A stretch of 64,000 bases of DNA from Clostridia bacterium. GTDB lineage: Bacteria; Bacillota; Clostridia; UBA1212. Position numbers and translations under genes: made by a program. This document shows, piece by piece, positions 1 through 64,000 of this stretch. Below the pieces are notes generated by a model, which saw only the letters and a program-made list of their open reading frames with translations, made no database searches and was not told the DNA's origin. Location: NCBI GenBank assembly GCA_017444825.1, contig JAFSVU010000008.1:1-64000 (forward strand), read 5' to 3'. Position 1 is the stretch's first letter. The number at the start of each line of letters is the position of its first letter.

Positions 1-298
1 ACAGTCCCAGTCGTGAGTTTGCAACTTTGAAAATTGCTTCGTCACTTAGATTGCAGTTTCCGAATATATTCAGCTTTTGCAGATTTCTGTACACTGTTTT
101 CGGTTTCTTCCACTGCTTGAGTATGACCACTCTGACCTTGTGTCTCATCCATTGGCCGTACTCATTTAGAAAACCTTTCATACTTCCTATGCCAAAGTAA
201 TTTATCCACCCTCGTATCAGTTGGTTTAACTTCACGAAGGTCACTCCAATTGGTCTTGCGGCCGCTCTTTTCCGACATAGAATTGCATATGGCGGTGT
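1..298 (-). pseudogene. ltrA: Group II intron maturase, C-terminal fragment
   Basis: Reading the minus strand from about 298 to the left edge gives an open frame containing KLNQLIRGWINYFGIGSM, then GFLNEYGQWMRHKVRVVILK and KKPKTVYRNLQKLNIFGNC. This is the C-terminal maturase (GIIM) end of LtrA-type group II intron proteins, which splice and mobilise their own intron. The reverse transcriptase domain that should lie upstream (above base 300) is missing and is replaced by repeats resembling an IS end. The frame is still open at base 1, so the last residues and intron domains V and VI would lie outside the window. It is a 5'-truncated remnant and cannot encode an active protein. The family is certain; the cause of the truncation is inferred. 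Confidence 0.8.
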
Positions 299-300
299 CG

Positions 301-378
301 TTGAACACCTCGGCCGTTCTGAATTGAACACCTTCGTCGCTCAAAACTGAACACCTTCGTCGTTACTGTTGTACATTG
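301..378. repeat. Three 23-bp-spaced direct repeats, possible IS21-like element end
   Basis: TGAACACC occurs at 302-309, 325-332 and 348-355, an exact 23-base period, followed by TTACTGTTGTACATTGACA to 378. Multiple short repeats inside a terminus ending in CA are typical of IS21-family ends. No istA or istB is present, and the repeats abut the truncated maturase. The IS21 assignment is tentative. Confidence 0.4.
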
Positions 379-531
379 ACAAATTACAGGTTTTGGAGCA
401 TGATAGAGTTGCTTTTAGCCGTACGGGGGGATAAGGCAACGCTGAGGAGCGACCTGAGCACCTGATACGGGATTTAGCGGGAAGAGCGGTACCTTACGCC
501 ACTCACGGCAGAGGACTGCTCTTCTTTTTTT
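379..531 (+). other. GC-rich structured stretch ending in an intrinsic terminator
   Basis: No gene is visible here. The stretch is richer in G and C than its surroundings and ends in a hairpin (GAAGAGC at 481-487 pairing with GCTCTTC at 518-524, with an inner GCC/GGC pair) followed by seven T (525-531). It could be the 3' end of a small structured RNA, but no known RNA family was recognised. Confidence 0.35.
481..531 (+). terminator. Rho-independent terminator
   Basis: A 7-bp GAAGAGC/GCTCTTC stem with a long loop is followed by TTTTTTT at 525-531. It ends whatever is transcribed rightward across 379-480. Confidence 0.6.
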
Positions 532-586
532 GACCTTACATACAACATCGCTCTTCCCGGAAAATCTTAATGCGTTAAACCTCGGG

Positions 587-616
587 ATCGGGCAGAGCCC
601 GATGAGCCGTAGGCTC
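587..616. repeat. Two adjoining perfect hairpins
   Basis: ATCGGGC-AGA-GCCCGAT (587-603) is followed without a gap by GAGCC-GTA-GGCTC (604-616). Both stems are perfect, with three-base loops. There is no T-run, so this is not a plain terminator. Tandem mini-hairpins of this kind occur at the ends of single-strand transposing elements, but no other element part was found. Confidence 0.5.
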
Positions 617-631
617 CTTACAAATTATTTT

Positions 632-694
632 GACTCATCTTCATATATTTCCGTTGCTAATGGCGATGGTACTTGGACAGTCACAGCTAAATAA
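632..694 (+). pseudogene. Possible 3' end of a secreted or pilin-like gene
   Basis: The frame reads DSSSYISVANGDGTWTVTAK then TAA at 692-694. A closing SVANGDGTWTVTAK strand is typical of the last beta strand of pilin-like or extracellular proteins. It is followed by a terminator at 755-789 but has no start or upstream coding sequence, because the tandem hairpins lie immediately upstream. It is probably the surviving tail of a deleted gene. Support is weak because of its shortness. Confidence 0.3.
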
Positions 695-754
695 TTTTCA
701 TTAGCGTTCCGGTTACTGACTGAAACAAAAACCATAATACAATGTTAAACTAAA

Positions 755-789
755 AGAGGGTTGTTAAGTATCTTGACAATCCTCTATTT
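755..789 (+). terminator. Rho-independent terminator
   Basis: AGAGGGTTGT (755-764) pairs with ACAATCCTCT (776-785) including one G-T pair, and is followed by ATTTT. It lies downstream of the pilin-like gene tail. Confidence 0.65.
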
Positions 790-822
790 TGATGATAGAG
801 GCTAATAATCGTGGGAAAAAGA

Positions 823-885
823 TTGACTTAATCGACAAAACAATTTATACTACGTCTAGCAGATAACTTCTGTTGGTGTGGCCGA
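823..885 (+). promoter_or_regulatory. Promoter and conserved leader, copy A
   Basis: TTGACT (823-828), a 17-base spacer and TATACT (846-851) form a near-consensus sigma-A promoter. From 860 to 885 follows a 26-base leader that matches 23 of 26 bases of the leader downstream of a second promoter at 2440-2468, at the same distance from the -10 box. The leader can fold as CAGA-N5-TCTG. No convincing coding sequence follows this copy. Confidence 0.7.
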
Positions 886-920
886 AACCTAAAAGCCGAA
901 AGAAATGCCGGAAGAAATGG

Positions 921-1011
921 CCGGAGCGTTGGCGGACAACAGAAAAAACCGAGAAATGCGGTAGAATGACATCCGATGGAACCGAGCGTTGGCGGGCAAC
1001 AGAAAAATCGG
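921..1011 (+). repeat. Two 31-bp stem-loop repeats at 60-bp period
   Basis: Units at 921-951 and 981-1011 share GAGCGTTGGCGGRCAACAG followed by A-rich loop sequence. Each can fold with GTTG-GCGGR-CAAC inside an outer CGG/CCG-type stem; in the second unit the outer stem is ACCGA/TCGGT. The period is exactly 60 bases. Confidence 0.6.
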
Positions 1012-1106
1012 TCAACAGGGGGATGTGTAACGTTGAGGCGTTATCATCTCCCTTAAGTTTTAATAATTGGAAAGAGAAATATGAGCAAACTTGACTATTG
1101 TTAAAA

Positions 1107-1139
1107 AAATAACCGCCCGATCTGACAAAGCGGTTATTT
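1107..1139. terminator. Bidirectional-type terminator
   Basis: AAATAACCGC (1107-1116) pairs perfectly with GCGGTTATTT (1130-1139) over 10 bp around a 13-base loop, with an A-run before and T-rich sequence after. Confidence 0.7.
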
Positions 1140-1657
1140 CATAAACACTTTGCGGAGCAACCGTCATCGGTGTCCTTCGTCATTATAATAAGATTTTTAG
1201 CGATATTTGTCAAGGATTTTCTTGGTAGCGCTGGGCATATATAAAATCACAAACGGTTCTTGGAAAACATCTGTGAGAACAGTATAATCAAACTGGTTTA
1301 CTAATTTCAAAGATTATTTAAAGATTATTTCTATTGAAATGTTTCTCCGCCCTCCCCTGTGCCCTTCTTATCGCTCAGAAGGCCATTTTTAGAGGCTTTT
1401 GGCGCCGGCATGATAAAAATTTCATTTATATTTTAAAGCGTCAAATCAAGCTTCTTTAGCGCTTCTATGGCGACCCTGAAACCACAGCGACAGCTCATGT
1501 TAACCACTGACGCAAAGATCAACTCCAGAGCTGTTTTTTATCCCGGTTCACAAAGATGTTATAGATATTAACACAACAGTTGACTTTCAAGTATTTTAGG
1601 CAAAACTGTGCCCAGCAATATTTGTTTTAGTATAAATTTCTGAAAGGAACCTATACC
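1140..1657. other. Intergenic stretch without a recognisable gene
   Basis: No coding sequence could be supported in this 518-base stretch. A weak hairpin, GCCCTTCT/AGAAGGCC followed by ATTTTT (1361-1390), may be a terminator. The last 40 bases contain TATAAA near 1631 and a ribosome binding site (GAAAGGAA) for the lipoprotein remnant that follows. Confidence 0.5.
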
Positions 1658-2415
1658 ATGAAAAAGATCTCAAAATGCGGGTGTTATTGGTTATTATAAT
1701 GACATTTGTTTTGTTGCTTTCGGGCTGCTCAGGTGGATTAACTCCGGGCGGCTCTTCTTCCGGGGATCCAGATCCGACGCCTGTTAACCTTGGCGATAAG
1801 CTCTTTCTCAAGGACGGGAAATACGTCTATTTCGGCAGCTACCCCCAGTCAATGGTTTCGGACCAGGAGCCTAAGGATGCGCTTATGAGCATTGCCGGCA
1901 ATACGGACACCTGGACGTCGTACGACTACTACGTCAATGGCGTTTCTTTGAGATATATGGTCTTCAAGGATGTCCGCCACGAGGGAGAGAAGTTCAGGGG
2001 CGTTTATTTCAGCGAGTTCAGGCCCTACTCCACCGGTGTTATATCAAGCGAGGAAAACTCCCTGCAGGACGACAACGGCTACAAGATGGGCAAGGTCTAT
2101 TGGTTCAGGTATGAGCCCATCAAATGGAAGATTCTTTCGAGTTCCGACGGCAAGGCGTTTCTTTGCGCGCAGCAGATCATTGACGCCCAGGATTTCAACC
2201 GCAGCAATAAGGAGACTTTCTTATGCTACGCCAAGGCCCAGGGCATTTCTGTCGAAATGGCCAATGCCAGCTAATGGTGGCTGCGTTCGCCCTACGAAGA
2301 TTACAACGATTATACCTGCTGCGTATCCGACGACGGAGCTGTTGGCGGGTACCGGGTGACTACTACTTACATTGGCGTCGTGCCGGCCATTAACCTGGAT
2401 ATCAGTGGGAAATGA
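1658..2415 (+). pseudogene. Decayed DUF6273 lipoprotein
   Basis: The best start is ATG at 1658 behind GAAAGGAACC, but that frame stops after 13 codons. The signal peptide (VIIMTFVLLLSGC, lipobox LSGC) lies in the frame of ATG 1675, so one base appears to have been lost between them. The frame continues with VYFGSYPQS and KMGKVYWFRYEPIKWKIL, the usual start of a DUF6273 domain, and then hits TAA at 2272-2274. After that stop the same frame continues with WWLRSPYEDYNDY and GVVPAINLDISGK, the hallmark DUF6273 end, to TGA at 2413-2415. The segment between the two halves is also too short for the family. A frameshift, a nonsense codon and a probable internal deletion make this a pseudogene of a surface lipoprotein of unknown role. 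Confidence 0.75.
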
Positions 2416-2439
2416 AGAGCCAAACAATCAGTAAAAACA

Positions 2440-2502
2440 TTGACTTTTTAGGAGAATTATTTTATACTGTGAGTAACAGATTATTTCTGTTGGTGTGACC
2501 GA
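2440..2502 (+). promoter_or_regulatory. Promoter and conserved leader, copy B
   Basis: TTGACT (2440-2445), 17 bases, TATACT (2463-2468), then the leader at 2477-2502 matching copy A (860-885) in 23 of 26 bases with the same offset. Here the leader folds as AACAGA-TTATT-TCTGTT. It drives the small-protein/GNAT pair that starts at 2576. Confidence 0.75.
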
Positions 2503-2575
2503 TCTAGTCAGATATTCCTTAGGTATAAAAGCAACATAGCAAGGTAAAAGTTATCATTTTTATGGAGGTTATTAT

Positions 2576-2716
2576 ATGGCTACACAAATTGCGTCCACTC
2601 CTATCATAAGAGGAGCTGAGGCAAAGAAGATTTTTAAAGAAGCTAACAAAAAACCCAGCCAAGCTTCTAAAGACGGAGCCGAGAAGTTGAAAGCTAAATT
2701 TGGAAAATCTCTGTGA
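2576..2716 (+). CDS. Small basic protein upstream of GNAT, candidate antitoxin
   Basis: ATG at 2576 sits 7 bases after a strong GGAGG and encodes 46 residues: MATQIASTPIIRGAEAKKIF, then a Lys-rich helix (KKPSQASKDGAEKLKAKFGK). The TGA stop at 2714-2716 overlaps the ATG of the GNAT gene by one base, so the two are translationally coupled. Short proteins with a TPxIxGxxAKKI-like start and a charged C-terminal helix are common partners in front of acetyltransferase-like genes in Clostridia. An antitoxin or partner role is inferred only from size, charge and tight coupling. No DNA-binding motif is visible. The gene has its own promoter (2440-2468) and a 5' leader. Confidence 0.7.
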   Translation: MATQIASTPIIRGAEAKKIFKEANKKPSQASKDGAEKLKAKFGKSL

Positions 2717-3309
2717 TGTTAAATTATGTGATTCAAAGGTTATCAATCTCCAATAGAGATCTCACAGATAGCTTCTCGTGTGTTGAAACAGACGAAATGC
2801 TATCTTCTTTTGATGCTAAAATTAGAAGACGCATAAAGAAACATTCTAGGGAGATGGAAACATTTCTTCGTAAAGAAGCTTTTGACGAGCAGGAAAAAGG
2901 ACTCAGTAGAACATATCTATTCATTAATGAGAATAAAGTACTGGCATATGTGTCTCTCTGCAATGATTCAATTCGTCTCAATTTAAATGAACTAAGCGAA
3001 ATGGATTTGGATTATACAACAATTCCGTCTGTAAAGGTTGCCAGGTTAGCGGTTTCGGTTGAAAGCCAACGGCAGGGACTTGGAAGAGAAGCATTGCAGT
3101 TTGCAGTCTATATCGCTCAGTTAATAAGAGACTACAGCGGTGTAGTTTTTCTTACTCTCGACAGTTATGAGCATAGAGTTGAGTATTACGAGAGATTTGG
3201 ATTTGTAAGGAACCTCATTCAACCTATAATACTTGATTATGATTCTCCGGTTAGTATGAGGCTAAGAATCGATGAATACTTGGAAAAAATAGCAACAGAG
3301 ATAGAATAG
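2716..3309 (+). CDS. GNAT family N-acetyltransferase, possible toxin
   Basis: About 197 residues. GNAT enzymes move an acetyl group from acetyl-CoA to an amine. The acetyl-CoA loop is visible as VSVESQRQGLGREALQF (R/QxxGxG), followed by the strand FLTLDSY and the closing motif EYYERFGFV. The KVARLAVSVESQRQGLG...YYERFGF arrangement resembles TacT-type toxins that acetylate aminoacyl-tRNA. The N-terminal 60 residues (basic and acidic helices) are not recognised. ATG 2716 overlaps the stop of the 46-residue gene; a GTG at 2713 is an alternative. A terminator follows at 3357. The toxin idea rests on the overlapping small upstream gene and the accessory location; an ordinary GNAT is equally possible. 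Confidence 0.75.
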   Translation: MLNYVIQRLSISNRDLTDSFSCVETDEMLSSFDAKIRRRIKKHSREMETFLRKEAFDEQEKGLSRTYLFINENKVLAYVSLCNDSIRLNLNELSEMDLDYTTIPSVKVARLAVSVESQRQGLGREALQFAVYIAQLIRDYSGVVFLTLDSYEHRVEYYERFGFVRNLIQPIILDYDSPVSMRLRIDEYLEKIATEIE

Positions 3310-3356
3310 AGCGTTAATAAGAATCGGGCTGGTCGAAAGACCCTGGTCCACCGAGC

Positions 3357-3381
3357 GGCGGGGAAATACCTCGCCTTTTTT
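3357..3381 (+). terminator. Terminator after the GNAT gene
   Basis: GGCGGGG (3357-3363) pairs with CCTCGCC (3369-3375) with one G-T pair, then TTTTTT. A GGTC-GAAA-GACC hairpin with a GNRA loop lies just before it (3331-3342). Confidence 0.7.
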
Positions 3382-3586
3382 ATTATATAGGATGCAATAA
3401 TACTTCTGTTAGATGACTCAATGTTGGCAGATCGCTATGCAGTCAAGCGAATCCTACACTTTTTCTCTATGAAAAAATGTAAATAGCGATCCGGTGGAGC
3501 ACTTCAGATCACATTCGTGAAAACTGATATTAATGAGCTTTTCCCAAATTTACAATTAACTAAACTACCGTTTAATAGCGGATAAT

Positions 3587-3633
3587 AAAACTGGGTTATA
3601 GAGCAATCTTTCGATGCTTGGTAACCCAGTTTT
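3587..3633. terminator. Long perfect hairpin terminator
   Basis: AAAACTGGGTTA (3587-3598) pairs perfectly with TAACCCAGTTTT (3622-3633); the loop can form a further AGCA/TGCT pair. Flanking A and T runs make it usable on both strands. Confidence 0.65.
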
Positions 3634-3664
3634 AGAATACAACATCTTTTACGGAAAAGTTTAC

Positions 3665-3867
3665 CAACATAATCTTCATTATGACTAATAAATTTGCCTA
3701 TTCAAGACCAAGTCACTCTCTACGGTTATTCTTACTGACACTTAGAGGTTTGACTTATCACTTCACGGAGGTTTGACGGAGCAAAAAAACAATTGACGAA
3801 TCGTAGAAAAGTTTGCTAAAATCATCACATGAATGGGTCAAGCGAACACATAATGAAGATTATGTTG
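3665..3867. repeat. 19-bp inverted repeats, each itself palindromic
   Basis: The sequence at 3665-3683 is the exact reverse complement of 3849-3867, 165 bases apart. Each arm contains CATAAT-4-ATTATG, a palindrome suited to a dimeric repressor. The right arm lies just downstream of a promoter (-10 at 3817-3822). The pair could be paired operators or the ends of a small non-autonomous element. Confidence 0.7.
3793..3822 (+). promoter_or_regulatory. Promoter of the 164-residue membrane protein
   Basis: TTGACG (3793-3798), 18 bases, TAAAAT (3817-3822). The palindromic CATAAT-n4-ATTATG repeat at 3849-3867 lies about 25 bases downstream, where a repressor could block transcription. Confidence 0.55.
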
Positions 3868-3895
3868 TTCAGCAAACCAAAGGATCAAAACCACA

Positions 3896-4390
3896 ATGAC
3901 GATAGCCGTAATCATCATAATATTGCTCACAATAAACGTCCTTTACCTAACCAATTTCTTTGGCGCTAAAAGGATGCGTTTTGTGGTTTGCACCCTTCTA
4001 ACAATATTCAGCACATTGATCCTGTTTTCGATCTCCGTTCTCTCGCTGTATGCAACGGCCGCAGATTTTCCCGACGCCCATACGATCTATCTGCTCCTCG
4101 TCCGCAACGATAATGTGTCGATCCTATTCAGCACCATTGACGTGATTCCGGAGTACACAGTTTGGCTGCTTTGTGCCCTTGACGCGGTATTCTGGTTCGC
4201 GGTTCTTTCAACAACATTCGTATTTGTTCACATAATCTACACGATCACAAAAAAGGTCATTAAAGAGATCTCAAAAGACAAGGAAGTCGAAGCTGACAGC
4301 TCGGATGAAGGTTCAAACGAGGCCATTGGTTTTTCTGAGCTTCCGGTCAAAAACACGTGTCTATCAAGTATCTGCAGGTTGAATTGTTGA
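3896..4390 (+). CDS. Small membrane protein of unknown function
   Basis: 164 residues with three likely membrane segments: residues 2-20 (IAVIIIILLTINVLYLTNFF), about 27-52 and about 95-118. A charged cytoplasmic-type tail (KKVIKEISKDKEVEADSSDE) follows. The product ends in an unusual SSICRLNC with two cysteines. AAAGGA precedes the ATG by about 10 bases, and the promoter is at 3793. No family was recognised. It lies directly upstream of a pilin-like gene in the same direction (59-base gap), so a link to that surface protein is possible but unproven. Confidence 0.65.
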   Translation: MTIAVIIIILLTINVLYLTNFFGAKRMRFVVCTLLTIFSTLILFSISVLSLYATAADFPDAHTIYLLLVRNDNVSILFSTIDVIPEYTVWLLCALDAVFWFAVLSTTFVFVHIIYTITKKVIKEISKDKEVEADSSDEGSNEAIGFSELPVKNTCLSSICRLNC

Positions 4391-4449
4391 CGTTCATACT
4401 CTTTTCGCTATAACTATACCTATTTTAGTTTATAAAGGAGTATTATGTC

Positions 4450-6669
4450 ATGAAATTGAATAAAAAAGCTTTTACGATTGTGGAACTCGTGATTGTTATC
4501 GCGATCATCGCAATCCTTGCTGCTGTGCTCATTCCGACATTTGCAAATATGATCAACAAAGCAAACGTCGCCAAAGACACCCAGCTCATCAGAAATCTCA
4601 ACACTGCCCTCGCGTCAAGCAGAGCTTCCAACAATAACGAAAACCACAAAACACTTTACGATGCGCTTCAGGCAGCGGATGCCTTTGGTTACGACATTGG
4701 GAAGATCAATGCGTCCGCAACTAACGCCGAGATCCTTTGGGACCAGGAGAATGACGTTTTCTGTTACCTTGAAGGCACAAATATCGTCTATCTGCCCGAG
4801 TTGGTAGAATCGCTTGAAAGGCTTTCGCTCACAACAAGGCCCTACCATCTGTGGAAGATATTCAACGACAGAGATTTAAATAATAATGAAATTTCCAACA
4901 ACAACGGTTTTTCTATTTATTGGAACGGCGATGAACGGACAGAAACTGTAGTCGTCAACGGCATAGGTTTTGATGCCGGAACCGCTAAAGTCGATAAAAT
5001 AAGCTATATAAACACTAACAATGAAGCGAGAAAAATAGTAATCCGTACGAATTCATTATCATCGGCCTTAACTGTAAATGGCTATTTTGATCCATCCGAT
5101 AATACCAATGGAGATGTAATCAATCATTACGGCGAAGCTGGCGCTTTAAACATTATATCTGTAGCAAGCGCATCCTATCACGAATTTGGTCAGGTGAGCT
5201 TTGCAGAAATCACAAAAGGACGTATTGTTCTCGAAGAAAAATCCAATGTTAAGAAAATTCACTTACACACTTCTGAAGTAAATAACGAAAAGTATTTTGA
5301 TGAGATTATTGTTGCAAAAGCAGCAAGTGTTGCAATGCCTGAGTTCTCAAGAGATCCGGTTGAAATTCCGACTGGTGGAAGACTTGTAGCTGCACTTCAA
5401 AGCGGAACTGAAACCACAGATGAAAAGCTCTATGTTTGGCTTACAGCAGTAGGCATCTATGAGCAGGTAACCATATCTGACTCCAATACAGAAGCAGGAC
5501 ATAATTTTGCTTCAAATTTGAATGATCAGGAAAAGCAAGAAGCAGCAAGGCAAATCGCCAATATTATCACCGCTACAATTGGCGGGAAAAATTACACATT
5601 GTCTGCTACCACTAACGACAACGGCGAGACCTGGAATTACAGCCTTACAAGTGAAGCAGCACAAGACATAACCGAAAGCGTAACAGTATCAATAAATGGA
5701 ACTAACGCAACCGTAAGTGTTTCCGGTACAGCACAATCGACAACAATTGAAAATGGTTTGACCGAACAACAAGTTAACATGCTTCGAGAAAACGCAGTCA
5801 CAGCTAAATCATTAGACATTCGTGATGATGACAATGACGGCATTAAAGAAACACTATACGGCCTCGGCGATTACTGGAATGATACGGTCGTAACGATTCC
5901 TGCAAGTGTTACTAAAATCTCATGGGGAGAAGAGAGCCCTCTTACAAGAAAAAGCTATCCGGAAAATTCAGATATAACTTACCCGAGCATATTTATTTGT
6001 TATAACAGTAAATACGAACCTATTGAAGCTGCATGTGAAACCCTGATCATTGAGGGGAATATTGTTGATTTTGGCGCATACGAAGATATCGGATTTAGTA
6101 CAAGCATTAAAAATATCATAATGAACAGTGTTGAAAATATCCCTGGCTCATTATTCCTTAGCCTTGATACATTGGAATCAATAGAAATGAATTCAGTAAA
6201 AACAATAGAAGAAAGTGCGTTTTTTGGTTGTAGCAAGATCGAAAGCATAACTCTACCTGCAAGTTTAACAAGCATTGGTAACAATGCTTTCAATGGAATG
6301 ACAGGCTTGAAATCAGTTAGATTTGAATCTCAAACTCTTGCATCAACATCATTGCCAAATGGATTATTTATGAATAGTACAAATCTTGAAAAAATCTATT
6401 TCGCCAATGGAGAATCCGCTATTTGGTTTATCAATCATTGTCAAACTACAAATTGTCAGGCTTATATAACACCGCAGCTTAATAATACATTGAAACTATG
6501 TGTTCCAAGTCTTGAAGATAATAATACAGCAATATGGGGAACTGGTTATAATATTACTAGTAACGAGCCTACTGATGTACCTGATAATTATGTGATAGAT
6601 GTTGAATATAAAGCACATGGTTTTGGCAAAACTACAGTCAATACTTTCAAATTCGTGATCGAAGAATAA
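4450..6669 (+). CDS. Type IV pilin-like protein with BspA-type leucine-rich repeats
   Basis: 739 residues. The N-terminus NKKAFTIVELVIVIAIIAIL is a class III prepilin signal: cleavage after Ala7 would give Phe1 with Glu at position 5, and the following hydrophobic helix is the pilin assembly helix. The usual Gly before the cleavage site is Ala here. A large Thr/Asn-rich extracellular region follows. Near the C-terminus are BspA-like LRR_5 repeats (ESITLPASLTSIGNNAF and related units, about residues 545-630). Typical pilins have 130-200 residues, so this is a pilin-anchored adhesin-like protein. The start is ATG 4450; an ATG at 4446 gives only Met-Ser-stop and overlaps it. No pilus assembly genes are in the window. 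A strong terminator follows at 6713. Confidence 0.8.
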   Translation: MKLNKKAFTIVELVIVIAIIAILAAVLIPTFANMINKANVAKDTQLIRNLNTALASSRASNNNENHKTLYDALQAADAFGYDIGKINASATNAEILWDQENDVFCYLEGTNIVYLPELVESLERLSLTTRPYHLWKIFNDRDLNNNEISNNNGFSIYWNGDERTETVVVNGIGFDAGTAKVDKISYINTNNEARKIVIRTNSLSSALTVNGYFDPSDNTNGDVINHYGEAGALNIISVASASYHEFGQVSFAEITKGRIVLEEKSNVKKIHLHTSEVNNEKYFDEIIVAKAASVAMPEFSRDPVEIPTGGRLVAALQSGTETTDEKLYVWLTAVGIYEQVTISDSNTEAGHNFASNLNDQEKQEAARQIANIITATIGGKNYTLSATTNDNGETWNYSLTSEAAQDITESVTVSINGTNATVSVSGTAQSTTIENGLTEQQVNMLRENAVTAKSLDIRDDDNDGIKETLYGLGDYWNDTVVTIPASVTKISWGEESPLTRKSYPENSDITYPSIFICYNSKYEPIEAACETLIIEGNIVDFGAYEDIGFSTSIKNIIMNSVENIPGSLFLSLDTLESIEMNSVKTIEESAFFGCSKIESITLPASLTSIGNNAFNGMTGLKSVRFESQTLASTSLPNGLFMNSTNLEKIYFANGESAIWFINHCQTTNCQAYITPQLNNTLKLCVPSLEDNNTAIWGTGYNITSNEPTDVPDNYVIDVEYKAHGFGKTTVNTFKFVIEE

Positions 6670-6712
6670 TGAAATGTAAAACACAATCACATAATGTAGA
6701 ATCTTAAACTTA

Positions 6713-6755
6713 AGTGAGGGTTGATATTCAATTTGTATTAACCCTCGCTGTTTTT
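6713..6755 (+). terminator. Terminator of the pilin-like gene
   Basis: AGTGAGGGTTGATA (6713-6726) pairs with TATTAACCCTCGCT (6736-6749) over 14 positions with two G-T pairs, then a T-run to 6755. Confidence 0.85.
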
Positions 6756-6828
6756 ATTCTAAAACATATCCGCACCAATAGCTTTTCTACTGATTCAGAA
6801 ATTGAATCCCGTTTTTAAGAATACTCAA

Positions 6829-6929
6829 AACGGCCAGAATCATATAAAAAAACATGGTTTTGGCCGTTCTGAGAACGTTTTATGCATCACAGCGGCCAAA
6901 ATCACTAAAAATAACACGATTTTGGCCGT
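6829..6929. repeat. Tandem TTTTGGCCGTT hairpins
   Basis: Hairpin 1: AACGGCCAGAA (6829-6839) with TTTTGGCCGTT (6858-6868). Hairpin 2: GCGGCCAAAATC (6892-6903) with GATTTTGGCCG (6918-6928). Four copies of the same roughly 10-base arm alternate in orientation, about 63 bases between hairpins. The last arm covers the -35 position of a possible promoter (TATAAT at 6944-6949). Confidence 0.65.
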
Positions 6930-7028
6930 TTTAACGATTTCAGTATAATCACACTAATTTAGTGCAAATGCGATCCACTGAGCATTGGTGTAACCAAGGA
7001 GAACTATATCTGCAAACTAACTACGTGT

Positions 7029-7247
7029 TTAAACAGTATCACATTCCTCGGCGCAGTCTCGATAAACATTTTTCATAACAATATTGTTTTCACGCATCTG
7101 AGATTCATCCATGAAAAACTCATTAGACGTATCACAATAATAGTTAATCGCAAAAAACTCCACTTTTTTATTTTTGAAAGTGCTACAGGTTTTGAAGCGA
7201 ACAGTCGAAACTTCATGTTCCTCCATGCAGCAGATACAAAACTTTAT
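7029..7247 (-). pseudogene. Remnant of an MqsA/YgiT-type antitoxin
   Basis: The minus-strand frame reads KFCICCMEEHEVSTVRFKT, then FFAINYYCDTSNEFFMDESQ and NNIVMKNVYRDCAEECDTV, then stop. A CxxC knuckle, the MEEHEV start, a second cysteine (YYCD) and a NDIxxKNAYR-like end match the zinc-binding N-terminal domain of YgiT/MqsA-type antitoxins. The expected start codon before KFC is ATA (7245-7247) rather than ATG, and the helix-turn-helix domain that should follow MKNVYR is absent. Internal ATG 7226 would lose the CxxC. No toxin gene is adjacent. It is most likely a decayed antitoxin fragment. Confidence 0.6.
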
Positions 7248-7283
7248 TTCTGTTTTTAATACTTCACTAAATCAAGACAATGC

Positions 7284-7312
7284 TTGACATTTTACCCTTA
7301 AGAAATTATCCT
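7284..7312 (+). promoter_or_regulatory. Promoter of the Nudix hydrolase gene
   Basis: TTGACA (7284-7289), 17 bases, TATCCT (7307-7312). The leader carries a small GGCC-GAAAAATA-GGCC hairpin and AAAGGA before ATG 7378. Confidence 0.55.
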
Positions 7313-7377
7313 TGACAGGTACTTAATATACATTCCCGGCCTGAAAAATAGGCCGTCCAAAGCAAAGGACCCACCCC

Positions 7378-8094
7378 ATGAACACCCCCGAAAAGAAGAT
7401 CGAACTCATAAACGATAAAAAATTCCTCAGGCTGATCGACATCCGCTACGAAAAGGATGCCCACTACTACGCTGCCACAAGACGCGCACCAGGCAGCACC
7501 TTTGCGGTTCTTTCCGAAAAAGAAGGCAAGCTGGAGCTTCCCGACGCGGTGACGGTGGTATTGGTTATTGAGGAAAAAGGTTCAAGAAAGCTTTACCTTA
7601 ACTATGAATACAGGTACCCTGCGGGCCGGTTTCTTCTCAGCCCTGTTGCGGGACTCATCGATAAAGAGGACCGGGAAGGCGCGGACAAGCTGCTTGAAGA
7701 GCTCAAAAACAGCGACAAACCGATCGAAGAGCTGACGAATGAATACGAGCATATCATAACCAATGTTCTCAAAACCACCGCCGTAAGAGAGATCTACGAG
7801 GAGACCGGCTATGACGCAAAGAACGCAGAATTTACAATACTCAGCCCCGCGGTCTTCAGCTCACCGGGAATGACTGACGAGTCAAACGCAATGGTAAAAT
7901 GCGTTATTAAGCTAAACGAAAATGAAATCGTGAAGGCAAACCCCGTTGGCACCGAGGTGTTTTCGGGCCACGAGCTTCTAAGCAAAGATGAAGCAAAAGA
8001 AATATTAAAAAAAGGCCGGGACAAGTTCGGAAACTTTATCCCGGTGTACACGTACGTTGCGCTAAACAAATTCGTGAACGAAACTAACTATTGA
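7378..8094 (+). CDS. Nudix hydrolase, ADP-ribose pyrophosphatase-like, with an insertion in the Nudix box
   Basis: 238 residues. Nudix enzymes cleave nucleoside diphosphates linked to another group. The pre-box RYPAGRFLLSPVAGLID (about residues 79-95) and the catalytic half-box AVREIYEETGY (135-145) resemble ADP-sugar/ADP-ribose pyrophosphatases. In the family the box G-x5-E-x7-REUxEExGU is contiguous; here the Gly and the REIYEETGY helix are about 45 residues apart, so an acidic helical segment of about 30 residues (KLLEELKNSDKPIEELTNEY) is inserted. The catalytic glutamates are intact. Its TGA overlaps the convergent carB stop by 11 bases. The substrate is not known. Confidence 0.8.
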   Translation: MNTPEKKIELINDKKFLRLIDIRYEKDAHYYAATRRAPGSTFAVLSEKEGKLELPDAVTVVLVIEEKGSRKLYLNYEYRYPAGRFLLSPVAGLIDKEDREGADKLLEELKNSDKPIEELTNEYEHIITNVLKTTAVREIYEETGYDAKNAEFTILSPAVFSSPGMTDESNAMVKCVIKLNENEIVKANPVGTEVFSGHELLSKDEAKEILKKGRDKFGNFIPVYTYVALNKFVNETNY

Positions 8095-11000
8095 TCTTGC
8101 ATATATCGACCAGCTCTGTGCTGTCGAAATCAAATCCGCTCTCTATAACGTCCGCAAAAGCCCCCGCCGTGTCAGGCGACGTAAAGCACGGAATTCCCAG
8201 CTGTACCGCCCTCCTGTGAAGCAATATGTAGTCGCCTATCGTGCCGTCCCTGACAGCTCCGGTATAGATCACAAGTCCAATCTTGCCTGCCTCCATAAGA
8301 TCGATGATGTCATTGGTTTCGGTAGAGTTGGGGACCACAGTGACAGGCGTGCCTCTCTTGCCGATGGCCTCTGCAGTTCCCGAAGTCGCATATATCTTCA
8401 TGCCAACCCTCGAAAAACGTGACGCAAGAATGGCCGCGTCGCTGTAGTCCATATCCTCGACCGAAAGCAGAACGCCAAAGTCCGAAAGCATATTCCCCGA
8501 AGGAACCTTAAGGCCCGCAGCGGCAATGCCCTTAAAGAGAGCCTCCTCGGTGGACACGCCAATGCCGAGCACTTCCCCTGTTGATTTCATCTCGGGCCCC
8601 AGCATAGAGTTTGCGTCGGAAAGCTTCTCAAATGAGAACACCGGGACTTTTACCGCAAAATAAGGTGGATTCTTCACAAGACCCGTGCCGCAGCCTATGT
8701 CCTTCAGCTTTTCACCAAGCATCACCCTGACCGCGATGTCGACCATCTCAACGCCTGTGACCTTGCTGATGTAAGGAATGGTGCGGGATGCCCTGGGGTT
8801 GACCTCGATAACGAAAAGCTCCCCTCCGAATATGAGATACTGGATATTTACAAGGCCCTTGGTCCCGAGAAGAAGTGCCAGACGCTCGGAAACGTCGCAG
8901 ATCCTCCTGAGCATTGAGGGTATCAGATTGTAAGGCGGATATACGGCAATGGAATCGCCGCTGTGGATGCCCGCCCTCTCGATGTGTTCCATGATGCCCG
9001 GGATAAGAACGTCCTTGCCATCGGAAATAACGTCCACCTCAAGCTCAGTGCCCGGCATGTATTTGTCTATAAGTACGGGGTTTTCTATGCCGCCTGAAAG
9101 TATAAGCTCCATGTAGTTTCGAACGGTGGCCTCGTCACGAGCGATGGTCATATTTGCGCCGCCGATAACGAATGAGGGCCTGAGAAGCACCGGATAACCA
9201 AGTTCCTTCGCGGCATTAACAGCTTCCTCAACGGTGAGAACGCTGTGGCCTTTGGGGCGCTTTATGCTGAACTGCTCAAGAAGGCTGTCAAAGCGTGAGC
9301 GGTCCTCCGCAAGGTCGATGCCCTCGGCTGACGTGCCGAGTATGTTATAGCCCTTTTCGTCAAGGCATTTAGCAAGTTTAATGGCTGTCTGTCCTCCGAA
9401 TGCCACCACCACGCCCACAGGCTTCTCTACCGCCAGTATATCCAGCACGTCGTCCTTGGTTAGAGGCTCAAAATAGAGTCTGTCAGAGATGTCGTAGTCG
9501 GTGGAAACGGTCTCCGGGTTATTGTTTATGATAACAACGTCGTAGCCCAGCTTCCTCAAGGTGTATACGCAGTGGACGCTGCTGTAGTCAAATTCGATAC
9601 CCTGGCCAATGCGTATCGGGCCTGAGCCGAGGACCACTATGACCGGCTTTCCGGAGCGCTTAAATGAACGGGCTTCGCAAAGATCTGTCCTTCCGTCGGG
9701 GACGGAATAATAATAAGGTCTCTCCACACCGAATATCTTTTCACAGGTCCTGACGATCCTGTAGCATACCGGCCGCTTTTCGATGGGATTTGCGCCACCA
9801 GGGTCCTTTCCAAGAGCTCTTATCTGGCGGTCTGTGAAGCCGACGTTCAGGGCATTGGCGTAGGTCTCCCGGGTGAGTCCGAGATCCTTAAGATCGTTTT
9901 CGGCCTTCAGGATGTTGCGGAGCTTTGACAGGAACCAGTAGTCGATCTTTGTCGCGGCATAGATCTCATCGTCGGTCTTACCCGCCTTCATGGCCTCGTA
10001 CACCGTGAAAATGCGCCTGTCGTCGCAGTCGTTAAGCCTTTCGCTGACGGGCCTTGAGTCAAGTGCCGGGGCATTCAAGGAATCAAAGCCTATCTCCGCG
10101 CCTCTTATGGCTTTCATAAGGCCTTGCTCGAAATTATTGCCGATGGACATGACCTCGCCGGTAGCCTTCATCTGGGTGCCGAGACGCCTGCTGGAGCCAT
10201 GGAACTTATCGAAGGGCCAACGCGGGAACTTAACAACGATATAGTCAACGGCGGGCTCAAAGCCCTTGAGAGATACGCCTGTAACCGGGTGTTTGATCTC
10301 GGAAAGAGTATAACCAAGGCCAAGCTTAGCCGTGATCTTTGCAATGGGATAGCCCGTGGCTTTTGAAGCAAGGGCCGAGGACCTTGAAACTCTGGGGTTG
10401 ACCTCGATGACCGCAAACTCCGAGGAGTCGGGCTTTAATGCAAACTGGCAGTTGCAGCCGCCGATAATGCCTATTTCTGCCACGATATCAAGGGATGCCT
10501 GCCTAAGCATATTAAGGTCGTGGTCGCTGAGAGAAAGCGCAGGTGCAGCAACGATAGAGTCTCCCGTATGAACACCCACAGGGTCCACGTTTTCCATTGA
10601 ACAAACGGCCACGGCATTGCCCAGTGCGTCCCGCATGGTCTCAAATTCGATCTCTTTCCAGCCGGAAATGTATTTTTCAACGAGCACCTGACCAATAGGA
10701 GACATGGATATTCCCACACCCGCGACTTCCTTAAGCTCCTCAGGTGTGAAGGCGATGCCGCCTCCCGTGCCGCCGAGAGTAAACGCCGGACGAATGATTA
10801 TAGGGTAGCCTATCTTATCAGCAATGCTTAAAGCATCCGGAACGCTCTCCGCGGTTTCCGAAGGCACAAGAGGCATGCCTATCTTTTCCATGGTCTCCCG
10901 GAAAAGTTCCCTGTCTTCAGCCTTTTCGATAGCTTCGACCGGGGTGCCGAGAAGTCTCACATTGTATTTATCAAGGGTACCCCGCCTTTTAAGCTGAGTC

Positions 11001-11296
11001 GCGATGGTAAGCCCGGTCTGGCCGCCGAGACCTGCAAGGAGCCCTTCAGGCCTCTCCTTTTCGATGATCCTTTCGACGGTCTCAACGTTGAGTGGCTCCA
11101 GATATATCTCATCCGCAAACTGTTTATCCGTCATGATAGTGGCGGGATTTGAGTTCACCAAAAGGACCTCGATTCCCTCCTCCTTAAGAACACGGCAGGC
11201 CTGGGTACCGGCATAATCAAACTCGGCCGCCTGACCGATGACGATCGGACCTGAGCCTATAACAAGCACCTTTTTAATATTTTTATCAACGGGCAT
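8084..11296 (-). CDS. carB: Carbamoyl-phosphate synthase large subunit
   Basis: 1070 residues, the normal length. It makes carbamoyl phosphate from bicarbonate, two ATP and ammonia supplied by the small subunit CarA. The two homologous ATP-grasp halves are clear: KKVLVIGSGPIVIGQAAEFD at the N-terminus and VVLGSGPIRIGQGIEFDYSS near residue 555. Glycine-rich ATP loops FTLGGTGGG and VIEVNPR(V/A)SR repeats are present in both. The last 140 residues form the MGS-like allosteric domain (IYATSGTAEAIGKRGTPVTV). It is the last gene of the arginine operon, 25 bases after argF, which supports an arginine-directed enzyme feeding ornithine carbamoyltransferase. No carA is in the window. Confidence 0.97.
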   Translation of the reverse strand: MPVDKNIKKVLVIGSGPIVIGQAAEFDYAGTQACRVLKEEGIEVLLVNSNPATIMTDKQFADEIYLEPLNVETVERIIEKERPEGLLAGLGGQTGLTIATQLKRRGTLDKYNVRLLGTPVEAIEKAEDRELFRETMEKIGMPLVPSETAESVPDALSIADKIGYPIIIRPAFTLGGTGGGIAFTPEELKEVAGVGISMSPIGQVLVEKYISGWKEIEFETMRDALGNAVAVCSMENVDPVGVHTGDSIVAAPALSLSDHDLNMLRQASLDIVAEIGIIGGCNCQFALKPDSSEFAVIEVNPRVSRSSALASKATGYPIAKITAKLGLGYTLSEIKHPVTGVSLKGFEPAVDYIVVKFPRWPFDKFHGSSRRLGTQMKATGEVMSIGNNFEQGLMKAIRGAEIGFDSLNAPALDSRPVSERLNDCDDRRIFTVYEAMKAGKTDDEIYAATKIDYWFLSKLRNILKAENDLKDLGLTRETYANALNVGFTDRQIRALGKDPGGANPIEKRPVCYRIVRTCEKIFGVERPYYYSVPDGRTDLCEARSFKRSGKPVIVVLGSGPIRIGQGIEFDYSSVHCVYTLRKLGYDVVIINNNPETVSTDYDISDRLYFEPLTKDDVLDILAVEKPVGVVVAFGGQTAIKLAKCLDEKGYNILGTSAEGIDLAEDRSRFDSLLEQFSIKRPKGHSVLTVEEAVNAAKELGYPVLLRPSFVIGGANMTIARDEATVRNYMELILSGGIENPVLIDKYMPGTELEVDVISDGKDVLIPGIMEHIERAGIHSGDSIAVYPPYNLIPSMLRRICDVSERLALLLGTKGLVNIQYLIFGGELFVIEVNPRASRTIPYISKVTGVEMVDIAVRVMLGEKLKDIGCGTGLVKNPPYFAVKVPVFSFEKLSDANSMLGPEMKSTGEVLGIGVSTEEALFKGIAAAGLKVPSGNMLSDFGVLLSVEDMDYSDAAILASRFSRVGMKIYATSGTAEAIGKRGTPVTVVPNSTETNDIIDLMEAGKIGLVIYTGAVRDGTIGDYILLHRRAVQLGIPCFTSPDTAGAFADVIESGFDFDSTELVDICKINS

Positions 11297-11321
11297 ATTG
11301 GTTAGTCCCCTTTTCGTTTTA

Positions 11322-12329
11322 TCAGTTCTTGTCGAACGGGTCGTGATCGTCGGGTGTCAGAGTTGCGAGAATGATCGCTTTAATACTGAGGAGTCTGAAT
11401 TTTGCCTCCTCGAAAATGCTGCCGCTGAACTTTTCAAAAACCTCGTCGGTGATCTCAAGCTCCTTCAGACCGAACTTTTTGTAAACGTTCAAGCCAATGT
11501 CAGTCTCCAGGTTGTGGAAGGAAGGCAGGCAGTGGAGCACGATTTTAACGTTCGAGCTGTTTATTACGTCCATATTGACCTGGTAGGGAAGAAGGTCCTT
11601 GATCCTCTTCGACCAGACCTCGTCGGGCTCGCCCATGGATACCCATACGTCTGTGTAGATAACGTCAGCGATCTTTGCAGCCTCTTTGGGATCCTCCGTA
11701 AAATTAACGGAGCCGCCGTTCCTGAGAGACATCTCCTTGCAGAGCGAGACAAGCTCATCGGAAGGCATATATTCCTTCGGGCAGCAGGCTGTAAAGTTCA
11801 TGCCCGTTTTAGCGGCGCCCACCATGAGGGAATTGCCCATATTGTACCTGGCATCGCCAAAGTAGACCAGGTTCACGCCCTTAAGCGTCCCAAATGTCTT
11901 CTTTATCACCGCAAAATCGGCAATGATCTGTGTGGGGTGGGACTCATTGGTCAGTGCGTTCCAGACAGGGATGCCGGAGTATTCCGCAAGTGTCTCCACC
12001 CGCTCCTGGCCGAAGCCCCTGTAGCACATGGCGTCGAACATGGCGCCGAGGACCCTTGCCGTGTCCTTCACAGACTCCTTTTTCCCGAGCTGTGAAGTTG
12101 AAGAGTCAAGGTATACCGTATTTATACCAAGGTCGGCGCAGGCGACCTCAAAAGCACACCTGGTCCTGGTGCTGGTCTTCTCAAATATGAGTGCAGCGTT
12201 TTTACCCGCGCAGGGGCCGCCCCGGTCTTTGTAGCCGTCCATTTTAAGGGCAAGGTCCACAAGATATTCTATTTCATCTCCCGTAAAGTCCAAGAGTTTC
12301 AAAAAGCTTTTATTTGTAAAAGGTTTCAT
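11322..12329 (-). CDS. argF: Ornithine carbamoyltransferase
   Basis: 335 residues. It transfers the carbamoyl group of carbamoyl phosphate to ornithine, giving citrulline. The carbamoyl-phosphate loop EKTSTRTRCAFEVA is at about residue 50, the HPTQIIADF motif at about 130 and the ornithine-site HCLPSFHN at about 270 (the family usually has HCLPAFH). ADVIYTDVWVSMGE is also present. ATG 12329 follows CGGAGG. It lies 28 bases after argD and 25 before carB, so the carbamoyl phosphate maker and user are co-transcribed. Confidence 0.97.
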   Translation of the reverse strand: MKPFTNKSFLKLLDFTGDEIEYLVDLALKMDGYKDRGGPCAGKNAALIFEKTSTRTRCAFEVACADLGINTVYLDSSTSQLGKKESVKDTARVLGAMFDAMCYRGFGQERVETLAEYSGIPVWNALTNESHPTQIIADFAVIKKTFGTLKGVNLVYFGDARYNMGNSLMVGAAKTGMNFTACCPKEYMPSDELVSLCKEMSLRNGGSVNFTEDPKEAAKIADVIYTDVWVSMGEPDEVWSKRIKDLLPYQVNMDVINSSNVKIVLHCLPSFHNLETDIGLNVYKKFGLKELEITDEVFEKFSGSIFEEAKFRLLSIKAIILATLTPDDHDPFDKN

Positions 12330-12357
12330 AATGCCTCCGTTTCAGCTGTCCTAAGTT

Positions 12358-13533
12358 TCAGCTCTCCGCCAGCAAAGCCGCGGTCTCTTTAATGATCTCA
12401 AGGGCTTCCGTGAGAAGCTCCACAGGTATGTTGAGGGCAGGAAGAAGTCTCAGCCTGTTTTTCGCGGTAAGCGCCAGTACACCTTTCTCAAGAAGAGCCG
12501 TCGCAAGCTTTCCGCCGCCGCAGTCACAATCGACGCCCAGCATGAGTCCCATGCCGTAAACGCCGTGGGTACCCTTCGCCCCTTTAAGGCTCGATCTTAT
12601 AAGCTTTTCTCTTTCTCTGACGCCCCGGAGGAGGTCGTTGTCGATCCTTGAAAGTATGGAGAGCGCACCTGCGCAGCAGATGGGATTGGCGCCGAATGTG
12701 GATCCATGGTCGCCGAAGGAAAAAACGTTCTCCACTTTTTCGGAAAGCATCGTCGCGCCGAGAGGAAGGCCTCCCGCAAGGCCCTTGGCGGTGGAAATGA
12801 TATCGGGCATAAAGCCGAAATTCTGGTAGCAGTAAAGGTTTCCGGTCCTTCCGTTGCCCGTCTGGACCTCGTCGCAGACCACAAGCACGTCGTTTTTCCG
12901 GCAGATCTCAATCATCGCGTTAACAAACGATCTTTCAAGAGGCACCACGCCTCCCTCGCCCTGGATAAGTTCAAACATCACAGCGGCGACGTCGCCATTC
13001 TCCACAAGAGCCTTGAGCGCGTCGATATCACCCGGCTTTACTGATATAAAACCCTCAGTAAGAGGCGTAAACAGCTTATGGAATTTCTCCTGACCCGTGG
13101 CGGCAAGGGTTGTAATGGTGCGGCCGTGAAATGAATTCTCAAGGGTGATTATCTTATGGCACCCGGAGCCCTTCTTATCCTCCGCATATTTACGGGCTGC
13201 TTTGATTGCGCACTCATTGGCTTCGGCTCCCGAGTTTGAGAAGAACACCTTCTTAAAGCCTGTCTTTTCGCAGAGCATCTCCGCAAGCTTCACACAGGGC
13301 TCGTGGTAGTAAAGGTTCGATGTGTGGGAAAGCTTTGAAGCCTGAACTGTCACAGCCTCCGTCCATTTTTCGTCGCAATAACCGAAGGTGTTCACGGCGA
13401 TACCGGTGCCCAGGTCTATATATTTTTTTCCGTTTTCGTCAAATACAACGGAGCCCTTTCCTTCTTTCAGAACCACCGGGAACCTGTTGTACGTTGACGC
13501 GACGTATTTTTTGTCTTTCTCTATAACAGTCAT
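12358..13533 (-). CDS. argD: Acetylornithine aminotransferase
   Basis: 391 residues, a class III PLP-dependent aminotransferase. It converts N-acetylglutamate 5-semialdehyde and glutamate to N-acetylornithine and 2-oxoglutarate. Visible motifs are SGAEANECAIKAARKYA (about residue 95), NSFHGRT, MFELIQGEGGV, CDEVQTGNGRTG and the PLP lysine in STAKGLAGGLPLGAT. ATG 13533 is preceded by AGGAGG. It begins 3 bases after the argB stop. Confidence 0.96.
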   Translation of the reverse strand: MTVIEKDKKYVASTYNRFPVVLKEGKGSVVFDENGKKYIDLGTGIAVNTFGYCDEKWTEAVTVQASKLSHTSNLYYHEPCVKLAEMLCEKTGFKKVFFSNSGAEANECAIKAARKYAEDKKGSGCHKIITLENSFHGRTITTLAATGQEKFHKLFTPLTEGFISVKPGDIDALKALVENGDVAAVMFELIQGEGGVVPLERSFVNAMIEICRKNDVLVVCDEVQTGNGRTGNLYCYQNFGFMPDIISTAKGLAGGLPLGATMLSEKVENVFSFGDHGSTFGANPICCAGALSILSRIDNDLLRGVREREKLIRSSLKGAKGTHGVYGMGLMLGVDCDCGGGKLATALLEKGVLALTAKNRLRLLPALNIPVELLTEALEIIKETAALLAES

Positions 13534-13536
13534 TTT

Positions 13537-14394
13537 TTACCTCCTGATGAGGGTGCCGGCGCCGTCATTGGTCAGAAGCTCCGTGAGGATGGAGTGGGGA
13601 ACCGTGCCGTCCATGATGACCACGTTTTTAACGCCTTTTTCAAGGGCTTTGACGCAGCAGGCCACCTTGGGGATCATTCCGCCGGCTATAACGCCCTCTT
13701 CCTTCAGGCTCTCAGCCTCTTTCACGGTGAGCTCCGGGATAAGTGACGAAGGATCCTTCATGTCTCGCATAACGCCCTTGACGTCTGTCATGAGTATCAT
13801 ACTTTCAGAGTTTAGCGCCCCTGCAATGTAAGCCGCTGCGGTGTCTCCGTTTATATTGTAAACGTTTCCCTCGGCGTCGGTGCCAACGGTGCAAATAACC
13901 GGGATGTATCCCTTTTCGATGAGATCGTTAATAGGCTTAATGTTAACGGAAGTCACGTCGCCCACAAAGCCCAGCCTCTCATCCTTCATTCTGGCTTCAA
14001 TAAGTCTGCCGTCAATGCCGGAAATACCGATAGCCGTGCCCCCCTTCTTCTCGATGAGGCTTACAAGCTCCTTGTTGACTTTTCCCGCAAGAACCATCTG
14101 AACGATAGTCGCGGTCTCTTTGTCGGTGACTCTCAGGCCGTCCACAAATTCAGGCTTCTTCCCGAGTCTGCTCATGATGTCCGAGATCTCCGGGCCGCCG
14201 CCGTGGACAAGCACCACCTTAACGCCAATGAGTCTCAAAAGGACGATGTCCTCCATGACCTGCTGTCTCAGCTCGTCGCTTTGCATGGCATTGCCGCCGT
14301 ATTTCACGACAATGACCTTTCCGTAATAATGCTGAATATATGGTAGAGCCTGGGTCAGAACCTCAGCCCTTTCGAGTCCGGATAGTTTATTCAT
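13537..14394 (-). CDS. argB: Acetylglutamate kinase
   Basis: 285 residues from ATG 14394, which follows GGAGGGCAC; longer frames add only six residues without a better ribosome site. The enzyme phosphorylates N-acetylglutamate. VVKYGGNAM, LVHGGGPEISDIM (about residues 55-67) and NVYNINGDTAAAYIAGAL are the amino-acid-kinase ATP and substrate loops. It is the usual feedback point for arginine; the short N-terminal helix before HYYGKVIVVK suits the arginine-sensitive hexameric type, but this is inference. Confidence 0.96.
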   Translation of the reverse strand: MNKLSGLERAEVLTQALPYIQHYYGKVIVVKYGGNAMQSDELRQQVMEDIVLLRLIGVKVVLVHGGGPEISDIMSRLGKKPEFVDGLRVTDKETATIVQMVLAGKVNKELVSLIEKKGGTAIGISGIDGRLIEARMKDERLGFVGDVTSVNIKPINDLIEKGYIPVICTVGTDAEGNVYNINGDTAAAYIAGALNSESMILMTDVKGVMRDMKDPSSLIPELTVKEAESLKEEGVIAGGMIPKVACCVKALEKGVKNVVIMDGTVPHSILTELLTNDGAGTLIRR

Positions 14395-14408
14395 GTGCCC
14401 TCCTGTGA

Positions 14409-15623
14409 TCATGTCCTGTAGTCGCCGTTGATCTTAACGTAGTCGTAGGTGAGGTCGCAGCCGAAGGCTCTCGCCTCAGCGTCCGTGTCACCGGCTTTCA
14501 CAAGTATCAGTATCTCTTTCTCTGTAAGTATTTTCTTTGCCAGTTCTTCGGAAAAATCGACGCCAAAGCCGCCCTCGCAGACATCAATATGCCCTGCGGG
14601 TGACTCAAAAGCCACAGAGATCTTTGTGATATCAAGATCCGCTCCCGAATACCCGAGTGCGCAAAGGACTCTACCCCAGTTAGCGTCAGCGCCGAACATA
14701 GCGGCCTTCACAAGTGACGAACCGATGACGGCCTTCGCCGCTACAGCGCAGGTATCGTAATCCCTGGCGCCTTTTACGACACACTCGATGAGCCTTGAAG
14801 CGCCTTCACCGTCGGAAGCGATCTTTCTCGAAAGGTCCTCCATGACTTTGTAAAGGGCCTCGTAGAAAGCGTCGTAATCTCTGCCCTCCACGTCAATGTA
14901 TTCGTTCCCGGCCATGCCGTTGGCAAGTACGGTGCACATGTCGTTGGTGGATGTGTCACCGTCCACCGAGATCATGTTAAACGTGCGCTTTACTATCGCA
15001 GAAAGTGCCTTTTGGAGCATCTTCGGGCTGATAGCGCAGTCTGAAGTGATAAATACGAGCATAGTGGCCATGTTGGGGTGGATCATGCCACTGCCCTTGG
15101 CGATACCGCCTACGGTGACCTTTTTGCCTGAGATCTCGGTCTCAACTGCGGCCTGTTTTCTCACAGTATCGGTGGTCATTATGCCTTCGGTGGCGGCGTC
15201 GCAGCCGTCCTTTGAAAGAAGCTTTACAAGCTCCGGGATGCCTTTAACAAAAGGATCGATAAACATCTGCTGTCCGATGACGCCTGTTGATGCCACCACG
15301 ATATCCTCAGCGGGAATACCGAGAGCTTCGCCCGTAAGTCTGCAGGTCTCCTCGGCGATGTAAACACCGTTCGAGTTGCAGGTATTGGCGTTTCCGCTGT
15401 TGACTATGACAGCCTGAGCATAGCCGTCGGATATATTCTTTTTTGTTACAGCTATCGGTGCGCCCTTCACCAGGTTCTGAGTGTATACAGATGCCGCAGC
15501 CGCTCTCTTCTCGCTGAATATCAGTGCAATATCATTTTTAGTGCGGCTTTTCCTGATGCCGCAATGGGTCCCTGCGGCTGTAAAACCTGTCGCCGCGCAA
15601 ATTCCACCGTCAATGTTTTTCAT
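14409..15623 (-). CDS. argJ: Bifunctional glutamate N-acetyltransferase / amino-acid acetyltransferase
   Basis: 404 residues from ATG 15623, chosen because GGAGG lies just upstream and the family starts about here (KNIDGGICAATGFTAAGTHC). ArgJ recycles the acetyl group from acetylornithine to glutamate, making the pathway cyclic. The self-cleavage site is visible as KGSGMIHPNMATMLVFITSD, where cutting before Thr creates the beta-chain nucleophile. SVDGDTSTNDM and ANWGRVLCALGYSGAD are other family motifs. The gene has the normal length and lies 16 bases after argC and 14 before argB. Confidence 0.96.
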   Translation of the reverse strand: MKNIDGGICAATGFTAAGTHCGIRKSRTKNDIALIFSEKRAAAASVYTQNLVKGAPIAVTKKNISDGYAQAVIVNSGNANTCNSNGVYIAEETCRLTGEALGIPAEDIVVASTGVIGQQMFIDPFVKGIPELVKLLSKDGCDAATEGIMTTDTVRKQAAVETEISGKKVTVGGIAKGSGMIHPNMATMLVFITSDCAISPKMLQKALSAIVKRTFNMISVDGDTSTNDMCTVLANGMAGNEYIDVEGRDYDAFYEALYKVMEDLSRKIASDGEGASRLIECVVKGARDYDTCAVAAKAVIGSSLVKAAMFGADANWGRVLCALGYSGADLDITKISVAFESPAGHIDVCEGGFGVDFSEELAKKILTEKEILILVKAGDTDAEARAFGCDLTYDYVKINGDYRT

Positions 15624-15639
15624 GTCATCCTCCGTATGA

Positions 15640-16566
15640 TCAGGGTAAAAGGCCTGCCGTTTCGTCACGGCCGAGGCTGATATTCATGTTCTGGATCGCA
15701 GCCCCCGACGCGCCTTTCCCAAGGTTGTCAAATCTTGAAGCGAGAACTATTCTCTCGTCGTTTCCGTAAACAAATATTTCCATTGAGTCCTTCCCGGAGA
15801 TGCCGCCGGCGGAAAGGAATCCGTCCTCCGAAACATCGCCTCTGAAGGTTATCAGCTTCTCGCCTCTGTAATATTCCGAAATAGCTTCGGATACTTCGTC
15901 CTTTTTAAGACCGAGGGCAGCTGCGTCAAGAGCCACCGTCACCAGCATCCCGGAGTAGAAAGGTGCCACCACCGGCTGGAAGGCGGGAAATCTTGTAAGC
16001 TTTGAGACCGCCGCCATCTCTTTAAGATGCTTGTGTGCCTGGGTGAGGCCGTAAAGCCTGGGAGCTCCGAGAGCTTCTTTTTTCAGAGCGTTTTCGTAAT
16101 CCGCTATCATCTTCTTTCCGCCGCCGGAATAGCCCGTAAGGGAAGTGCAGGAAAGGAAAATTTCCGGTTCTATAAGGCCCAGATCTCTCAGCGGTCTTAC
16201 GAGAGATATGAAACCGCTTGCGTGGCAGCCGGGATTGGCGATCCTTTTTGATGTTTTGATCAGGTCTCTCTGGTCCTTTATTTCGGGGAAACCGTATGTC
16301 CAGCCCTCCGCCGTTCTGTGTGCCGTGGATGTATCGATCACTGTGACGTCACTGTTTTCGACGAGGGAAACAGATTCTCTGGCCGCGTCGTCAGGAAGGC
16401 AAAGGAATGCTATGTCGCAGCTGTTTATCGCTTCTTTTCTGGCACCCACGTCCTTTCTGGCGTCCCCGTCAAGTATGAGAAGTTTTAAGCTTTCGTCACA
16501 TCTCAGCCTTTCCGCGATCCGAAGTCCGGTGGTGCCTGCGCTGCCGTCAATAAATACTTTAGTCAT
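15640..16566 (-). CDS. argC: N-acetyl-gamma-glutamyl-phosphate reductase, short type
   Basis: 308 residues. It reduces N-acetylglutamyl phosphate to the semialdehyde with NADPH. FIDGSAGTTGLRIAERL is the nucleotide-binding start and IANPGCHASGFI carries the catalytic cysteine. The short length and the GSAGTTG motif assign it to the short ArgC type rather than the roughly 345-residue form typical of Bacillus. Its ATG (16564-16566) overlaps the argH stop by 8 bases, indicating translational coupling. Confidence 0.93.
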   Translation of the reverse strand: MTKVFIDGSAGTTGLRIAERLRCDESLKLLILDGDARKDVGARKEAINSCDIAFLCLPDDAARESVSLVENSDVTVIDTSTAHRTAEGWTYGFPEIKDQRDLIKTSKRIANPGCHASGFISLVRPLRDLGLIEPEIFLSCTSLTGYSGGGKKMIADYENALKKEALGAPRLYGLTQAHKHLKEMAAVSKLTRFPAFQPVVAPFYSGMLVTVALDAAALGLKKDEVSEAISEYYRGEKLITFRGDVSEDGFLSAGGISGKDSMEIFVYGNDERIVLASRFDNLGKGASGAAIQNMNISLGRDETAGLLP

Positions 16567-17944
16567 CAAGCTCCCCCCTCACTTCTTTGATCTGCCGAAA
16601 CACGCTCTTTTTTTCCGGGCCTCCATAGCTCTTTCTTCTTGCGAGGCAGTTATCGATATTTACCGCGTCGTATACGTCCTCGTCGATATCCTCTGAAACG
16701 CTTCTGTAGAGCTCCAGGGGCAGGGTTTCCAAAGTATAGTTCTTATCTATGCAAAGGGCTACAATGAGTCCTGAGGCCTTGTAGGCGCTTCTGAAGGGCA
16801 TTCCTTTTCCGACCAGATAATCGGCAAGGTCCGTAGCGTTTATAAACCCGTTCTGCGCGGCTTTTTTCATAGCCTCTTCGTTGACCTTCATTGTGGAGAT
16901 CATACCGGTGTATATCCTGATGTAGTTCTTTACGGTATCGACCGCGTCGAAGATGGCCTCCTTGTCCTCCTGCATGTCTTTGTTGTACGCAAGGGGCAGT
17001 CCCTTCATCACGGTGAGGAGAGTCATAAGATCGCCGTAAACTCTTCCGGTCTTACCTCTCACCAATTCCGCCATGTCCGGATTTTTCTTCTGGGGCATGA
17101 TCGATGAGCCGGTAGTGTATCCGTCTGAGAGCTCGATGAATTTAAATTCCCAGCTGGACCAGAGCACGAACTCCTCGGAAAGTCTCGAAAGATGCATCAT
17201 AATGATGGAAAGGTCCGCAGCCAGCTCGATCACAAAATCCCTGTCGGAAACGCTGTCCATGGAATTGGATGTGATATCGCCAATGCCAAGTAAACTCGCT
17301 TCATAGCCCCTGTCCGTGTTATAGGTGGTACCAGCCAGCGCGCAGGCTCCGATGGGCGAAACGTTGGTCCTTAAATAGCAGTCCCAGAGCCTTTTAATAT
17401 CTCTTAAGAGCATTGACGCATAGGCCATGAGGTGGTGTCCGAATGATACGGGCTGGGCCCTCTGAAGATGGGTGTAGCCGGGCATGATGGTGTCGGCATT
17501 CTTTTCTGCCAGGTCGCATATGGCCCTTACGAGGTCATTGGTCAGTGAGACTGTCTCTTTGATCTGTCCCATAAGGTAAAGCCTGAGGTCGAGAGCCACC
17601 TGGTCGTTTCTTGACCTTGCGGTGTGGAGCTTCTTTCCGGAGTTTCCGATCCTCTCTGTCAGCACCTGCTCAACGAACATATGGATGTCCTCGCAGCTCA
17701 TGTCGATCTTAAGTTCTCCGCTCTCAAGGTCCGCGAGAATGCCCTCAAGGCCTTTCACGATAGCCTCGCAGTCAAACTCCGAAATGATCCCCTGCTTAAG
17801 AAGCATTCTGGCATGGGCAATGCTCCCTCTTATATCCTCCCTGTACATTCTGGAATCAAAACCAATGGATGAATTGAACTCGTCGGATATTTTTTCGGTA
17901 TTGCCGCCGGTCCTTCCGGCCCACATTTTTTCACTGCCCGCCAT
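16559..17944 (-). CDS. argH: Argininosuccinate lyase
   Basis: 461 residues. It splits argininosuccinate into arginine and fumarate. The fumarase/aspartase superfamily signature TGSSIMPQKKNPDMAELV is at about residue 283, and HTARSRNDQVALDLRLYL and GYTHLQRAQPVSFGHHLMAY supply other active-site residues. ATG 17944 follows AAAGGAG. It is separated from argG by 137 bases that contain a hairpin with a U-rich tail, so expression of the downstream arg genes may be set partly by readthrough. Confidence 0.97.
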   Translation of the reverse strand: MAGSEKMWAGRTGGNTEKISDEFNSSIGFDSRMYREDIRGSIAHARMLLKQGIISEFDCEAIVKGLEGILADLESGELKIDMSCEDIHMFVEQVLTERIGNSGKKLHTARSRNDQVALDLRLYLMGQIKETVSLTNDLVRAICDLAEKNADTIMPGYTHLQRAQPVSFGHHLMAYASMLLRDIKRLWDCYLRTNVSPIGACALAGTTYNTDRGYEASLLGIGDITSNSMDSVSDRDFVIELAADLSIIMMHLSRLSEEFVLWSSWEFKFIELSDGYTTGSSIMPQKKNPDMAELVRGKTGRVYGDLMTLLTVMKGLPLAYNKDMQEDKEAIFDAVDTVKNYIRIYTGMISTMKVNEEAMKKAAQNGFINATDLADYLVGKGMPFRSAYKASGLIVALCIDKNYTLETLPLELYRSVSEDIDEDVYDAVNIDNCLARRKSYGGPEKKSVFRQIKEVRGELDD

Positions 17945-17983
17945 AATAATTCTCCTTTAACGTACTAAAGTGCCTCTGAATAA

Positions 17984-18027
17984 GAAAAGCTGCCGCAAGC
18001 TCCGGAAATTCACCGGGCCTCGGCAGC
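17984..18027 (-). terminator. Intra-operon hairpin between argG and argH
   Basis: On the minus strand GCTGCCG (18027-18021) pairs with CGGCAGC (17995-17989) around an inner CCGG/CCGG-type pairing and is followed by TTTTCTTA. It resembles a leaky terminator or RNA-processing site. Confidence 0.5.
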
Positions 18028-18081
18028 ATCTTTGATGTACAGCAAGAAAGGACGCCTGAAAGCTGCCTTTTTAAGGGGTCC

Positions 18082-19311
18082 TCACTGCTTTTCATGTCTT
18101 CGTGCGTTCACAAGCGCCTGAACCTTCACAGGCAGTCCGTAAAGGTTGATAAAGCCTTTAGCGTCGGTCTGGTCGTAATCGGACTCGCCGAAGGTGGCGA
18201 TCTCCTCGCTGTAGAGCGAATAGTCGCTGGAAACGCCTGCTTTGATGATATTGCCTTTATAAAGCTTCAGCTTTACTTTACCTGTCACATTCTCCTGGGT
18301 CTTATCGACAAAGGCCGTAAGAGCTTCCCGAAGAGGTGAGAACCACATGCCGTTATATACCAGCTCGGCAAAGGTAACAGAGAGACGCTGCTTTTCGTGA
18401 GAAGTCATCTTATCGAGGCAGACGGTCTCAAGGTAGTTGTGGGCGAAATAAAGGATCGTTCCGCCGGGAGTCTCGTAAACGCCCCTGCACTTCATTCCTA
18501 CAAGGCGGTTCTCAACTATGTCGAGAAGTCCGATGCCGTTCTTTCCGCCGTACTCATTGAGCTTAAGAATGATATCCTTTGCGGACATCTTCTTACCGTC
18601 GAGAGCCACAGGCTTTCCTTTTACAAATTCGATCTCCACGTACCGGGGCTCGTCGGGTGCTTTCTCCGGAGAGACGCCCATTTCGAGGAAGCCCGGTTTG
18701 TTGTAGAGAGGTTCATTGGCGATGTCCTCAAGGTCCAGACCTTCGTGGGAAAGGTGCCAGAGGTTCTTGTCCTTTGAGTAGTTTGTTTCACGGTTGATCT
18801 TCAGAGGAATGTTATGTGCCTCAGCGTAATCGATCTCTTCCTCCCTGGATTTGATATCCCACTCGCGCCAGGGGGCTATGATCTTCATTGAGGGGGCAAA
18901 ATGCTTGATGGCCAGTTCAAAACGGACCTGGTCGTTTCCTTTTCCGGTGCATCCGTGGCAGATGGCGTCAGCGCCCTCTTTAAGAGCGATCTCAACAAGT
19001 CCTTTTGCGATACAGGGCCGCGCGGTGCTTGTGCCAAGGAGATAATCCTCATAAACAGCTCCGGCCTGCATGGTGGGTATGATGTAATTATCCACGTAGT
19101 CGTCGGTAAGATCCAGCACGTAAAGCTTGGATGCGCCTGTCTTCAGGGCTTTCTCTTCAAGACCTTCAAGCTCGTCGGCCTGACCCACGTTTCCGGACAC
19201 GGCAATGACTTCACAGTTATTGTAGTTTTCCTTCAGCCAGGGAATTATAATAGAGGTATCAAGACCTCCCGAATAAGCAAGTACCACTTTTTTGATATCA
19301 TCTTTCGACAC
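18082..19311 (-). CDS. argG: Argininosuccinate synthase
   Basis: 409 residues. It joins citrulline and aspartate with ATP. The PP-loop [18 protein letters not shown] is at the N-terminus, with [13 protein letters not shown] (about residue 117) and the aspartate-binding SGNVGQ. The start is GTG at 19309-19311, 5 bases after a perfect GGAGGTGAT. It is the first gene of the arginine operon, with a good promoter 33 bases upstream. The family is certain. Confidence 0.97.
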
Positions 19312-19343
19312 GGTATCACCTCCCGAAGATTTACAAATCCGAA

Positions 19344-19372
19344 ATTTTACTCTCGTAACAAGGCTATGTCAA
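19344..19372 (-). promoter_or_regulatory. Promoter of the arginine operon
   Basis: On the minus strand TTGACA (19372-19367), 17 bases, TAAAAT (19349-19344), with the argG start about 33 bases downstream. No clear ARG box was found. Confidence 0.7.
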
Positions 19373-19401
19373 GCATTAAAATCACTGTTTCAATGTAAGA
19401 T

Positions 19402-19689
19402 TTACTTTCCGAGCCCCAGCTTTTTGATAGCCTTCACGTAACCGCCGTTCTTTTTAACGCACTTGTTGACGCGGCTGATGGTGGCCGAGCTTATGCCCGA
19501 CTCCGAGGACACGTTCAGGTAGTTCGCCCCGTTGTACAGCTTGATTGCAGTGTCAAAACGCTGCGCCATATCGTTGATCTCCTTCGCGGTGCAGAGGTCC
19601 TCCAGGAACTCCTTCGCATCGCCAATGTTGTCAATGGAACAGATCGCCGAAAGTAAATTTCTGACAGCTTCGTTTTTAGTCTCGCCCAA
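19402..19689 (-). CDS. yerC: YerC/YecD-type TrpR-family transcriptional regulator
   Basis: 95 residues from TTG 19689, which lies 9 bases after GGAGG; a longer frame starts with TTG inside a 5' hairpin and lacks a ribosome site. The 95-residue form matches the usual length of the family. EFLEDLCTAKEINDMAQRF and the helix-turn-helix ESGISSATISRVNKCVKKNG match YerC/TrpR-like repressors, which bind palindromic operators as dimers. Its own promoter contains a perfect TAGCAC-n6-GTGCTA palindrome between the -35 and -10 boxes, so autorepression is likely. Its effector is unknown. It stands between the arginine operon and the glycoside hydrolase cluster. Confidence 0.88.
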   Translation of the reverse strand: MGETKNEAVRNLLSAICSIDNIGDAKEFLEDLCTAKEINDMAQRFDTAIKLYNGANYLNVSSESGISSATISRVNKCVKKNGGYVKAIKKLGLGK

Positions 19690-19720
19690 AAAGATCAACC
19701 TCCGAAAATGCTTTTTTATC

Positions 19721-19751
19721 TTTAAAAGCCCCAATTAATGAGGCTTTTAAA
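19721..19751 (-). promoter_or_regulatory. 5' leader hairpin of yerC
   Basis: TTTAAAAGCC and GGCTTTTAAA form a perfect 10-bp stem (19721-19730 with 19742-19751) immediately after the predicted transcription start and about 30 bases before the TTG start. It may stabilise the RNA or attenuate expression. Confidence 0.5.
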
Positions 19752-19763
19752 GTGAACACGGGT

Positions 19764-19792
19764 ATAATAGCACTTTAGCGTGCTAAATTCAA
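19764..19792 (-). promoter_or_regulatory. yerC promoter with embedded operator
   Basis: Minus strand: TTGAAT (19792-19787), 17 bases, TATTAT (19769-19764). The spacer holds the palindrome TAGCAC-n6-GTGCTA (19768-19785) and the overlapping TTTAGC-AC-GCTAAA. The -35 box overlaps the stop codon of the preceding gene. Confidence 0.65.
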
Positions 19793-22317
19793 GCGGATTT
19801 CTTTTTAAATATAATTAAAGCGGCGGCCATTGCAGGTAGTGCGGCAAACACGCCAATGACGGACCCGCAGCCCTTCTTTTCATTCTGGCCTGGAGTGGCG
19901 TTTCCACCGTCCTCCGGCGCAGGGGTCTCGATGACGTTATCGGAACCGTACATCACGAACGTGAATCTGCCTCCGGGGGCTGCATCGCCGTCTGTGTAGA
20001 GAGTCAGCACGTCGCCGTCTGCGAGGTTTGCGTCGGCCCACTTAAAGCCAAGCACGAAATCGTTTCCGGATATGCCTATATCCGATTTCTTTACCGTCAC
20101 CATCATCTTGTTGCCTGATACACTGTAGCTGACGTCAGCCACCTTTTCCCAGTCCCAGCCGCCTTTGCTTCTCTCCAGGACCAGCGTCTTGTCTGTGCCC
20201 GTCTCGCGGCCGATGATGTATTCAAAGTCCTCCCAGTCCTTGGAATCCTTTGTGGCGGCTCCGGTGTCAAGGAGAAGCCTCATCCAGTTCTCGTCCTTGT
20301 AAGAGGTGATGTCGTTTTCCGTTTCAATGTAGAAATAGACGTTTTCTTCGTCATTTACGGCCTTGGCGGTGATAAAGTCGTTCCTGATGCCGGGGCTGTT
20401 GAATTTAACGCCGCTCCAGCCTTTAGTATTCTCCCTCGCCAATGTGTTATGGGCGTAGTGGTTGTATGAAATAAGATTTTCGTCGTTCCATGCATTGAAA
20501 TCGCCGTTCTCTACGGTTTTGGAGACGTTCTGAACCGTCGGCGCGGTCATGCCCTTGTATCTTCTTACGTTGTTTACCAGCTGGTAGTAGAAATAGTCCT
20601 TGAGGTCGCCCTTTGAAGGCTCGATGTCTCTGGAGTTCTCGTCGTTGTACTGATCCGGGAAGCCATTTTTGACGCCGCCCCACTCCTCGTTTCTGCCGGC
20701 GATCCACTCGTTCCAACCCGTCACGAAAACTATGTCGGGGTCCACAGAGAGAGCGTAGTCCCACTGCTCCTGGAAATTAATGCCGTAGTAGTACGCCTTG
20801 TCCATCTTGGAGTTGGCGACTATCTCCTCGCCTCTGTAAGTGTACGTGTATGAATAATTCTTCTGGTTGGAATAGCCTCTTCCCATATTGTGGGCGCCGT
20901 TCATTGCAGACAGGCTCATGGTGGTGTAGTCCGCATTCATTGCAACGCCGACAGTGGTGGATTCCACGGAGCCGTCAGCCCTCTTGTAAAGAGCCTGGGG
21001 ATAGCGGTGGAGCCATCCGAACCAGGTGTCGTCGTGGTCGTCCTCGAAGTAGCTGGGTTCGCCGCGTCTGAAGGTGAAGAACTCGGATATTTCCTTCTCT
21101 ATCGCCACACTTTTATCGAGGCAGTCCTTGATTCCCATAACGAATGGCTTGCCGTCAAGGTAGAACCAGAGATCCTGATAAAGACCGGGCTGGTAGATCT
21201 TATTGTATATCTGTTTGAGAGAAGACTTGTTGTTTTCATAATCCCAGAAGGGAAGCATGAAGCCTATCTGAGGAGTTTTAACTCCGTCCTCCCTGGCCTC
21301 AGACCAAACGTCCAAAAGCTCCATGTAGCATTTATCCCACGTGAAGTCGCCGTTGGTGCAGTCAAAGAGTACGAAATCAACACCTGCGTCGGCCAAAAGC
21401 TCCGCTTGTTTTCTCAGAACGTAGCGGTCCACGGCGTAGTAGCCCCAGATGGGCTCGTTCCAAAAATATGCGCCGACGTTGTTCTTTTTCCAGATCTGGT
21501 GGTTGTAGTCATTGGCAGCTTCGGGGTACTCCTCGACGATCTTCTGTACGTTTACCGGTTTGTTTCCGGCAAAATTGTAGTGCCAGGTCCAGTAGAAAAT
21601 GCCGACTTTTCTCTCCTTTTTGGCGCCTGCGTCCTTATAGTCGACGGAGGAGCGTCCCAGACCGTCCACGAAGGACCACAGTGTGGAATCGATGTTAAGC
21701 TGATTGATTGGATGGGCCTCGGGTATAACGTATTCCTCGGGGACCTCAACCTGTACCTCGCCGGGTTTCGAAACTCTTTCGAAAGCATCCGTGCCTTCAC
21801 CGCCCGCAAAGAATATCTCGCTTTCGGGAGCGCCGGCCTGCTCATAATCTCCCACAAAGCCGTTGGTGTACTTAAGGTCGCCGTTATGCCAGAATATCTT
21901 GAGATTGGTGCCCTTGTCTATGGAAAGAGTCAGCAGGTATTCACCCGCCGGGAACGAGGAACCGTTTTCAACGTAAACAGCCTGATTTCTGGTCCAGGAC
22001 GTATAATGCTTTGTTGCGACCGGCTCGCTTTTCTTGGTCTTTCTGGTATTTGAATCCCACTTGTAAAGACTTATCGTGACCTCTTTGTCCGTGTCGTTAA
22101 AGCCAAGAAAAATACCCGCCTTTGTGAAGCCTGCCTTCACCTTAAACTGTACGGAAACGTCCTGGCCTTTGCTGACTGTGACGGAGCTTTTCTTTGAGCT
22201 CGTGTCGTAAAGGCTAACCCCGCCGTCCGCTCTTGACTGCATTGGCGTAAAAAAGAATCCCAGCGCAATAACCAATGCGACGGAAAACAGGATCATTCTC
22301 TCAATTTTCCTCTTCAT
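19789..22317 (-). CDS. Secreted GH99/GH71-like protein with CBM9-like domain, paralog 1
   Basis: 842 residues. Signal peptide at 1-30 (ILFSVALVIALGFFF); beta-rich N-terminal module at about 35-150 (TISLYKWDSNTRK); barrel-like domain at about 205-595 with GIFYWTWHYN, YFWNEPIWGYY, DFVLFDCTNGD and FVTGWNEWIAGR; C-terminal CBM9/DOMON-like domain at about 605-795 (WMRLLLDTGAATKDSKDWED, GRETG, GRFTFV). The tail from about 816 is GCGSVIG, a hydrophobic helix and FKKKSA. The WTWH and GWNEW motifs resemble glycoside hydrolase families 99 and 71, but no catalytic acid was proven and the substrate is unknown. ATG 22317 lies 17 bases inside the preceding paralog gene, so the genes are coupled. It probably acts at the cell surface on a polysaccharide. 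Confidence 0.75.
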   Translation of the reverse strand: MKRKIERMILFSVALVIALGFFFTPMQSRADGGVSLYDTSSKKSSVTVSKGQDVSVQFKVKAGFTKAGIFLGFNDTDKEVTISLYKWDSNTRKTKKSEPVATKHYTSWTRNQAVYVENGSSFPAGEYLLTLSIDKGTNLKIFWHNGDLKYTNGFVGDYEQAGAPESEIFFAGGEGTDAFERVSKPGEVQVEVPEEYVIPEAHPINQLNIDSTLWSFVDGLGRSSVDYKDAGAKKERKVGIFYWTWHYNFAGNKPVNVQKIVEEYPEAANDYNHQIWKKNNVGAYFWNEPIWGYYAVDRYVLRKQAELLADAGVDFVLFDCTNGDFTWDKCYMELLDVWSEAREDGVKTPQIGFMLPFWDYENNKSSLKQIYNKIYQPGLYQDLWFYLDGKPFVMGIKDCLDKSVAIEKEISEFFTFRRGEPSYFEDDHDDTWFGWLHRYPQALYKRADGSVESTTVGVAMNADYTTMSLSAMNGAHNMGRGYSNQKNYSYTYTYRGEEIVANSKMDKAYYYGINFQEQWDYALSVDPDIVFVTGWNEWIAGRNEEWGGVKNGFPDQYNDENSRDIEPSKGDLKDYFYYQLVNNVRRYKGMTAPTVQNVSKTVENGDFNAWNDENLISYNHYAHNTLARENTKGWSGVKFNSPGIRNDFITAKAVNDEENVYFYIETENDITSYKDENWMRLLLDTGAATKDSKDWEDFEYIIGRETGTDKTLVLERSKGGWDWEKVADVSYSVSGNKMMVTVKKSDIGISGNDFVLGFKWADANLADGDVLTLYTDGDAAPGGRFTFVMYGSDNVIETPAPEDGGNATPGQNEKKGCGSVIGVFAALPAMAAALIIFKKKSA

Positions 22318-24880
22318 AACAGTCTCCTTTTTTTATGAATACTAACACCGAAACGGAGGCAAAACCAATGAACAGTAAAGCGGTTCCGCCGGATACAGTG
22401 CTCCCGCAGCCTTTGCAGCCGCCGTTTGTATTTTCAGGTCCTTCAGTGGCTTTTATTTCATCGGACGAAGGGATCTCCACGGGGTTCTTGTCGGAAAGTA
22501 CGAAGGTGAACCTGCCGCCGGGAGCCGCATCGCCGTCTGTGTAAAGAGTCATTATATCCCCGTCCTGAAGGTTGTTGTCCGCAAACTTAAAACCGATGGT
22601 GAAATCGCTTTCCGTGACTCCGAGAAGCGACCTTTCAACTTCTATCTGAAGTACGTTTCCCTGCACGGTGTATTTCGCGTCTCCCACCTTTTCCCAGCTC
22701 CAGCCGCCTTTTGATCTTTCAACGGAGAGGGTCTCGGATGTACCGGTCTCTCTTCCTATAATAAATTCAAAATCCTCCCAGTCCTTCGAATCCTTTGTCG
22801 CGGCTCCCGTGTCAAGTATGAGCCTGATCCAGTTTTCGTCCTCATAGGAGGTTATCGGATCCACGGTCTCCGCGTAAAAATAGAACTTATCGTCGTCGTA
22901 AGACGCTTTCAGTGTTTTGAAATCGTTTCTCGTGGCTTCAGCCGTATAAGAGCAGCCCTGGAAGCCCTTGCTGTTTCTTTCAAGTGTGTTATTTATGTAA
23001 TGGTTATAGGAAACCGTGTTCTCCCATTGATCCGCGCCGCCGCTGATGTCGATGGTCTTTGCCGGGTAGGCCTTGGGGAGGCTCATGCCCTTGTATCTTC
23101 TCACATTGGCGACGAGCTGGTAGTAATAATAGTCCTTAAGTTCGCCCTTTGTGGGCTCGATGTCGCGGGAATTGGCGTCGTTGCACTGGTCCGGGAAAGC
23201 GTTTTTCATTCCCTCCCATTCCTCGTAGCGCCCCACCAGCCACTCGTTCCAGCCTGTCACGAATACGATCTCTGGGTCAGTTTCAAGGGCGTAGTTCCAC
23301 TGCTCCTGGAAGTTTATGCCGTAGTAGTGGGCGTTCTCCATGGAGGAGCTGCAGACGATGGATTCGCCTCTATACGTGTAGGTGTAGCTGAAATCCTTCT
23401 GCTCCGAGTAGCCTCTTCCCATGTTGTGAGGGCCGTTCATGGCGTAGAGCTTTCTTTCCACATAGTCCGCGTTCTGGGCAATGCCGACAGTCATCTGTTC
23501 CACGGTCCCGTCCTCGTTGTAATACTTGGCCTGGGGGTATACGTGGAGCCAGCCCCATTCATCGTCGGTGCTGTCGTCCTTCCAATAGGAAGGCTCGCCC
23601 TTTCTGAAGGTGAAAAAGTTCAGGATATCAGCCTCTTCCTCGTCGTTTGGATCAAGGCAGTCCTTTATACCCATCAGCAACGGCTTTCCTTCCCAATAGA
23701 GCCACATATCCTGATATTCGCCCATCTTGTACAGCCTGTAGTAAAGGGCCTTGATGTCGGTCTTGTTGAAATCGTAATCCCAGAAGGGAAGCATGAAGCT
23801 GATCTTCGGCACGTTGACGCCCTCCGCCTTGGCCTGAGACCAGACTTTGAGGAGATTTCTGAACTCGTTTTCAAAGAGGAGAGTACCGTTCGTACAGTCG
23901 AAGAGGACAAAGTCTATCCCCGCATCGGCCAGAAGCTCCGCATGTTTTCTCAAAACGTAGTCGTCCATCTCGGTGTAATAACCAAAAAGCGGCTCGTTCC
24001 AGAAAAAGGCGGCGCCGTTGTAGTCCTTCCATACTCTGTGCTCGTACTTGTCAATGGCATCGGGGTGATTCTTCAATATCTCGTTGACGTTTGCAGGTTT
24101 GCTCTTCGCGTTGTTGTTATGCCAGGTCCAGTAGAATATGCCGACGAGCCTCTCTTTTTTATTTCCGATCTCTTCGTAGGTTGGAAGAGTCCTTCCCAGG
24201 CCGTCCACGGCCATCCATAGCGTTGAATCGACGCCGAGTTTTACAACCTCGTCGTTTTCGGTGAGCTTTGTCTCTTCAGGAATCGGGTGAGTGTAGGGAG
24301 CGCCCCTGTCCGAAAGCTTTCCGAGAAAAGAATTCTTATCGCCGCTCTGGTCAATGTAAAACAGCGGTGAGCCTTCCTTGTAATGATCGCCTACAAAGGC
24401 TTCCACGTTGTCTTTAACGGGAGTGTACCAGTCAAATTTGAAGGAGCCTCCTGTCTTTAAGGACAGTCTGAAATAGTATTCGCCTGAAGAGAATGAGCCT
24501 GCGCCGCCCGCAGCGTCGCCTGAAGTAACGCCGAGGATTCCGCCCTTTTTCCAGTCGTCAAAGCTTTTGGATGCGATAAGACTTCCCGAGAGAGTTTTTG
24601 TCATATCGGTATCCCACCTGTAAAGCTCCGCCACTGCCTTCTTTCCGCCGTTGCTGGCAACGGTTATCTCAAATGAGACCGAGGTGAATTCCGCCGCGGC
24701 GTTAAACCTGATACCAACGGAGTTCCCGAAATCAAGGGTGACCTGGGATCTCTTCGCGCCGTCAGTGTTAAGTTCTTTTTTATCGGCAAAGCTCCTCACC
24801 GCCCCCAAAGGCGCGGCAATGCCCGCAATAACGATAAGTGCAACTATTGTCAAAATGATCCTTTTAACTGTTCTTTGCAT
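22301..24880 (-). CDS. Secreted GH99/GH71-like protein with CBM9-like domain, paralog 2
   Basis: 859 residues with the same architecture as its neighbours: signal peptide (LTIVALIVIAGIAAPLGA), an N-terminal beta module with VAELYRWDTDMTKTLSG, a barrel with GIFYWTWHNNNAK, FFWNEPLFGYY, DFVLFDCTNG and FVTGWNEWLVGRYEEW, then a CBM9-like domain (WIRLILDTGAATKDSKDWED) and a GCKGCGS tail with a hydrophobic helix. Here the tail extends past the basic cluster (KKGDCYEEEN). ATG 24880 follows GGAGG. Paralog 3 ends 30 bases upstream and paralog 1 overlaps its end by 17. Close similarity throughout implies recent tandem duplication followed by divergence. Confidence 0.75.
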   Translation of the reverse strand: MQRTVKRIILTIVALIVIAGIAAPLGAVRSFADKKELNTDGAKRSQVTLDFGNSVGIRFNAAAEFTSVSFEITVASNGGKKAVAELYRWDTDMTKTLSGSLIASKSFDDWKKGGILGVTSGDAAGGAGSFSSGEYYFRLSLKTGGSFKFDWYTPVKDNVEAFVGDHYKEGSPLFYIDQSGDKNSFLGKLSDRGAPYTHPIPEETKLTENDEVVKLGVDSTLWMAVDGLGRTLPTYEEIGNKKERLVGIFYWTWHNNNAKSKPANVNEILKNHPDAIDKYEHRVWKDYNGAAFFWNEPLFGYYTEMDDYVLRKHAELLADAGIDFVLFDCTNGTLLFENEFRNLLKVWSQAKAEGVNVPKISFMLPFWDYDFNKTDIKALYYRLYKMGEYQDMWLYWEGKPLLMGIKDCLDPNDEEEADILNFFTFRKGEPSYWKDDSTDDEWGWLHVYPQAKYYNEDGTVEQMTVGIAQNADYVERKLYAMNGPHNMGRGYSEQKDFSYTYTYRGESIVCSSSMENAHYYGINFQEQWNYALETDPEIVFVTGWNEWLVGRYEEWEGMKNAFPDQCNDANSRDIEPTKGELKDYYYYQLVANVRRYKGMSLPKAYPAKTIDISGGADQWENTVSYNHYINNTLERNSKGFQGCSYTAEATRNDFKTLKASYDDDKFYFYAETVDPITSYEDENWIRLILDTGAATKDSKDWEDFEFIIGRETGTSETLSVERSKGGWSWEKVGDAKYTVQGNVLQIEVERSLLGVTESDFTIGFKFADNNLQDGDIMTLYTDGDAAPGGRFTFVLSDKNPVEIPSSDEIKATEGPENTNGGCKGCGSTVSGGTALLFIGFASVSVLVFIKKGDCYEEEN

Positions 24881-24910
24881 AAAACCTCCGTTAACAAATC
24901 GCCTACATTA

Positions 24911-27454
24911 TCAGCGACAAGACTGTTTTTTCCTTCTGAAAAGACATACGGGAATAAATACCGCGATAAGAGCAGGCAGTAAAGCAATGCCTCCTCCCAG
25001 GTATCCGCCGCAGCCCGTCTCTTTCATTTTAGTGTTTCTGAATACGTATGTAAATCTTCCGGATGGAGCTGAGTCGCCGTCCCTGTAAAGGGAAAGAATA
25101 TCTCCGTCCTCAAGGTTCGCGTCTGCCCACTTAAAGCCGAATACCAGATCTTTACCGCCAAGACCCAGCAGTTCTCTCGGGATCTCCAGCATCATAACGT
25201 TCCCTGTGACCCTGTATCTGACGTCGCCGGCCTTTTCGAAATTCCATCCACCGGTGCTCTTTTCAAGAACGAGAGTGTCCGCGGTCCCCGTCTCGCGGCC
25301 CACGATATACTCGAAGCCTTCGAAGTCCTTTGAATCCTTCGTCGCCTCTCCCGTATCCAGCAGCAGCCTCATCCAGTTTCCGCTGTCATACGGAGTTATA
25401 TCATCAACGGTTTTTACGTAAAAATAGATATTTTCGCTGTCATATGACACCTTGGCTTCAATGAAGTCGTTTCTGATGCCCTCGCCCTTGTATTTCCTGC
25501 TGCCGTAGCCCTGTGCGTTTCTCACGTAAGTGTTGTTGGGATAATGGGTGTAGGTGACGAACGAATCATCGGACCATTGGTTAGTGTCGCCGTCTATGTC
25601 CACTGTTTTTCCTGCCTGCTGGGCGGGCTGCACCGAGACTCCTTTAAAACGTCTGATGTTTTCCACCATCTGATAATAATAGTGATCCAGGAGGTCACCC
25701 TTTGATGGCTCTATATCCCTTGAGTTTTCGTCGTCGCACTCATCCGGGAAGGCATTGTCGACGCTGCCCCAGTGATCATATCTTCCTGCGGTCCACTCAT
25801 TCCATCCCGTAATGAATATGATTTCCGGATCCTGAGCGACGGCATAGTCCCACTGCTCCTGGAAATTTATGCCGTAAAGCTTCGAGTTCTCCATTCCGGT
25901 CTTACAGACGATCTTCTCTCCCCGGTAAGTGTAGGTGTATTTGTAGTCTGCCTGCCTTGAGTAGCTGCGGCCCATGTTATTGGGATTGTTCATTGCATCG
26001 CAGGACATGGTGTCGATATTAGCGTTCTGGGCAACACCGACAGTCGTCATCTCCACGGACCCGTCTGCGTTCTTATATAAAGCCTGAGGATAAATGTGGA
26101 GCCATCCCCAAAGATTGTCATCCATATCATCGCCAAAGTAGGACGCCACGCCGTGCCTGAAGGTGAAAAAGTTTTTGATCTCTGCCTCAAGGGCATAGTC
26201 ATCCCTCAGCTCCGTATCGTAAGCCATCACAAGCGGCTTCCCCTCCCAGTAAAACCAGAGATCGCTGTAAAGGCCCTTCCTGTATATCTTGTTGTACACC
26301 TGCGTCAATGAATCGAGGGTGTTATCGGTAAAACCGAACTGCATCATAAACGCGATCTGCGGCGTCTTGACACCGTCGGCTCTTGCATCCGACCAGACCT
26401 TGAGAAGGTTCATGTACATGTCTTCCCAGGTGTAGTTACCGTTTGTGCAGTCGAAAAGAACGAAATCCACACCTGCATCGGCCAGCATCTCGGCATGTTT
26501 TCTCAGCACGTATTCGTCGTAGAGGGTGTAATAATCAAATATAGGTTCATTCCAGAAGAAATGAGCGCTTCCGATCTCACGCCAGACCTCGTGGTTATAG
26601 TCGTTTCTGGCATCCGGGTGTCTTTCCATTATCTCGTTAACGTTGCATGGAGGATGACTTTTGTTCTGGTAGTGCCAGGTCCAGTAGAATAAGCCCACCT
26701 TTTTATCTTTTTTACCGCCAACGTCCTCAAAATCGCTTCCGGTCCTTCCAAGCCCGTCCTCGAAATTCCAGGTGGTGGGATCAACGCCAAGCCTTATGAT
26801 CTCGTCGTCCTCGGAAAGCACGTATTCCGGAGGCGCTGTGTTGTATTCAAAACCGATCTGGGAGGATACGTATGTTCCGAAAACCTCATCGCAGGGCTCC
26901 TTGGACACACAGGTGCCGAGAGGACTTCCGTAGGTCTCAAGTTCATTGACGTAGCTTTTAACGCCCCTTCTTGCGGGGGAATACCATGTAAATTTCACAG
27001 GATCCTTGGATTTAACGACCTTCAGCACGAAAAGATATTCTCCTGCGGGTATGCCTTCATTTCCGAATTCGGCATAGACCACGTCGTTCCTGACCCAGTC
27101 CGTGAGAGTCCTGCTGTAAATCGCCTCGCCCTTTTGGGAATCCTTCACGTTGCGGTCCCATATATACACAAGGATCTCAACTTCCCTGTTCGCGCATTTA
27201 TCGTTTATCTGTATGCCGAATTTAGTGACGACCTGATCTGTCTTAAACTGGATCTCTATCGCGGACCCCTCGCTGATATTCTGATTTGATCTTGAAATAT
27301 GGTCTCCGCCGTAATGTATGTCAAACTCGTTTGAAGCCGCATATACCCTGCCGTTTTCTCCCGGCAATATCATAAGCGATATCAAGATCAGAACAGACAG
27401 GAAAGCTGAAACAATTACCGATACTTTTCTCTTATACACTGATCCCCTATGCAT
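24911..27454 (-). CDS. Secreted GH99/GH71-like protein with CBM9-like domain, paralog 3
   Basis: 847 residues from ATG 27454 (AGAGG upstream); an upstream non-ATG start would add 13 residues before the signal peptide. The signal peptide (VSVIVSAFLSVLILISLMIL) is followed by a beta module (EVEILVYIWDRNVKDSQ), a barrel with GLFYWTWHYQNKS, FFWNEPIFDYYT, DFVLFDCTNGNY and FITGWNEWTAGRYDHW, and a CBM9-like domain with WMRLLLDTGEATKDSKDFEG. The tail is TGCGGYLGG, a hydrophobic helix and RRKKQSCR. It is first in the three-gene unit, with its own promoter at 27516-27544 and a terminator of the previous gene between them. Extracellular glycan degradation or binding is likely. Confidence 0.75.
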   Translation of the reverse strand: MHRGSVYKRKVSVIVSAFLSVLILISLMILPGENGRVYAASNEFDIHYGGDHISRSNQNISEGSAIEIQFKTDQVVTKFGIQINDKCANREVEILVYIWDRNVKDSQKGEAIYSRTLTDWVRNDVVYAEFGNEGIPAGEYLFVLKVVKSKDPVKFTWYSPARRGVKSYVNELETYGSPLGTCVSKEPCDEVFGTYVSSQIGFEYNTAPPEYVLSEDDEIIRLGVDPTTWNFEDGLGRTGSDFEDVGGKKDKKVGLFYWTWHYQNKSHPPCNVNEIMERHPDARNDYNHEVWREIGSAHFFWNEPIFDYYTLYDEYVLRKHAEMLADAGVDFVLFDCTNGNYTWEDMYMNLLKVWSDARADGVKTPQIAFMMQFGFTDNTLDSLTQVYNKIYRKGLYSDLWFYWEGKPLVMAYDTELRDDYALEAEIKNFFTFRHGVASYFGDDMDDNLWGWLHIYPQALYKNADGSVEMTTVGVAQNANIDTMSCDAMNNPNNMGRSYSRQADYKYTYTYRGEKIVCKTGMENSKLYGINFQEQWDYAVAQDPEIIFITGWNEWTAGRYDHWGSVDNAFPDECDDENSRDIEPSKGDLLDHYYYQMVENIRRFKGVSVQPAQQAGKTVDIDGDTNQWSDDSFVTYTHYPNNTYVRNAQGYGSRKYKGEGIRNDFIEAKVSYDSENIYFYVKTVDDITPYDSGNWMRLLLDTGEATKDSKDFEGFEYIVGRETGTADTLVLEKSTGGWNFEKAGDVRYRVTGNVMMLEIPRELLGLGGKDLVFGFKWADANLEDGDILSLYRDGDSAPSGRFTYVFRNTKMKETGCGGYLGGGIALLPALIAVFIPVCLFRRKKQSCR

Positions 27455-27515
27455 GATTAAGACCGCCTCTTCAAACAATATTCCGGTGCTCAAGCCCGTT
27501 TAAATGTCATTTTTA

Positions 27516-27544
27516 ATTATAAATTATTTACGGGTCATAAACAA
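27516..27544 (-). promoter_or_regulatory. Promoter of the three-gene GH99-like unit
   Basis: Minus strand: TTGTTT (27544-27539), 17 bases, TATAAT (27521-27516). It lies just downstream of the terminator at 27547-27580, so the unit is expressed independently of the 465-residue gene. Confidence 0.5.
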
Positions 27545-27546
27545 GT

Positions 27547-27580
27547 AAAAAAACCGGGCCCGCGTTCAAACGGGTCCGGT
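27547..27580 (-). terminator. Terminator of the 465-residue surface protein gene
   Basis: Minus strand: ACCGGACCCG and CGGGCCCGGT pair over 10 bp with one wobble pair around an 8-base loop and are followed by TTTTTTT. Confidence 0.85.
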
Positions 27581-27616
27581 CAGTTTTAAGTTTTTACCAA
27601 TTTGTTTCAGAAAAGA

Positions 27617-29014
27617 TCAATGCTTTTTTCTGATGACCAGTGCAGCGCCAAGTGCCGCAACAGCGACCGCAACTGCGCCTCCGACGATGCCGCCGCATCC
27701 CTTATTTTCGGGAGCTTTGGTGGCTGCAGGTTCCTCTGTGGTGGGAGCCTCTGTCACTTCGGGAACTTCTGTCTCTACAGGCGGCTCTGTGGGGGCCGGT
27801 GTGTCGGTGGGCTCGGGAGTCGGTTTCGGAGTGGGTTTTGATTCGTCAGCTTTTGAGAAATCGCCGTCAAATGCCATAGCGGCATCTTCGTTCTGGAAGA
27901 ATGCGATCCATGCTATATCAAAGTCACCGTCCTCGGAAGGAGTTGCGTTAAGAACGTCAAATCTGAAGCCTGTCCAGACATCTTCGTTATCAATAGCATT
28001 CTCTTTAAACACCTTGTTAGCGGTAGGATCTATGACAACGGTCTGCCAGTCTCCTGTGCTGTAATCATAAGGAATAGCCGTGGAATATCCGGGGGTAGCA
28101 CCGCCGATCGAAGATGTGTACATAAAGGCCTCGCCGGGTCCGTTTTTGATGGAGGGATCGGTGATCCTGATCCTCATGGCGATATAGGGATAATCCGCAC
28201 ATGAAATTCCGTCGTCGAAAGGATCATAATCGAAATGGCTTGCAAACTGAAGATCATACATGGAGTCAACGGTTCCTGCGGGAACGGTCACGTGGAGAGT
28301 TCCGTCTTCATTCTCACCAAATGTTACAGATCCGTCGATAAATACACTCTTGTCCTCTTTTGTCAGGTCAAAATAGATATAGTGGGGAAGAGTTCCTTCG
28401 CCGCCAAGGTCAGACTTCGGCTTTTCAAGAGTGGGCATCTCGCCGTAGGGGAGAGCGCCCTCCGCAAGCTCGGTCACATAGTCAAGCTGCATACGAAGGT
28501 TCATCTTCGGAAGGTATTCACCGTCCACGAATACGTACTGTCCGGGGTATACCGTGGTGCCGGACCAGCAGCCAACGCCGGTTCCGGCATCGTCCTCAGC
28601 ATCGGAAAGCTGGATGTAGTAAACACCTGCCGCCATCGGAGAAGCCTCGAAATCAAAGCCTACAAAGGAGTTGTCCTCATAGTCCTCAAAAACTTCAGGG
28701 CCTGCCACGGGGGTGCCCTTCAGTGTGGTCTCATAGTCCTTGTCCCACTTGTAGAGAGTAACGGTAAGATTACCTACGTTGTCACTCCAGCTGGGGCAGA
28801 TGATACCGACTGCCTTAAACTCGGCAACAGCAGAAAATACGGCACCGAGAGTCTCGATAGGTGTATTTGCAGCGCCGGGGAACATCTGTACAGGGGTACC
28901 CGTATCAGATGTGCAGTAATTACCGACAACATTTTCCTGAAGTGCTGCGAAGGAAACCATTGACATGGTGAAAATGATCGCGAGCACGGTCAATATAGCT
29001 AAAAACTTTTTCAT
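27617..29014 (-). CDS. Cell-surface protein with GH99-associated N-terminal module and GCG tail
   Basis: 465 residues. Signal peptide at 1-23 (LAILTVLAIIFTMSMVSFA). Residues about 40-165 form a beta module with LTVTLYKWDKDYETTLKG and AAGVYYIQLS, matching the N-terminal module of the three GH99-like proteins next to it. A second beta domain (about 200-380) may bind carbohydrate. A Pro/Thr/Glu-rich wall-spanning linker (PTPEPTDTPAPTEPPVETEV) leads to KGCGGIVGG, a hydrophobic helix and IRKKH. It has no catalytic domain, so it is probably a binding partner of the neighbouring enzymes. It has its own strong promoter and terminator. ATG 29014 follows GGAGG. Confidence 0.75.
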   Translation of the reverse strand: MKKFLAILTVLAIIFTMSMVSFAALQENVVGNYCTSDTGTPVQMFPGAANTPIETLGAVFSAVAEFKAVGIICPSWSDNVGNLTVTLYKWDKDYETTLKGTPVAGPEVFEDYEDNSFVGFDFEASPMAAGVYYIQLSDAEDDAGTGVGCWSGTTVYPGQYVFVDGEYLPKMNLRMQLDYVTELAEGALPYGEMPTLEKPKSDLGGEGTLPHYIYFDLTKEDKSVFIDGSVTFGENEDGTLHVTVPAGTVDSMYDLQFASHFDYDPFDDGISCADYPYIAMRIRITDPSIKNGPGEAFMYTSSIGGATPGYSTAIPYDYSTGDWQTVVIDPTANKVFKENAIDNEDVWTGFRFDVLNATPSEDGDFDIAWIAFFQNEDAAMAFDGDFSKADESKPTPKPTPEPTDTPAPTEPPVETEVPEVTEAPTTEEPAATKAPENKGCGGIVGGAVAVAVAALGAALVIRKKH

Positions 29015-29050
29015 AAAAAACCTCCATGGATTTTGTAAAGAGCTACTTTA

Positions 29051-29079
29051 ATTATAGTTTACTGAAACGCCAAAGTCAA
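29051..29079 (-). promoter_or_regulatory. Promoter of the 465-residue surface protein gene
   Basis: Minus strand: TTGACT (29079-29074), 17 bases, TATAAT (29056-29051). GGAGG lies about 35 bases downstream. Confidence 0.75.
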
Positions 29080-29131
29080 ACACAATTAATATTTAACGGC
29101 CATCTAGTGAACACGTCATTATTCCCGGAAT

Positions 29132-29171
29132 AAAAACATGCGGCTTCTTTATGACCAATTTAAAGAGCCGC
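29132..29171 (-). terminator. Terminator of the asnS - uracil-DNA glycosylase unit
   Basis: Minus strand: GCGGCTCTTTA (29171-29161) pairs with TAAAGAAGCCGC (29151-29140) with one bulge and is followed by ATGTTTTTA. Confidence 0.75.
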
Positions 29172-29205
29172 AATGCCATTGGTTAATGTTTCATTTTACC
29201 GAAGA

Positions 29206-29772
29206 TCAGTTTTCGGTTTTGAATATTTCCGCAGCAGTGTCCCGTACCTTTTTCAGGTCGTAGTAAAAATCGGCCTTTTTCGACTCGTCGCGAAGAAGAG
29301 CCGCGGGATGGTAGGTGGCGGTAAAAAGCGTATTGCCCTTTCTTACCCACTCGCCCCTCACCGCTGTTATCCTGGCATCTTTAGAAAGAAGATTTCTCGC
29401 GGCCACAGAGCCAAGGCAAACAACGATCCTGGGTTTAAGCAAAATGAACTGGTGGCGGAGCAGTGGCAGACACATCTCGCACTCCTCCTCCGAGGGCTCC
29501 CTGTTCTGAGGCGGCCTGCACTTCACCACGTTTGCAATGTAGTAATCATCGGGAGAAAACTCAAGCGCGCCAAGGGCAAGGTCAAGCAGCCTCCCCGCCT
29601 GACCGACGAATGGAAGGCCCTGCCTGTCCTCGTTCTCTCCGGGGCCCTCGCCGACAAACAGTATGCGGCCCTGATTCTTGCTGCCGCGGCCGATGACGAC
29701 GTTGGTCCTGCCGGAGCTGAGTCCGCAGGCGTGACATGACTGTGCTTTTGATTCAAATTCTTCCCAATTCAT
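29206..29772 (-). CDS. Family 4 uracil-DNA glycosylase
   Basis: 188 residues. It removes uracil from DNA as the first step of base excision repair. The [4Fe-4S] ligands begin with CHACGL (residues 13-18). GEGPGENEDRQGLPFVGQAG is the uracil-binding motif, NVVKCRPPQNREPSEEE follows, and TYHPAALLR is the leucine-loop motif. The length is typical of family 4 proteins. It lies 20 bases after asnS in the same direction and shares its transcript, ending at the terminator 29132-29171. Confidence 0.93.
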   Translation of the reverse strand: MNWEEFESKAQSCHACGLSSGRTNVVIGRGSKNQGRILFVGEGPGENEDRQGLPFVGQAGRLLDLALGALEFSPDDYYIANVVKCRPPQNREPSEEECEMCLPLLRHQFILLKPRIVVCLGSVAARNLLSKDARITAVRGEWVRKGNTLFTATYHPAALLRDESKKADFYYDLKKVRDTAAEIFKTEN

Positions 29773-29792
29773 TACAGTTTAACCGCTGCATG

Positions 29793-31163
29793 TTACCTTA
29801 CGCTGCCCACAGTTCGCGGGTACAGTGCGATATCCCTGATATTCGACATACCTGTGATGTACATCAGTATTCTCTCGAAGCCGAGGCCGAAGCCGCTGTG
29901 AGGAACGCTGCCGAATTTTCTGAGGTCCAGGTAGTCCTTATAGTCGTCAAAGTTCATACCTCTCTGCTTCATCGCCTCCACCAGCTTATCGTAGTCAGCT
30001 TCACGTTCGGAGCAGCCGATGATCTCGCCAACGCCGGGTACAAGGAGGTCCGTCGCAGCCACTGTCTTTCCGTCGGGGTTCTGCTTCATGTAGAAGGCTT
30101 TTATGTCCTTCGGATAGTTGATGACGAAGACAGGCTTATTGAACACCTCTTCGGTGATGTAGCGCTCATGTTCCGTCTGAAGATCGCAGCCCCAGTCGCA
30201 GGGATAGTTGAACTTTCTGTCGGCGCTCTTTAAGATCTCGATGGCCTTGGTGTAGTCAAGGACCTCAAAGTTGTGGGAGATGATGCTCTTCAGCTTATCG
30301 GTGAGGCCGGGCTCGAAATGCTTCTCGAAGAAGGCGAGCTCGTCCGGGCAGCGCTCGATGACCTTGTAAATGATGGTCTTTATCATGTCTTCGGCGATCT
30401 CGATGATGTCGGGAAGCTCTGCAAATGCCACCTCAGGCTCGATATGCCAGAATTCGGCAAGGTGCCTCGGCGTGTTGGAGTTCTCGGCTCTGAAGCTGGG
30501 TCCGAAGGTGTATATCTTACCGAAAGCCATTGCCGCAACTTCGCCTTCCAGCTGTCCCGAAACCGAGAGACCTGCCTTTTTGCCAAAGAAGTCATTGGCG
30601 TAATACTCCTCTTCGGTCTTGAAGCCGTGGTCATAGGGCTGAGTCGTCACGCGAAATACCTCGCCCGCACCCTCGGCATCGCTGCCTGTAATGATGGGAG
30701 TGTTGACGTAAACGTAGCCTCTCGACTGGAAATACTCGTGGATGGCGCTGGCAAGGACCGAGCGGACGCGGAAAACTGCGTTGAAGGTATTAGTTCTCAC
30801 GCGAAGGTGAGGCATAGTGCGCAGGAATTCCAGGGTGTGTCTCTTCTTCTGGAGGGGGTAATCTGCCGGGCTCTCGCCAAGGACGGTTATATCGCAGGCA
30901 TTGATCTCCACACCGTTGTTGGGGTTTTCGCAGATCTCGCCGCTCACCTTTACAGAGCAGCCGAGCTTCATGGCGGAGTCGAAGTCCGAAATTTTTTCCT
31001 TATCTATGACCACCTGAAGGTGCTTGAGGGAGGTGCCGTCATTTATTTCCAGGAATGCGACGTTTTTTGAATCTCTGGAGGTTCTGACCCAGCCGCAGAC
31101 TGTCACCGTTTTTCCGACGTAATAGGAGTTTCCGATTATTTCTCTTATGTCTATGTGTTTCAT
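29793..31163 (-). CDS. asnS: Asparaginyl-tRNA synthetase
   Basis: 456 residues. It charges tRNA-Asn with asparagine. The start is ATG 31163, preceded by AAAGGAC; a longer frame adds 12 residues not typical of the family. An OB-fold anticodon domain comes first (VTVCGWVRTSRDSKNVAFLE, about residues 20-40). The class II core has motif 2 FRAENSNTPRHLAEFWHIEP and motif 3 GFGLGFERILMYITG. No T-box leader was found upstream. Confidence 0.96.
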   Translation of the reverse strand: MKHIDIREIIGNSYYVGKTVTVCGWVRTSRDSKNVAFLEINDGTSLKHLQVVIDKEKISDFDSAMKLGCSVKVSGEICENPNNGVEINACDITVLGESPADYPLQKKRHTLEFLRTMPHLRVRTNTFNAVFRVRSVLASAIHEYFQSRGYVYVNTPIITGSDAEGAGEVFRVTTQPYDHGFKTEEEYYANDFFGKKAGLSVSGQLEGEVAAMAFGKIYTFGPSFRAENSNTPRHLAEFWHIEPEVAFAELPDIIEIAEDMIKTIIYKVIERCPDELAFFEKHFEPGLTDKLKSIISHNFEVLDYTKAIEILKSADRKFNYPCDWGCDLQTEHERYITEEVFNKPVFVINYPKDIKAFYMKQNPDGKTVAATDLLVPGVGEIIGCSEREADYDKLVEAMKQRGMNFDDYKDYLDLRKFGSVPHSGFGLGFERILMYITGMSNIRDIALYPRTVGSVR

Positions 31164-31257
31164 TGATACATATGTCCTTTCATACGCAGATGAGACCATT
31201 GGTTATTTCGGCGTAAAAAATTAAAGAACCGGACCTGAGCCCTGTTCGTCGGTTGCT

Positions 31258-31285
31258 ATTTTAGCACTTTTTCGAGGTTTATCAA
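31258..31285 (-). promoter_or_regulatory. Promoter of asnS
   Basis: Minus strand: TTGATA (31285-31280), 16 bases, TAAAAT (31263-31258). Confidence 0.55.
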
Positions 31286-31295
31286 AGCAGATTTA

Positions 31296-31324
31296 TTGTC
31301 TTTTTCCGGCGGCGGTAATATAAT
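31296..31324 (+). promoter_or_regulatory. Promoter of the GH127-type gene
   Basis: TTGTCT (31296-31301), 17 bases, TATAAT (31319-31324). It is divergent from the asnS promoter, about 10 bases away. AAAAGGAG precedes ATG 31358. Confidence 0.65.
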
Positions 31325-31357
31325 CTGCTATATAAACGGACCAAAAGGAGACACGCC

Positions 31358-33175
31358 ATGGATAAGGATTTCAAATTTTCCGTGACAAAAGATAAATATG
31401 AGGCTTCAAAATCCAAGAACATTAAGCTTGGCGGGATGTTTAATAACGCGATCAAACGGGTGGCCGACGGTCTTTTTATGAGGCTCGACAATGACGCCCT
31501 CGTATCGTGGTTCAGGTACAGGTCGGACCCATTTGCCGCGGGTGAGTTCTTCGGAAAGATACTGAGGGCAGAGGCAAATTTCGCGGCGTACACAGGGGAC
31601 GAAGCTTTGAAGGCCAAAACAGACGATCTCGTAAGGAAGATACTGCTCACAAGAGATCCCGACGGCTGCATCAGTACAGTACCGAGGGACAGTCAGCCAA
31701 ACGGTTCCAACGGCTCCGATCTGTGGGAAAGAAAATACGTACTTTTAGGCCTATTTGAATACTACGACAATTTCGGCCCCACCCTTGACGAGCAGGATGA
31801 CGTATACGATGCGCTGGTCAGCCTTGCCGTGTACACAGCCTCCCAGATCGGCGTGGGCCCGGGAAAGACAAGAATAACAGATACGGGCTGGGCATTCTGC
31901 GGCATAGAATCCTCATCGATACTTGAGCCTATTATGAAGCTCTACCTGGTGTCCGGGAGCGAAAAGCTCCTGGAGTTTGCTAAATACATAGTCGAATCCG
32001 GTGCCTGCTCCAGGGAAAACATTTTTGAAGCCGCCATCTCAGGTAAAAGTCCTTACAAGATAGGTTCCAACGGAAACCCGAAGGAGAGCATTGCCAAGGC
32101 ATATGAGATGATGAGCTGCTTCGAGGGGCTTCTTGAGTACTACAGAGCAACCGGGGATGAGAACGCCCTCAAGGCCACAGTCACTTTTATTCAAAAGGTC
32201 AACAATGAGGAGATAACGTACCTGGGTTCCGGTGGCGCCGACGGCCCCTTCAATCTGGGCCCCGGTAAAGGCGAGCAGTGGAACAGAACCTTTTACGAAC
32301 AAACCAATCCCGGCATAGAGCTTGCCATGGAGACCTGCGTCACCGTAACCTACATGAAACTTCTATTCAAAGCATATCTCATAACCGGGGACGTTAGCCT
32401 CATCGACAGGATCGAGGTATCAGCATATAACGCCCTCCTCGGCGCCCTTTCTCCAGACGGCAGCTATTTTGAGTATTTTCCGAAGTTCAACGGCACCCGC
32501 AGAGTTTTCGATAATTTCTCCTATCAGGTGGGCGACATGCGTCTTTCCTGCTGCACCGCCAACGGCCCAATGGGGCTTGCGTTCCTTCCGAAACTGGCCG
32601 TGACAAAATCCGCATTCTCTGAAGACAGTTACTTTTTAAATATTTTTGCGCCAATGACCTACAGCGACGGTGCTGCGGAATTTACGGTAAAGACACTGTA
32701 TCCGTTAAACGGTACGGTAAAAGTCACCGTGACCAATGCCCCCCCCGCAGGGATCAAACTATTCTTCAGGGTGCCGAAATTCAAGACGAAACTCCTCTGC
32801 TCCGAAAAGGTCAAAAACACGGATAATTACGCCGAAATTGAAAAAAGGCTGTTCAAAGGCGATGAAGTGCAGTTCACCGTAGCCTACAGACCCGTGGCCC
32901 ATCAGTCACCCGTATCCGTAAACCCTCTTGCCAAAGAGTCAACGCTTTACACCTACGGCCCGGTGGTTCTCTCGGTCGACAAAAGTGTCGAGACAAAAAA
33001 ATACGACGAGGTCAGAGGAGGCCCCGTCGAAGAATATGAAGTCCGGCCAGCGGAAAAGAACGTGTCCGAAAACAATTTCACCGTTGTTATAAACGGCGTC
33101 AGGTTTGTACCCTATTTCGCCGCCGGACAGTCATTTGACGAAAACACGGAGTTTAAGTCCTGGATAGAAAACTGA
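31358..33175 (+). CDS. GH127/GH146-type beta-L-arabinofuranosidase
   Basis: 605 residues, formerly DUF1680. These enzymes release beta-L-arabinofuranose with a zinc-bound cysteine nucleophile. An all-helical (alpha/alpha)6 barrel spans about residues 20-430. METCVT (Glu325, Cys327) and RLSCCTANG (Cys398, Cys399) match the Glu and three Cys that hold zinc in characterised enzymes, so the active site looks intact. C-terminal beta domains follow. There is no signal peptide, so it acts in the cytoplasm on imported arabino-oligosaccharides. It stands alone with its own promoter. The precise family (127 or 146) and substrate are not settled. Confidence 0.88.
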   Translation: MDKDFKFSVTKDKYEASKSKNIKLGGMFNNAIKRVADGLFMRLDNDALVSWFRYRSDPFAAGEFFGKILRAEANFAAYTGDEALKAKTDDLVRKILLTRDPDGCISTVPRDSQPNGSNGSDLWERKYVLLGLFEYYDNFGPTLDEQDDVYDALVSLAVYTASQIGVGPGKTRITDTGWAFCGIESSSILEPIMKLYLVSGSEKLLEFAKYIVESGACSRENIFEAAISGKSPYKIGSNGNPKESIAKAYEMMSCFEGLLEYYRATGDENALKATVTFIQKVNNEEITYLGSGGADGPFNLGPGKGEQWNRTFYEQTNPGIELAMETCVTVTYMKLLFKAYLITGDVSLIDRIEVSAYNALLGALSPDGSYFEYFPKFNGTRRVFDNFSYQVGDMRLSCCTANGPMGLAFLPKLAVTKSAFSEDSYFLNIFAPMTYSDGAAEFTVKTLYPLNGTVKVTVTNAPPAGIKLFFRVPKFKTKLLCSEKVKNTDNYAEIEKRLFKGDEVQFTVAYRPVAHQSPVSVNPLAKESTLYTYGPVVLSVDKSVETKKYDEVRGGPVEEYEVRPAEKNVSENNFTVVINGVRFVPYFAAGQSFDENTEFKSWIEN

Positions 33176-33286
33176 TCAAACGTAATGAAGGAATATGGCA
33201 GCGTTATACAGGGCAGATGCGTCCGAGCCCTTTGGCGACAGTTTTTCCATAGTAAGCAATTTCGAAACTAAGACATAACAACTCTC

Positions 33287-33862
33287 CTAACTTTTTTTCT
33301 TTCTCACAGAAAAACCAAACTCGCCAAGCTTCCGGCCTACCGCATAATACTCGCCGTGAAGGTAGCTGATGATGCCCGCTTTTTTAAGATCGACTTTTCC
33401 TTTATCATCGCAAAGCTCTGCGTCCACCGTAACGCCAACGATCTCAGCCATGAACATGTCATGTGAGCCGAGGTGCTTCATCTCCGTGACCCTGCACTCA
33501 AGACTTACCGGGCATTCTTCGACAGCGGGCGTGTCTGTAAGCACGGTCCCGGGGATCTTCGTAAGGCCGCAGATCTTAAACTTGTCGCCCTTGGCGCCGG
33601 TCTTCATGCCACATATGTCCACCCTTTTTGCAAGGTCGGCACCGGGAAGATTTATCACAAACTCCCCCTTTTCGAGAAGCAGCTTGTGGGAATACCTTTC
33701 CGGCCTCACGGATATGTACGTCATCGGAGGTTTTGAGTTTATGATCCCGGTCCAGGCGATAGTGATGATGTTAGACTTTTCCATGGTGCCGAGGCTCACA
33801 AGAGCAGGCGGCAATGGGCCCAGCAGTGTTCCGGGATTTAAAGATATCTTGTTTTTACTCAT
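33287..33862 (-). CDS. Flavin reductase family protein, flavoredoxin-like
   Basis: 191 residues of the FMN-binding split-barrel (flavoredoxin) type. The start PGTLLGPLPPALVSLG, then NIITIAWTGIINSKPPMTYI and SVRPERYSHKLL form the FMN phosphate and isoalloxazine site; FVINLPG and LECRVTEMKHLGSHDMFMAE are also typical. Proteins of this type bind FMN tightly and pass electrons, or act as NAD(P)H:flavin reductases. Asp and Lys pairs near the end (KKAGIISYLHGEYYAVGRK) complete the fold. It has its own promoter, divergent from yitT. The partner is unknown. Confidence 0.88.
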   Translation of the reverse strand: MSKNKISLNPGTLLGPLPPALVSLGTMEKSNIITIAWTGIINSKPPMTYISVRPERYSHKLLLEKGEFVINLPGADLAKRVDICGMKTGAKGDKFKICGLTKIPGTVLTDTPAVEECPVSLECRVTEMKHLGSHDMFMAEIVGVTVDAELCDDKGKVDLKKAGIISYLHGEYYAVGRKLGEFGFSVRKKKS

Positions 33863-33913
33863 AAAAGCACCCCTAAGGTATGAAATCAGGATCTGTTTTA
33901 TCTATCATTTCGG

Positions 33914-33942
33914 ATTTTACAATTAAACCCTCTTCTTTTCAA
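33914..33942 (-). promoter_or_regulatory. Promoter of the flavin reductase gene
   Basis: Minus strand: TTGAAA (33942-33937), 17 bases, TAAAAT (33919-33914). Confidence 0.65.
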
Positions 33943-33958
33943 GCTTTACTTAAATGAA

Positions 33959-33987
33959 TTGAAACCCGTGGTTTATTCAGCTATAAT
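33959..33987 (+). promoter_or_regulatory. Promoter of the yitT-like gene
   Basis: TTGAAA (33959-33964), 17 bases, TATAAT (33982-33987). GAGGAG follows before ATG 34008. Confidence 0.75.
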
Positions 33988-34007
33988 CACATGAGGAGTT
34001 TTAGCTT

Positions 34008-34928
34008 ATGAAGAAATTTTTTAAGACCTTACTGAGATATATTTACATCACTTTTGCGGCGGTCCTTCTGGCGCTGGCCACATACATTCTCATCATACCG
34101 AACGATTTTGCTCCGTCCGGCATCAGCGGCATATGCGTCATGGTCCAGTACCTTTTCGGGTTCTCCGTTGGTTATTTAAACATAATAATCAACCTTCCCC
34201 TCTGCCTGATAGCGTTTTTCATGGGCTTCAGGCGTTTTGCCGTCCGCTCCTACTACTTCTGCATCACATATTCGGTGTTTTACATAATAATCCAGAACAT
34301 CGATCCGGTATTTCTTCAGTACAACGCCAATGGCCAGGACACCATGCTCCCGGTCCTCATTGCCGGCGTTACGTCAGGCCTTGTCACCGTTCTCTGCTAC
34401 GAAAACCTGGGTTCCCAATGCGGCACTGACGTAATATCCAAGATACTGTCCGAGAAAAAGCCGGAATTCAACTTCTTCTGGGCCAGCTTCTTTATAAACA
34501 GCGCCGTCGCGGTAATCTCACTTTTCGTGTATTCATACAAGGACGGAGTGTTCAGCTGGAACAACCTGGACTATAAACCCGTGGCCCTTTGCGTTCTGTT
34601 CTGCCTCGCAGACTCACTCGTGGCTGACGTTATATGGCGCAACGGCAGGGAGGCCTCCCAGTTTGTCATAATCACACCCACGCCGGACGAGATCATTGAA
34701 GCCATTACGAGAGTCACCCACCACACGGGCACCTTTATCGAAGGCAAAGGCATGTACACCGGCGAGAAAAAGAGCGTCCTGATATTCGTCGTAAATAAAT
34801 TCCAGGTCGCCCATATCAGGCGTCTTCTGAGACATTATCCCGATACTTTCTCGTACGTCACCACCGTTAACGAAACGGTCGGGGATTTTGATTCCAGGAA
34901 GAAGCCCTACAAAGAAGTCAAGAAATAG
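34008..34928 (+). CDS. YitT family membrane protein with DUF2179 domain
   Basis: 306 residues. The N-terminal part has about five membrane helices with the family motif IPNDFAPSGISGICVMVQY and GFSVGYLNIIINLPL. The C-terminal cytoplasmic DUF2179 domain (about residues 225-295) carries THHTGTFIEGKGMYTGEKKS. The family's transport role is not established. The stop at 34926-34928 is one base before the ATG of the next gene, so the two are likely co-transcribed and coupled, an odd pairing of a membrane protein with a secreted phosphoesterase. Confidence 0.9.
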   Translation: MKKFFKTLLRYIYITFAAVLLALATYILIIPNDFAPSGISGICVMVQYLFGFSVGYLNIIINLPLCLIAFFMGFRRFAVRSYYFCITYSVFYIIIQNIDPVFLQYNANGQDTMLPVLIAGVTSGLVTVLCYENLGSQCGTDVISKILSEKKPEFNFFWASFFINSAVAVISLFVYSYKDGVFSWNNLDYKPVALCVLFCLADSLVADVIWRNGREASQFVIITPTPDEIIEAITRVTHHTGTFIEGKGMYTGEKKSVLIFVVNKFQVAHIRRLLRHYPDTFSYVTTVNETVGDFDSRKKPYKEVKK

Positions 34929-34929
34929 C

Positions 34930-37900
34930 ATGAAAAGAGCGTTAACGCTTTTATGTATATTTGTCATTCTGACAGGTGTCGCAGGAATATTCTGCGTAGC
35001 CGGTTCCGCCGACGCGGAGATATGCGAGATCACCCTCGGCGATTTCACATTGGCGGGTGTTGGCGCAAGAGGTCTTTACGATTCGCGGGCCATGCTGAGC
35101 CAGCGGACAGTCATTGCAGTGCCTTACGTCGGCACGTCTTTAAGGATCTCGATAAACAGGGGTTATCAGGTCAGGATACACAGCGGGAGTCCATACGGAA
35201 AAATGACTGAAGCTTCGGACTGGTTCGGAAGTGCCGACCGGGACGTGGCTGTTTCCTATACTCTGCCGGAAAAATCAATATACATGAGAGCGTCCATAAA
35301 GCGCGCCGACGGCCGGGACATTGACATTGGCGAGTACGAAAGTGCCGGGCTTCGGATATCCTATGAGTGCAAAACCAATATCATAACCGCCAATGAGGAT
35401 GTGGCGAAGATCCTGACTGAGACCGATGACCCGGTAATAATTCACATATCCGATATACACGGCGACGTGATAAGGGCGGAGCGGGCAGCAGCCTTTGCGG
35501 ATCACGTCAACGCAGCAGCTGTTTTGGCCTCAGGCGACCTTACCGTATACAACCGTTCGGACTGGGGAAGCGCCCTCTTCGACGCGATGGATAAATACCC
35601 GGACAACATTTTTATGTACACTCTGGGAAATCACGACGCCATCAACGCTCCCGCGGACAATTACGGCGCTGTGATGGACGACGCATATTACAAAAACAAC
35701 CCTTACACGCCTGAAGGTGTGACGTATTACTACCGGGACCTTGACGATGAGATGCTGAGGATCATATCCGTGAACCAGCAGGAAGGCGCCAGGACAGCCA
35801 GAACGGGAGGGACCTGCTTCAGCCAGGCCCAGATCGACTGGCTTGTGGAGACACTGAAAACCACTCCCGAAGGCTTCGGAGTGCTTCTCATGTATCATTC
35901 CCCCGAGATATCCATGTATAACAAGTATGACCCGGATTACATGGAATTCTTCCAGCTTGAAAACCGCTACGACCAGCCTACCAACGTGGATTCCGGGTAC
36001 AGCGGAACCATACTTACGGACATTGTCGACGCCTTTATACTCCGGACGAAATTCACCGCAACCTACAGCGAAAGAAGAGGCGAATCCCCGGTAAAAGTCA
36101 ATGCTGATTTTACGGATGTGGCTGACGGAGTGGAGTTTATAGCCCACCTCACGGGCCATTACCACGCAGATACGGTCACTTATCTTCCCGGCGGCTGCAG
36201 CAAGCAGCTTATGCTTGGTGGTCCCTGCACTGTTGCGGCATACGGCGACATCGTCGGAAATCCCTGCCTTGCGGACTACAGCGACGCGGACAGGCACGGT
36301 GACGTGAAGGCCCACGACGACTTCAATGCCTATATCATCGACAGGAAAACCAAAACCATAAGAGTACTTAAGATCGGCGCGGACAGGGCCTTAAACGGTG
36401 AGAGCCGTTCCGACATGACCATCCCGTACACAGTTCCCTTTGAGGAAGGCGAATATCCTTTTAGCACCGAGAGCAAGGTTCAGTTAGACCTTGACGATGT
36501 AAACTGGGTAAACTACGGGACGAACCGGTACGGTCCGGACCCTTCATCGGACAAAGACGTCAGATGGTCCCAAGGCAGGATATTCGAGGTTCCCTACGAC
36601 GGCGCGGTTTTGTACGTTAAGATCAACGCCCCATATGAGCTTAGCATCCGCTCGGGCAGCTCCGTAACGGCCATGACAACGGAATACTCGTGGCTTAACA
36701 ACAAACCAATGTCAGACACTGCCTCAGACAGGGGCTTTGTATATAAACTGCCAAAGGGACACAAGTTTTTCTGCATTTCCGTCGCCAATATCACCAGGGA
36801 TTCAAGACAAAAGCAGCAGGTCACCGAGCATGACATGAATCTCCTCGACCTCGGTGCCGCGGGTGTAGAGCTGTGGTACGAGCCGGAGCCTTCCTTAAGC
36901 GAGCCCTATCTTTTCAGCACCAACAGCAAAATCAGGATCGATATGGAGGGCCTTGAATGGCTTAACTACGGAATCCAGACTGAAGGCCTCACGCCTTTAA
37001 ACCTTCCCGGTAAACGTATCTCACCGGGCATGATATTCGACGTGCCCTATGACGGTGCGATCCTCTACGTTAAGGTCAATTCTCCCTACGAGGTATGCAT
37101 AAGGACCGGCCCCGCCGCTGACAGGCTTACCAACAACAGATACTGGTTCAACAACAAATGCCTTTCTTCCGGGGACTATTATTACGGCTACGCTTACAAG
37201 GTCCCTTCGGGCCACACCAAATTCGCCATCACTGTCGCCAATATGCCCCGCACCGCCTACGGAAACGTGGAGTCCTGGAACAGGACCATCTCCCTTGATG
37301 AGCTTGATGCCTGCGGAGTCGAGATCTGGTACGAGCCCTGCGGCCACAGCTTTAATCAGGGAACCTGCTCGATCTGCGGACTTTACGAGCCTCCCTTTAA
37401 ACTTATTGAAGAGCCCCCGGACGTTTCGGCAGCCATTGGCGATAGCATAAAAGTTTCGGTAAAGGCCGAAGGAAATGACCTTCTATATCATTGGTTTTTC
37501 AAAAACAAGGACGGCGATAAATTCATCGAATCGGACTGCACCGTTGATAGCTATGAGTGCGTCATGAACTCATTCTGTGACGGTCGTGAGATATATTGCG
37601 TCATAAGCTCGCCATATGGCTACGATGATATCAAAACAGACACCGTCACCATCACGGCCATACACCCCTCCTTCAAGATCACAAAGGAGCCCGAAAGCGT
37701 CATAGCAAATATCGGAGATCAGGTCACGGTATCCGTCACCGCCGAAGGAGAGGGGCTGAGATATATATGGTACGAAAAGGATGCCGGCGAGGATGAGTTC
37801 AGAAGATCTGATGCAAAGACCAGAAAATACCGTCTTAAGATGGAAGAGGAATGCAACGGGCGTGAGGTCTACTGCGTGATAACCGATAAAAACGGTGACG

Positions 37901-38382
37901 AGCTGACCACCTCCCCTGCTACGATAAGCAGGCCCGGAATACCGGTCTCAATACTCTACAAGTCACCTGACGTTTTGGTCAGTGCCTTAGACAGCTTCAC
38001 TTTGACTGTTGAGGCAGTTGGCGACGGACTCACGTACGAGTGGTATTACCAAAGCGCTGACGAAAACAGGATAAAAAAAGCGCCATCAAGATCGCCAATT
38101 CTTACAGGCGTCCTGCCCTACGGAATTGCGTCCAGGGAGTATTGCTGTGTGGTAACTGATATGTTCGGAAACCACAAGGTCACGGGAATAATAAAAGTGA
38201 GTCAGAACTTCACCCCGCTCAAGAATGTCGAGGCTGTTTATTATAAATATTATCTTTGGTTTGCGGCAGGACCGGGTTCAGCCCATGTCGGCAACTACGA
38301 CTTTAATGGTGGCTTCAAACCCCATGTACTTTGCTGTTATGGTAGTCTCGCCAATTGCCTTGGGCTTTATCTCCCCGTTTGA
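34930..38382 (+). CDS. Large secreted modular metallophosphoesterase
   Basis: 1150 residues from ATG 34930, one base after the yitT stop. Signal peptide (LTLLCIFVILTGVAGIFC). A beta module comes first (about 35-145), then a calcineurin-like phosphoesterase (about 150-520) with intact metal motifs IHISDIHGD, LASGDL, LGNHD, MYHSPE and LTGHYHAD. Two more copies of the first module follow (FEVPYDGAVLYVKINAPYEL and FDVPYDGAILYVKVNSPYEV). Next is a knuckle CGHSFNQGTCSICG, then three Ig-like repeats of about 95 residues (SVTAEGEGLRYIWYEKD). The last 30 residues (YYKYYLWFAAGPG...) look atypical, and the gene overlaps the convergent SLH gene by 105 bases, so the native C-terminus may have been lost. 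The substrate is unknown. Confidence 0.8.
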   Translation: MKRALTLLCIFVILTGVAGIFCVAGSADAEICEITLGDFTLAGVGARGLYDSRAMLSQRTVIAVPYVGTSLRISINRGYQVRIHSGSPYGKMTEASDWFGSADRDVAVSYTLPEKSIYMRASIKRADGRDIDIGEYESAGLRISYECKTNIITANEDVAKILTETDDPVIIHISDIHGDVIRAERAAAFADHVNAAAVLASGDLTVYNRSDWGSALFDAMDKYPDNIFMYTLGNHDAINAPADNYGAVMDDAYYKNNPYTPEGVTYYYRDLDDEMLRIISVNQQEGARTARTGGTCFSQAQIDWLVETLKTTPEGFGVLLMYHSPEISMYNKYDPDYMEFFQLENRYDQPTNVDSGYSGTILTDIVDAFILRTKFTATYSERRGESPVKVNADFTDVADGVEFIAHLTGHYHADTVTYLPGGCSKQLMLGGPCTVAAYGDIVGNPCLADYSDADRHGDVKAHDDFNAYIIDRKTKTIRVLKIGADRALNGESRSDMTIPYTVPFEEGEYPFSTESKVQLDLDDVNWVNYGTNRYGPDPSSDKDVRWSQGRIFEVPYDGAVLYVKINAPYELSIRSGSSVTAMTTEYSWLNNKPMSDTASDRGFVYKLPKGHKFFCISVANITRDSRQKQQVTEHDMNLLDLGAAGVELWYEPEPSLSEPYLFSTNSKIRIDMEGLEWLNYGIQTEGLTPLNLPGKRISPGMIFDVPYDGAILYVKVNSPYEVCIRTGPAADRLTNNRYWFNNKCLSSGDYYYGYAYKVPSGHTKFAITVANMPRTAYGNVESWNRTISLDELDACGVEIWYEPCGHSFNQGTCSICGLYEPPFKLIEEPPDVSAAIGDSIKVSVKAEGNDLLYHWFFKNKDGDKFIESDCTVDSYECVMNSFCDGREIYCVISSPYGYDDIKTDTVTITAIHPSFKITKEPESVIANIGDQVTVSVTAEGEGLRYIWYEKDAGEDEFRRSDAKTRKYRLKMEEECNGREVYCVITDKNGDELTTSPATISRPGIPVSILYKSPDVLVSALDSFTLTVEAVGDGLTYEWYYQSADENRIKKAPSRSPILTGVLPYGIASREYCCVVTDMFGNHKVTGIIKVSQNFTPLKNVEAVYYKYYLWFAAGPGSAHVGNYDFNGGFKPHVLCCYGSLANCLGLYLPV

Positions 38383-40698
38383 CGAGACCGTAATAATGCT
38401 TTTGTCCCAGCCTGAAAGCTCGACCTTCTGGCTCCACTTAGCAAGGGCCGACGGATAATCTTTAGAATTTGCGTCGGTGATGCTGGATTTATTGCCCCAA
38501 AGCATCAGATATTCGTTTCGTGCGCTCCTTGCGATAAACGCCGGCTGCTTTCGCTCGCTCTTGAGGTAGAAAGTCACAGTCTCGACCTCCGGGTAAAACT
38601 CCACCGGGGCGAAATTGTCGAGGTACGCCGGGACGACCGCCAGCTCACACATCAGGTCATTGTATTTGATATAAAGTCTCTCAACGCTGTCTGACAAAAG
38701 CTTTACGGAATGCTTCTTTGTGTCAACACTGAGCTTCGTTTCATCGTAAAAATACTCAAGCTTCTTGTAATCGTTTGCGGTAAAGCTGTATTTATCGCCG
38801 GAATTATTCAGCGCCGTGATCGTAAACGTGCAGGACTTGGTCTTGTTCGTTACACTGACGTTCCTCGAGCCGGAATACTCAGCTCTGATCTGAACGATAT
38901 CAGGCGAGTGATCCTTGTCCACATTGTTTTTACCGTTTGACTTGCTCTTGATAACGTTCCCGGTATTGGCGTAGTTTTCAATACCCACAAAAACGATCGG
39001 AGTAAGCCTCGTTGGCCAGTTTGCCCAGGCGAAACCCTCGGGCTGGTAGGAATAACCAATGTACTGCTGAGTGTTGAATATGTCGATATGCCCCGTCGGA
39101 TCGCCGGTGATACCCATGTTGTGGATATGGGTCTGGATCATTGAGGACTTTTCCGAGTGGCTTAACACCGACTCCTCGCGGAAGAACAGGCCGTCGAACG
39201 AAGTCATTATATGAACGTAGCACTGGTCGGTGAAGCGGGACGCCGTCGCGACGGAGAGGAAGCAGTTGTAGGCATCAACAAACTTTACGTCGCAGCTGTC
39301 CTCGGCACTGTCGTGCTTGTACATGATGCCCCGGTACTTCATGGTGGCGGGCCAGTTGGGGTCGTTCGCATCGGCGGTGTATACCTTTGTATAGTCGCCG
39401 GAATTGTCGTTGCAGGAGCAGTATATGTACAGAGTGTCGCCAACGACCACAGACGAGCCTTCGCCAGAGCCCCATTTCCCCTTGGGCCCATCGTATGTGA
39501 CTATCGGCTTCGGGTCACCGTAGCCCCAGCCGGAGCCTGTCCACTTTTCGACAAACGCGCCCTGAGGGGTCTTGCTTCTTGCCACAAAGAGGTTATTGTC
39601 GAGGCCGTCGTGCCAAAGGATCGTTGTGTAGGTGGCGTAATAGTATTCTCCGATCTTAATAACGCCGGGGTCGCAGGACCAGTTCCAGTCCTCGGCAGAA
39701 GAAGTAGGCCTTACTGCGCCGGTGTCCTGTGTCCAGGTGATGCCTCCGTCATAAGAGCGTCTGTACTTGCCCCAGTCGACCTCGCCGCTGACACCGGAGT
39801 TTGACGCAAGCCAGGCGTCAATGGTGCCGTCCTCATTGATTATCATCGAAGGTCCGTACCTGTAGCCTCCGCCGGGGTAGATATCCCAGCCTGCATTGGC
39901 GCATTTGAATATTGCCTGGCTTTCCGGCACTTTGTTTTTGATGTAGGCGGTCTCCAATACGTAATTATCGCCTCTGGGAACCGTGTACAGCTCGCCGTCC
40001 TTTTTGATGCACTGTACTATCTTCATCTGCATCGCATTGGAAACGACCTGGGCATATTCCGCATAAGTAACCGTTTCACTGTTCTTCTTTGCAAGGTCGA
40101 TATAGTTCGAAAGTCCCGTCTCGGCAGCAAGCTTTACAACGCCAAATGAGTCCGCATATTTCCGGTAGCCAAGGGCATAGAGCGTTCCGCGGAGCACCTC
40201 ACCGTAAGTAATCGGATCATCGGGCTTAAAAGAGCCTTCAACGGGACGGAACATGTACCCCTGGTTCACGGCGATCTCCGCATGCACCATCTCATCGGAA
40301 AAAGCGGCCATGTCATTATAGTCATTGGCGCAGATATAGTATTTTTGCTGAGCCGCAAAGCCGGTCCAATAGATCACGTCGTATGCAAATTCTTTTCTGG
40401 TGACATTGGCGTTTGGGTCTGCGGATGTATTCTTGATAAGCTTGTCGCCTGAGAGCCTCGTAAGTATTGCAGCACCGTTCCCGTCATCGGGAAGAGGGTT
40501 TGCTGACGTATTCATGCCCGTAAGATCCCCGTCGGGTATGTAATCCAAAGGCGCCTCTGTGGGCTCAGGAACCGGTGTTGAAGCGTCCGGAGTCTCTGTT
40601 TCCTTTTCCTGTCCGGGGTTTGCAGGTGTACAGCCGCCAATGCATGCCACGAGCATTATCACCGCAAGCGCCAATGTGATCATCGATCTGAATTTCAT
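38278..40698 (-). CDS. SLH-domain lipoprotein with beta-propeller and Ig-like end
   Basis: 806 residues from ATG 40698 (AGGAGATATACC upstream); a longer frame would place 52 odd residues before a clear signal peptide. MITLALAVIMLVACIGGC has a LVAC lipobox, so it is probably a lipoprotein. A Thr/Pro/Glu spacer leads to S-layer-homology-like repeats (about 85-230: KPDDPITYGEVLRGTLYALG, YADSFGVVKLAAETG). Then comes a five-bladed-propeller-like region (about 260-560) with YGPSMIINEDGTIDAW, RRSYDGGITWTQDTG (Asp-box-like) and DPGVIKIGEYYYATYT, resembling GH43 or sialidase folds. The C-terminus has a Big-type Ig fold (ISSNGEIKPKAIGETTITAK). Catalytic residues were not assigned. It has its own promoter with a palindrome in the spacer. 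Confidence 0.72.
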   Translation of the reverse strand: MKFRSMITLALAVIMLVACIGGCTPANPGQEKETETPDASTPVPEPTEAPLDYIPDGDLTGMNTSANPLPDDGNGAAILTRLSGDKLIKNTSADPNANVTRKEFAYDVIYWTGFAAQQKYYICANDYNDMAAFSDEMVHAEIAVNQGYMFRPVEGSFKPDDPITYGEVLRGTLYALGYRKYADSFGVVKLAAETGLSNYIDLAKKNSETVTYAEYAQVVSNAMQMKIVQCIKKDGELYTVPRGDNYVLETAYIKNKVPESQAIFKCANAGWDIYPGGGYRYGPSMIINEDGTIDAWLASNSGVSGEVDWGKYRRSYDGGITWTQDTGAVRPTSSAEDWNWSCDPGVIKIGEYYYATYTTILWHDGLDNNLFVARSKTPQGAFVEKWTGSGWGYGDPKPIVTYDGPKGKWGSGEGSSVVVGDTLYIYCSCNDNSGDYTKVYTADANDPNWPATMKYRGIMYKHDSAEDSCDVKFVDAYNCFLSVATASRFTDQCYVHIMTSFDGLFFREESVLSHSEKSSMIQTHIHNMGITGDPTGHIDIFNTQQYIGYSYQPEGFAWANWPTRLTPIVFVGIENYANTGNVIKSKSNGKNNVDKDHSPDIVQIRAEYSGSRNVSVTNKTKSCTFTITALNNSGDKYSFTANDYKKLEYFYDETKLSVDTKKHSVKLLSDSVERLYIKYNDLMCELAVVPAYLDNFAPVEFYPEVETVTFYLKSERKQPAFIARSARNEYLMLWGNKSSITDANSKDYPSALAKWSQKVELSGWDKSIITVSSNGEIKPKAIGETTITAKYMGFEATIKVVVADMG

Positions 40699-40770
40699 TC
40701 CGGTATATCTCCTTCCAGCCCTGAAAACATCCGGGAAGTATAAGCGGATGTCATATTTTTGTTTAATATA

Positions 40771-40800
40771 ATTATACCCGTTTTTTACGGGCAAAAACAA
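40771..40800 (-). promoter_or_regulatory. Promoter of the SLH lipoprotein gene with spacer palindrome
   Basis: Minus strand: TTGTTT (40800-40795), 18 bases, TATAAT (40776-40771). The spacer contains CCCGTAAAAAACGGG (40791-40777), a palindrome directly abutting the -10 box and well placed for a repressor. Confidence 0.6.
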
Positions 40801-40842
40801 TAGGCTTAATTCAGGCGTGAACAGGTTGATTTCTAAAAACAA

Positions 40843-40885
40843 AAAAGCACACATCTATTCTTTTGCGGAAATAATGTGTGCTTTT
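40843..40885. terminator. Terminator of the scaffold - GGGtGRT operon
   Basis: AAAAGCACACAT (40843-40854) pairs perfectly with ATGTGTGCTTTT (40874-40885) over 12 bp. A- and T-runs on both sides allow use on both strands. Confidence 0.85.
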
Positions 40886-40936
40886 GCTTTTTAACGAGTC
40901 CGGGCCTTGATCTGATTCAGGGCCCTTCCCTATGTC

Positions 40937-41938
40937 TTATTTCTTCATCGCTTCCTCAACTGCGACTGCGCATGCAACTGTCATACCTACCATGGGGTTG
41001 TTGCCTGCACCGATGAGACCCATCATTTCAACGTGAGCCGGAACGGATGAGGAACCTGCGAACTGAGCGTCTGAGTGCATTCTGCCCATGGTGTCGGTCA
41101 TACCGTAAGAGGACGGGCCTGCAGCCATGTTGTCGGGGTGGAGGGTTCTACCTGTGCCGCCGCCTGATGCAACGGAGAAGTATTTAACGCCGTTCTCAAC
41201 GCACCATTTCTTGTACGTTCCTGCAACGGGGTGCTGGAATCTGGTGGGATTTGTGGAGTTTCCGGTGATGGAAACGCCGACATTCTCCATCTTCATGATC
41301 GCAACGCCCTCGGGAACGTTATCTGCGCCATAGCATCTTACATCGGCTCTGGGACCCTTGGAGTAAGGAGTCTCCTTAACGACCGTAACAGTCTCAGTGT
41401 AGGGATCAAAAGCAGTCTGAACGTATGTGAAACCGTTGATCCTGGAGATGATCATGGCGGCGTCCTTGCCAAGGCCGTTCAAAATAACTCTCAGAGGTTT
41501 AACTCTTACTTTGTTTGCGTTAAGAGCGATCTTGATGGCGCCCTCTGCAGCTGCGAAAGACTCATGGCCCGCGAGGAAGCAGAAGCACTCTGTCTCTTCG
41601 GAGAGGAGCATCTTACCGAGGTTTCCGTGGCCCAGACCGACCTTTCTGTTCTCTGCGACAGATCCGGGAATGCAGAAGGACTGGAGGCCTTCGCCGATAG
41701 CCGCCGCGGCGTCCGCAGCTTTAACGCAGCCTTTTTTGATGGCGATAGCTGAGCCCACAGTGTAAGCCCATACAGCGTTCTCAAAGCAGATAGGCTGGGT
41801 GGATCTTACGATATTATCGCAGTCGATTCCTTTTGCAAGAGTGATCTCTTTGCACTCGTCAATGGAGTTGATGCCGTACTTTTTAAGCGTTTCGAGAATT
41901 TTAGCTTCTCTTCTCTCATAACCTTCAAAATTTGCCAT
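40937..41938 (-). CDS. GGGtGRT protein
   Basis: 333 residues from ATG 41938 (AAAGGAG upstream). It is named after the conserved motif, visible as YFSVASGGGTGRTLHPDN. Other conserved stretches are STQPICFENAVWAYTVGSAI, GLGHGNLGKMLLSEETECFC and MGLIGAGNNPMVGMTVACAV. Several cysteines (ECFCF, RCYG, WCVENG) could bind metal. The family's reaction is unknown. It is regularly encoded next to a NifU-like scaffold, as here (17-base gap), which points to Fe-S or other metal-cofactor chemistry. The operon ends in a strong terminator. Confidence 0.88.
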   Translation of the reverse strand: MANFEGYERREAKILETLKKYGINSIDECKEITLAKGIDCDNIVRSTQPICFENAVWAYTVGSAIAIKKGCVKAADAAAAIGEGLQSFCIPGSVAENRKVGLGHGNLGKMLLSEETECFCFLAGHESFAAAEGAIKIALNANKVRVKPLRVILNGLGKDAAMIISRINGFTYVQTAFDPYTETVTVVKETPYSKGPRADVRCYGADNVPEGVAIMKMENVGVSITGNSTNPTRFQHPVAGTYKKWCVENGVKYFSVASGGGTGRTLHPDNMAAGPSSYGMTDTMGRMHSDAQFAGSSSVPAHVEMMGLIGAGNNPMVGMTVACAVAVEEAMKK

Positions 41939-41955
41939 AGCTTTCACTCCTTTCA

Positions 41956-42657
41956 TCACTCTTTACGAGGGTCAATGTACTTGACTGCCTCTGCGAAACG
42001 TCCGTATGTGCCTTTTGCCTTTTCATAGGCCTCATTCGGTTCCATTCCCTTCTTGATGAAATCGGTCATCTTTCCGAGCGAAACGAACTCATAACCAATG
42101 ACCTGATCATCTTCGTCAAGAGCCATTCTGGTGCAGTAGCCCTCAGTCATTTCCAGGTAGCGGACGCCCTTGGCTTTTGTTCCGTACATCGTGCCGACCA
42201 TGGAGCGCTGACCCTTGCCAAGGTCCTCCATGCCTGCGCCGATCACGAGGCCGCCTTCAGAGAAAGCAGACTGTGTTCTTCCGTAAACTATCTGAAGGAA
42301 AAGCTCGCGCATAGCTGTGTTGATGGCGTCGCATACGAGGTCTGTGTTTAGAGCCTCAAGTATCGTTTTTCCGGGGAGTATCTCAGCCGCCATAGCCGCG
42401 GAGTGGGTCATACCCGAGCAGCCGATGGTCTCTACGAGAGCTTCCTCGATAACGCCCTTTTTTACGTTGAGGGAAAGTTTGCACGCACCCTGCTGAGGAG
42501 CGCACCAGCCCACACCGTGTGTGTAGCCGGAAATATCGCCGATCTGTTTAGCCTGGATCCACTTGCCTTCCTCAGGAAGCGGCGCCGGTCCGTGATCGGG
42601 ACCTTTGGCTACGCAGCACATAGCTTCGACATCCTTTGAATAAACGATTTCACTCAT
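41956..42657 (-). CDS. NifU/IscU-like Fe-S scaffold of the GGGtGRT pair
   Basis: 233 residues from ATG 42657 (AAAGGAGATATTC upstream); the longer frame adds 21 residues without family likeness. VETIGCSGMTHSAAMAAEIL resembles the cysteine loop of IscU/NifU scaffolds, and further cysteines are at EAMCC, VGWCAPQQGACK and LVCDAIN. These could hold an assembling Fe-S cluster. It is larger than IscU (about 130 residues). It has its own promoter and is co-transcribed with the GGGtGRT gene, its usual partner. Function beyond cluster handling is not known. Confidence 0.85.
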   Translation of the reverse strand: MSEIVYSKDVEAMCCVAKGPDHGPAPLPEEGKWIQAKQIGDISGYTHGVGWCAPQQGACKLSLNVKKGVIEEALVETIGCSGMTHSAAMAAEILPGKTILEALNTDLVCDAINTAMRELFLQIVYGRTQSAFSEGGLVIGAGMEDLGKGQRSMVGTMYGTKAKGVRYLEMTEGYCTRMALDEDDQVIGYEFVSLGKMTDFIKKGMEPNEAYEKAKGTYGRFAEAVKYIDPRKE

Positions 42658-42705
42658 ATTTGAATATCTCCTTTGCATATTGCGCATGTCTTCGCGCAAT
42701 CGTTT

Positions 42706-42734
42706 ATTATAATAAAACACGCGGATACGTTCAA
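42706..42734 (-). promoter_or_regulatory. Promoter of the scaffold - GGGtGRT operon
   Basis: Minus strand: TTGAAC (42734-42729), 17 bases, TATAAT (42711-42706). GCGC palindromes lie in the leader (TGCGCGAAGACATGCGCA). Confidence 0.7.
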
Positions 42735-42789
42735 TCCTTTTTAACCAATGAACCTAATTTTGCGTATTTTTTAAGCCACTTTAAAACAA

Positions 42790-43521
42790 TCACTCAAGAA
42801 TGTTGCTGGTGATGTAGTCAACGCCCATATCTTTCAAAAGCCCGGCGTCAATGACATTGTCGCATGTCCATGCATTCACCTCGACTCCGCCCTCCTTGAA
42901 TTTCGCCATATATTCGGGATGCGACAGGAGCGTAGGGTAATGAATGTCTATGTCGATATGATTCTTGATCAAAACGCCAATGGTCTCATCCGAAAGCTCA
43001 CCGCAAAGAAACTGAAGCTTTTGCATCTCCGGGAGAATCCTTCTTAACGCCAGAAGATTTTCCAGGTGGAAGGAAATAAAGATGATGCTTTTAAGATAGT
43101 CTCTCTTCTCGATTATAGTCACCATATCCTTCAGTTCCTGCTCCTTGAAAGGAGTTTTTATCTCGAGTACGCCAATTTTACCGTACCTTTTGCATATCTT
43201 CACGTAATCGTCAAGTTCAGGGATTCTGATATCGTTTCTTACAGCACCGTCCTCACGGTCCTTAAGTCTGATCTTTCTTAACTCCTTAAGATCTGTCTTT
43301 TCTATCTCAACGTCGATCTCAGCGACCCGGCCCGTCATACTGTCGTGCATGATCACAAACCCGCCATCGGAAGTTACGTGCACATCAGTCTCGATGCCAA
43401 AATACGACCTGTTGCCGGCAGCCACAAATGCAAGCGCGGTGTTCTCGGTCTCTATGCCCGAAACGCCTCTGTGGGCTACCATTTTTACGTTACCCTTGTC
43501 AAACTTAATTGTGTCAAACAA
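42790..43521 (-). CDS. Glycerophosphodiester phosphodiesterase
   Basis: 243 residues of the GDPD TIM-barrel family, which hydrolyses glycerophosphodiesters to glycerol 3-phosphate and an alcohol. MVAHRGVSGIETENTALAF carries the catalytic His-Arg and Glu; FGIETDVHVTSDGGFVIMHD supplies the metal-binding Glu-Asp and second His; IGVLEIKTP and VEVNAWTCDN complete the site. There is no signal peptide. The start is a TTG at 43521, behind AGAGG that forms part of a heptad-type repeat; ATG 43482 is possible but would cut off the first strand. Confidence 0.88.
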   Translation of the reverse strand: MFDTIKFDKGNVKMVAHRGVSGIETENTALAFVAAGNRSYFGIETDVHVTSDGGFVIMHDSMTGRVAEIDVEIEKTDLKELRKIRLKDREDGAVRNDIRIPELDDYVKICKRYGKIGVLEIKTPFKEQELKDMVTIIEKRDYLKSIIFISFHLENLLALRRILPEMQKLQFLCGELSDETIGVLIKNHIDIDIHYPTLLSHPEYMAKFKEGGVEVNAWTCDNVIDAGLLKDMGVDYITSNILE

Positions 43522-43626
43522 TTTCTTACCTCTTCTTTTAAACTTAATACTTTTTACCTGAGCGGCACACCCTCCCGCAGCGCCACTCTTACCTCTTACC
43601 TTTTACTTATTACTTAGTCCGGCACC
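43522..43626 (-). repeat. Composite heptad repeat at the scpB 3' end
   Basis: Minus strand from the scpB stop: GGTGCCGGAC, TAAGTAATAAGTAAAAGG, TAAGAGGTAAGAG, then GTGTGCCGCTCAGGTAAAAAG and a decaying A/G-rich tail to the GDPD start. It consists of GTGCCG followed by heptads of the form RRGTAAN. The same composite occurs at 61771-61864. The scpB stop codon and the GDPD ribosome site both lie within it. Confidence 0.7.
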
Positions 43627-44396
43627 GCTTCCGCAGGCACCTCTTCCTTATTGTCTTCTGCCTTCTCTTTGATTATGATCTTCTCAACCTTTGGCAGGTC
43701 CTTTATGGCACCGACTCCCATGGACTGAAGGAACTTCGTGGTGGTTCCGTAGAGTATCGGCCTTCCGGGCGCCTCCGACCTTCCAACCTCCTCTACCAGA
43801 CCCTTTTCGATAAGCCTTACGAGGACGCCGTCGCTGTTTATGCCTCTCACGTATTCAATGCCCGAACGGGTCACAGGCTGGTTGTAGCAGATGACTGCCA
43901 GGGTCTCCATTGCCGCTCTCGAAAGCCCCGTTCCCGTCGATCTCTCAAAAAAAGGTCTCAGGTTTTCGGTGAATTCGGGCCTTGTGCAGAAGATATATGA
44001 CTTATCGATCTTCCTCAGAATTATACCGCCGGCACGCCTCTGGTAGCGGTCCATAAGGCTGTCCATGACCTTGTATGCCTCTTTTTTATCCGTATTTATC
44101 GCGATTGCGATGCTGTCGATCTTTACGGGCTCGCCGGATGCAAATACAAGGGCCTCAGCCACTGCCTCCTGCTCCGAAAGCTTATCCTTCGTGTTCTGAG
44201 CGGCCTCTATCTCAAGCTGCTCGGCAAGCTTCATAAAAGCATCTTCCGCAGCTTCAGCCACCTCATCGGTATTGAAAAGCTCTGAGGCCTCGGATATCCC
44301 GTCCGCAAGGCCGCTCAGCTCATTAATAGCGGCATCAAGCTCGGCAATACTTTCATTTAAAGTGATCTCAAAATCCCCGTTATTCTCCCCACTCAT
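43614..44396 (-). CDS. scpB: Segregation and condensation protein B
   Basis: 260 residues from ATG 44396, which overlaps the scpA stop. ScpB forms the condensin complex with Smc and ScpA that organises and separates chromosomes. Two winged-helix domains are visible: EAVAEALVFASGEPVKIDSI and SRAAMETLAVICYNQPVTRS, with VRGINSDGVLVRLIEKGLVE and GRPILYGTT. The first 75 residues are an acidic extension (IAELDAAINELSGLADGISE) not found in most ScpB. The stop lies in a repeat that provides stops in all frames. Confidence 0.94.
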   Translation of the reverse strand: MSGENNGDFEITLNESIAELDAAINELSGLADGISEASELFNTDEVAEAAEDAFMKLAEQLEIEAAQNTKDKLSEQEAVAEALVFASGEPVKIDSIAIAINTDKKEAYKVMDSLMDRYQRRAGGIILRKIDKSYIFCTRPEFTENLRPFFERSTGTGLSRAAMETLAVICYNQPVTRSGIEYVRGINSDGVLVRLIEKGLVEEVGRSEAPGRPILYGTTTKFLQSMGVGAIKDLPKVEKIIIKEKAEDNKEEVPAEAVPD

Positions 44397-45201
44397 TGTA
44401 ATCCTCCATATCGATCTTGAGATCGTCAAAATTGGTGTGTTTTCTCTTAACGGTTATCTCACCGAAGACCGCTTCCTGTTCAAGCTTCACAGCGTCTCTC
44501 TTTCCCAGCTCCAGAACCGCCAAAAAACCGGTCACGATCTCAGGAATAGAGTTTTGTTTTACATTGAAAAGCTCCGAGAACTTGAACTTTACCCTTTCCT
44601 TAAAAACGTCGACGATCTTTGTGATCTTTTCCTTGATGCTCACCTTTTCGATCTTAAGGATAACGTCCATTTTTTCTCTGTTGTCGTGGTTGAGGGACTC
44701 GAAACGCATCCTCGCCCTCTCGTACCCTGCAGTAAGAGCATCGAAAGAGAGCTCAATATTCTCCTCGATCTTCGGGAAATCAATAACCTCGCGGCCCCTT
44801 GTCATGGAATCCTGCCAGATAATATAACGCTCGGAAAGATCTTCCGCGGCCAGTTTGTACTTTTCGTACACCTTGACGTGTTCCGCAAGCTCAGCCTCAG
44901 TCATCTCAGTGGATTCCTCATCGTCCGTCTTCGGGAGAAGCCTCTTGGTTTTGAGATAGATGAGTCTTGCCGCCATAACGATATACTCGCTGGCGATATC
45001 CGCGTTGAAGCCACCCGCTTTAAACACGATGTCGATATAAACATCCGTCACGGCACTTATGGAAATATCGGTGATCTCAATGTTCCTGTGATTGATAAGA
45101 TTCAAAAGAAGGTCAAAAGGTCCCTCAAAAGAGTCAAGCTTGAGAAGCACCTCGCCCGCCGATAGATCTATATTCGTTTCCTGATCAAAATCTTCAGTCA
45201 A
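44380..45201 (-). CDS. scpA: Segregation and condensation protein A
   Basis: 273 residues of the kleisin family, linking Smc heads. LDSFEGPFDLLLNLINHRNI is the conserved N-terminal motif; IASEYIVMAARLIYLKTKRL follows, and the C-terminal winged helix is VTGFLAVLELGKRDAVKLEQ. The start is TTG 45201 behind AGGA; no ATG lies nearby. The end overlaps scpB by 17 bases. It sits 21 bases after copA in the same direction. Confidence 0.95.
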   Translation of the reverse strand: MTEDFDQETNIDLSAGEVLLKLDSFEGPFDLLLNLINHRNIEITDISISAVTDVYIDIVFKAGGFNADIASEYIVMAARLIYLKTKRLLPKTDDEESTEMTEAELAEHVKVYEKYKLAAEDLSERYIIWQDSMTRGREVIDFPKIEENIELSFDALTAGYERARMRFESLNHDNREKMDVILKIEKVSIKEKITKIVDVFKERVKFKFSELFNVKQNSIPEIVTGFLAVLELGKRDAVKLEQEAVFGEITVKRKHTNFDDLKIDMEDYNEWGE

Positions 45202-45222
45202 TTTGATCCTGCCCCCGGTTTT

Positions 45223-47835
45223 TTATTCCGTAACGATCCTGCCGGCCTCGTAGCCCTCTTCTTCGATAACCTCTCTCAGCTTCTTTTCGTCCAAAGCTTC
45301 CTTTGAAAATATCACCGTTTCGTTTTTGTCATGGTTTGACTCGACGGAAATGACGTCGAACCCGTTTTTGACGGCATTGTTTACGTGTCTTTCGCAATTG
45401 CCGCACATCATTCCTTTAACTTCAACAACGGTTTTTACCATTTTTTCTTCTCCTTTACAGCAAAGATCGCAGGCAGTATTATCGCCCTCATCCGGCATTT
45501 TTTCGTTGCCGGCATCTATTATAGCACAAACATCGCCTTCGGGCGAACAATTACATGCATTGGTTTCAGTTTTATTATCACGTTTCGGAAGCTTTCCGAA
45601 GCATTTATTGCCAAGGGTAAGAAGTCTTAAGGAATTGGTCACGACCAGGACTGAGGAGATGCTCATTGCGATGGATGCAAATGCCGGGGAGAGCGCAAAA
45701 GACTCGTTGATCAAAGTGAAGAGGCCCGCCGCTAAAGGTATCCCGATTATGTTATAACCAAAGGCCCAGAACAGGTTTTCGTGGATCACGTTGAGAGTCC
45801 TGCCCGCCATGAGGATAGCACCGGAGGCCTGTTTTAAGCTCGTGCCTGTTATTACCACATCCGCCGCCTCCATAGCGATATCCGTACCTCTTCCGATGGC
45901 AATTCCCACGTCAGCTGCAGTAAGCGCCGGAGCGTCGTTGATGCCGTCTCCTACCATTGCGACTTTGTATTTGCTTTTTGCCGCAAGCTCCGATACGATC
46001 CCGGATTTATCACCCGGAAGAAGACCCGCTCTGAAATCGTCGATTCCTACAAGTTCCGCGACTGCCCGGGCGGAGTTTTCGTTGTCGCCGGTAAGCATTA
46101 CTGTCTTGATATTCTTCCTGTGAAGATCAGAGATGGCCTCTTCCGCGTTGTCCGCAAGGGAATCCGAGATCAGGATCGCTCCAAGATAAGATGAGCCTCT
46201 CGATACGTAAACGGCGCTTCCCGCAAATGACTCGGCTTCACTAACGGGGCCGGGATCCGAAGGAAGAAAGCCTTTCTTTCCACAGTATATCGTTCCGTTA
46301 TCCGTGATAACTTTTGCACCCTGTCCGGGAATAAACTCTTTTTCAAGGCCTTTATCTTCAGCCTTGAAGCAGAAATTATCGGCAGCGTATTTAACGATAG
46401 CCGCAGCGATGGGATGTGTGCCACCGGATTCGCAAAGTGCCGCGGCTTCCGCCAGCTCCTTTTCGGAAACGCCTTCGCCGGGGACAGTCTGTTTGACCGT
46501 CATCAGTCCCTTTGTGAGGGTCCCGGTCTTGTCAAAGACCACCGTTTTCACTCTTCCTGATATCTCAAGAGCTTCCGAAGTCTTATACAAAACTCCCCGT
46601 TTTGCCGCCGCGGCACTTCCGCATATGATTGCAACCGGAGTTGCGAGACCCAGTGCGCAGGGGCAGGATATGACGAGCACAGACACGGCTCTCGTAAGAG
46701 AATAACCGATATCTTTTCCTGCAATAAGCCATATCGAAAGCACGACCAGCGCTATTGCCATCACCGCAGGGACGAAAACGGCAGCCACCTTGTCGGCCAC
46801 CTTGGCAATGGGAGCCTTTGTGGACGCGATCTCACGCACCAGCTCAGCCATCCTGTCGACCGTGGTCTCGCCGCTGACGCTTGTGACCTTCGCCGTTATA
46901 ACGCCGGTGATGTTGACAGTTCCGGAAACAGCCTTGTCGCCTGCTTTTTTAAATACGGGTATGCTCTCACCGGTAACCGAACTCTCATCTATCTCCGAGG
47001 AGCCCGAGATGATTTCGCAGTCAAGGGCTATCCTGTCGCCGGGCTTAATGATGACTGTCTCACCGAGAGCAACCTCTTTTGTGGGTATTTCAAGTTCTGT
47101 TCCGTCCCGCATCACAGTGCAGCTGTCGGAAACCAGTTCCTTTAAAGAGGATACCGCATCGGTGGCACGGCCCTTGGCGATTGCTTCGAGAAGCTTTCCG
47201 ATGCCCATAAAGGTGAGGATCATTGCCGAAGACTCAAAATAGAAGTCGGGCATGGGATCCGTATCTCCTGTTAAGATGAGCTTAATGAGGACCGCGAGAC
47301 TGTAGCCGAAGGATGCCACCACACCCGTTGCCACAAGGGAATCCATATTGGGAGAGAGCTTAAACAGCGCCTTAAAGCCGCTGAAAAAGATCCTGTAGTT
47401 TATGATTATGACCGCAAGAGAAAGGACCGCCTGGATAACACCGGAAACGATCATCACATCCGCGCCGCCCGTGTGGTCATGACCGCCCATATCCATTCCG
47501 AGGGTCATGGATACAGTCATGAGAACGGCCAGCAATACGGTAGATACGGCAAGTATCACTATCCTTCTCCTGATATCCTTGCTGCGTTCCTTTTTTTGTA
47601 CGTCTCCGGATCTGTCTGTTTTTGATCTGAGTCTAGCCCCGTAGCCCGCATCTTTTACGGCATCCATCACTTCCGAAACGACAAAATCCCCCTCGACCCG
47701 CATGTCGCCGGTCAGGAGGTTTACAGTCACATTTTTGACTCCTTTTACGGAGCCTGCCGCTTTTTCCACCCGCGAAACACAGGCGGCGCAGCTCATTCCG
47801 GTCACAATATAATCTGTTGTCATTTTTACTGTCAT
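45223..47835 (-). CDS. copA: Copper-type P1B ATPase with an extra C-terminal metal-binding domain
   Basis: 870 residues. It pumps Cu(I) out of the cytoplasm using ATP. An N-terminal HMA domain has GMSCAAC (Cys16, Cys19). The core has the metal-site SCPCALGLATPV (Cys392, Cys394), phosphorylated Asp436 in FDKTGTLTKG, GESIPV, GTHPIAAAI and MVGDGINDAPAL. A His-rich luminal loop GMDMGGHDHTGG lies between the first helices. After the last helix come a cysteine-rich linker (CNCSPEGDVC, CDLCCKG) and a second HMA domain with MMCGNCERHV (about 810-814). C-terminal HMA domains are unusual in CopA. No CsoR or CopZ gene is nearby. No clear ribosome site precedes ATG 47835; ATG 47823 is an alternative. Confidence 0.92.
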   Translation of the reverse strand: MTVKMTTDYIVTGMSCAACVSRVEKAAGSVKGVKNVTVNLLTGDMRVEGDFVVSEVMDAVKDAGYGARLRSKTDRSGDVQKKERSKDIRRRIVILAVSTVLLAVLMTVSMTLGMDMGGHDHTGGADVMIVSGVIQAVLSLAVIIINYRIFFSGFKALFKLSPNMDSLVATGVVASFGYSLAVLIKLILTGDTDPMPDFYFESSAMILTFMGIGKLLEAIAKGRATDAVSSLKELVSDSCTVMRDGTELEIPTKEVALGETVIIKPGDRIALDCEIISGSSEIDESSVTGESIPVFKKAGDKAVSGTVNITGVITAKVTSVSGETTVDRMAELVREIASTKAPIAKVADKVAAVFVPAVMAIALVVLSIWLIAGKDIGYSLTRAVSVLVISCPCALGLATPVAIICGSAAAAKRGVLYKTSEALEISGRVKTVVFDKTGTLTKGLMTVKQTVPGEGVSEKELAEAAALCESGGTHPIAAAIVKYAADNFCFKAEDKGLEKEFIPGQGAKVITDNGTIYCGKKGFLPSDPGPVSEAESFAGSAVYVSRGSSYLGAILISDSLADNAEEAISDLHRKNIKTVMLTGDNENSARAVAELVGIDDFRAGLLPGDKSGIVSELAAKSKYKVAMVGDGINDAPALTAADVGIAIGRGTDIAMEAADVVITGTSLKQASGAILMAGRTLNVIHENLFWAFGYNIIGIPLAAGLFTLINESFALSPAFASIAMSISSVLVVTNSLRLLTLGNKCFGKLPKRDNKTETNACNCSPEGDVCAIIDAGNEKMPDEGDNTACDLCCKGEEKMVKTVVEVKGMMCGNCERHVNNAVKNGFDVISVESNHDKNETVIFSKEALDEKKLREVIEEEGYEAGRIVTE

Positions 47836-47845
47836 TGGTTATGCA

Positions 47846-49627
47846 CTATTTTGCGTAGGCTACCACAAGCTGGGCAATGCCCGACGCGCGCATAAATTTG
47901 TCGAGATAAGGCTTCTCCGCAGCATCGCTTCCGATGAAAAGAAGCTGCCTGTCGGATTCCGAGGAAGTGAAGGACGAAAGAGCTGCTCTGAAGGACAGAA
48001 GCGCGAGCACGCTGTCACTGCTTACGGCGGTGACGTTGTACTTGTTATCCACGTTAAACTCGGCTGTATCCCCTGATGTTTTGAAATATATGTCAGAGGC
48101 AAGCTTACATGCGGGCTTTACCACCTCAAGCATGAATTTCTTCTCTGCGGTGTTTGCCGCATTGATGGATATAAGCAGGGAGTTAATGTCATTGTTAAGT
48201 TCGTATATCCTTGCGTCGATTCCGTCCAGTATGGTCATGGCTTCCGAGAAGCCCACCGTATCCGTATCAGTCAGCGTTGCGATGTCGCTCTGGATCCGCT
48301 CGATGCTGGTGGCAAGGGGCTCCCTGGTGGCGCTGAGGTTCGTCACGGTCTTTTCAAGTTCCGTGGCCTGTTTCATGACCGCAAAGCGCCTCTCCGCGTC
48401 GTTTGCCTCCCTCATTACGTCCTCTGACCGGCGCCATTTTTCGAGAGTCTCCCGGACCGATCTGTCGGGCATCATGGCCAGAAGCTCTTCGTTCTTGTAG
48501 AATATCTCTTTTTTGAGCCGCTCAGCCTCGTCTGCGTAGGTCGTCACGCGCCCGTCGGTCTTGAGAGTGAATCTCGTGGTAAATTTCGAAAGCTTATAGA
48601 TGCCGAAAACTATTCCGATTACGGCAAAGACAGCCCCGAGTATCTCGATAGGCCAGCCCACCGGAGTTTCCTTAAGGGCGGAAAGACCGCCCGCAATAAG
48701 AGCACAGCCCGCGGCAAATGAAATCAAAGGAAGTATGACCGTCGGCAAAAGCTTTGTGTTGACGAGCCTGGTATTTTCGCTCTCGGCAAAGTCCAGCTGC
48801 CTCATCAGGACCAGCAGCTGATCGTAGGAGGCCATTATCTTGTCCTTCATAAGAAGAGTCCTGGCGGAATCGCAAAGGGCAAATATCCTGTCGTTGTCCC
48901 TGATGGTGGCGTCAACGGATGCCAGCTCGTTTTCGGCAGCCTCAAGCTCCACGTGCTTTCTTCTTAGAGACGTATCCCTCTCCTCGATTGCCTCAAGGGT
49001 CTCGGTCATCACCGACTTCTGGGCCACAAGCACGTCGTATTCTCCGGCCTTAGTCCTGGAATTGGTCAGTTTCGAAAGCTTCTGCCTGAGCTTCTGTATG
49101 AAATCTTTTGGCGTGGGACGTCCGTCGTTCACAGCGAGGAGAGACGAAAGCTTTCCCAGGTTTATGGTGCCGCTTTGGACCTCCGGAGAAGCACCAAAGT
49201 CCTTAACTGCCGAAATAAAGGCCCCCTCCGAAATGAACAGAGTCTTTTCGCCTACCGTTCTGCTGAGATCCACCTTAAGGTCTCTTCCGGTCCCCGTATC
49301 TACGATTCTGAAGAAATCGTCTTCTATCTTATCGCCGAAAAAGTTCGAAAGTCTGTAGTTCCTTCCGCAGGCCTCAAAGATCAGTTCGCCGCCGTAAAGT
49401 ATCTTCTGCCCCCTGCTGTCCACCAGTCCCTCGGGTCTGAACAAGTCCCTGGTGCTTACGCCGTTCTTGTAAGAGTGGCCGTAAAGCATCGTTCTTATGA
49501 ATTCGAAAAATAGATCGGTATCCGTGCGAAGTCCCCTCGAAACGTTGAGGATGCCGTTATTGTCCGGTATGAATTCACAGTTGACAAGGGATCCGAATCC
49601 GTAAACCGTAGCTTTTTTTATGATCAT
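47846..49627 (-). CDS. YhaN/SbcC-like coiled-coil protein lacking ATPase motifs
   Basis: 593 residues. The frame begins like YhaN (TVYGFGSLVNCEFIPDNNGI ... FEFIRTMLYG), where relatives carry NGxGKST just before the FIRxMxYG helix. Here the loop reads LNVSRGLRTDTDLF, so the Walker A lysine and Ser/Thr are absent. Coiled coils follow (about 180-275 and 360-480) around two membrane helices (about 290-345, LISFAAGCALIAGGLSAL and ILGAVFAVIGIVFGIY). The C-terminus, where Walker B and the D-loop should be, reads RQLLFIGSDAAEKPYLDKF with no DDP-type motif. The start overlaps the YhaO-like gene by 4 bases. It is probably a structural or regulatory pseudo-ATPase, not a decayed gene, because the frame is full length. 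Confidence 0.7.
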   Translation of the reverse strand: MIIKKATVYGFGSLVNCEFIPDNNGILNVSRGLRTDTDLFFEFIRTMLYGHSYKNGVSTRDLFRPEGLVDSRGQKILYGGELIFEACGRNYRLSNFFGDKIEDDFFRIVDTGTGRDLKVDLSRTVGEKTLFISEGAFISAVKDFGASPEVQSGTINLGKLSSLLAVNDGRPTPKDFIQKLRQKLSKLTNSRTKAGEYDVLVAQKSVMTETLEAIEERDTSLRRKHVELEAAENELASVDATIRDNDRIFALCDSARTLLMKDKIMASYDQLLVLMRQLDFAESENTRLVNTKLLPTVILPLISFAAGCALIAGGLSALKETPVGWPIEILGAVFAVIGIVFGIYKLSKFTTRFTLKTDGRVTTYADEAERLKKEIFYKNEELLAMMPDRSVRETLEKWRRSEDVMREANDAERRFAVMKQATELEKTVTNLSATREPLATSIERIQSDIATLTDTDTVGFSEAMTILDGIDARIYELNNDINSLLISINAANTAEKKFMLEVVKPACKLASDIYFKTSGDTAEFNVDNKYNVTAVSSDSVLALLSFRAALSSFTSSESDRQLLFIGSDAAEKPYLDKFMRASGIAQLVVAYAK

Positions 49628-51033
49628 AATCCCTCGCCCCCTTTCTTATCGGCACTGTCAACGCCATCATCGCCAAGGTCAGCCTTCACGAATTTGAAAT
49701 TCTCCTCGGGTTTAATGGCGTCCGCAAGCTCCGCGAGGATATCCCGGGCCTCGTCATTTGTCATGACGCTATCGATCTCCATCTCGGGTTCCGGCTCCGG
49801 CTGAAGCGCTCCCGCCTTGATCTCAAGGGATGTGAATACGCCGGTAAGGTTCATATTGTCCACGATCTTGAGCCCGAGGTTGACGGCATTCTCGTAATTT
49901 TTTTCACGGTAAGTGGCCGAAGAGCCCGTTTTTTTCTGCTCCTCTCTCGCATTATGCACAGTCTCCCAGATGGTGGCCGTATACATGCCTCTGAAGGTCT
50001 TCTCCGCGCTGTACAGGCGCAGGTTCGGGTTCTTAAACGTCTTATCCACCACTTCGACGAGGGGAAATGAATCTCTTAGTATCTCGCCAATGGCATCCAC
50101 GTCTATGTTTTCGTCAAAGCTGAGCTCTCCGATTATCTCAAATCTGGTGCAGTTATCGCTGATGGCAAGGCGTTTAACGTCCTTCGCAATGGCCTCCGGG
50201 GAGCAGTCGGTGCGGCCCGACACGTCAAATTTTATGACCTCGTATTTTACCGGCGAAACGTCAACGAACTCAGCGGAAAGATACCTTCCGTCGCTGACCT
50301 CGCCAACGTAGACACCGCACTGGCCCGTCTCCGAAAAATCAGAGGGGCAGATGTGGCCCGGAACCAGTATGTTGCCTTTTCTGGAATTGGTTTTTTCACC
50401 GCCCACAGCGCAAAGATCGAAGCCGCAGTCCTTAAGCACGTCAAGAGGTATCGGGTTGAAAGGCGACGTCTGCCCGTCTTCGACCACGTGACCGTGGATA
50501 ACGAGTACGTTGAGATACGTGGAGGAGAGCCTTGGCGTCTTTCCCGTGTCGGAAATAAGAAGGGATTCCTTGCAGAAATGCCCGTCAAAGGCTCTTCCGT
50601 ATATTCTGACGCCCTTCCTGCCGCTTTCCTTACCGCCGCTGAAAAGGTAGTCCCTGTCGGTGGTGCCGAGAAGCTTGTCGTTAAATTCGATCTCACTTAT
50701 CTCGCCCGCAGGAAAAACGTACACGTTGGGCGGCCAGGTCTGGGTCTGATAGCAGGACCCTGCGCAAGACGGGTCACAGCTTCCGGGGGCGATTATGACT
50801 CTGGTTGAAGGTATTGAATAGAATTCGTCGGATACGTGCTTAATGACTGAAGGATTCGGTTTTTCCGAGTCAAACAGATTTCCGGTTATGAAAAGATATT
50901 CGATACGGCGCTGCTTACAAAGCTTTATGGCCGCGTCAAAAGCGGAGAGCCTGTCGGATGCTCCCGTTATACCGGATTTAAACCGTCTGTCAAGGTTGGC
51001 CGCTCCCATGACCATGAACGAAAAATTCTTCAT
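49624..51033 (-). CDS. YhaO/SbcD-like protein with lost metallophosphoesterase ligands
   Basis: 469 residues. The layout matches SbcD/YhaO nucleases, but the catalytic motifs are changed: DxH is AAN (Ala11, Asn13) in MGAANLDRRF, GDLFD is GNLFD (51-55) and GNHD is GSCD (84-87) in IIAPGSCDPSC. GHxH appears as GGEKTN near 211. One histidine pair (IHGHV, about 179-183) remains. The surrounding fold is kept (RIEYLFITGNLFDSEKPNPS, FDLCAVGGE). An acidic C-terminal extension follows. Loss of most metal ligands argues against nuclease activity. It overlaps the equally degenerate YhaN-like gene by 4 bases, so the pair has probably evolved together. Cellular role unknown. Confidence 0.72.
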   Translation of the reverse strand: MKNFSFMVMGAANLDRRFKSGITGASDRLSAFDAAIKLCKQRRIEYLFITGNLFDSEKPNPSVIKHVSDEFYSIPSTRVIIAPGSCDPSCAGSCYQTQTWPPNVYVFPAGEISEIEFNDKLLGTTDRDYLFSGGKESGRKGVRIYGRAFDGHFCKESLLISDTGKTPRLSSTYLNVLVIHGHVVEDGQTSPFNPIPLDVLKDCGFDLCAVGGEKTNSRKGNILVPGHICPSDFSETGQCGVYVGEVSDGRYLSAEFVDVSPVKYEVIKFDVSGRTDCSPEAIAKDVKRLAISDNCTRFEIIGELSFDENIDVDAIGEILRDSFPLVEVVDKTFKNPNLRLYSAEKTFRGMYTATIWETVHNAREEQKKTGSSATYREKNYENAVNLGLKIVDNMNLTGVFTSLEIKAGALQPEPEPEMEIDSVMTNDEARDILAELADAIKPEENFKFVKADLGDDGVDSADKKGGEGL

Positions 51034-51081
51034 ATAACCATCCTTTACGTCTTAAGCCTAAGCCGCCTGTCTGTCACGGCT

Positions 51082-52887
51082 TCAAATGCCGTCCTCTGTG
51101 ACAAGCGTATAGTATTTTCCTTTTTTCTCCATGAGTTCGCTGTGAGTTCCCAGTTCCTCTATTCCGTGGCCGCCGAGAACGGCGATCTGATCCGCATGTC
51201 TCACAGTTGAAAGCCTGTGGGCCACTATGATCGTAGTTCTTCCCTCGCACAGCTTCTCAAGAGCGTCCCGTATCAGCCTCTCGGTCTTCGTGTCGACGGC
51301 AGCCGTAGCCTCATCCAGGACCAGCACAGGCATATCCCTAAGGACGGCTCTCGCTATCGAAATTCTCTGTTTCTGACCTCCCGATAGCATCATGCCGCGC
51401 TCACCCACTATTGTATCATAACCAAGCTCAAAATCGCGAATAAAATCATCGGCATTTGCAAGTTTTGCAGCCTCAATTATCTTATCCATCGGTGTATCAA
51501 GGCCCTGGGGCGATCCGAAGGCAATATTCTCGGCAATGGTTCCGTGAAACAGGAACACGTCCTGAAGAACAGTGCTGATCTGATTTCTTAGGCTCTCCAG
51601 TTTAAGTTCTTTTATATCGGTCCCGTCAAGGAGTATCGCGCCTTCGTCAACGTCATAAAACCGGGACAGCAGATTCACCATAGTGGTCTTTCCGATGCCT
51701 GTGGGACCCACGAGCGCGAGAGTCTTTCCCGGCTCGACCTTTATGCTCAGGTCGCAGAGAACAGGCTCGTCCTGCTTGTAGGCAAAGGATACGTTTTTAA
51801 ACTCGATCTCTCCCCTTACGGACCTTGGAGGGATCACTTTTTTCCCGTCTTCTACCTCATCCTCTGTGTCAAGTATCTCATAGCAGCGCTCAAGAGCCGT
51901 TGACGCGTTGTTGAACTGCTCTATTATCTGCGCCAATGAGATCACAGGCTGGTAGAAATTCGAAACGTACATCATAAACGCCACAACGTCCGCAGCTTCG
52001 ATATGTCCCATACCCGCCATGATACCGCCGGCAATGAGCACCAGCACAAGGCCGATGTTATTGTTGAAAAGAATCAGCGGATTCATTATGGCGCTGGCTT
52101 TGAGAGCGGATATTATACCGTCGTAGTGGACCTTTGACGATCTTTTTACGGAATCCAGGCAGTCCTCCTGTTTGTTGAACGAGGTTATCTCACGTACGCC
52201 GGACAGTTTATCCTGGACATTGGCGTTAAGCTCCCCCATTTTTGCGTGGGCCTTTTTGAACCGGGGCCTGAATTTCGTAGCATAAATGAATACCAGGGCC
52301 GCAGTGACCGGAAGCGTTACAAGAGTGATGAGAGCCAGCTTCACGTTGATGGTGAAAAGAAGTATCGCGCTGCCGAAAAAAATGATGCCGTTTACGATGA
52401 AATCCGGAAGAGCATGGGCTACCAGAGGCTCGATGTTCGCGGTATCCGCAGTGATCCTTGAAAGAAGCTGCCCCGTCTGTTTGTCGTGGAAAAACCTGAG
52501 GGACATGGACTGAATGTGGGCATAGAGCCTTACCCTGACTTTATCGATATATCCCCACGCCGCCACATGGGCAAAATAGCTCCTCAAAAACTGTCCCGAG
52601 GCGGAAAGAATATAAAAACCAAAGAGCGTCAGCCCCAGCTTAACAGCCTTGACCGTGAGCTCCGGGTCCTCAGCCGAGATCAGTCTTAAAAGCGTTCTTG
52701 TGATATATGGTACCGCAAGCTGCGCCGCTCCCACAAAAAGCATTCCCAGAAAAGCAACCAGCATTACACCGTAGTAAGGCCGGAGCTCTCTCATCAGACG
52801 GAATACCGGGAAAAAGCTCTTCTTTTCAACTTTTACGGATGAACTCCCGGCATCATTATTCGGTTGCCCGGACTTCTTTGTTTTCAT
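51082..52887 (-). CDS. ABC transporter, fused permease and ATPase
   Basis: 601 residues from ATG 52887, within the pgsA 3' end (32-base overlap). It is a type I exporter half-transporter that works as a dimer. The membrane domain (about 35-330) has six helices, starting with YYGVMLVAFLGMLFVGAAQL, and FFHDKQTGQLLSRITADTAN is the coupling region. The ATPase domain has Walker A LVGPTGIGKTTMVNLL, signature MLSGGQKQRISIARAV, Walker B PVLVLDEATAAVDTKT and the switch VAHRLSTV. Lipid or multidrug export is possible; the substrate cannot be read from sequence. Confidence 0.93.
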   Translation of the reverse strand: MKTKKSGQPNNDAGSSSVKVEKKSFFPVFRLMRELRPYYGVMLVAFLGMLFVGAAQLAVPYITRTLLRLISAEDPELTVKAVKLGLTLFGFYILSASGQFLRSYFAHVAAWGYIDKVRVRLYAHIQSMSLRFFHDKQTGQLLSRITADTANIEPLVAHALPDFIVNGIIFFGSAILLFTINVKLALITLVTLPVTAALVFIYATKFRPRFKKAHAKMGELNANVQDKLSGVREITSFNKQEDCLDSVKRSSKVHYDGIISALKASAIMNPLILFNNNIGLVLVLIAGGIMAGMGHIEAADVVAFMMYVSNFYQPVISLAQIIEQFNNASTALERCYEILDTEDEVEDGKKVIPPRSVRGEIEFKNVSFAYKQDEPVLCDLSIKVEPGKTLALVGPTGIGKTTMVNLLSRFYDVDEGAILLDGTDIKELKLESLRNQISTVLQDVFLFHGTIAENIAFGSPQGLDTPMDKIIEAAKLANADDFIRDFELGYDTIVGERGMMLSGGQKQRISIARAVLRDMPVLVLDEATAAVDTKTERLIRDALEKLCEGRTTIIVAHRLSTVRHADQIAVLGGHGIEELGTHSELMEKKGKYYTLVTEDGI

Positions 52888-53539
52888 GGTCCTTAAACAG
52901 CTTGAGATAATAAACAACGTACAGGATCAGAGATACCGTTATCGAGAATATCGAAAGGCACGTCAAAGACAGCGCAATAACGTTCGCAACGTTCACGGGG
53001 AAAAGCCTTCCGAACACCAGCAGGAACATAACGGAGCCCTCCACGATGACCGTATTTACTTTTCCGTACCATTTGGCGCTGGAATAGTGGGCAGTCCTCT
53101 TCTTCAAGATCGTTCCGAATATGATCATGACTATTTCCCTGATCACAAATGCGACGATCACAAAGATCAGAAACCAGTAGGTGAAAGTCAGACATATCAT
53201 CAGCGCGCCCTGGGTAAACTTATCAGCCACCGGATCAATGAGCTTTCCGAACTCCGACGTCATGTTGAATTTCCGTGCGATTATACCGTCGACTATATCA
53301 GAAACAACGGAGACGGCAAACAAAATGATAGACAAAGTGTAATTTTGTTTGAACACGTAAGCCCATATTATGACCGGGATAAGTGCAAGTCTGAAAAAAC
53401 TGATAATATTCGGTATGGTCAGTATCTTATTGGGAGCCACATCCGAACGCAGTTCCTTTTCTTTGGGAACATCGATCACGTTATTCTGTCCGTTCTCTTC
53501 CGCAGATCCGGTTTTTTCTTTAGGGTTGCAGTTTTCCAT
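52856..53539 (-). CDS. pgsA: CDP-diacylglycerol-glycerol-3-phosphate 3-phosphatidyltransferase
   Basis: 227 residues. It makes phosphatidylglycerol phosphate, the first committed step to phosphatidylglycerol. The CDP-alcohol phosphotransferase motif DG-x2-AR-x8-G-x3-D-x3-D is visible in SDIVDGIIARKFNMTSEFGK followed by LIDPVADK. About six membrane helices are present. The first 38 residues before NKILTIPNIISFFRLALIPV are a charged extension. ATG 53539 follows AAAGGAGG. It is the first gene of the long minus-strand unit down to scpB. Confidence 0.93.
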   Translation of the reverse strand: MENCNPKEKTGSAEENGQNNVIDVPKEKELRSDVAPNKILTIPNIISFFRLALIPVIIWAYVFKQNYTLSIILFAVSVVSDIVDGIIARKFNMTSEFGKLIDPVADKFTQGALMICLTFTYWFLIFVIVAFVIREIVMIIFGTILKKRTAHYSSAKWYGKVNTVIVEGSVMFLLVFGRLFPVNVANVIALSLTCLSIFSITVSLILYVVYYLKLFKDHENKEVRATE

Positions 53540-53647
53540 CGGATATCCTCCTTTGCAACGCCGAGTATTATATTATAAAATAAAACTCTTTTCCAGCCTT
53601 ATTTTCTCCTGCGCCCGGTTTTGAAAGCCTTAAAAGCCCTTTTCCGC

Positions 53648-53676
53648 TTGCTTTCGAAGACACCTGACTGTATAAT
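53648..53676 (+). promoter_or_regulatory. Promoter of the three-gene sugar operon
   Basis: TTGCTT (53648-53653), 17 bases, TATAAT (53671-53676). A GGAGG site precedes ATG 53750. It is divergent from pgsA. Confidence 0.6.
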
Positions 53677-53749
53677 CAGATTGCAGATAATATGAATTCC
53701 GGAACGCATTTGATCAATCGTACTGCCGCCCGGAAAAACGGAGGTTAAC

Positions 53750-54604
53750 ATGAAATATTTCCACATTGGCGCGATGGCCGACAGCTTCAGACTGCCAGCA
53801 AAGGAAGCTCTCCTTAAAGTCAAAGAAGTTGGAGCCGAAGGTTATCAGATATATGCCAGCAACGGTTCTTTTGCCCCTGAAAATCTGGATAAAAACGCAA
53901 GGTCGGAGTTTAAGAAATACTCGGACAGCCTGGGACTTACGATCTCCGCCCTCTGCGGCGACCTTGGGAGAGGTTATTATGACCGGGAATACAATAAAGT
54001 GCTGGTCGAAAAGTCAAAGCACATACTTCAGCTTGCGGCAGACCTTGACACGCATGTAGTCACCACTCACATTGGCGTCGTTCCCGAAAACATGAACGGA
54101 GAGAGGTTTGAGATAATGCATGACGCATGTCTTGAGCTTGCAAAGGCGGCGGACAATATAGGAGTGAAGTTTGCTGTGGAGACGGGCCCCGAGACGTCCG
54201 CGACCCTCAAAAGATTCCTCGATACTTTGAATTCAAAAGGCGTCAGTGTAAATCTTGACCCGGCAAATCTTGTGATGGTCACCGGAGACGATCCGGTACA
54301 GGCGGTTTACAATCTGAAGGACTACATTGTCCACACCCACGCCAAGGACGGAAAGATGCTGACCAAGGGCGATCCCGAGATAATCTACGGGCTGAAGCCT
54401 GCGCCGGAAGGCGGTATTCCCGCCCCGTTCATTGAAGTGCCCCTTGGCGAAGGAAGCGTCGACTTCCCGAGATACCTTGCGGCATTGCATGACATTGGTT
54501 TCAACGGATTCCTGACCATAGAAAGAGAGGTCGGCGAAGATCCGGCGAAGGACATTGCCATGGCAGTCGGGTTCCTGAAAAAAACAGTTGAAAGTCTTAA
54601 TTAA
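53750..54604 (+). CDS. Sugar phosphate isomerase/epimerase family protein (first of two)
   Basis: 284 residues of the xylose-isomerase-like TIM-barrel (AP endonuclease 2) superfamily. Candidate metal ligands are visible at strand ends: VTTHIGVVPE, FAVETGPET (Glu), NLDPANLVM (Asp), VHTHAKDGKM (His, Asp) and LTIEREVGEDP (Glu). Members isomerise or epimerise keto sugars and inositol derivatives. It is first in an operon with a Gfo/Idh/MocA dehydrogenase (20-base gap) and a second isomerase, a set typical of sugar or inositol breakdown by oxidation-isomerisation. The substrate is unknown. Confidence 0.88.
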   Translation: MKYFHIGAMADSFRLPAKEALLKVKEVGAEGYQIYASNGSFAPENLDKNARSEFKKYSDSLGLTISALCGDLGRGYYDREYNKVLVEKSKHILQLAADLDTHVVTTHIGVVPENMNGERFEIMHDACLELAKAADNIGVKFAVETGPETSATLKRFLDTLNSKGVSVNLDPANLVMVTGDDPVQAVYNLKDYIVHTHAKDGKMLTKGDPEIIYGLKPAPEGGIPAPFIEVPLGEGSVDFPRYLAALHDIGFNGFLTIEREVGEDPAKDIAMAVGFLKKTVESLN

Positions 54605-54624
54605 CACTAACAGGAGATAAAGAT

Positions 54625-55698
54625 ATGGAAAAAATCAAAGTCGGTATAGTCGGAAACGGCGGTATCAGCGGTGTTCATGTGCAGGGTTATCAGGCGATCC
54701 CCGACAGAGCCGAGATATACGCTTTATGTGATATCAACAAGGAAAGAGCCCTCGCGCTTGCGAAGAGACTCGGTGTGCCCGAGGAGAGAGTGTTCGATAA
54801 CGTTTATGACATGGTAAAGCTTGATGAGCTTGATGCGGTGGACGTATGCACCTGGAACAACGGCCACGCAGACTGCACCATCGCGGCTCTGAACGCCGGA
54901 AAGCACGTGCTCTGCGAAAAACCGATGGCCATGAACGCAAAGCAGGCCATTGCCATGAAGGAAGCCGCGGATAAAAACGGAAAGCACCTTCAGATAGGCT
55001 TCGTCAGACGTTTCGGAAATGACATGGAGGTCTTAAAGAATATTGAAGCCGACGGCTGGTTCGGTGATCTGTACTACGCGAAAGTCAACTACACCAGACG
55101 AAACGGATGCCCCGGCGGATGGTTCTCGGACAGTTCCAGATCCGGCGGCGGTCCTCTTATCGACCTTGGCGTGCACGTGATCGATTTTTCCCGCTATCTC
55201 ATGGGAAATCACAAGCCCGTGTCAGTGTACGGCGTAACTTTTGATAAGCTTAAGAACAGGCCAGACGTCAGAAAGGCCGGCGGTTACATTTCCACGGATG
55301 CAGGCTCTAAGGAGATATATGACGTCGAGGATCTGGCGGTAGGTCTCATCAGATTCGACAACGGTTCGGTCATTTCCATCGATGCCGCCTTCTCTCTCAA
55401 CCAGGCCGGCGATAAGGGCGACATGGAATTCTTCGGGACAAAAGCAGGCGCCAAGATCACAAATCAGGTGGAACTCTTCTCTTCCATGAGCGGCTACATG
55501 ACAAATACGCAGCTGGCTTACCCCACCTCCTTCGATTTCGTACACTCTTTTAATAGCGAGATCAAACATTTCATCGACTGCATAACCGTTCCCGGAACAA
55601 AATGCATAGCCCCCGCAGAGGACGGCGTTGTGCTGATGAAGATACTTGACGGTCTCTACGAGTCAGCAAAGACAGGCCATGAGGTCATAATCGACTGA
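54625..55698 (+). CDS. Gfo/Idh/MocA family oxidoreductase
   Basis: 357 residues. An N-terminal NAD(P)-binding Rossmann fold has VGIVGNGGISGVHVQGY, and the family's EKP motif is at HVLCEKPMAMN (about residue 95), with lysine acting in catalysis. The C-terminal alpha/beta domain has IGFVRRFGNDM, GGGPLIDLGVHVIDFSRYLM and a closing EDGVVLMKILDGLYESAKTG. It oxidises or reduces a sugar-type hydroxyl. It lies between two TIM-barrel isomerase genes, with one base separating it from the second, which indicates a shared pathway. Confidence 0.93.
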   Translation: MEKIKVGIVGNGGISGVHVQGYQAIPDRAEIYALCDINKERALALAKRLGVPEERVFDNVYDMVKLDELDAVDVCTWNNGHADCTIAALNAGKHVLCEKPMAMNAKQAIAMKEAADKNGKHLQIGFVRRFGNDMEVLKNIEADGWFGDLYYAKVNYTRRNGCPGGWFSDSSRSGGGPLIDLGVHVIDFSRYLMGNHKPVSVYGVTFDKLKNRPDVRKAGGYISTDAGSKEIYDVEDLAVGLIRFDNGSVISIDAAFSLNQAGDKGDMEFFGTKAGAKITNQVELFSSMSGYMTNTQLAYPTSFDFVHSFNSEIKHFIDCITVPGTKCIAPAEDGVVLMKILDGLYESAKTGHEVIID

Positions 55699-55699
55699 T

Positions 55700-56551
55700 A
55701 TGAAAACATCTATTAACACTTACAGCTTCGGAAGAGTCAGGAATGCGGCAGGTGATCCGCTCACAATGCCGGAAATGGCCGATCACGCCAGGGCCTTTGG
55801 CTTTGACGCAATTGAATTTGTGGGACTTTGTATACCCGAAGGCATGGACACCGACCTTCCGGGGTTTGCGGAATACATGAAGAAATACTGCGCAAACATT
55901 GGTCTCGGGATATCCGCCTATACGGTCGGCGCAGATTTTCTGGCCCCCGGAAACGTGGATCGTCTGAAAAAAGAGGTGGAGATCGCCGCAGCTCTCGGCG
56001 CCCCTCTCATGAGGCACGATATCACGTTTGCCGCACCTGAAGGAAAAACGTATTTTGATCTGATCCCTCAGTTTGCCAAAGACATAACCGAGATCACCGA
56101 GTATGCGAGAACGCTCGGAGTAAAAACGTGTACAGAGAACCATGGCTATTTTTCCCAGGATTCGGACAGAGTCACGGCCCTTTGCAAAGCCGTTAACAAT
56201 GACAACTTCGGTCTTCTGGTGGACTTTGGAAACTTCATGTGCGCAGATCAGATCTCAACGGAAGCGGTCAAAGAGGCTGCGCCGTATGCGATCCACGTAC
56301 ATGCAAAGGATTTCAAATATGTTTCAAAAGAGGAATCGCCCGAACCTCCCGCAGGATATTTCAACACAAGAGCGGGAAACCATATAATGGGCTGCGCTCT
56401 GGGAGACGGCGTTGTAGACGTCAGAAAATGCGTGGGAATAATGAAAGCTCAAAACTATGACGGCTATATCACCGTCGAGTACGAAGGTCCCTTCGGCGAC
56501 CCCGTAGAGGAGATAAAAAAAGGACTCCGTTTTTTGAAGTCCTGCTTTTAA
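55700..56551 (+). CDS. Sugar phosphate isomerase/epimerase family protein (second)
   Basis: 283 residues of the same TIM-barrel superfamily as the first gene of the operon but only distantly similar. Metal-site candidates are VKTCTENHGYFSQ (Glu), GLLVDFGNFM (Asp), IHVHAKDFKYV (His, Asp) and GYITVEYEGPFGDP (Glu). ATG 55700 lies one base after the dehydrogenase stop. A strong terminator follows at 56578. Two different isomerases flanking one dehydrogenase suggest a reversible oxidation-epimerisation route; the sugar is not identifiable. Confidence 0.88.
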   Translation: MKTSINTYSFGRVRNAAGDPLTMPEMADHARAFGFDAIEFVGLCIPEGMDTDLPGFAEYMKKYCANIGLGISAYTVGADFLAPGNVDRLKKEVEIAAALGAPLMRHDITFAAPEGKTYFDLIPQFAKDITEITEYARTLGVKTCTENHGYFSQDSDRVTALCKAVNNDNFGLLVDFGNFMCADQISTEAVKEAAPYAIHVHAKDFKYVSKEESPEPPAGYFNTRAGNHIMGCALGDGVVDVRKCVGIMKAQNYDGYITVEYEGPFGDPVEEIKKGLRFLKSCF

Positions 56552-56577
56552 AGCCTGTTTATATAAGGCTGTTTTTA

Positions 56578-56612
56578 AGAGCTGTTTCCGATCTCAGGAG
56601 ACGGCTCTTTTT
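56578..56612 (+). terminator. Terminator of the sugar operon, overlapping the recN end
   Basis: AGAGCTGTTTCC (56578-56589) pairs with GGAGACGGCTCT (56597-56608) with two G-T pairs, then TTTT. The recN stop (56594) lies inside the hairpin. A smaller AGCC/GGCT hairpin with GTTTTT precedes it at about 56552-56576. Confidence 0.8.
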
Positions 56613-58318
56613 CTCATCCTTTCGATCAGTTCAATACTGTGTATCCTTGTGATACCTGTACCGTCGCCGCTGCCGTCAAGCAACCGTCCGACTTCTTTGA
56701 TCTTCCCTTCTTCATCGAGAATTTCGGCTTCGGTCCTGACATGGTCGTCATCCATGTCCTTTCCGACAAATATGTTTCTGTCGGATATGGCGGCGATAGG
56801 CGCAAGGTGGGTGACGCATATAAGCTGGTGGCCCCGGCTGACCCGGTAGAATTTTTCCGCAACCGAAGCCGCGGCAGAACCGCTTATGCCTGTATCTATC
56901 TCATCAAATATCAGAACGGGTATCATGTCCACGTCCGCAAGACACGATTTTATCGCAAGCATTATCCTTGAAAGCTCGCCGCCGGACGCGATCCTGCTGA
57001 GAGGTTTCGGATCCTCACCCGGATTTGCGCTGATCAGAAACTCCACGCCGTCAAGGCCGTTCTCTTTAAAATCGGGTGTGTCGCCGTCAAAGCTTTCAAA
57101 ATCGACCACGAATCTCACCTTGTTCATTTCAATATCCGCAAGTGCCTTTACGACACCCCTTGTCAAAACTTCTGCGGCTTTTTTTCTCATTTCACGAAGG
57201 ATGTAAGCTTTTTCTTTAAGCTCTTTGATCTCCTTCTCCGACTTCTTCAGGAGCTCCTTCGCAGTCTCTTCGGAAGAAAGAAGCTTATCAAGCTTTTCCT
57301 CAGCTTCGGCTTTAAAAGCGATAATATCGTCGACTGTCCTCCCGTATTTTCTCTTAAGGTCGTAAATCAGATCTATCCTCTGTTCCACTTCTTTCGCTTC
57401 TTCCTCGTCAAAGCCCGCATTTTCAAGCTCCGCGGAAAGGTCGCCTGCGGCGTCATCAAGGATAAAGTACGCCTCTTTCAGCCTCTTTGCGATATTGCCG
57501 AATTTATCGGAAAATTTTTCTATGGACGAAAGCCTTGTTGCCGCGTCGTCCACCTGCGAGCAGGCACCGGAGCCCGAATCATAATCGCCTTTTCCTTCCA
57601 AAAGGCTTAAAGCCTCACCGAGGGCCATTGTGATCTTTTCGGAATTGTCGATGATCTTCTGCCTCGCCTCAAGCTCCTCATCCTCGCCCTTTTTAAGCGC
57701 AGCGGATGATATCTCGCCCACCTGAAACGTTAGAAGATCTATAAGCTGTGCTCTTCTCATTGGATCCACGTTCAGCTCGTCAACGAGTTTAAGGGTCTCC
57801 TTATGTTCATGCAGTTTATCCCTGTAATCCGCGAGTGCCCTGCCAAACTCCGGTCCCGCAAAAGCGTCGAGAAATCTGATATGGTTTTGAGAAGAAAGCA
57901 ACGAATGGGCATCGTGCTGGCCGTGGACGTCGCAAAGAACCTCGCCGAGCCTTTTAAGCGTCGAAACGGTGACCGGCCTGTCGTTGATCCTGCAAATGTT
58001 CTTGCCCTGTTCGGAAAAGCTTCTTGAAATTATGACCGTGCCGTCTTCCTCCGGCTCTATCCCTATATCGGAAAGAACCTCGTTTACCTTTGGCGTCTTT
58101 TGGTCGTCAACATTGAATATACCGGTGATCTCAGCGGCTGAGCTTCCCCGCCTTACTGTATCCCTGGTCATTTTTTCGCCCAGAAGATAACAGATCGAGT
58201 CAATGATAATGGATTTTCCGGCTCCTGTCTCACCGGTTATACAATTCATACCTGCCTCAAAATCGAATGAAATATGATCGATTATGGCAAGATTTTTAAC
58301 AGTGAGATAAGATAACAT
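56594..58318 (-). CDS. recN: DNA repair protein RecN
   Basis: 574 residues, an SMC-like ATPase active in double-strand break repair. Walker A is NCITGETGAGKSIIIDSICY (about residues 25-44), followed by SRSFSEQGKNICRINDRPVT and DVHGQHDAHSLL. The coiled coil spans about 160-370. ABC signature and Walker B are LSRIASGGELSRIMLAIKSC and VLIFDEIDTGISG. The start is 3 bases after the nadK stop, a pairing common in Bacillota. Length is typical. Confidence 0.96.
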   Translation of the reverse strand: MLSYLTVKNLAIIDHISFDFEAGMNCITGETGAGKSIIIDSICYLLGEKMTRDTVRRGSSAAEITGIFNVDDQKTPKVNEVLSDIGIEPEEDGTVIISRSFSEQGKNICRINDRPVTVSTLKRLGEVLCDVHGQHDAHSLLSSQNHIRFLDAFAGPEFGRALADYRDKLHEHKETLKLVDELNVDPMRRAQLIDLLTFQVGEISSAALKKGEDEELEARQKIIDNSEKITMALGEALSLLEGKGDYDSGSGACSQVDDAATRLSSIEKFSDKFGNIAKRLKEAYFILDDAAGDLSAELENAGFDEEEAKEVEQRIDLIYDLKRKYGRTVDDIIAFKAEAEEKLDKLLSSEETAKELLKKSEKEIKELKEKAYILREMRKKAAEVLTRGVVKALADIEMNKVRFVVDFESFDGDTPDFKENGLDGVEFLISANPGEDPKPLSRIASGGELSRIMLAIKSCLADVDMIPVLIFDEIDTGISGSAAASVAEKFYRVSRGHQLICVTHLAPIAAISDRNIFVGKDMDDDHVRTEAEILDEEGKIKEVGRLLDGSGDGTGITRIHSIELIERMRKRAVS

Positions 58319-58321
58319 ATA

Positions 58322-59158
58322 TCATTCCTCCGGGTCTCTGCTTTCGCCGAAAAGCTTACCTGCGACCGCCGAATAGAAGTTTGGCGGATCGATCCTCAGT
58401 ATTCGCATTTTATTTTCAGAGCATTCGCACCTTACCGTCTCTCCGGGCTCTATTTTTTCCGAAATATGTCCGTCGATAATAACTCTGATCTTTTTTGATT
58501 TGGCAACGGGCTGAACCGAAACAATACTCTCGGGCCTTGCGACTATGGTCCTGCTCCCCATTTTCTGAGAACAGATCGGGGTTATGAGTATTACGTCATT
58601 TCCGGGTTCTATTATCGGACCGCCTGCCGATAGCGAATAGGCAGTAGAGCCTGTTTGCGTGGCAACGATGATGCCGTCGCCCCTGTAGGTTCCCACATAT
58701 GAGCCGTTTACGTCCACAGCCAGGTGGCATGTATTTGCCTCGACTTCCCTTGTGACCACAGCGTCGTTTATGGCAAGTCCCAGGAACTTTTTCTCATCCC
58801 CTCTTATTCTCCACACGTCGAGAACGCTTCGCTCTTCGACCTTGTAGTCTCCTCTGCATATTCTGTCCACTGTGGTATCGATGGACCCCTTTTCAAACTC
58901 CGTCAAAAAACCAATGGTTCCAAGATTGAAGCCGAGCACCGGTGTGCCTCTTTTAAGAGACCTTCCCGCAACTCTCAGAAAAGTGCCGTCGCCCCCAATG
59001 CTTATAATGGCGTCGCATTTTTCATAAACGTCGCCGGAGTCCTCATTTTTACCGGCAATAAACACGCAAACGTCCCTTTTTCTGAAAGCTTCCGCCAGCT
59101 TGTCAAAATAGCCGGGGGCGTCCAGCTTTTTTTCGTTAACAACGATTCCGATATTCAT
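58322..59158 (-). CDS. nadK: NAD kinase
   Basis: 278 residues from ATG 59158, behind GGAGGTTTCTGAT; the longer frame adds 27 unrelated residues. It phosphorylates NAD to NADP. ISIGGDGTFLRVAGR is the GGDG phosphate-binding motif (about residue 56), LGFNLGTIGFLTEFE follows, and TQTGSTAYSLSAGGPII is the substrate loop. It lies 43 bases after the dCMP deaminase gene and 3 bases before recN. Confidence 0.96.
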   Translation of the reverse strand: MNIGIVVNEKKLDAPGYFDKLAEAFRKRDVCVFIAGKNEDSGDVYEKCDAIISIGGDGTFLRVAGRSLKRGTPVLGFNLGTIGFLTEFEKGSIDTTVDRICRGDYKVEERSVLDVWRIRGDEKKFLGLAINDAVVTREVEANTCHLAVDVNGSYVGTYRGDGIIVATQTGSTAYSLSAGGPIIEPGNDVILITPICSQKMGSRTIVARPESIVSVQPVAKSKKIRVIIDGHISEKIEPGETVRCECSENKMRILRIDPPNFYSAVAGKLFGESRDPEE

Positions 59159-59201
59159 ATCAGAAACCTCCGCCGATCTTCGAAAACACCTATTTCTACG
59201 A

Positions 59202-59690
59202 TCAATAACCCAGCTGACCTGACAGCGAGTCATCGTCAACTATCCATGTCTCAATGTCGATCACCCTGTAGTCGTTTTCAGTATCTCTGATGTACACAGT
59301 CTTTATACCCGCGTTTATTATCATTCTCTTGCACATGGAGCAACAGCAGGAATTGTTGACGTACTCTCCTGTGCCGACCTCAAGGCCCGTAAGGTATAGT
59401 GAAGCGCCCAGCATATCCCTTCTTGCCGCGGAGATGATGGCATTGGCTTCTGCGTGAACACTTCTGCAAAGCTCATACCTCTGCCCTCTCGGGATATTCA
59501 TCTGCTGGCGGATGCACACGCCAAGGTCATTGCAGTTTTTTCTGCCCCTCGGTGCACCCACGTAGCCCGTGGAAACGACCTCGTCATTTTTAACTATAAC
59601 TGCACCGTAAAGTCTTCTGAGGCATGTTCCCCTCTTTGAAACGACCTCGGCAAGGTCAAGATAGTAGTTGTTCTTGTCGCGTCTGTCCAT
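59202..59690 (-). CDS. comEB: dCMP deaminase, ComEB type
   Basis: 162 residues. It deaminates dCMP to dUMP for dTTP synthesis. Zinc ligands and the catalytic glutamate are in SVHAEANAI (His and Glu) and NNSCCCSMCKRMIINAG (Cys-x-x-Cys). The start LAEVVSKRGTCLRRLYGAVI fits the family. It is unusually cysteine-rich at the zinc site (SCCCSMC). It lies between the phosphodiesterase and nadK genes. No competence genes are in the window, so the symbol refers to the family only. Confidence 0.92.
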   Translation of the reverse strand: MDRRDKNNYYLDLAEVVSKRGTCLRRLYGAVIVKNDEVVSTGYVGAPRGRKNCNDLGVCIRQQMNIPRGQRYELCRSVHAEANAIISAARRDMLGASLYLTGLEVGTGEYVNNSCCCSMCKRMIINAGIKTVYIRDTENDYRVIDIETWIVDDDSLSGQLGY

Positions 59691-59723
59691 AAAAATCTCA
59701 CTTTCAATATACTTTTCCGTTAA

Positions 59724-60209
59724 TTATACACGTTTCAAAAAAGGCAGCGATCTTAGGCTTATCTCGGCTTTGCCGCCGCTTGTGGTGATCACCGCATAAT
59801 CGCCCCGGTTAAGTGCTCCCGGGTTTACTGCCGTGACACCCATGACCTGTGACTTTTTCTGAACATGAGTGTGTCCGTAAAGGGCTATTGAGCAGTTTTC
59901 GGAATAAGCATCGGAGCAAAGATCCGTCAGATCGTATCTCACGTTGTACCGGTCCCCGTGGGTAAGGAAAACCCTCACACCGCCTATAACCGCCACCTGC
60001 CTGTACACATATTCATCCAGATATTCGGTGTCGCAATTGCCCGTCACCAGGAAGGTATTGACGTTTCCCGGAAGTTCATAATCCCTGAATTCCAGAAAGT
60101 CCGAAAGACCGTCGCCAAGGAATATGACCGCGTCAGGCATCTCTATACCGAAGGCCTTCGATATAAGGCCTCCTTCGCCGTGGGAATCGGAAATGACCAA
60201 TACCTTCAT
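59724..60209 (-). CDS. YfcE/MJ0936-type phosphodiesterase
   Basis: 161 residues. The metallophosphoesterase core is complete: VISDSHG (metal site), FLGDGLSDF, VTGNCD, FLTHGDRY and ALYGHTHV. Small proteins of this type hydrolyse simple phosphodiesters with manganese; the physiological substrate is unclear. It lies 20 bases after rhaB and 33 before the dCMP deaminase gene. In contrast to the YhaO-like protein in this window, all metal ligands are present (the GNHD motif is GNCD, as in its subfamily). Confidence 0.9.
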   Translation of the reverse strand: MKVLVISDSHGEGGLISKAFGIEMPDAVIFLGDGLSDFLEFRDYELPGNVNTFLVTGNCDTEYLDEYVYRQVAVIGGVRVFLTHGDRYNVRYDLTDLCSDAYSENCSIALYGHTHVQKKSQVMGVTAVNPGALNRGDYAVITTSGGKAEISLRSLPFLKRV

Positions 60210-60229
60210 GTCTCAGGATTCTCCGGGTC

Positions 60230-61705
60230 TCAATGCTCTTTGGCCTGGAGGTCAAGAAGCTTCTCGTATGCGGCGTCCCACGCTGCCGTGTTTTCGGGAA
60301 GATAAGTCTCTATCGGGAAGGAGTTTCTGATGACATCCCTTGCCTGATCGATTCCGGCCACCTCGCCGAGAGCTATCAGCTGGCAACTGAGGTTTCCAAT
60401 GGCGGTAGCCTCAACAGGTCCCGCGTAAACAGGTCTTCCGATGGCATTGGCGGTGAATCTTGAAAGGATCTGGTTCTTTATTCCGCCGCCGACGATATTG
60501 AGCGAAGGCACCGGGGCGCCCGTGATCTCCTCGAGACCGATGATGCACTGCTTGTACTTGAGCGCAAGGCTCTCTTCCACGACCCTGATGATCTCGCCCT
60601 TGGTTTCGGGAACTCTCTGTCCGGTGCGTCTGCAGTAATCCTGAATCTTCTTAGGCATGTTAAAGGGGTCGAAAAAGTCCGGATGGTCCACGTCGATAAC
60701 GGCAATGAACGAATCCGCAGCATCCACCGCCTCGTTCATCTCTCCATAGGAAATAGCTTCGCCCTTCTTTTCCCAGTCTCTCATGCACTCGTTGTTGATC
60801 CAGAGACCCATTATGTTCTTGAGCAGTCTTACGTTGTTGTTGTAGCCGCCCTCATTGGTGTAGTTGAGGCTCCTTGTGGTCTCGTTGATTATAGGCTTGT
60901 CAAGCTCTATGCCGAGAAGCGACCAAGTACCGGAGCTGAGGAAAGCAGCGCCCTTTTCGGCATAAGGCACAGACATAACCGCCGCACCCGTATCGTGCTC
61001 TGCCACAGCGATCACCGGAATCGCACCTACGCCAAGCTCATCCTGCACGGACTTTGTCAAAGCGCCGATCTTGGTTCCAGCAGGAATGACGTCGGCAAGT
61101 ATATCCGTCCTGATGCCCAGCTTCTTAAGCATATCCCTTGCCCAGTCTTTTTTGTTGGGATCGTACATCTGGGACGTGGAGGTGATGGTATACTCGCAGT
61201 ACTTCTCGCCGGTGAGGAAATAGTTGAACAGATCCGGCACAAAAAGGAGCTTATCGGCAACATCCAGCATCGGATCGTTCTCCGCCTTCATCGCAAGAAG
61301 CTGATAAAGTGTATTGAACTTCTGGAAAGCGATTCCCGTGGTATTGTATATCTCCTCAGCAGAAAGAATGCCGCAGGCCTTCTCGATCATGCCGTCCGTT
61401 CTCGCGTCTCTGTAATGTACAGGGTTTCCGAGGAGCTTTCCGGTCTTCGAAATAAGGCCGAAATCAACGCCCCAGGTATCCACGCCAATGGAAGCAACAT
61501 CCTTGTCTCCGCCGTTAACGGTATTTATGATGCCCCTCTTGAGTTCATGGAAAAGTCTGAGAAAATCCCATGTGAAGGTGTCGTTCATCATAACGGGATC
61601 GCTGAGGAACCTGTGAGTTTCCCTCAGCATCAGCTTTTCGCCGTTGAACTCACCGAGGATCGATCTTCCGCTGCTTGCTCCATAATCAAATGCCAAAATC
61701 TTCAT
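60230..61705 (-). CDS. rhaB: Rhamnulokinase
   Basis: 491 residues of the FGGY sugar kinase family. It phosphorylates L-rhamnulose to rhamnulose 1-phosphate. FDYGASSGRSILGEF is the N-terminal phosphate loop; GVDTWGVDFGLI, AVAEHDTGAAVMSVP, FLSSGTWSLLGIELDKP and LNIVGGGIKNQILSRFTANA are typical RhaB motifs. No rhaA, rhaD or rhamnose transporter is in the window, so the rest of the pathway must lie elsewhere. It heads the run rhaB - yfcE - dCMP deaminase - nadK - recN. Confidence 0.93.
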   Translation of the reverse strand: MKILAFDYGASSGRSILGEFNGEKLMLRETHRFLSDPVMMNDTFTWDFLRLFHELKRGIINTVNGGDKDVASIGVDTWGVDFGLISKTGKLLGNPVHYRDARTDGMIEKACGILSAEEIYNTTGIAFQKFNTLYQLLAMKAENDPMLDVADKLLFVPDLFNYFLTGEKYCEYTITSTSQMYDPNKKDWARDMLKKLGIRTDILADVIPAGTKIGALTKSVQDELGVGAIPVIAVAEHDTGAAVMSVPYAEKGAAFLSSGTWSLLGIELDKPIINETTRSLNYTNEGGYNNNVRLLKNIMGLWINNECMRDWEKKGEAISYGEMNEAVDAADSFIAVIDVDHPDFFDPFNMPKKIQDYCRRTGQRVPETKGEIIRVVEESLALKYKQCIIGLEEITGAPVPSLNIVGGGIKNQILSRFTANAIGRPVYAGPVEATAIGNLSCQLIALGEVAGIDQARDVIRNSFPIETYLPENTAAWDAAYEKLLDLQAKEH

Positions 61706-61770
61706 ATCAACTTTCCTTTCATTTATCTGTATCCGGATATTTTCGTTTTTCCCTGTATATAGGTAATATT

Positions 61771-61864
61771 ATCTATTACTTTTTACCTGTTACTTATTAC
61801 TTAGGGCGGCACCCCTTGAACTCTTACTTCTTACCTGTTACTTATTACCTGAGCGGCACTCCCT
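61771..61864 (-). repeat. Two tandem composite heptad repeat units
   Basis: On the minus strand unit 1 is GAGTGCCGCTCAGGTAATAA, GTAACAGGTAAGAAGTAAGA and G; unit 2 is GGGTGCCGCCCTAAGTAATA, AGTAACAGGTAAAAAGTAAT and AG. Both start with GTGCCGC and continue as RRGTAAN heptads. The same composite occurs at 43522-43626. Unit 1 encodes the last residues and stop of the acyl-CoA synthetase gene. Confidence 0.7.
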
Positions 61865-63546
61865 TTTTCACCCGCCGCCTGTTCCCGGTTCTGCTTCCTT
61901 ATCTCCCCTCTCATGATCTTACCGCTGGTAGTCTTCGGAAGTTCTTTTACGAACTCAACTATTCTGGGGTATTTATAAGGCGCAGTGACCTTTTTGACGT
62001 GGTTCTGTATCTCTTTTTTCAATTCCTCTGATGGCTCGTAGCCCTTGGCGAGTATAATGGAAGCCTTGACCACCTGACCTCTCACCGGATCCGGGGCCGC
62101 AGTTACGGCGCACTCGAGGACTGACGGATGTGTCATGATGGCTGATTCGACCTCAAATGGACCTATACGGTAGCCGGAGCACTTGATGACGTCGTCATTT
62201 CTTCCCACAAACCAAATATAACCGTCGCTGTCGTACCAGGCATTGTCACCGGTATGGTAGTTTCCGCCTCTCCAGAGACGCTCATTGGCTTCGTCATCCT
62301 GATAATAGCCGACTGTAAGACCTGTGGGCCTGTTCTCCTTCGCTCCGACCACGACGATCTCGCCCTCTTCGCCAATGTCGCAGGGTGTCCCGTCCTCGCG
62401 CATGATCTTGATATTAAATGATGCCGCAGGCTTTCCGGTGGATCCCGGCCTTGGAGCGGACCACTGATAGTTCGCCATTATTACAACGCTTTCGGTCTGG
62501 CCGAAGCCCTCATATATCCTGTGGCCTGTTATCTTCTGCCAGGCCTCCATGACGGAAGGGTTAAGAGGCTCGCCTGCCATGGAAAAATGCTGAACGGAAG
62601 AAAGGTCGAACTCCGACAAATCCTCCTTGATCATAAATCTGTACATGGTTGCCGGAGCGCAGAACGTTGTCACCTTGTATTTTTCGATCACACGCATGAG
62701 ATTCGCGGCAATGAACTTGTCCATGTCATAGCCCATAACTGCCGAGCCCGCGATCCATTGGCCATAGATCTTGCCCCAGCTGAATTTTGCCCAGCCGGAA
62801 TCCGCCACAGTGAGGTGAAGGCCGTTTTCCCTGACCTGCTGCCAGTATTTGGCGGTCAGAATATGACCGAGAGGATAACTTTGCACGTGCTGAACAAGCT
62901 TGGGCATACCCGTCGTGCCGGATGTGAAGTACATAAGCATCGGATCGTTTGCGTAGACCTTGTCCTCGCCGGAGGGTCTTTCGAGCTCGTCACTTTCAGC
63001 CGTATAACCCTCTGTAAAATCCAGCCAGCCGTCCGCTTTTCCGCCCAGTTTTGCGGTGTATTTCAGGCTCGGACAGTCGGGCTTCGAGAGGTTGATCTGT
63101 TCGATAACGTAAGGATCGTCGGCGCATATGGCCATATCGATGCCGATCTTATTTACTCTGTAGACAATGTCTTTTTTGGTAAGCTGGAACGTAGCCGGGA
63201 TGGCAATAATGCCCAGCTTGTGGCAGGCAGTAACCGTAAACCAGTATTCATAGCGTCTTTTAAGGATAAGGAGCACGCTGTCGCCTTTTTTCAGGCCCAG
63301 CTTCTTGAGATAATTGGCGATCTTGTTGCTCTGCTTCTTTACGTCAGTAAATGTGAAGACCGCGTCATGTCCGTGGTCGTCGCACCATACAAGAGCCCTC
63401 TTCTCCGGCTCAGCCTCAGCCCATCCGTCAACTATGTCAAATCCGAAATTGAAATCATCCGGGTATGTGAGTTTGTAATTGTTTTTAAAATCCTCGTAAG
63501 AGTCGAATTCAACCCTGTCGAGATATTTGTTGAGCATGTAATTCAT
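61831..63546 (-). CDS. AMP-forming acyl-CoA synthetase
   Basis: 571 residues of the ANL superfamily, activating a carboxylic acid to its CoA thioester through an acyl-AMP. The P-loop-like motif is MLMYFTSGTTGMPKLVQHVQ (about residue 210), with YEGFGQTESVVIM, GYYQDDEANERLWRG, YHTGDNAWYDSDGYIWFVGR and the catalytic lysine in ELPKTTSGKIMR. It resembles medium-chain or aromatic acyl-CoA synthetases. The last 12 residues (EKGSAAQVISNR) are encoded by the repeat at 61771-61864 and are not conserved-looking. It follows the XRE/cupin regulator gene by 18 bases, a common pairing, so it is probably regulated with it. Confidence 0.9.
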   Translation of the reverse strand: MNYMLNKYLDRVEFDSYEDFKNNYKLTYPDDFNFGFDIVDGWAEAEPEKRALVWCDDHGHDAVFTFTDVKKQSNKIANYLKKLGLKKGDSVLLILKRRYEYWFTVTACHKLGIIAIPATFQLTKKDIVYRVNKIGIDMAICADDPYVIEQINLSKPDCPSLKYTAKLGGKADGWLDFTEGYTAESDELERPSGEDKVYANDPMLMYFTSGTTGMPKLVQHVQSYPLGHILTAKYWQQVRENGLHLTVADSGWAKFSWGKIYGQWIAGSAVMGYDMDKFIAANLMRVIEKYKVTTFCAPATMYRFMIKEDLSEFDLSSVQHFSMAGEPLNPSVMEAWQKITGHRIYEGFGQTESVVIMANYQWSAPRPGSTGKPAASFNIKIMREDGTPCDIGEEGEIVVVGAKENRPTGLTVGYYQDDEANERLWRGGNYHTGDNAWYDSDGYIWFVGRNDDVIKCSGYRIGPFEVESAIMTHPSVLECAVTAAPDPVRGQVVKASIILAKGYEPSEELKKEIQNHVKKVTAPYKYPRIVEFVKELPKTTSGKIMRGEIRKQNREQAAGEKGSAAQVISNR

Positions 63547-63564
63547 TTTTATGTAAACTTCCTG

Positions 63565-64000
63565 TTAAAGCAAAATAACTGCTAAAAATTTGGCTCCCGC
63601 GCCGCCGTATGCGGACTGTGCGTGTGGAACGGTAGGATCGAAATAGAAGCAATCCCCCTCTTCAAGGAGAAAATCGCTGTCGCCGAAAGAGACTTTTATT
63701 CTGCCCTCGAGAACATAGTTGAATTCCTGACCCGCATGGGCAACTTTTTCGGGGGGATTGGTCTCCGTCTCCGGACCCACAGTTACTATCATCGGCTCTA
63801 TTTTGCGTCCGATAAACTTATAGGCAATGCTCTCAAAGTCGTAACCCTTGTACCTGTCTACCGAAATGCCGCGGCCTTTTCTCACAAGAGAACAGTTAGT
63901 GAGCTTTGGCGAAACTCCGGTCAGGATCTCGGTCAGATCCACACCGAATTTAGATGCCAGCGCATAGAGGATACTTACCGGGAAATCGACTTTTGCATTC
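63565..64000 (-). CDS. XRE-family regulator with C-terminal cupin domain (partial)
   Basis: The gene runs off the right edge; 144 codons are visible. The visible start, NAKVDFPVSILYALASKFGV followed by DLTEILTG, is the second half of an XRE-type helix-turn-helix. A cupin domain follows: HAGQEFNYVLEGRIKVSFGD (motif 1) and EGDCFYFDPTVPHAQSA (motif 2). Such proteins sense a small ligand or metal through the cupin and repress nearby genes. The acyl-CoA synthetase gene follows 18 bases downstream in the same direction, so its acid substrate or product may be the signal (inference). Confidence 0.88.
   Translation of the reverse strand, partial: NAKVDFPVSILYALASKFGVDLTEILTGVSPKLTNCSLVRKGRGISVDRYKGYDFESIAYKFIGRKIEPMIVTVGPETETNPPEKVAHAGQEFNYVLEGRIKVSFGDSDFLLEEGDCFYFDPTVPHAQSAYGGAGAKFLAVILL

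Follow-up and report, generated by a model that had tools for sequence, protein, structure and literature searches.

Introduction

Mre11/Rad50 complexes occur in all domains of life and are usually explained by ATP-gated nuclease action. The YhaO/YhaN (SbcE/SbcF) proteins of Bacillus are one such gene pair, made up of an Mre11-like and an SMC/Rad50-like member. In B. subtilis, YhaN is SbcE and has been linked to double-strand-break repair (Krishnamurthy 2010, as cited in PMC3896406 and PMC4205851), and three papers tie Bacillus SbcE and SbcF to break repair and SOS (PMC3896406; PMC4205851; PMC12748557), the last of these placing SbcEF among SMC-like repair factors. A non-catalytic use of the Mre11-type phosphodiesterase fold has been described for the B-subunits of eukaryotic replicative DNA polymerases, which have lost the catalytic motifs and now act as an assembly scaffold (PMC4996933). 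The B-subunits differ from the case described below in that they belong to an unrelated complex, have no Rad50-like partner and provide only one pseudoenzyme partner. A search of the open-access literature for Mre11/Rad50 pairs that are catalytically dead returned no paper.

The locus analyzed here lies in a stretch of 64,000 nucleotides (the window) from the genome of a Clostridia bacterium. It encodes a pair that resembles SbcC/SbcD and Mre11/Rad50 in folds, domain order and pairing but carries a membrane hairpin instead of a zinc hook at the coil apex, and is without Walker A and B motifs, signature and metal ligands. Relative to Bacillus YhaO/YhaN, it lacks both the metal site and the nucleotide site and has a genus-specific insert and an acidic tail. 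We think it reasonably likely that the pair is orthologous to YhaON, the membrane-type Mre11/Rad50 complex known in Bacillus as SbcEF, and has been converted to a purely structural, non-catalytic, membrane-anchored scaffold. In what follows, G000 is the genome of the window, G002-G005 are the congeners that carry the pair (genus g1) and G001 is the sixth species of the genus; every named relative is a metagenome assembly, in most cases from the gut of a ruminant.

Results and discussion

Gene pair and operon setting

The two genes are adjacent and co-oriented, with a 4-bp ATGA overlap:

49624..51033, minus strand: yhaO, encoding a YhaO/SbcF/Mre11-like pseudo-nuclease of 469 aa (open reading frame; Mre11 fold by AlphaFold2 and Foldseek; 1/8 active-site residues)
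47846..49627, minus strand: yhaN, encoding a YhaN/SbcE/Rad50-like pseudo-ATPase of 593 aa (open reading frame; Rad50/SMC-like fold by AlphaFold2 and Foldseek)

Both frames are full length and overlap by four bases, as a sequence-only reading of the window had proposed, and their adjacency is kept in all five species of the genus that carry them. The gene order is pgsA, an ABC exporter gene, yhaO, yhaN, copA (a Cu-type P-ATPase), scpA and scpB, in a tight, co-directional arrangement that leaves 48 bp upstream of yhaO, where a good ribosome-binding site (AAGGATGG) is located, and 10 bp downstream of yhaN. The gene yhaM is not among the genes that directly adjoin the pair. The copper-transporter-like P-type ATPase (45223-47835) has an N-terminal heavy-metal domain and a second CxxC domain at its C-terminus; in most congeners its gene separates yhaN from scpAB, the exception being G005.

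YhaO retains the Mre11 fold without its active site

The AlphaFold2 model of YhaO (pLDDT 71.7, from an alignment of eight sequences only) has the calcineurin-like Mre11 fold, and its top 50 PDB matches in Foldseek are all Mre11 or SbcD (best E 1.3e-12), a likeness that at E about 1e-12 is not due to chance. The Pfam Metallophos model matches the protein below threshold (14.2 against a cut-off of 21.5 bits). Eight positions, which we take to be Asp8, His10, Asp49, Asn84, His85, His173, His206 and His208 of P. furiosus Mre11, were scored in an alignment with about 40 relatives. The window protein has Ala, Asn, Asn, Ser, Cys, His, Gly and Lys at these positions and thus keeps one of the eight metal and catalytic residues. 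The altered motifs and the additions to the fold are as follows:

50995..51003, minus strand: degenerate motif I, A11-A12-N13 in place of D-x-H (alignment with intact relatives)
50869..50883, minus strand: degenerate motif II, GNLFD, residues 51-55, with Asp changed to Asn at residue 52; common to G000, G002 and G004 (alignment)
50773..50784, minus strand: degenerate motif III, GSCD (residues 84-87) in place of GNHD, with the metal-ligand Asn and the proton-donor His gone (alignment)
50611..50676, minus strand: insert of ~20 aa, residues 120-141, RDYLFSGGxETGRKG (alignment; low pLDDT at 119-138)
50494..50496, minus strand: His180 at the Mre11 His173 position, motif IV; the sole active-site residue left (alignment)
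50392..50403, minus strand: degenerate motif V, GGEK (residues 211-214) in place of GHxH (alignment)
49855..50022, minus strand: C-terminal helices, residues 338-393, at the position of the Rad50-docking element of Mre11/SbcD and with a putative docking role (AlphaFold2 helices)
49624..49851, minus strand: acidic disordered C-terminal tail, residues 395-469, with 19 Asp/Glu and 7 Lys/Arg; genus-specific (pLDDT < 50; composition; absent in intact relatives)

The sequence-only reading had AAN for DxH, GNLFD for GDLFD, GSCD for GNHD and GGEK for GHxH, and the alignment confirms all four substitutions. The 120-141 insert is found in the genus and partly in the sister genus g2, and it is strongly conserved in G000, G002, G003 and G004. 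The lowest estimated omega in YhaO falls in the region of residues 270-400.

YhaN retains the coils and the membrane hairpin without a nucleotide site

The AlphaFold2 model of YhaN (pLDDT 80) matches Rad50 best in Foldseek, followed by SMC heads, and the predicted secondary structure is that of a split ABC head joined by a long coiled coil, in which the C-terminal head is of low confidence (pLDDT about 46-60 at residues 551-580 and 32 at the very end). Sequence searches against Pfam, NCBIfam and PDB were too weak to classify the protein, and Pfam returned no ABC/AAA-related family. Walker A, signature and Walker B are all missing: GK[S/T] occurs nowhere in the protein, and the last 130 residues contain no hydrophobic-DD/DE. 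The relevant features are:

49508..49537, minus strand: lost P-loop position, RGLRTDTDLF in place of YGxNExGKST (alignment, motif scan)
48761..49042, minus strand: first coiled-coil arm, residues 196-289 (AlphaFold2 helices)
48578..48754, minus strand: two transmembrane helices at the coil apex, residues about 292-350 (hydropathy; AlphaFold2 helices)
48074..48538, minus strand: second coiled-coil arm, residues 364-518 (AlphaFold2 helices)
48008..48013, minus strand: site at which 12 residues, and with them the ABC signature (SYSGAxxDQ), are deleted; the deletion is the same in all five species of the genus with the pair (alignment)
47927..47944, minus strand: lost Walker B position, LLFIGS in place of LLLDDP (alignment, motif scan)

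The absence of GxGKST from its expected place and of Walker B near the C-terminus, reported from sequence alone, therefore holds and is extended by the 12-column signature deletion, and the helices listed above bear out the accompanying claim that the coiled coils and the two membrane helices are kept. The two hydrophobic helices at the apex are also present in intact YhaN members, and thus the hairpin belongs to the YhaN type, in which it replaces the zinc hook.

Orthology and order of loss within the genus

The search for the pair covered 31 genomes of the order and located it in five of the six species of the genus. No copy was detectable in G001, an assembly that is 77% complete. The ABC exporter finds at best a match of 37% identity there, so the whole locus is absent either from the genome or from the assembly. 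YhaN is without a P-loop in all five species. The YhaO active site retains 7/8 residues in G003 and G005 (only His206 is changed, to Ser), 2/8 in each of G002 and G004, and 1/8 in G000. Two changes, D49N and H206G, are common to the YhaO of G000, G002 and G004, which dates the inactivation to before the divergence of this trio. On this pattern of residues, loss of the ATPase together with one metal ligand probably came first in the genus, and full loss of the nuclease site followed.

The sequence-only reading had proposed aligning homologs from related Clostridia at the metal and P-loop positions, and these positions, degenerate in the genus, prove to be intact in both partners of the sister genera (G006; G007 and G008). 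In the gene tree, the g1 clade (100/100) is sister to the intact G006 (100/99), and the intact G007/G008 follow next (100/100). The same ABC exporter gene lies directly upstream of the intact pair in G006. Tree support and the shared neighbor gene together identify the dead pair as the ortholog of the intact YhaON of the sister genera.

Active-site losses elsewhere in the order

The order is enriched for losses at the YhaO active site, as 15 of the 27 orthologs examined there are missing one or more of the eight residues, compared with none of 14 from the other orders in the class. In genus g10 of family f2, the YhaN of G017, G024, G030 and G018 is without a P-loop, and the YhaO active site retains 7/8, 5/8, 2/8 and 1/8 residues, respectively; YhaO is only 227-260 aa long in G030, G018 and G028, and G023 has none. 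The dead YhaO/YhaN series of g10 was recorded at loci L057, L059, L061, L062 and L063. Intact lineages within family f1 separate the g1 and g10 losses with strong support. Deeper in the gene tree, the position of g10 has weak support (68/84) and is also based on taxonomic assignment to genus and family. The dual loss very probably arose at least twice in the order. In g10 it ends in truncation or absence, which indicates that a non-catalytic pair can also be in the course of being lost, whereas in g1 both genes are full length.

A different variant occurs in G016, G019, G027 and G025, where YhaO has GNND for GNHD and the P-loop of YhaN is intact. The GNHD histidine is the proton donor that Mre11 and DP1 are described as requiring for nuclease activity (PMC4996933). 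Judged from sequence, the GNND variant is probably nuclease-impaired and ATPase-intact. The loci with this replacement of the proton-donor His by Asn are L038, L040, L044 and L052.

A second, intact pair

G000 contains a second YhaO/YhaN-type pair, likewise encoded by adjacent genes (contig C56; L094:7755-8825, 356 aa, and L094:5127-7748, 873 aa). This pair differs from that of the window in that all motifs are intact (DLHLG, GDVFD, GNHD, MLHG and GHVH; NGEGKST, LSTGQ and FMVLDDP) and in that its YhaO falls in a distant clade, separated by a branch of 1.6 in the gene tree. Orthologous, intact YhaO2 also occurs in G002, G003 and G004. It is accompanied by intact YhaN2 in G003 and G004, and in G002 the contig ends before YhaN2. 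The second pair is distant from both SbcCD and YhaON. Canonical SbcD (TIGR00619, above cut-off) is found in the sister genera and was not found with this model in genus g1, in which the second pair appears to stand in for the canonical SbcCD that the sister genera have kept. G000 also encodes an AddA-like protein (489.6 bits, below the model cut-off). We considered and rejected the idea that the dead pair is a degenerate paralog beside its own intact copy, as the intact YhaON of the sister genera has its positional ortholog in the dead pair, and the second pair belongs to a distant clade.

A functional connection between the pairs can nevertheless be envisaged, with the dead pair, or one half of it, serving as a dominant-negative or regulatory partner that tunes or tethers YhaO2/YhaN2 and not as an independent scaffold. 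All four of the more complete genomes with the dead pair (G000, G002, G003 and G004) contain intact YhaO2, and Mre11 and Rad50 act as dimers, so that mixed dimers are conceivable. We regard this role as unlikely given the length of the branch between the two YhaO types, the 873 aa of YhaN2 against 593 aa for YhaN, the location of the pairs in different operons, and the dual loss in g10 without a consistent second pair.

Both genes are under purifying selection

Omega was estimated by a GY94 codon likelihood fit on the three fully degenerate species (G000, G002 and G004). The fit afforded values of 0.092 for yhaO and 0.097 for yhaN, compared with 0.087 for copA, 0.066 for the ABC exporter, 0.071 for the intact yhaO2 and 0.092 for the intact yhaN2; because synonymous sites are near saturation, these are approximate values. 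An omega of 1 is rejected for both genes (2dlnL of 403 for yhaO and 529 for yhaN), and the model-free differences by codon position (0.30/0.25/0.61) agree. Neutral simulation at 20% substitution produced about 9-10 stops per gene; the real genes have none, and neither a stop nor a frameshift occurs in yhaO or yhaN across the five species. Since the trio shares D49N and H206G as well as the deletion and the loss of the P-loop, this constraint acted after inactivation. Non-catalysis and purifying selection on both genes are thus well supported by the sequence evidence. A shift of constraint from the heads to the coils and docking region is clear only in G003-G005 (coil identity about equal to that of the head); in the degenerate trio, no clear difference from intact pairs of similar divergence was seen, and the shift was rejected there.

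The sequence-only reading held the pair to be conserved and named intact relatives combined with near-neutral dN/dS as the mark of simple decay. Intact relatives do exist, yet dN/dS is about 0.09, like that of intact neighbors, and the degenerate sequence is itself conserved. Neither the relaxed selection nor the disrupted frames of a pseudogene are present, and ongoing neutral decay is ruled out by omega, the codon-position pattern and the stop simulation. A slower course, in which the pair became redundant once the second pair was acquired and is now being lost, would account for the missing active sites, for the presence of a backup pair and for the comparable g10 pair, which ranges from near-intact through truncated to absent. 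It is improbable because the low omega holds for both genes across a synonymous-saturating divergence that is all later than the shared inactivating changes, the frames of all five species are open, and new sequence is conserved at the former P-loop and in the insert.

That conservation could alternatively reflect a changed enzyme, with a YhaO site rebuilt for another substrate or non-canonical nucleotide binding by YhaN, as the positions of the lost motifs are partly conserved (GNLFD, GGEK/GGAS, GLxxDTDLFFEF). However, seven of the eight metal and catalytic positions are replaced, mostly by non-ligands, the species differ from one another at DxH (AAN/DAC/NIH), GNHD (GSCD/GSFD/GACD) and GHxH (GGEK/GGAS), and the alignment contains no alternative cluster of Asp, His or Cys conserved in the trio, all of which leaves this explanation with little to recommend it. 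Although the named genomes of the group are all metagenome assemblies, a chimeric contig or sequencing errors can be dismissed for practical purposes, as the same degenerate genes recur beside the same neighbors in five genomes that were assembled separately and come from several studies.

A proposed model for a non-catalytic complex at the membrane

Alignments, predicted structures and codon fits show that the folds, coils, transmembrane hairpin and gene pairing have been kept, that both active sites have been destroyed, and that strong purifying selection followed inactivation. They suggest a second function of the complex for which neither DNA cleavage nor ATP is required. The transmembrane hairpin makes a structural or sensing role at the membrane plausible. 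Our preferred reading, that the pair persists as a scaffold, can be cast as a model in which, we infer, the two proteins still form a complex that is anchored by the hairpin and serves as a static scaffold or clamp linked to the membrane. YhaO would dock by its C-terminal helices onto the base of the YhaN coils, and the apical hairpin would fix YhaN in the membrane, so that a head able to bind DNA or protein would be kept at a constant distance from the bilayer. The head would be held without an ATP-driven cycle of opening and closing and without cutting, and enzymatic processing of DNA ends would fall to AddAB and to the intact second pair elsewhere in the genome. On YhaO, the insert and the acidic tail, both genus-specific, are likely contact sites for a new partner.

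A lineage in which both partners are non-catalytic yet under purifying selection amounts to a natural separation-of-function experiment and points to a structural role for the membrane-type (YhaON/SbcEF) complex. The stepwise series from intact through ATPase-dead to doubly dead pairs is available for testing such a role. More tentatively, the membrane-linked scaffolding of Mre11/Rad50-type complexes may be separable from both nuclease and ATPase activity, and a fully catalysis-free version of the complex may have evolved independently two or more times within a single clostridial order, in this genus with a new insert and tail for binding a partner.

Elsewhere in the window, a metallophosphoesterase domain (about 35437-35964, plus strand; Pfam match above cut-off) lies within an open frame of 1183 residues that probably encodes a large secreted protein.
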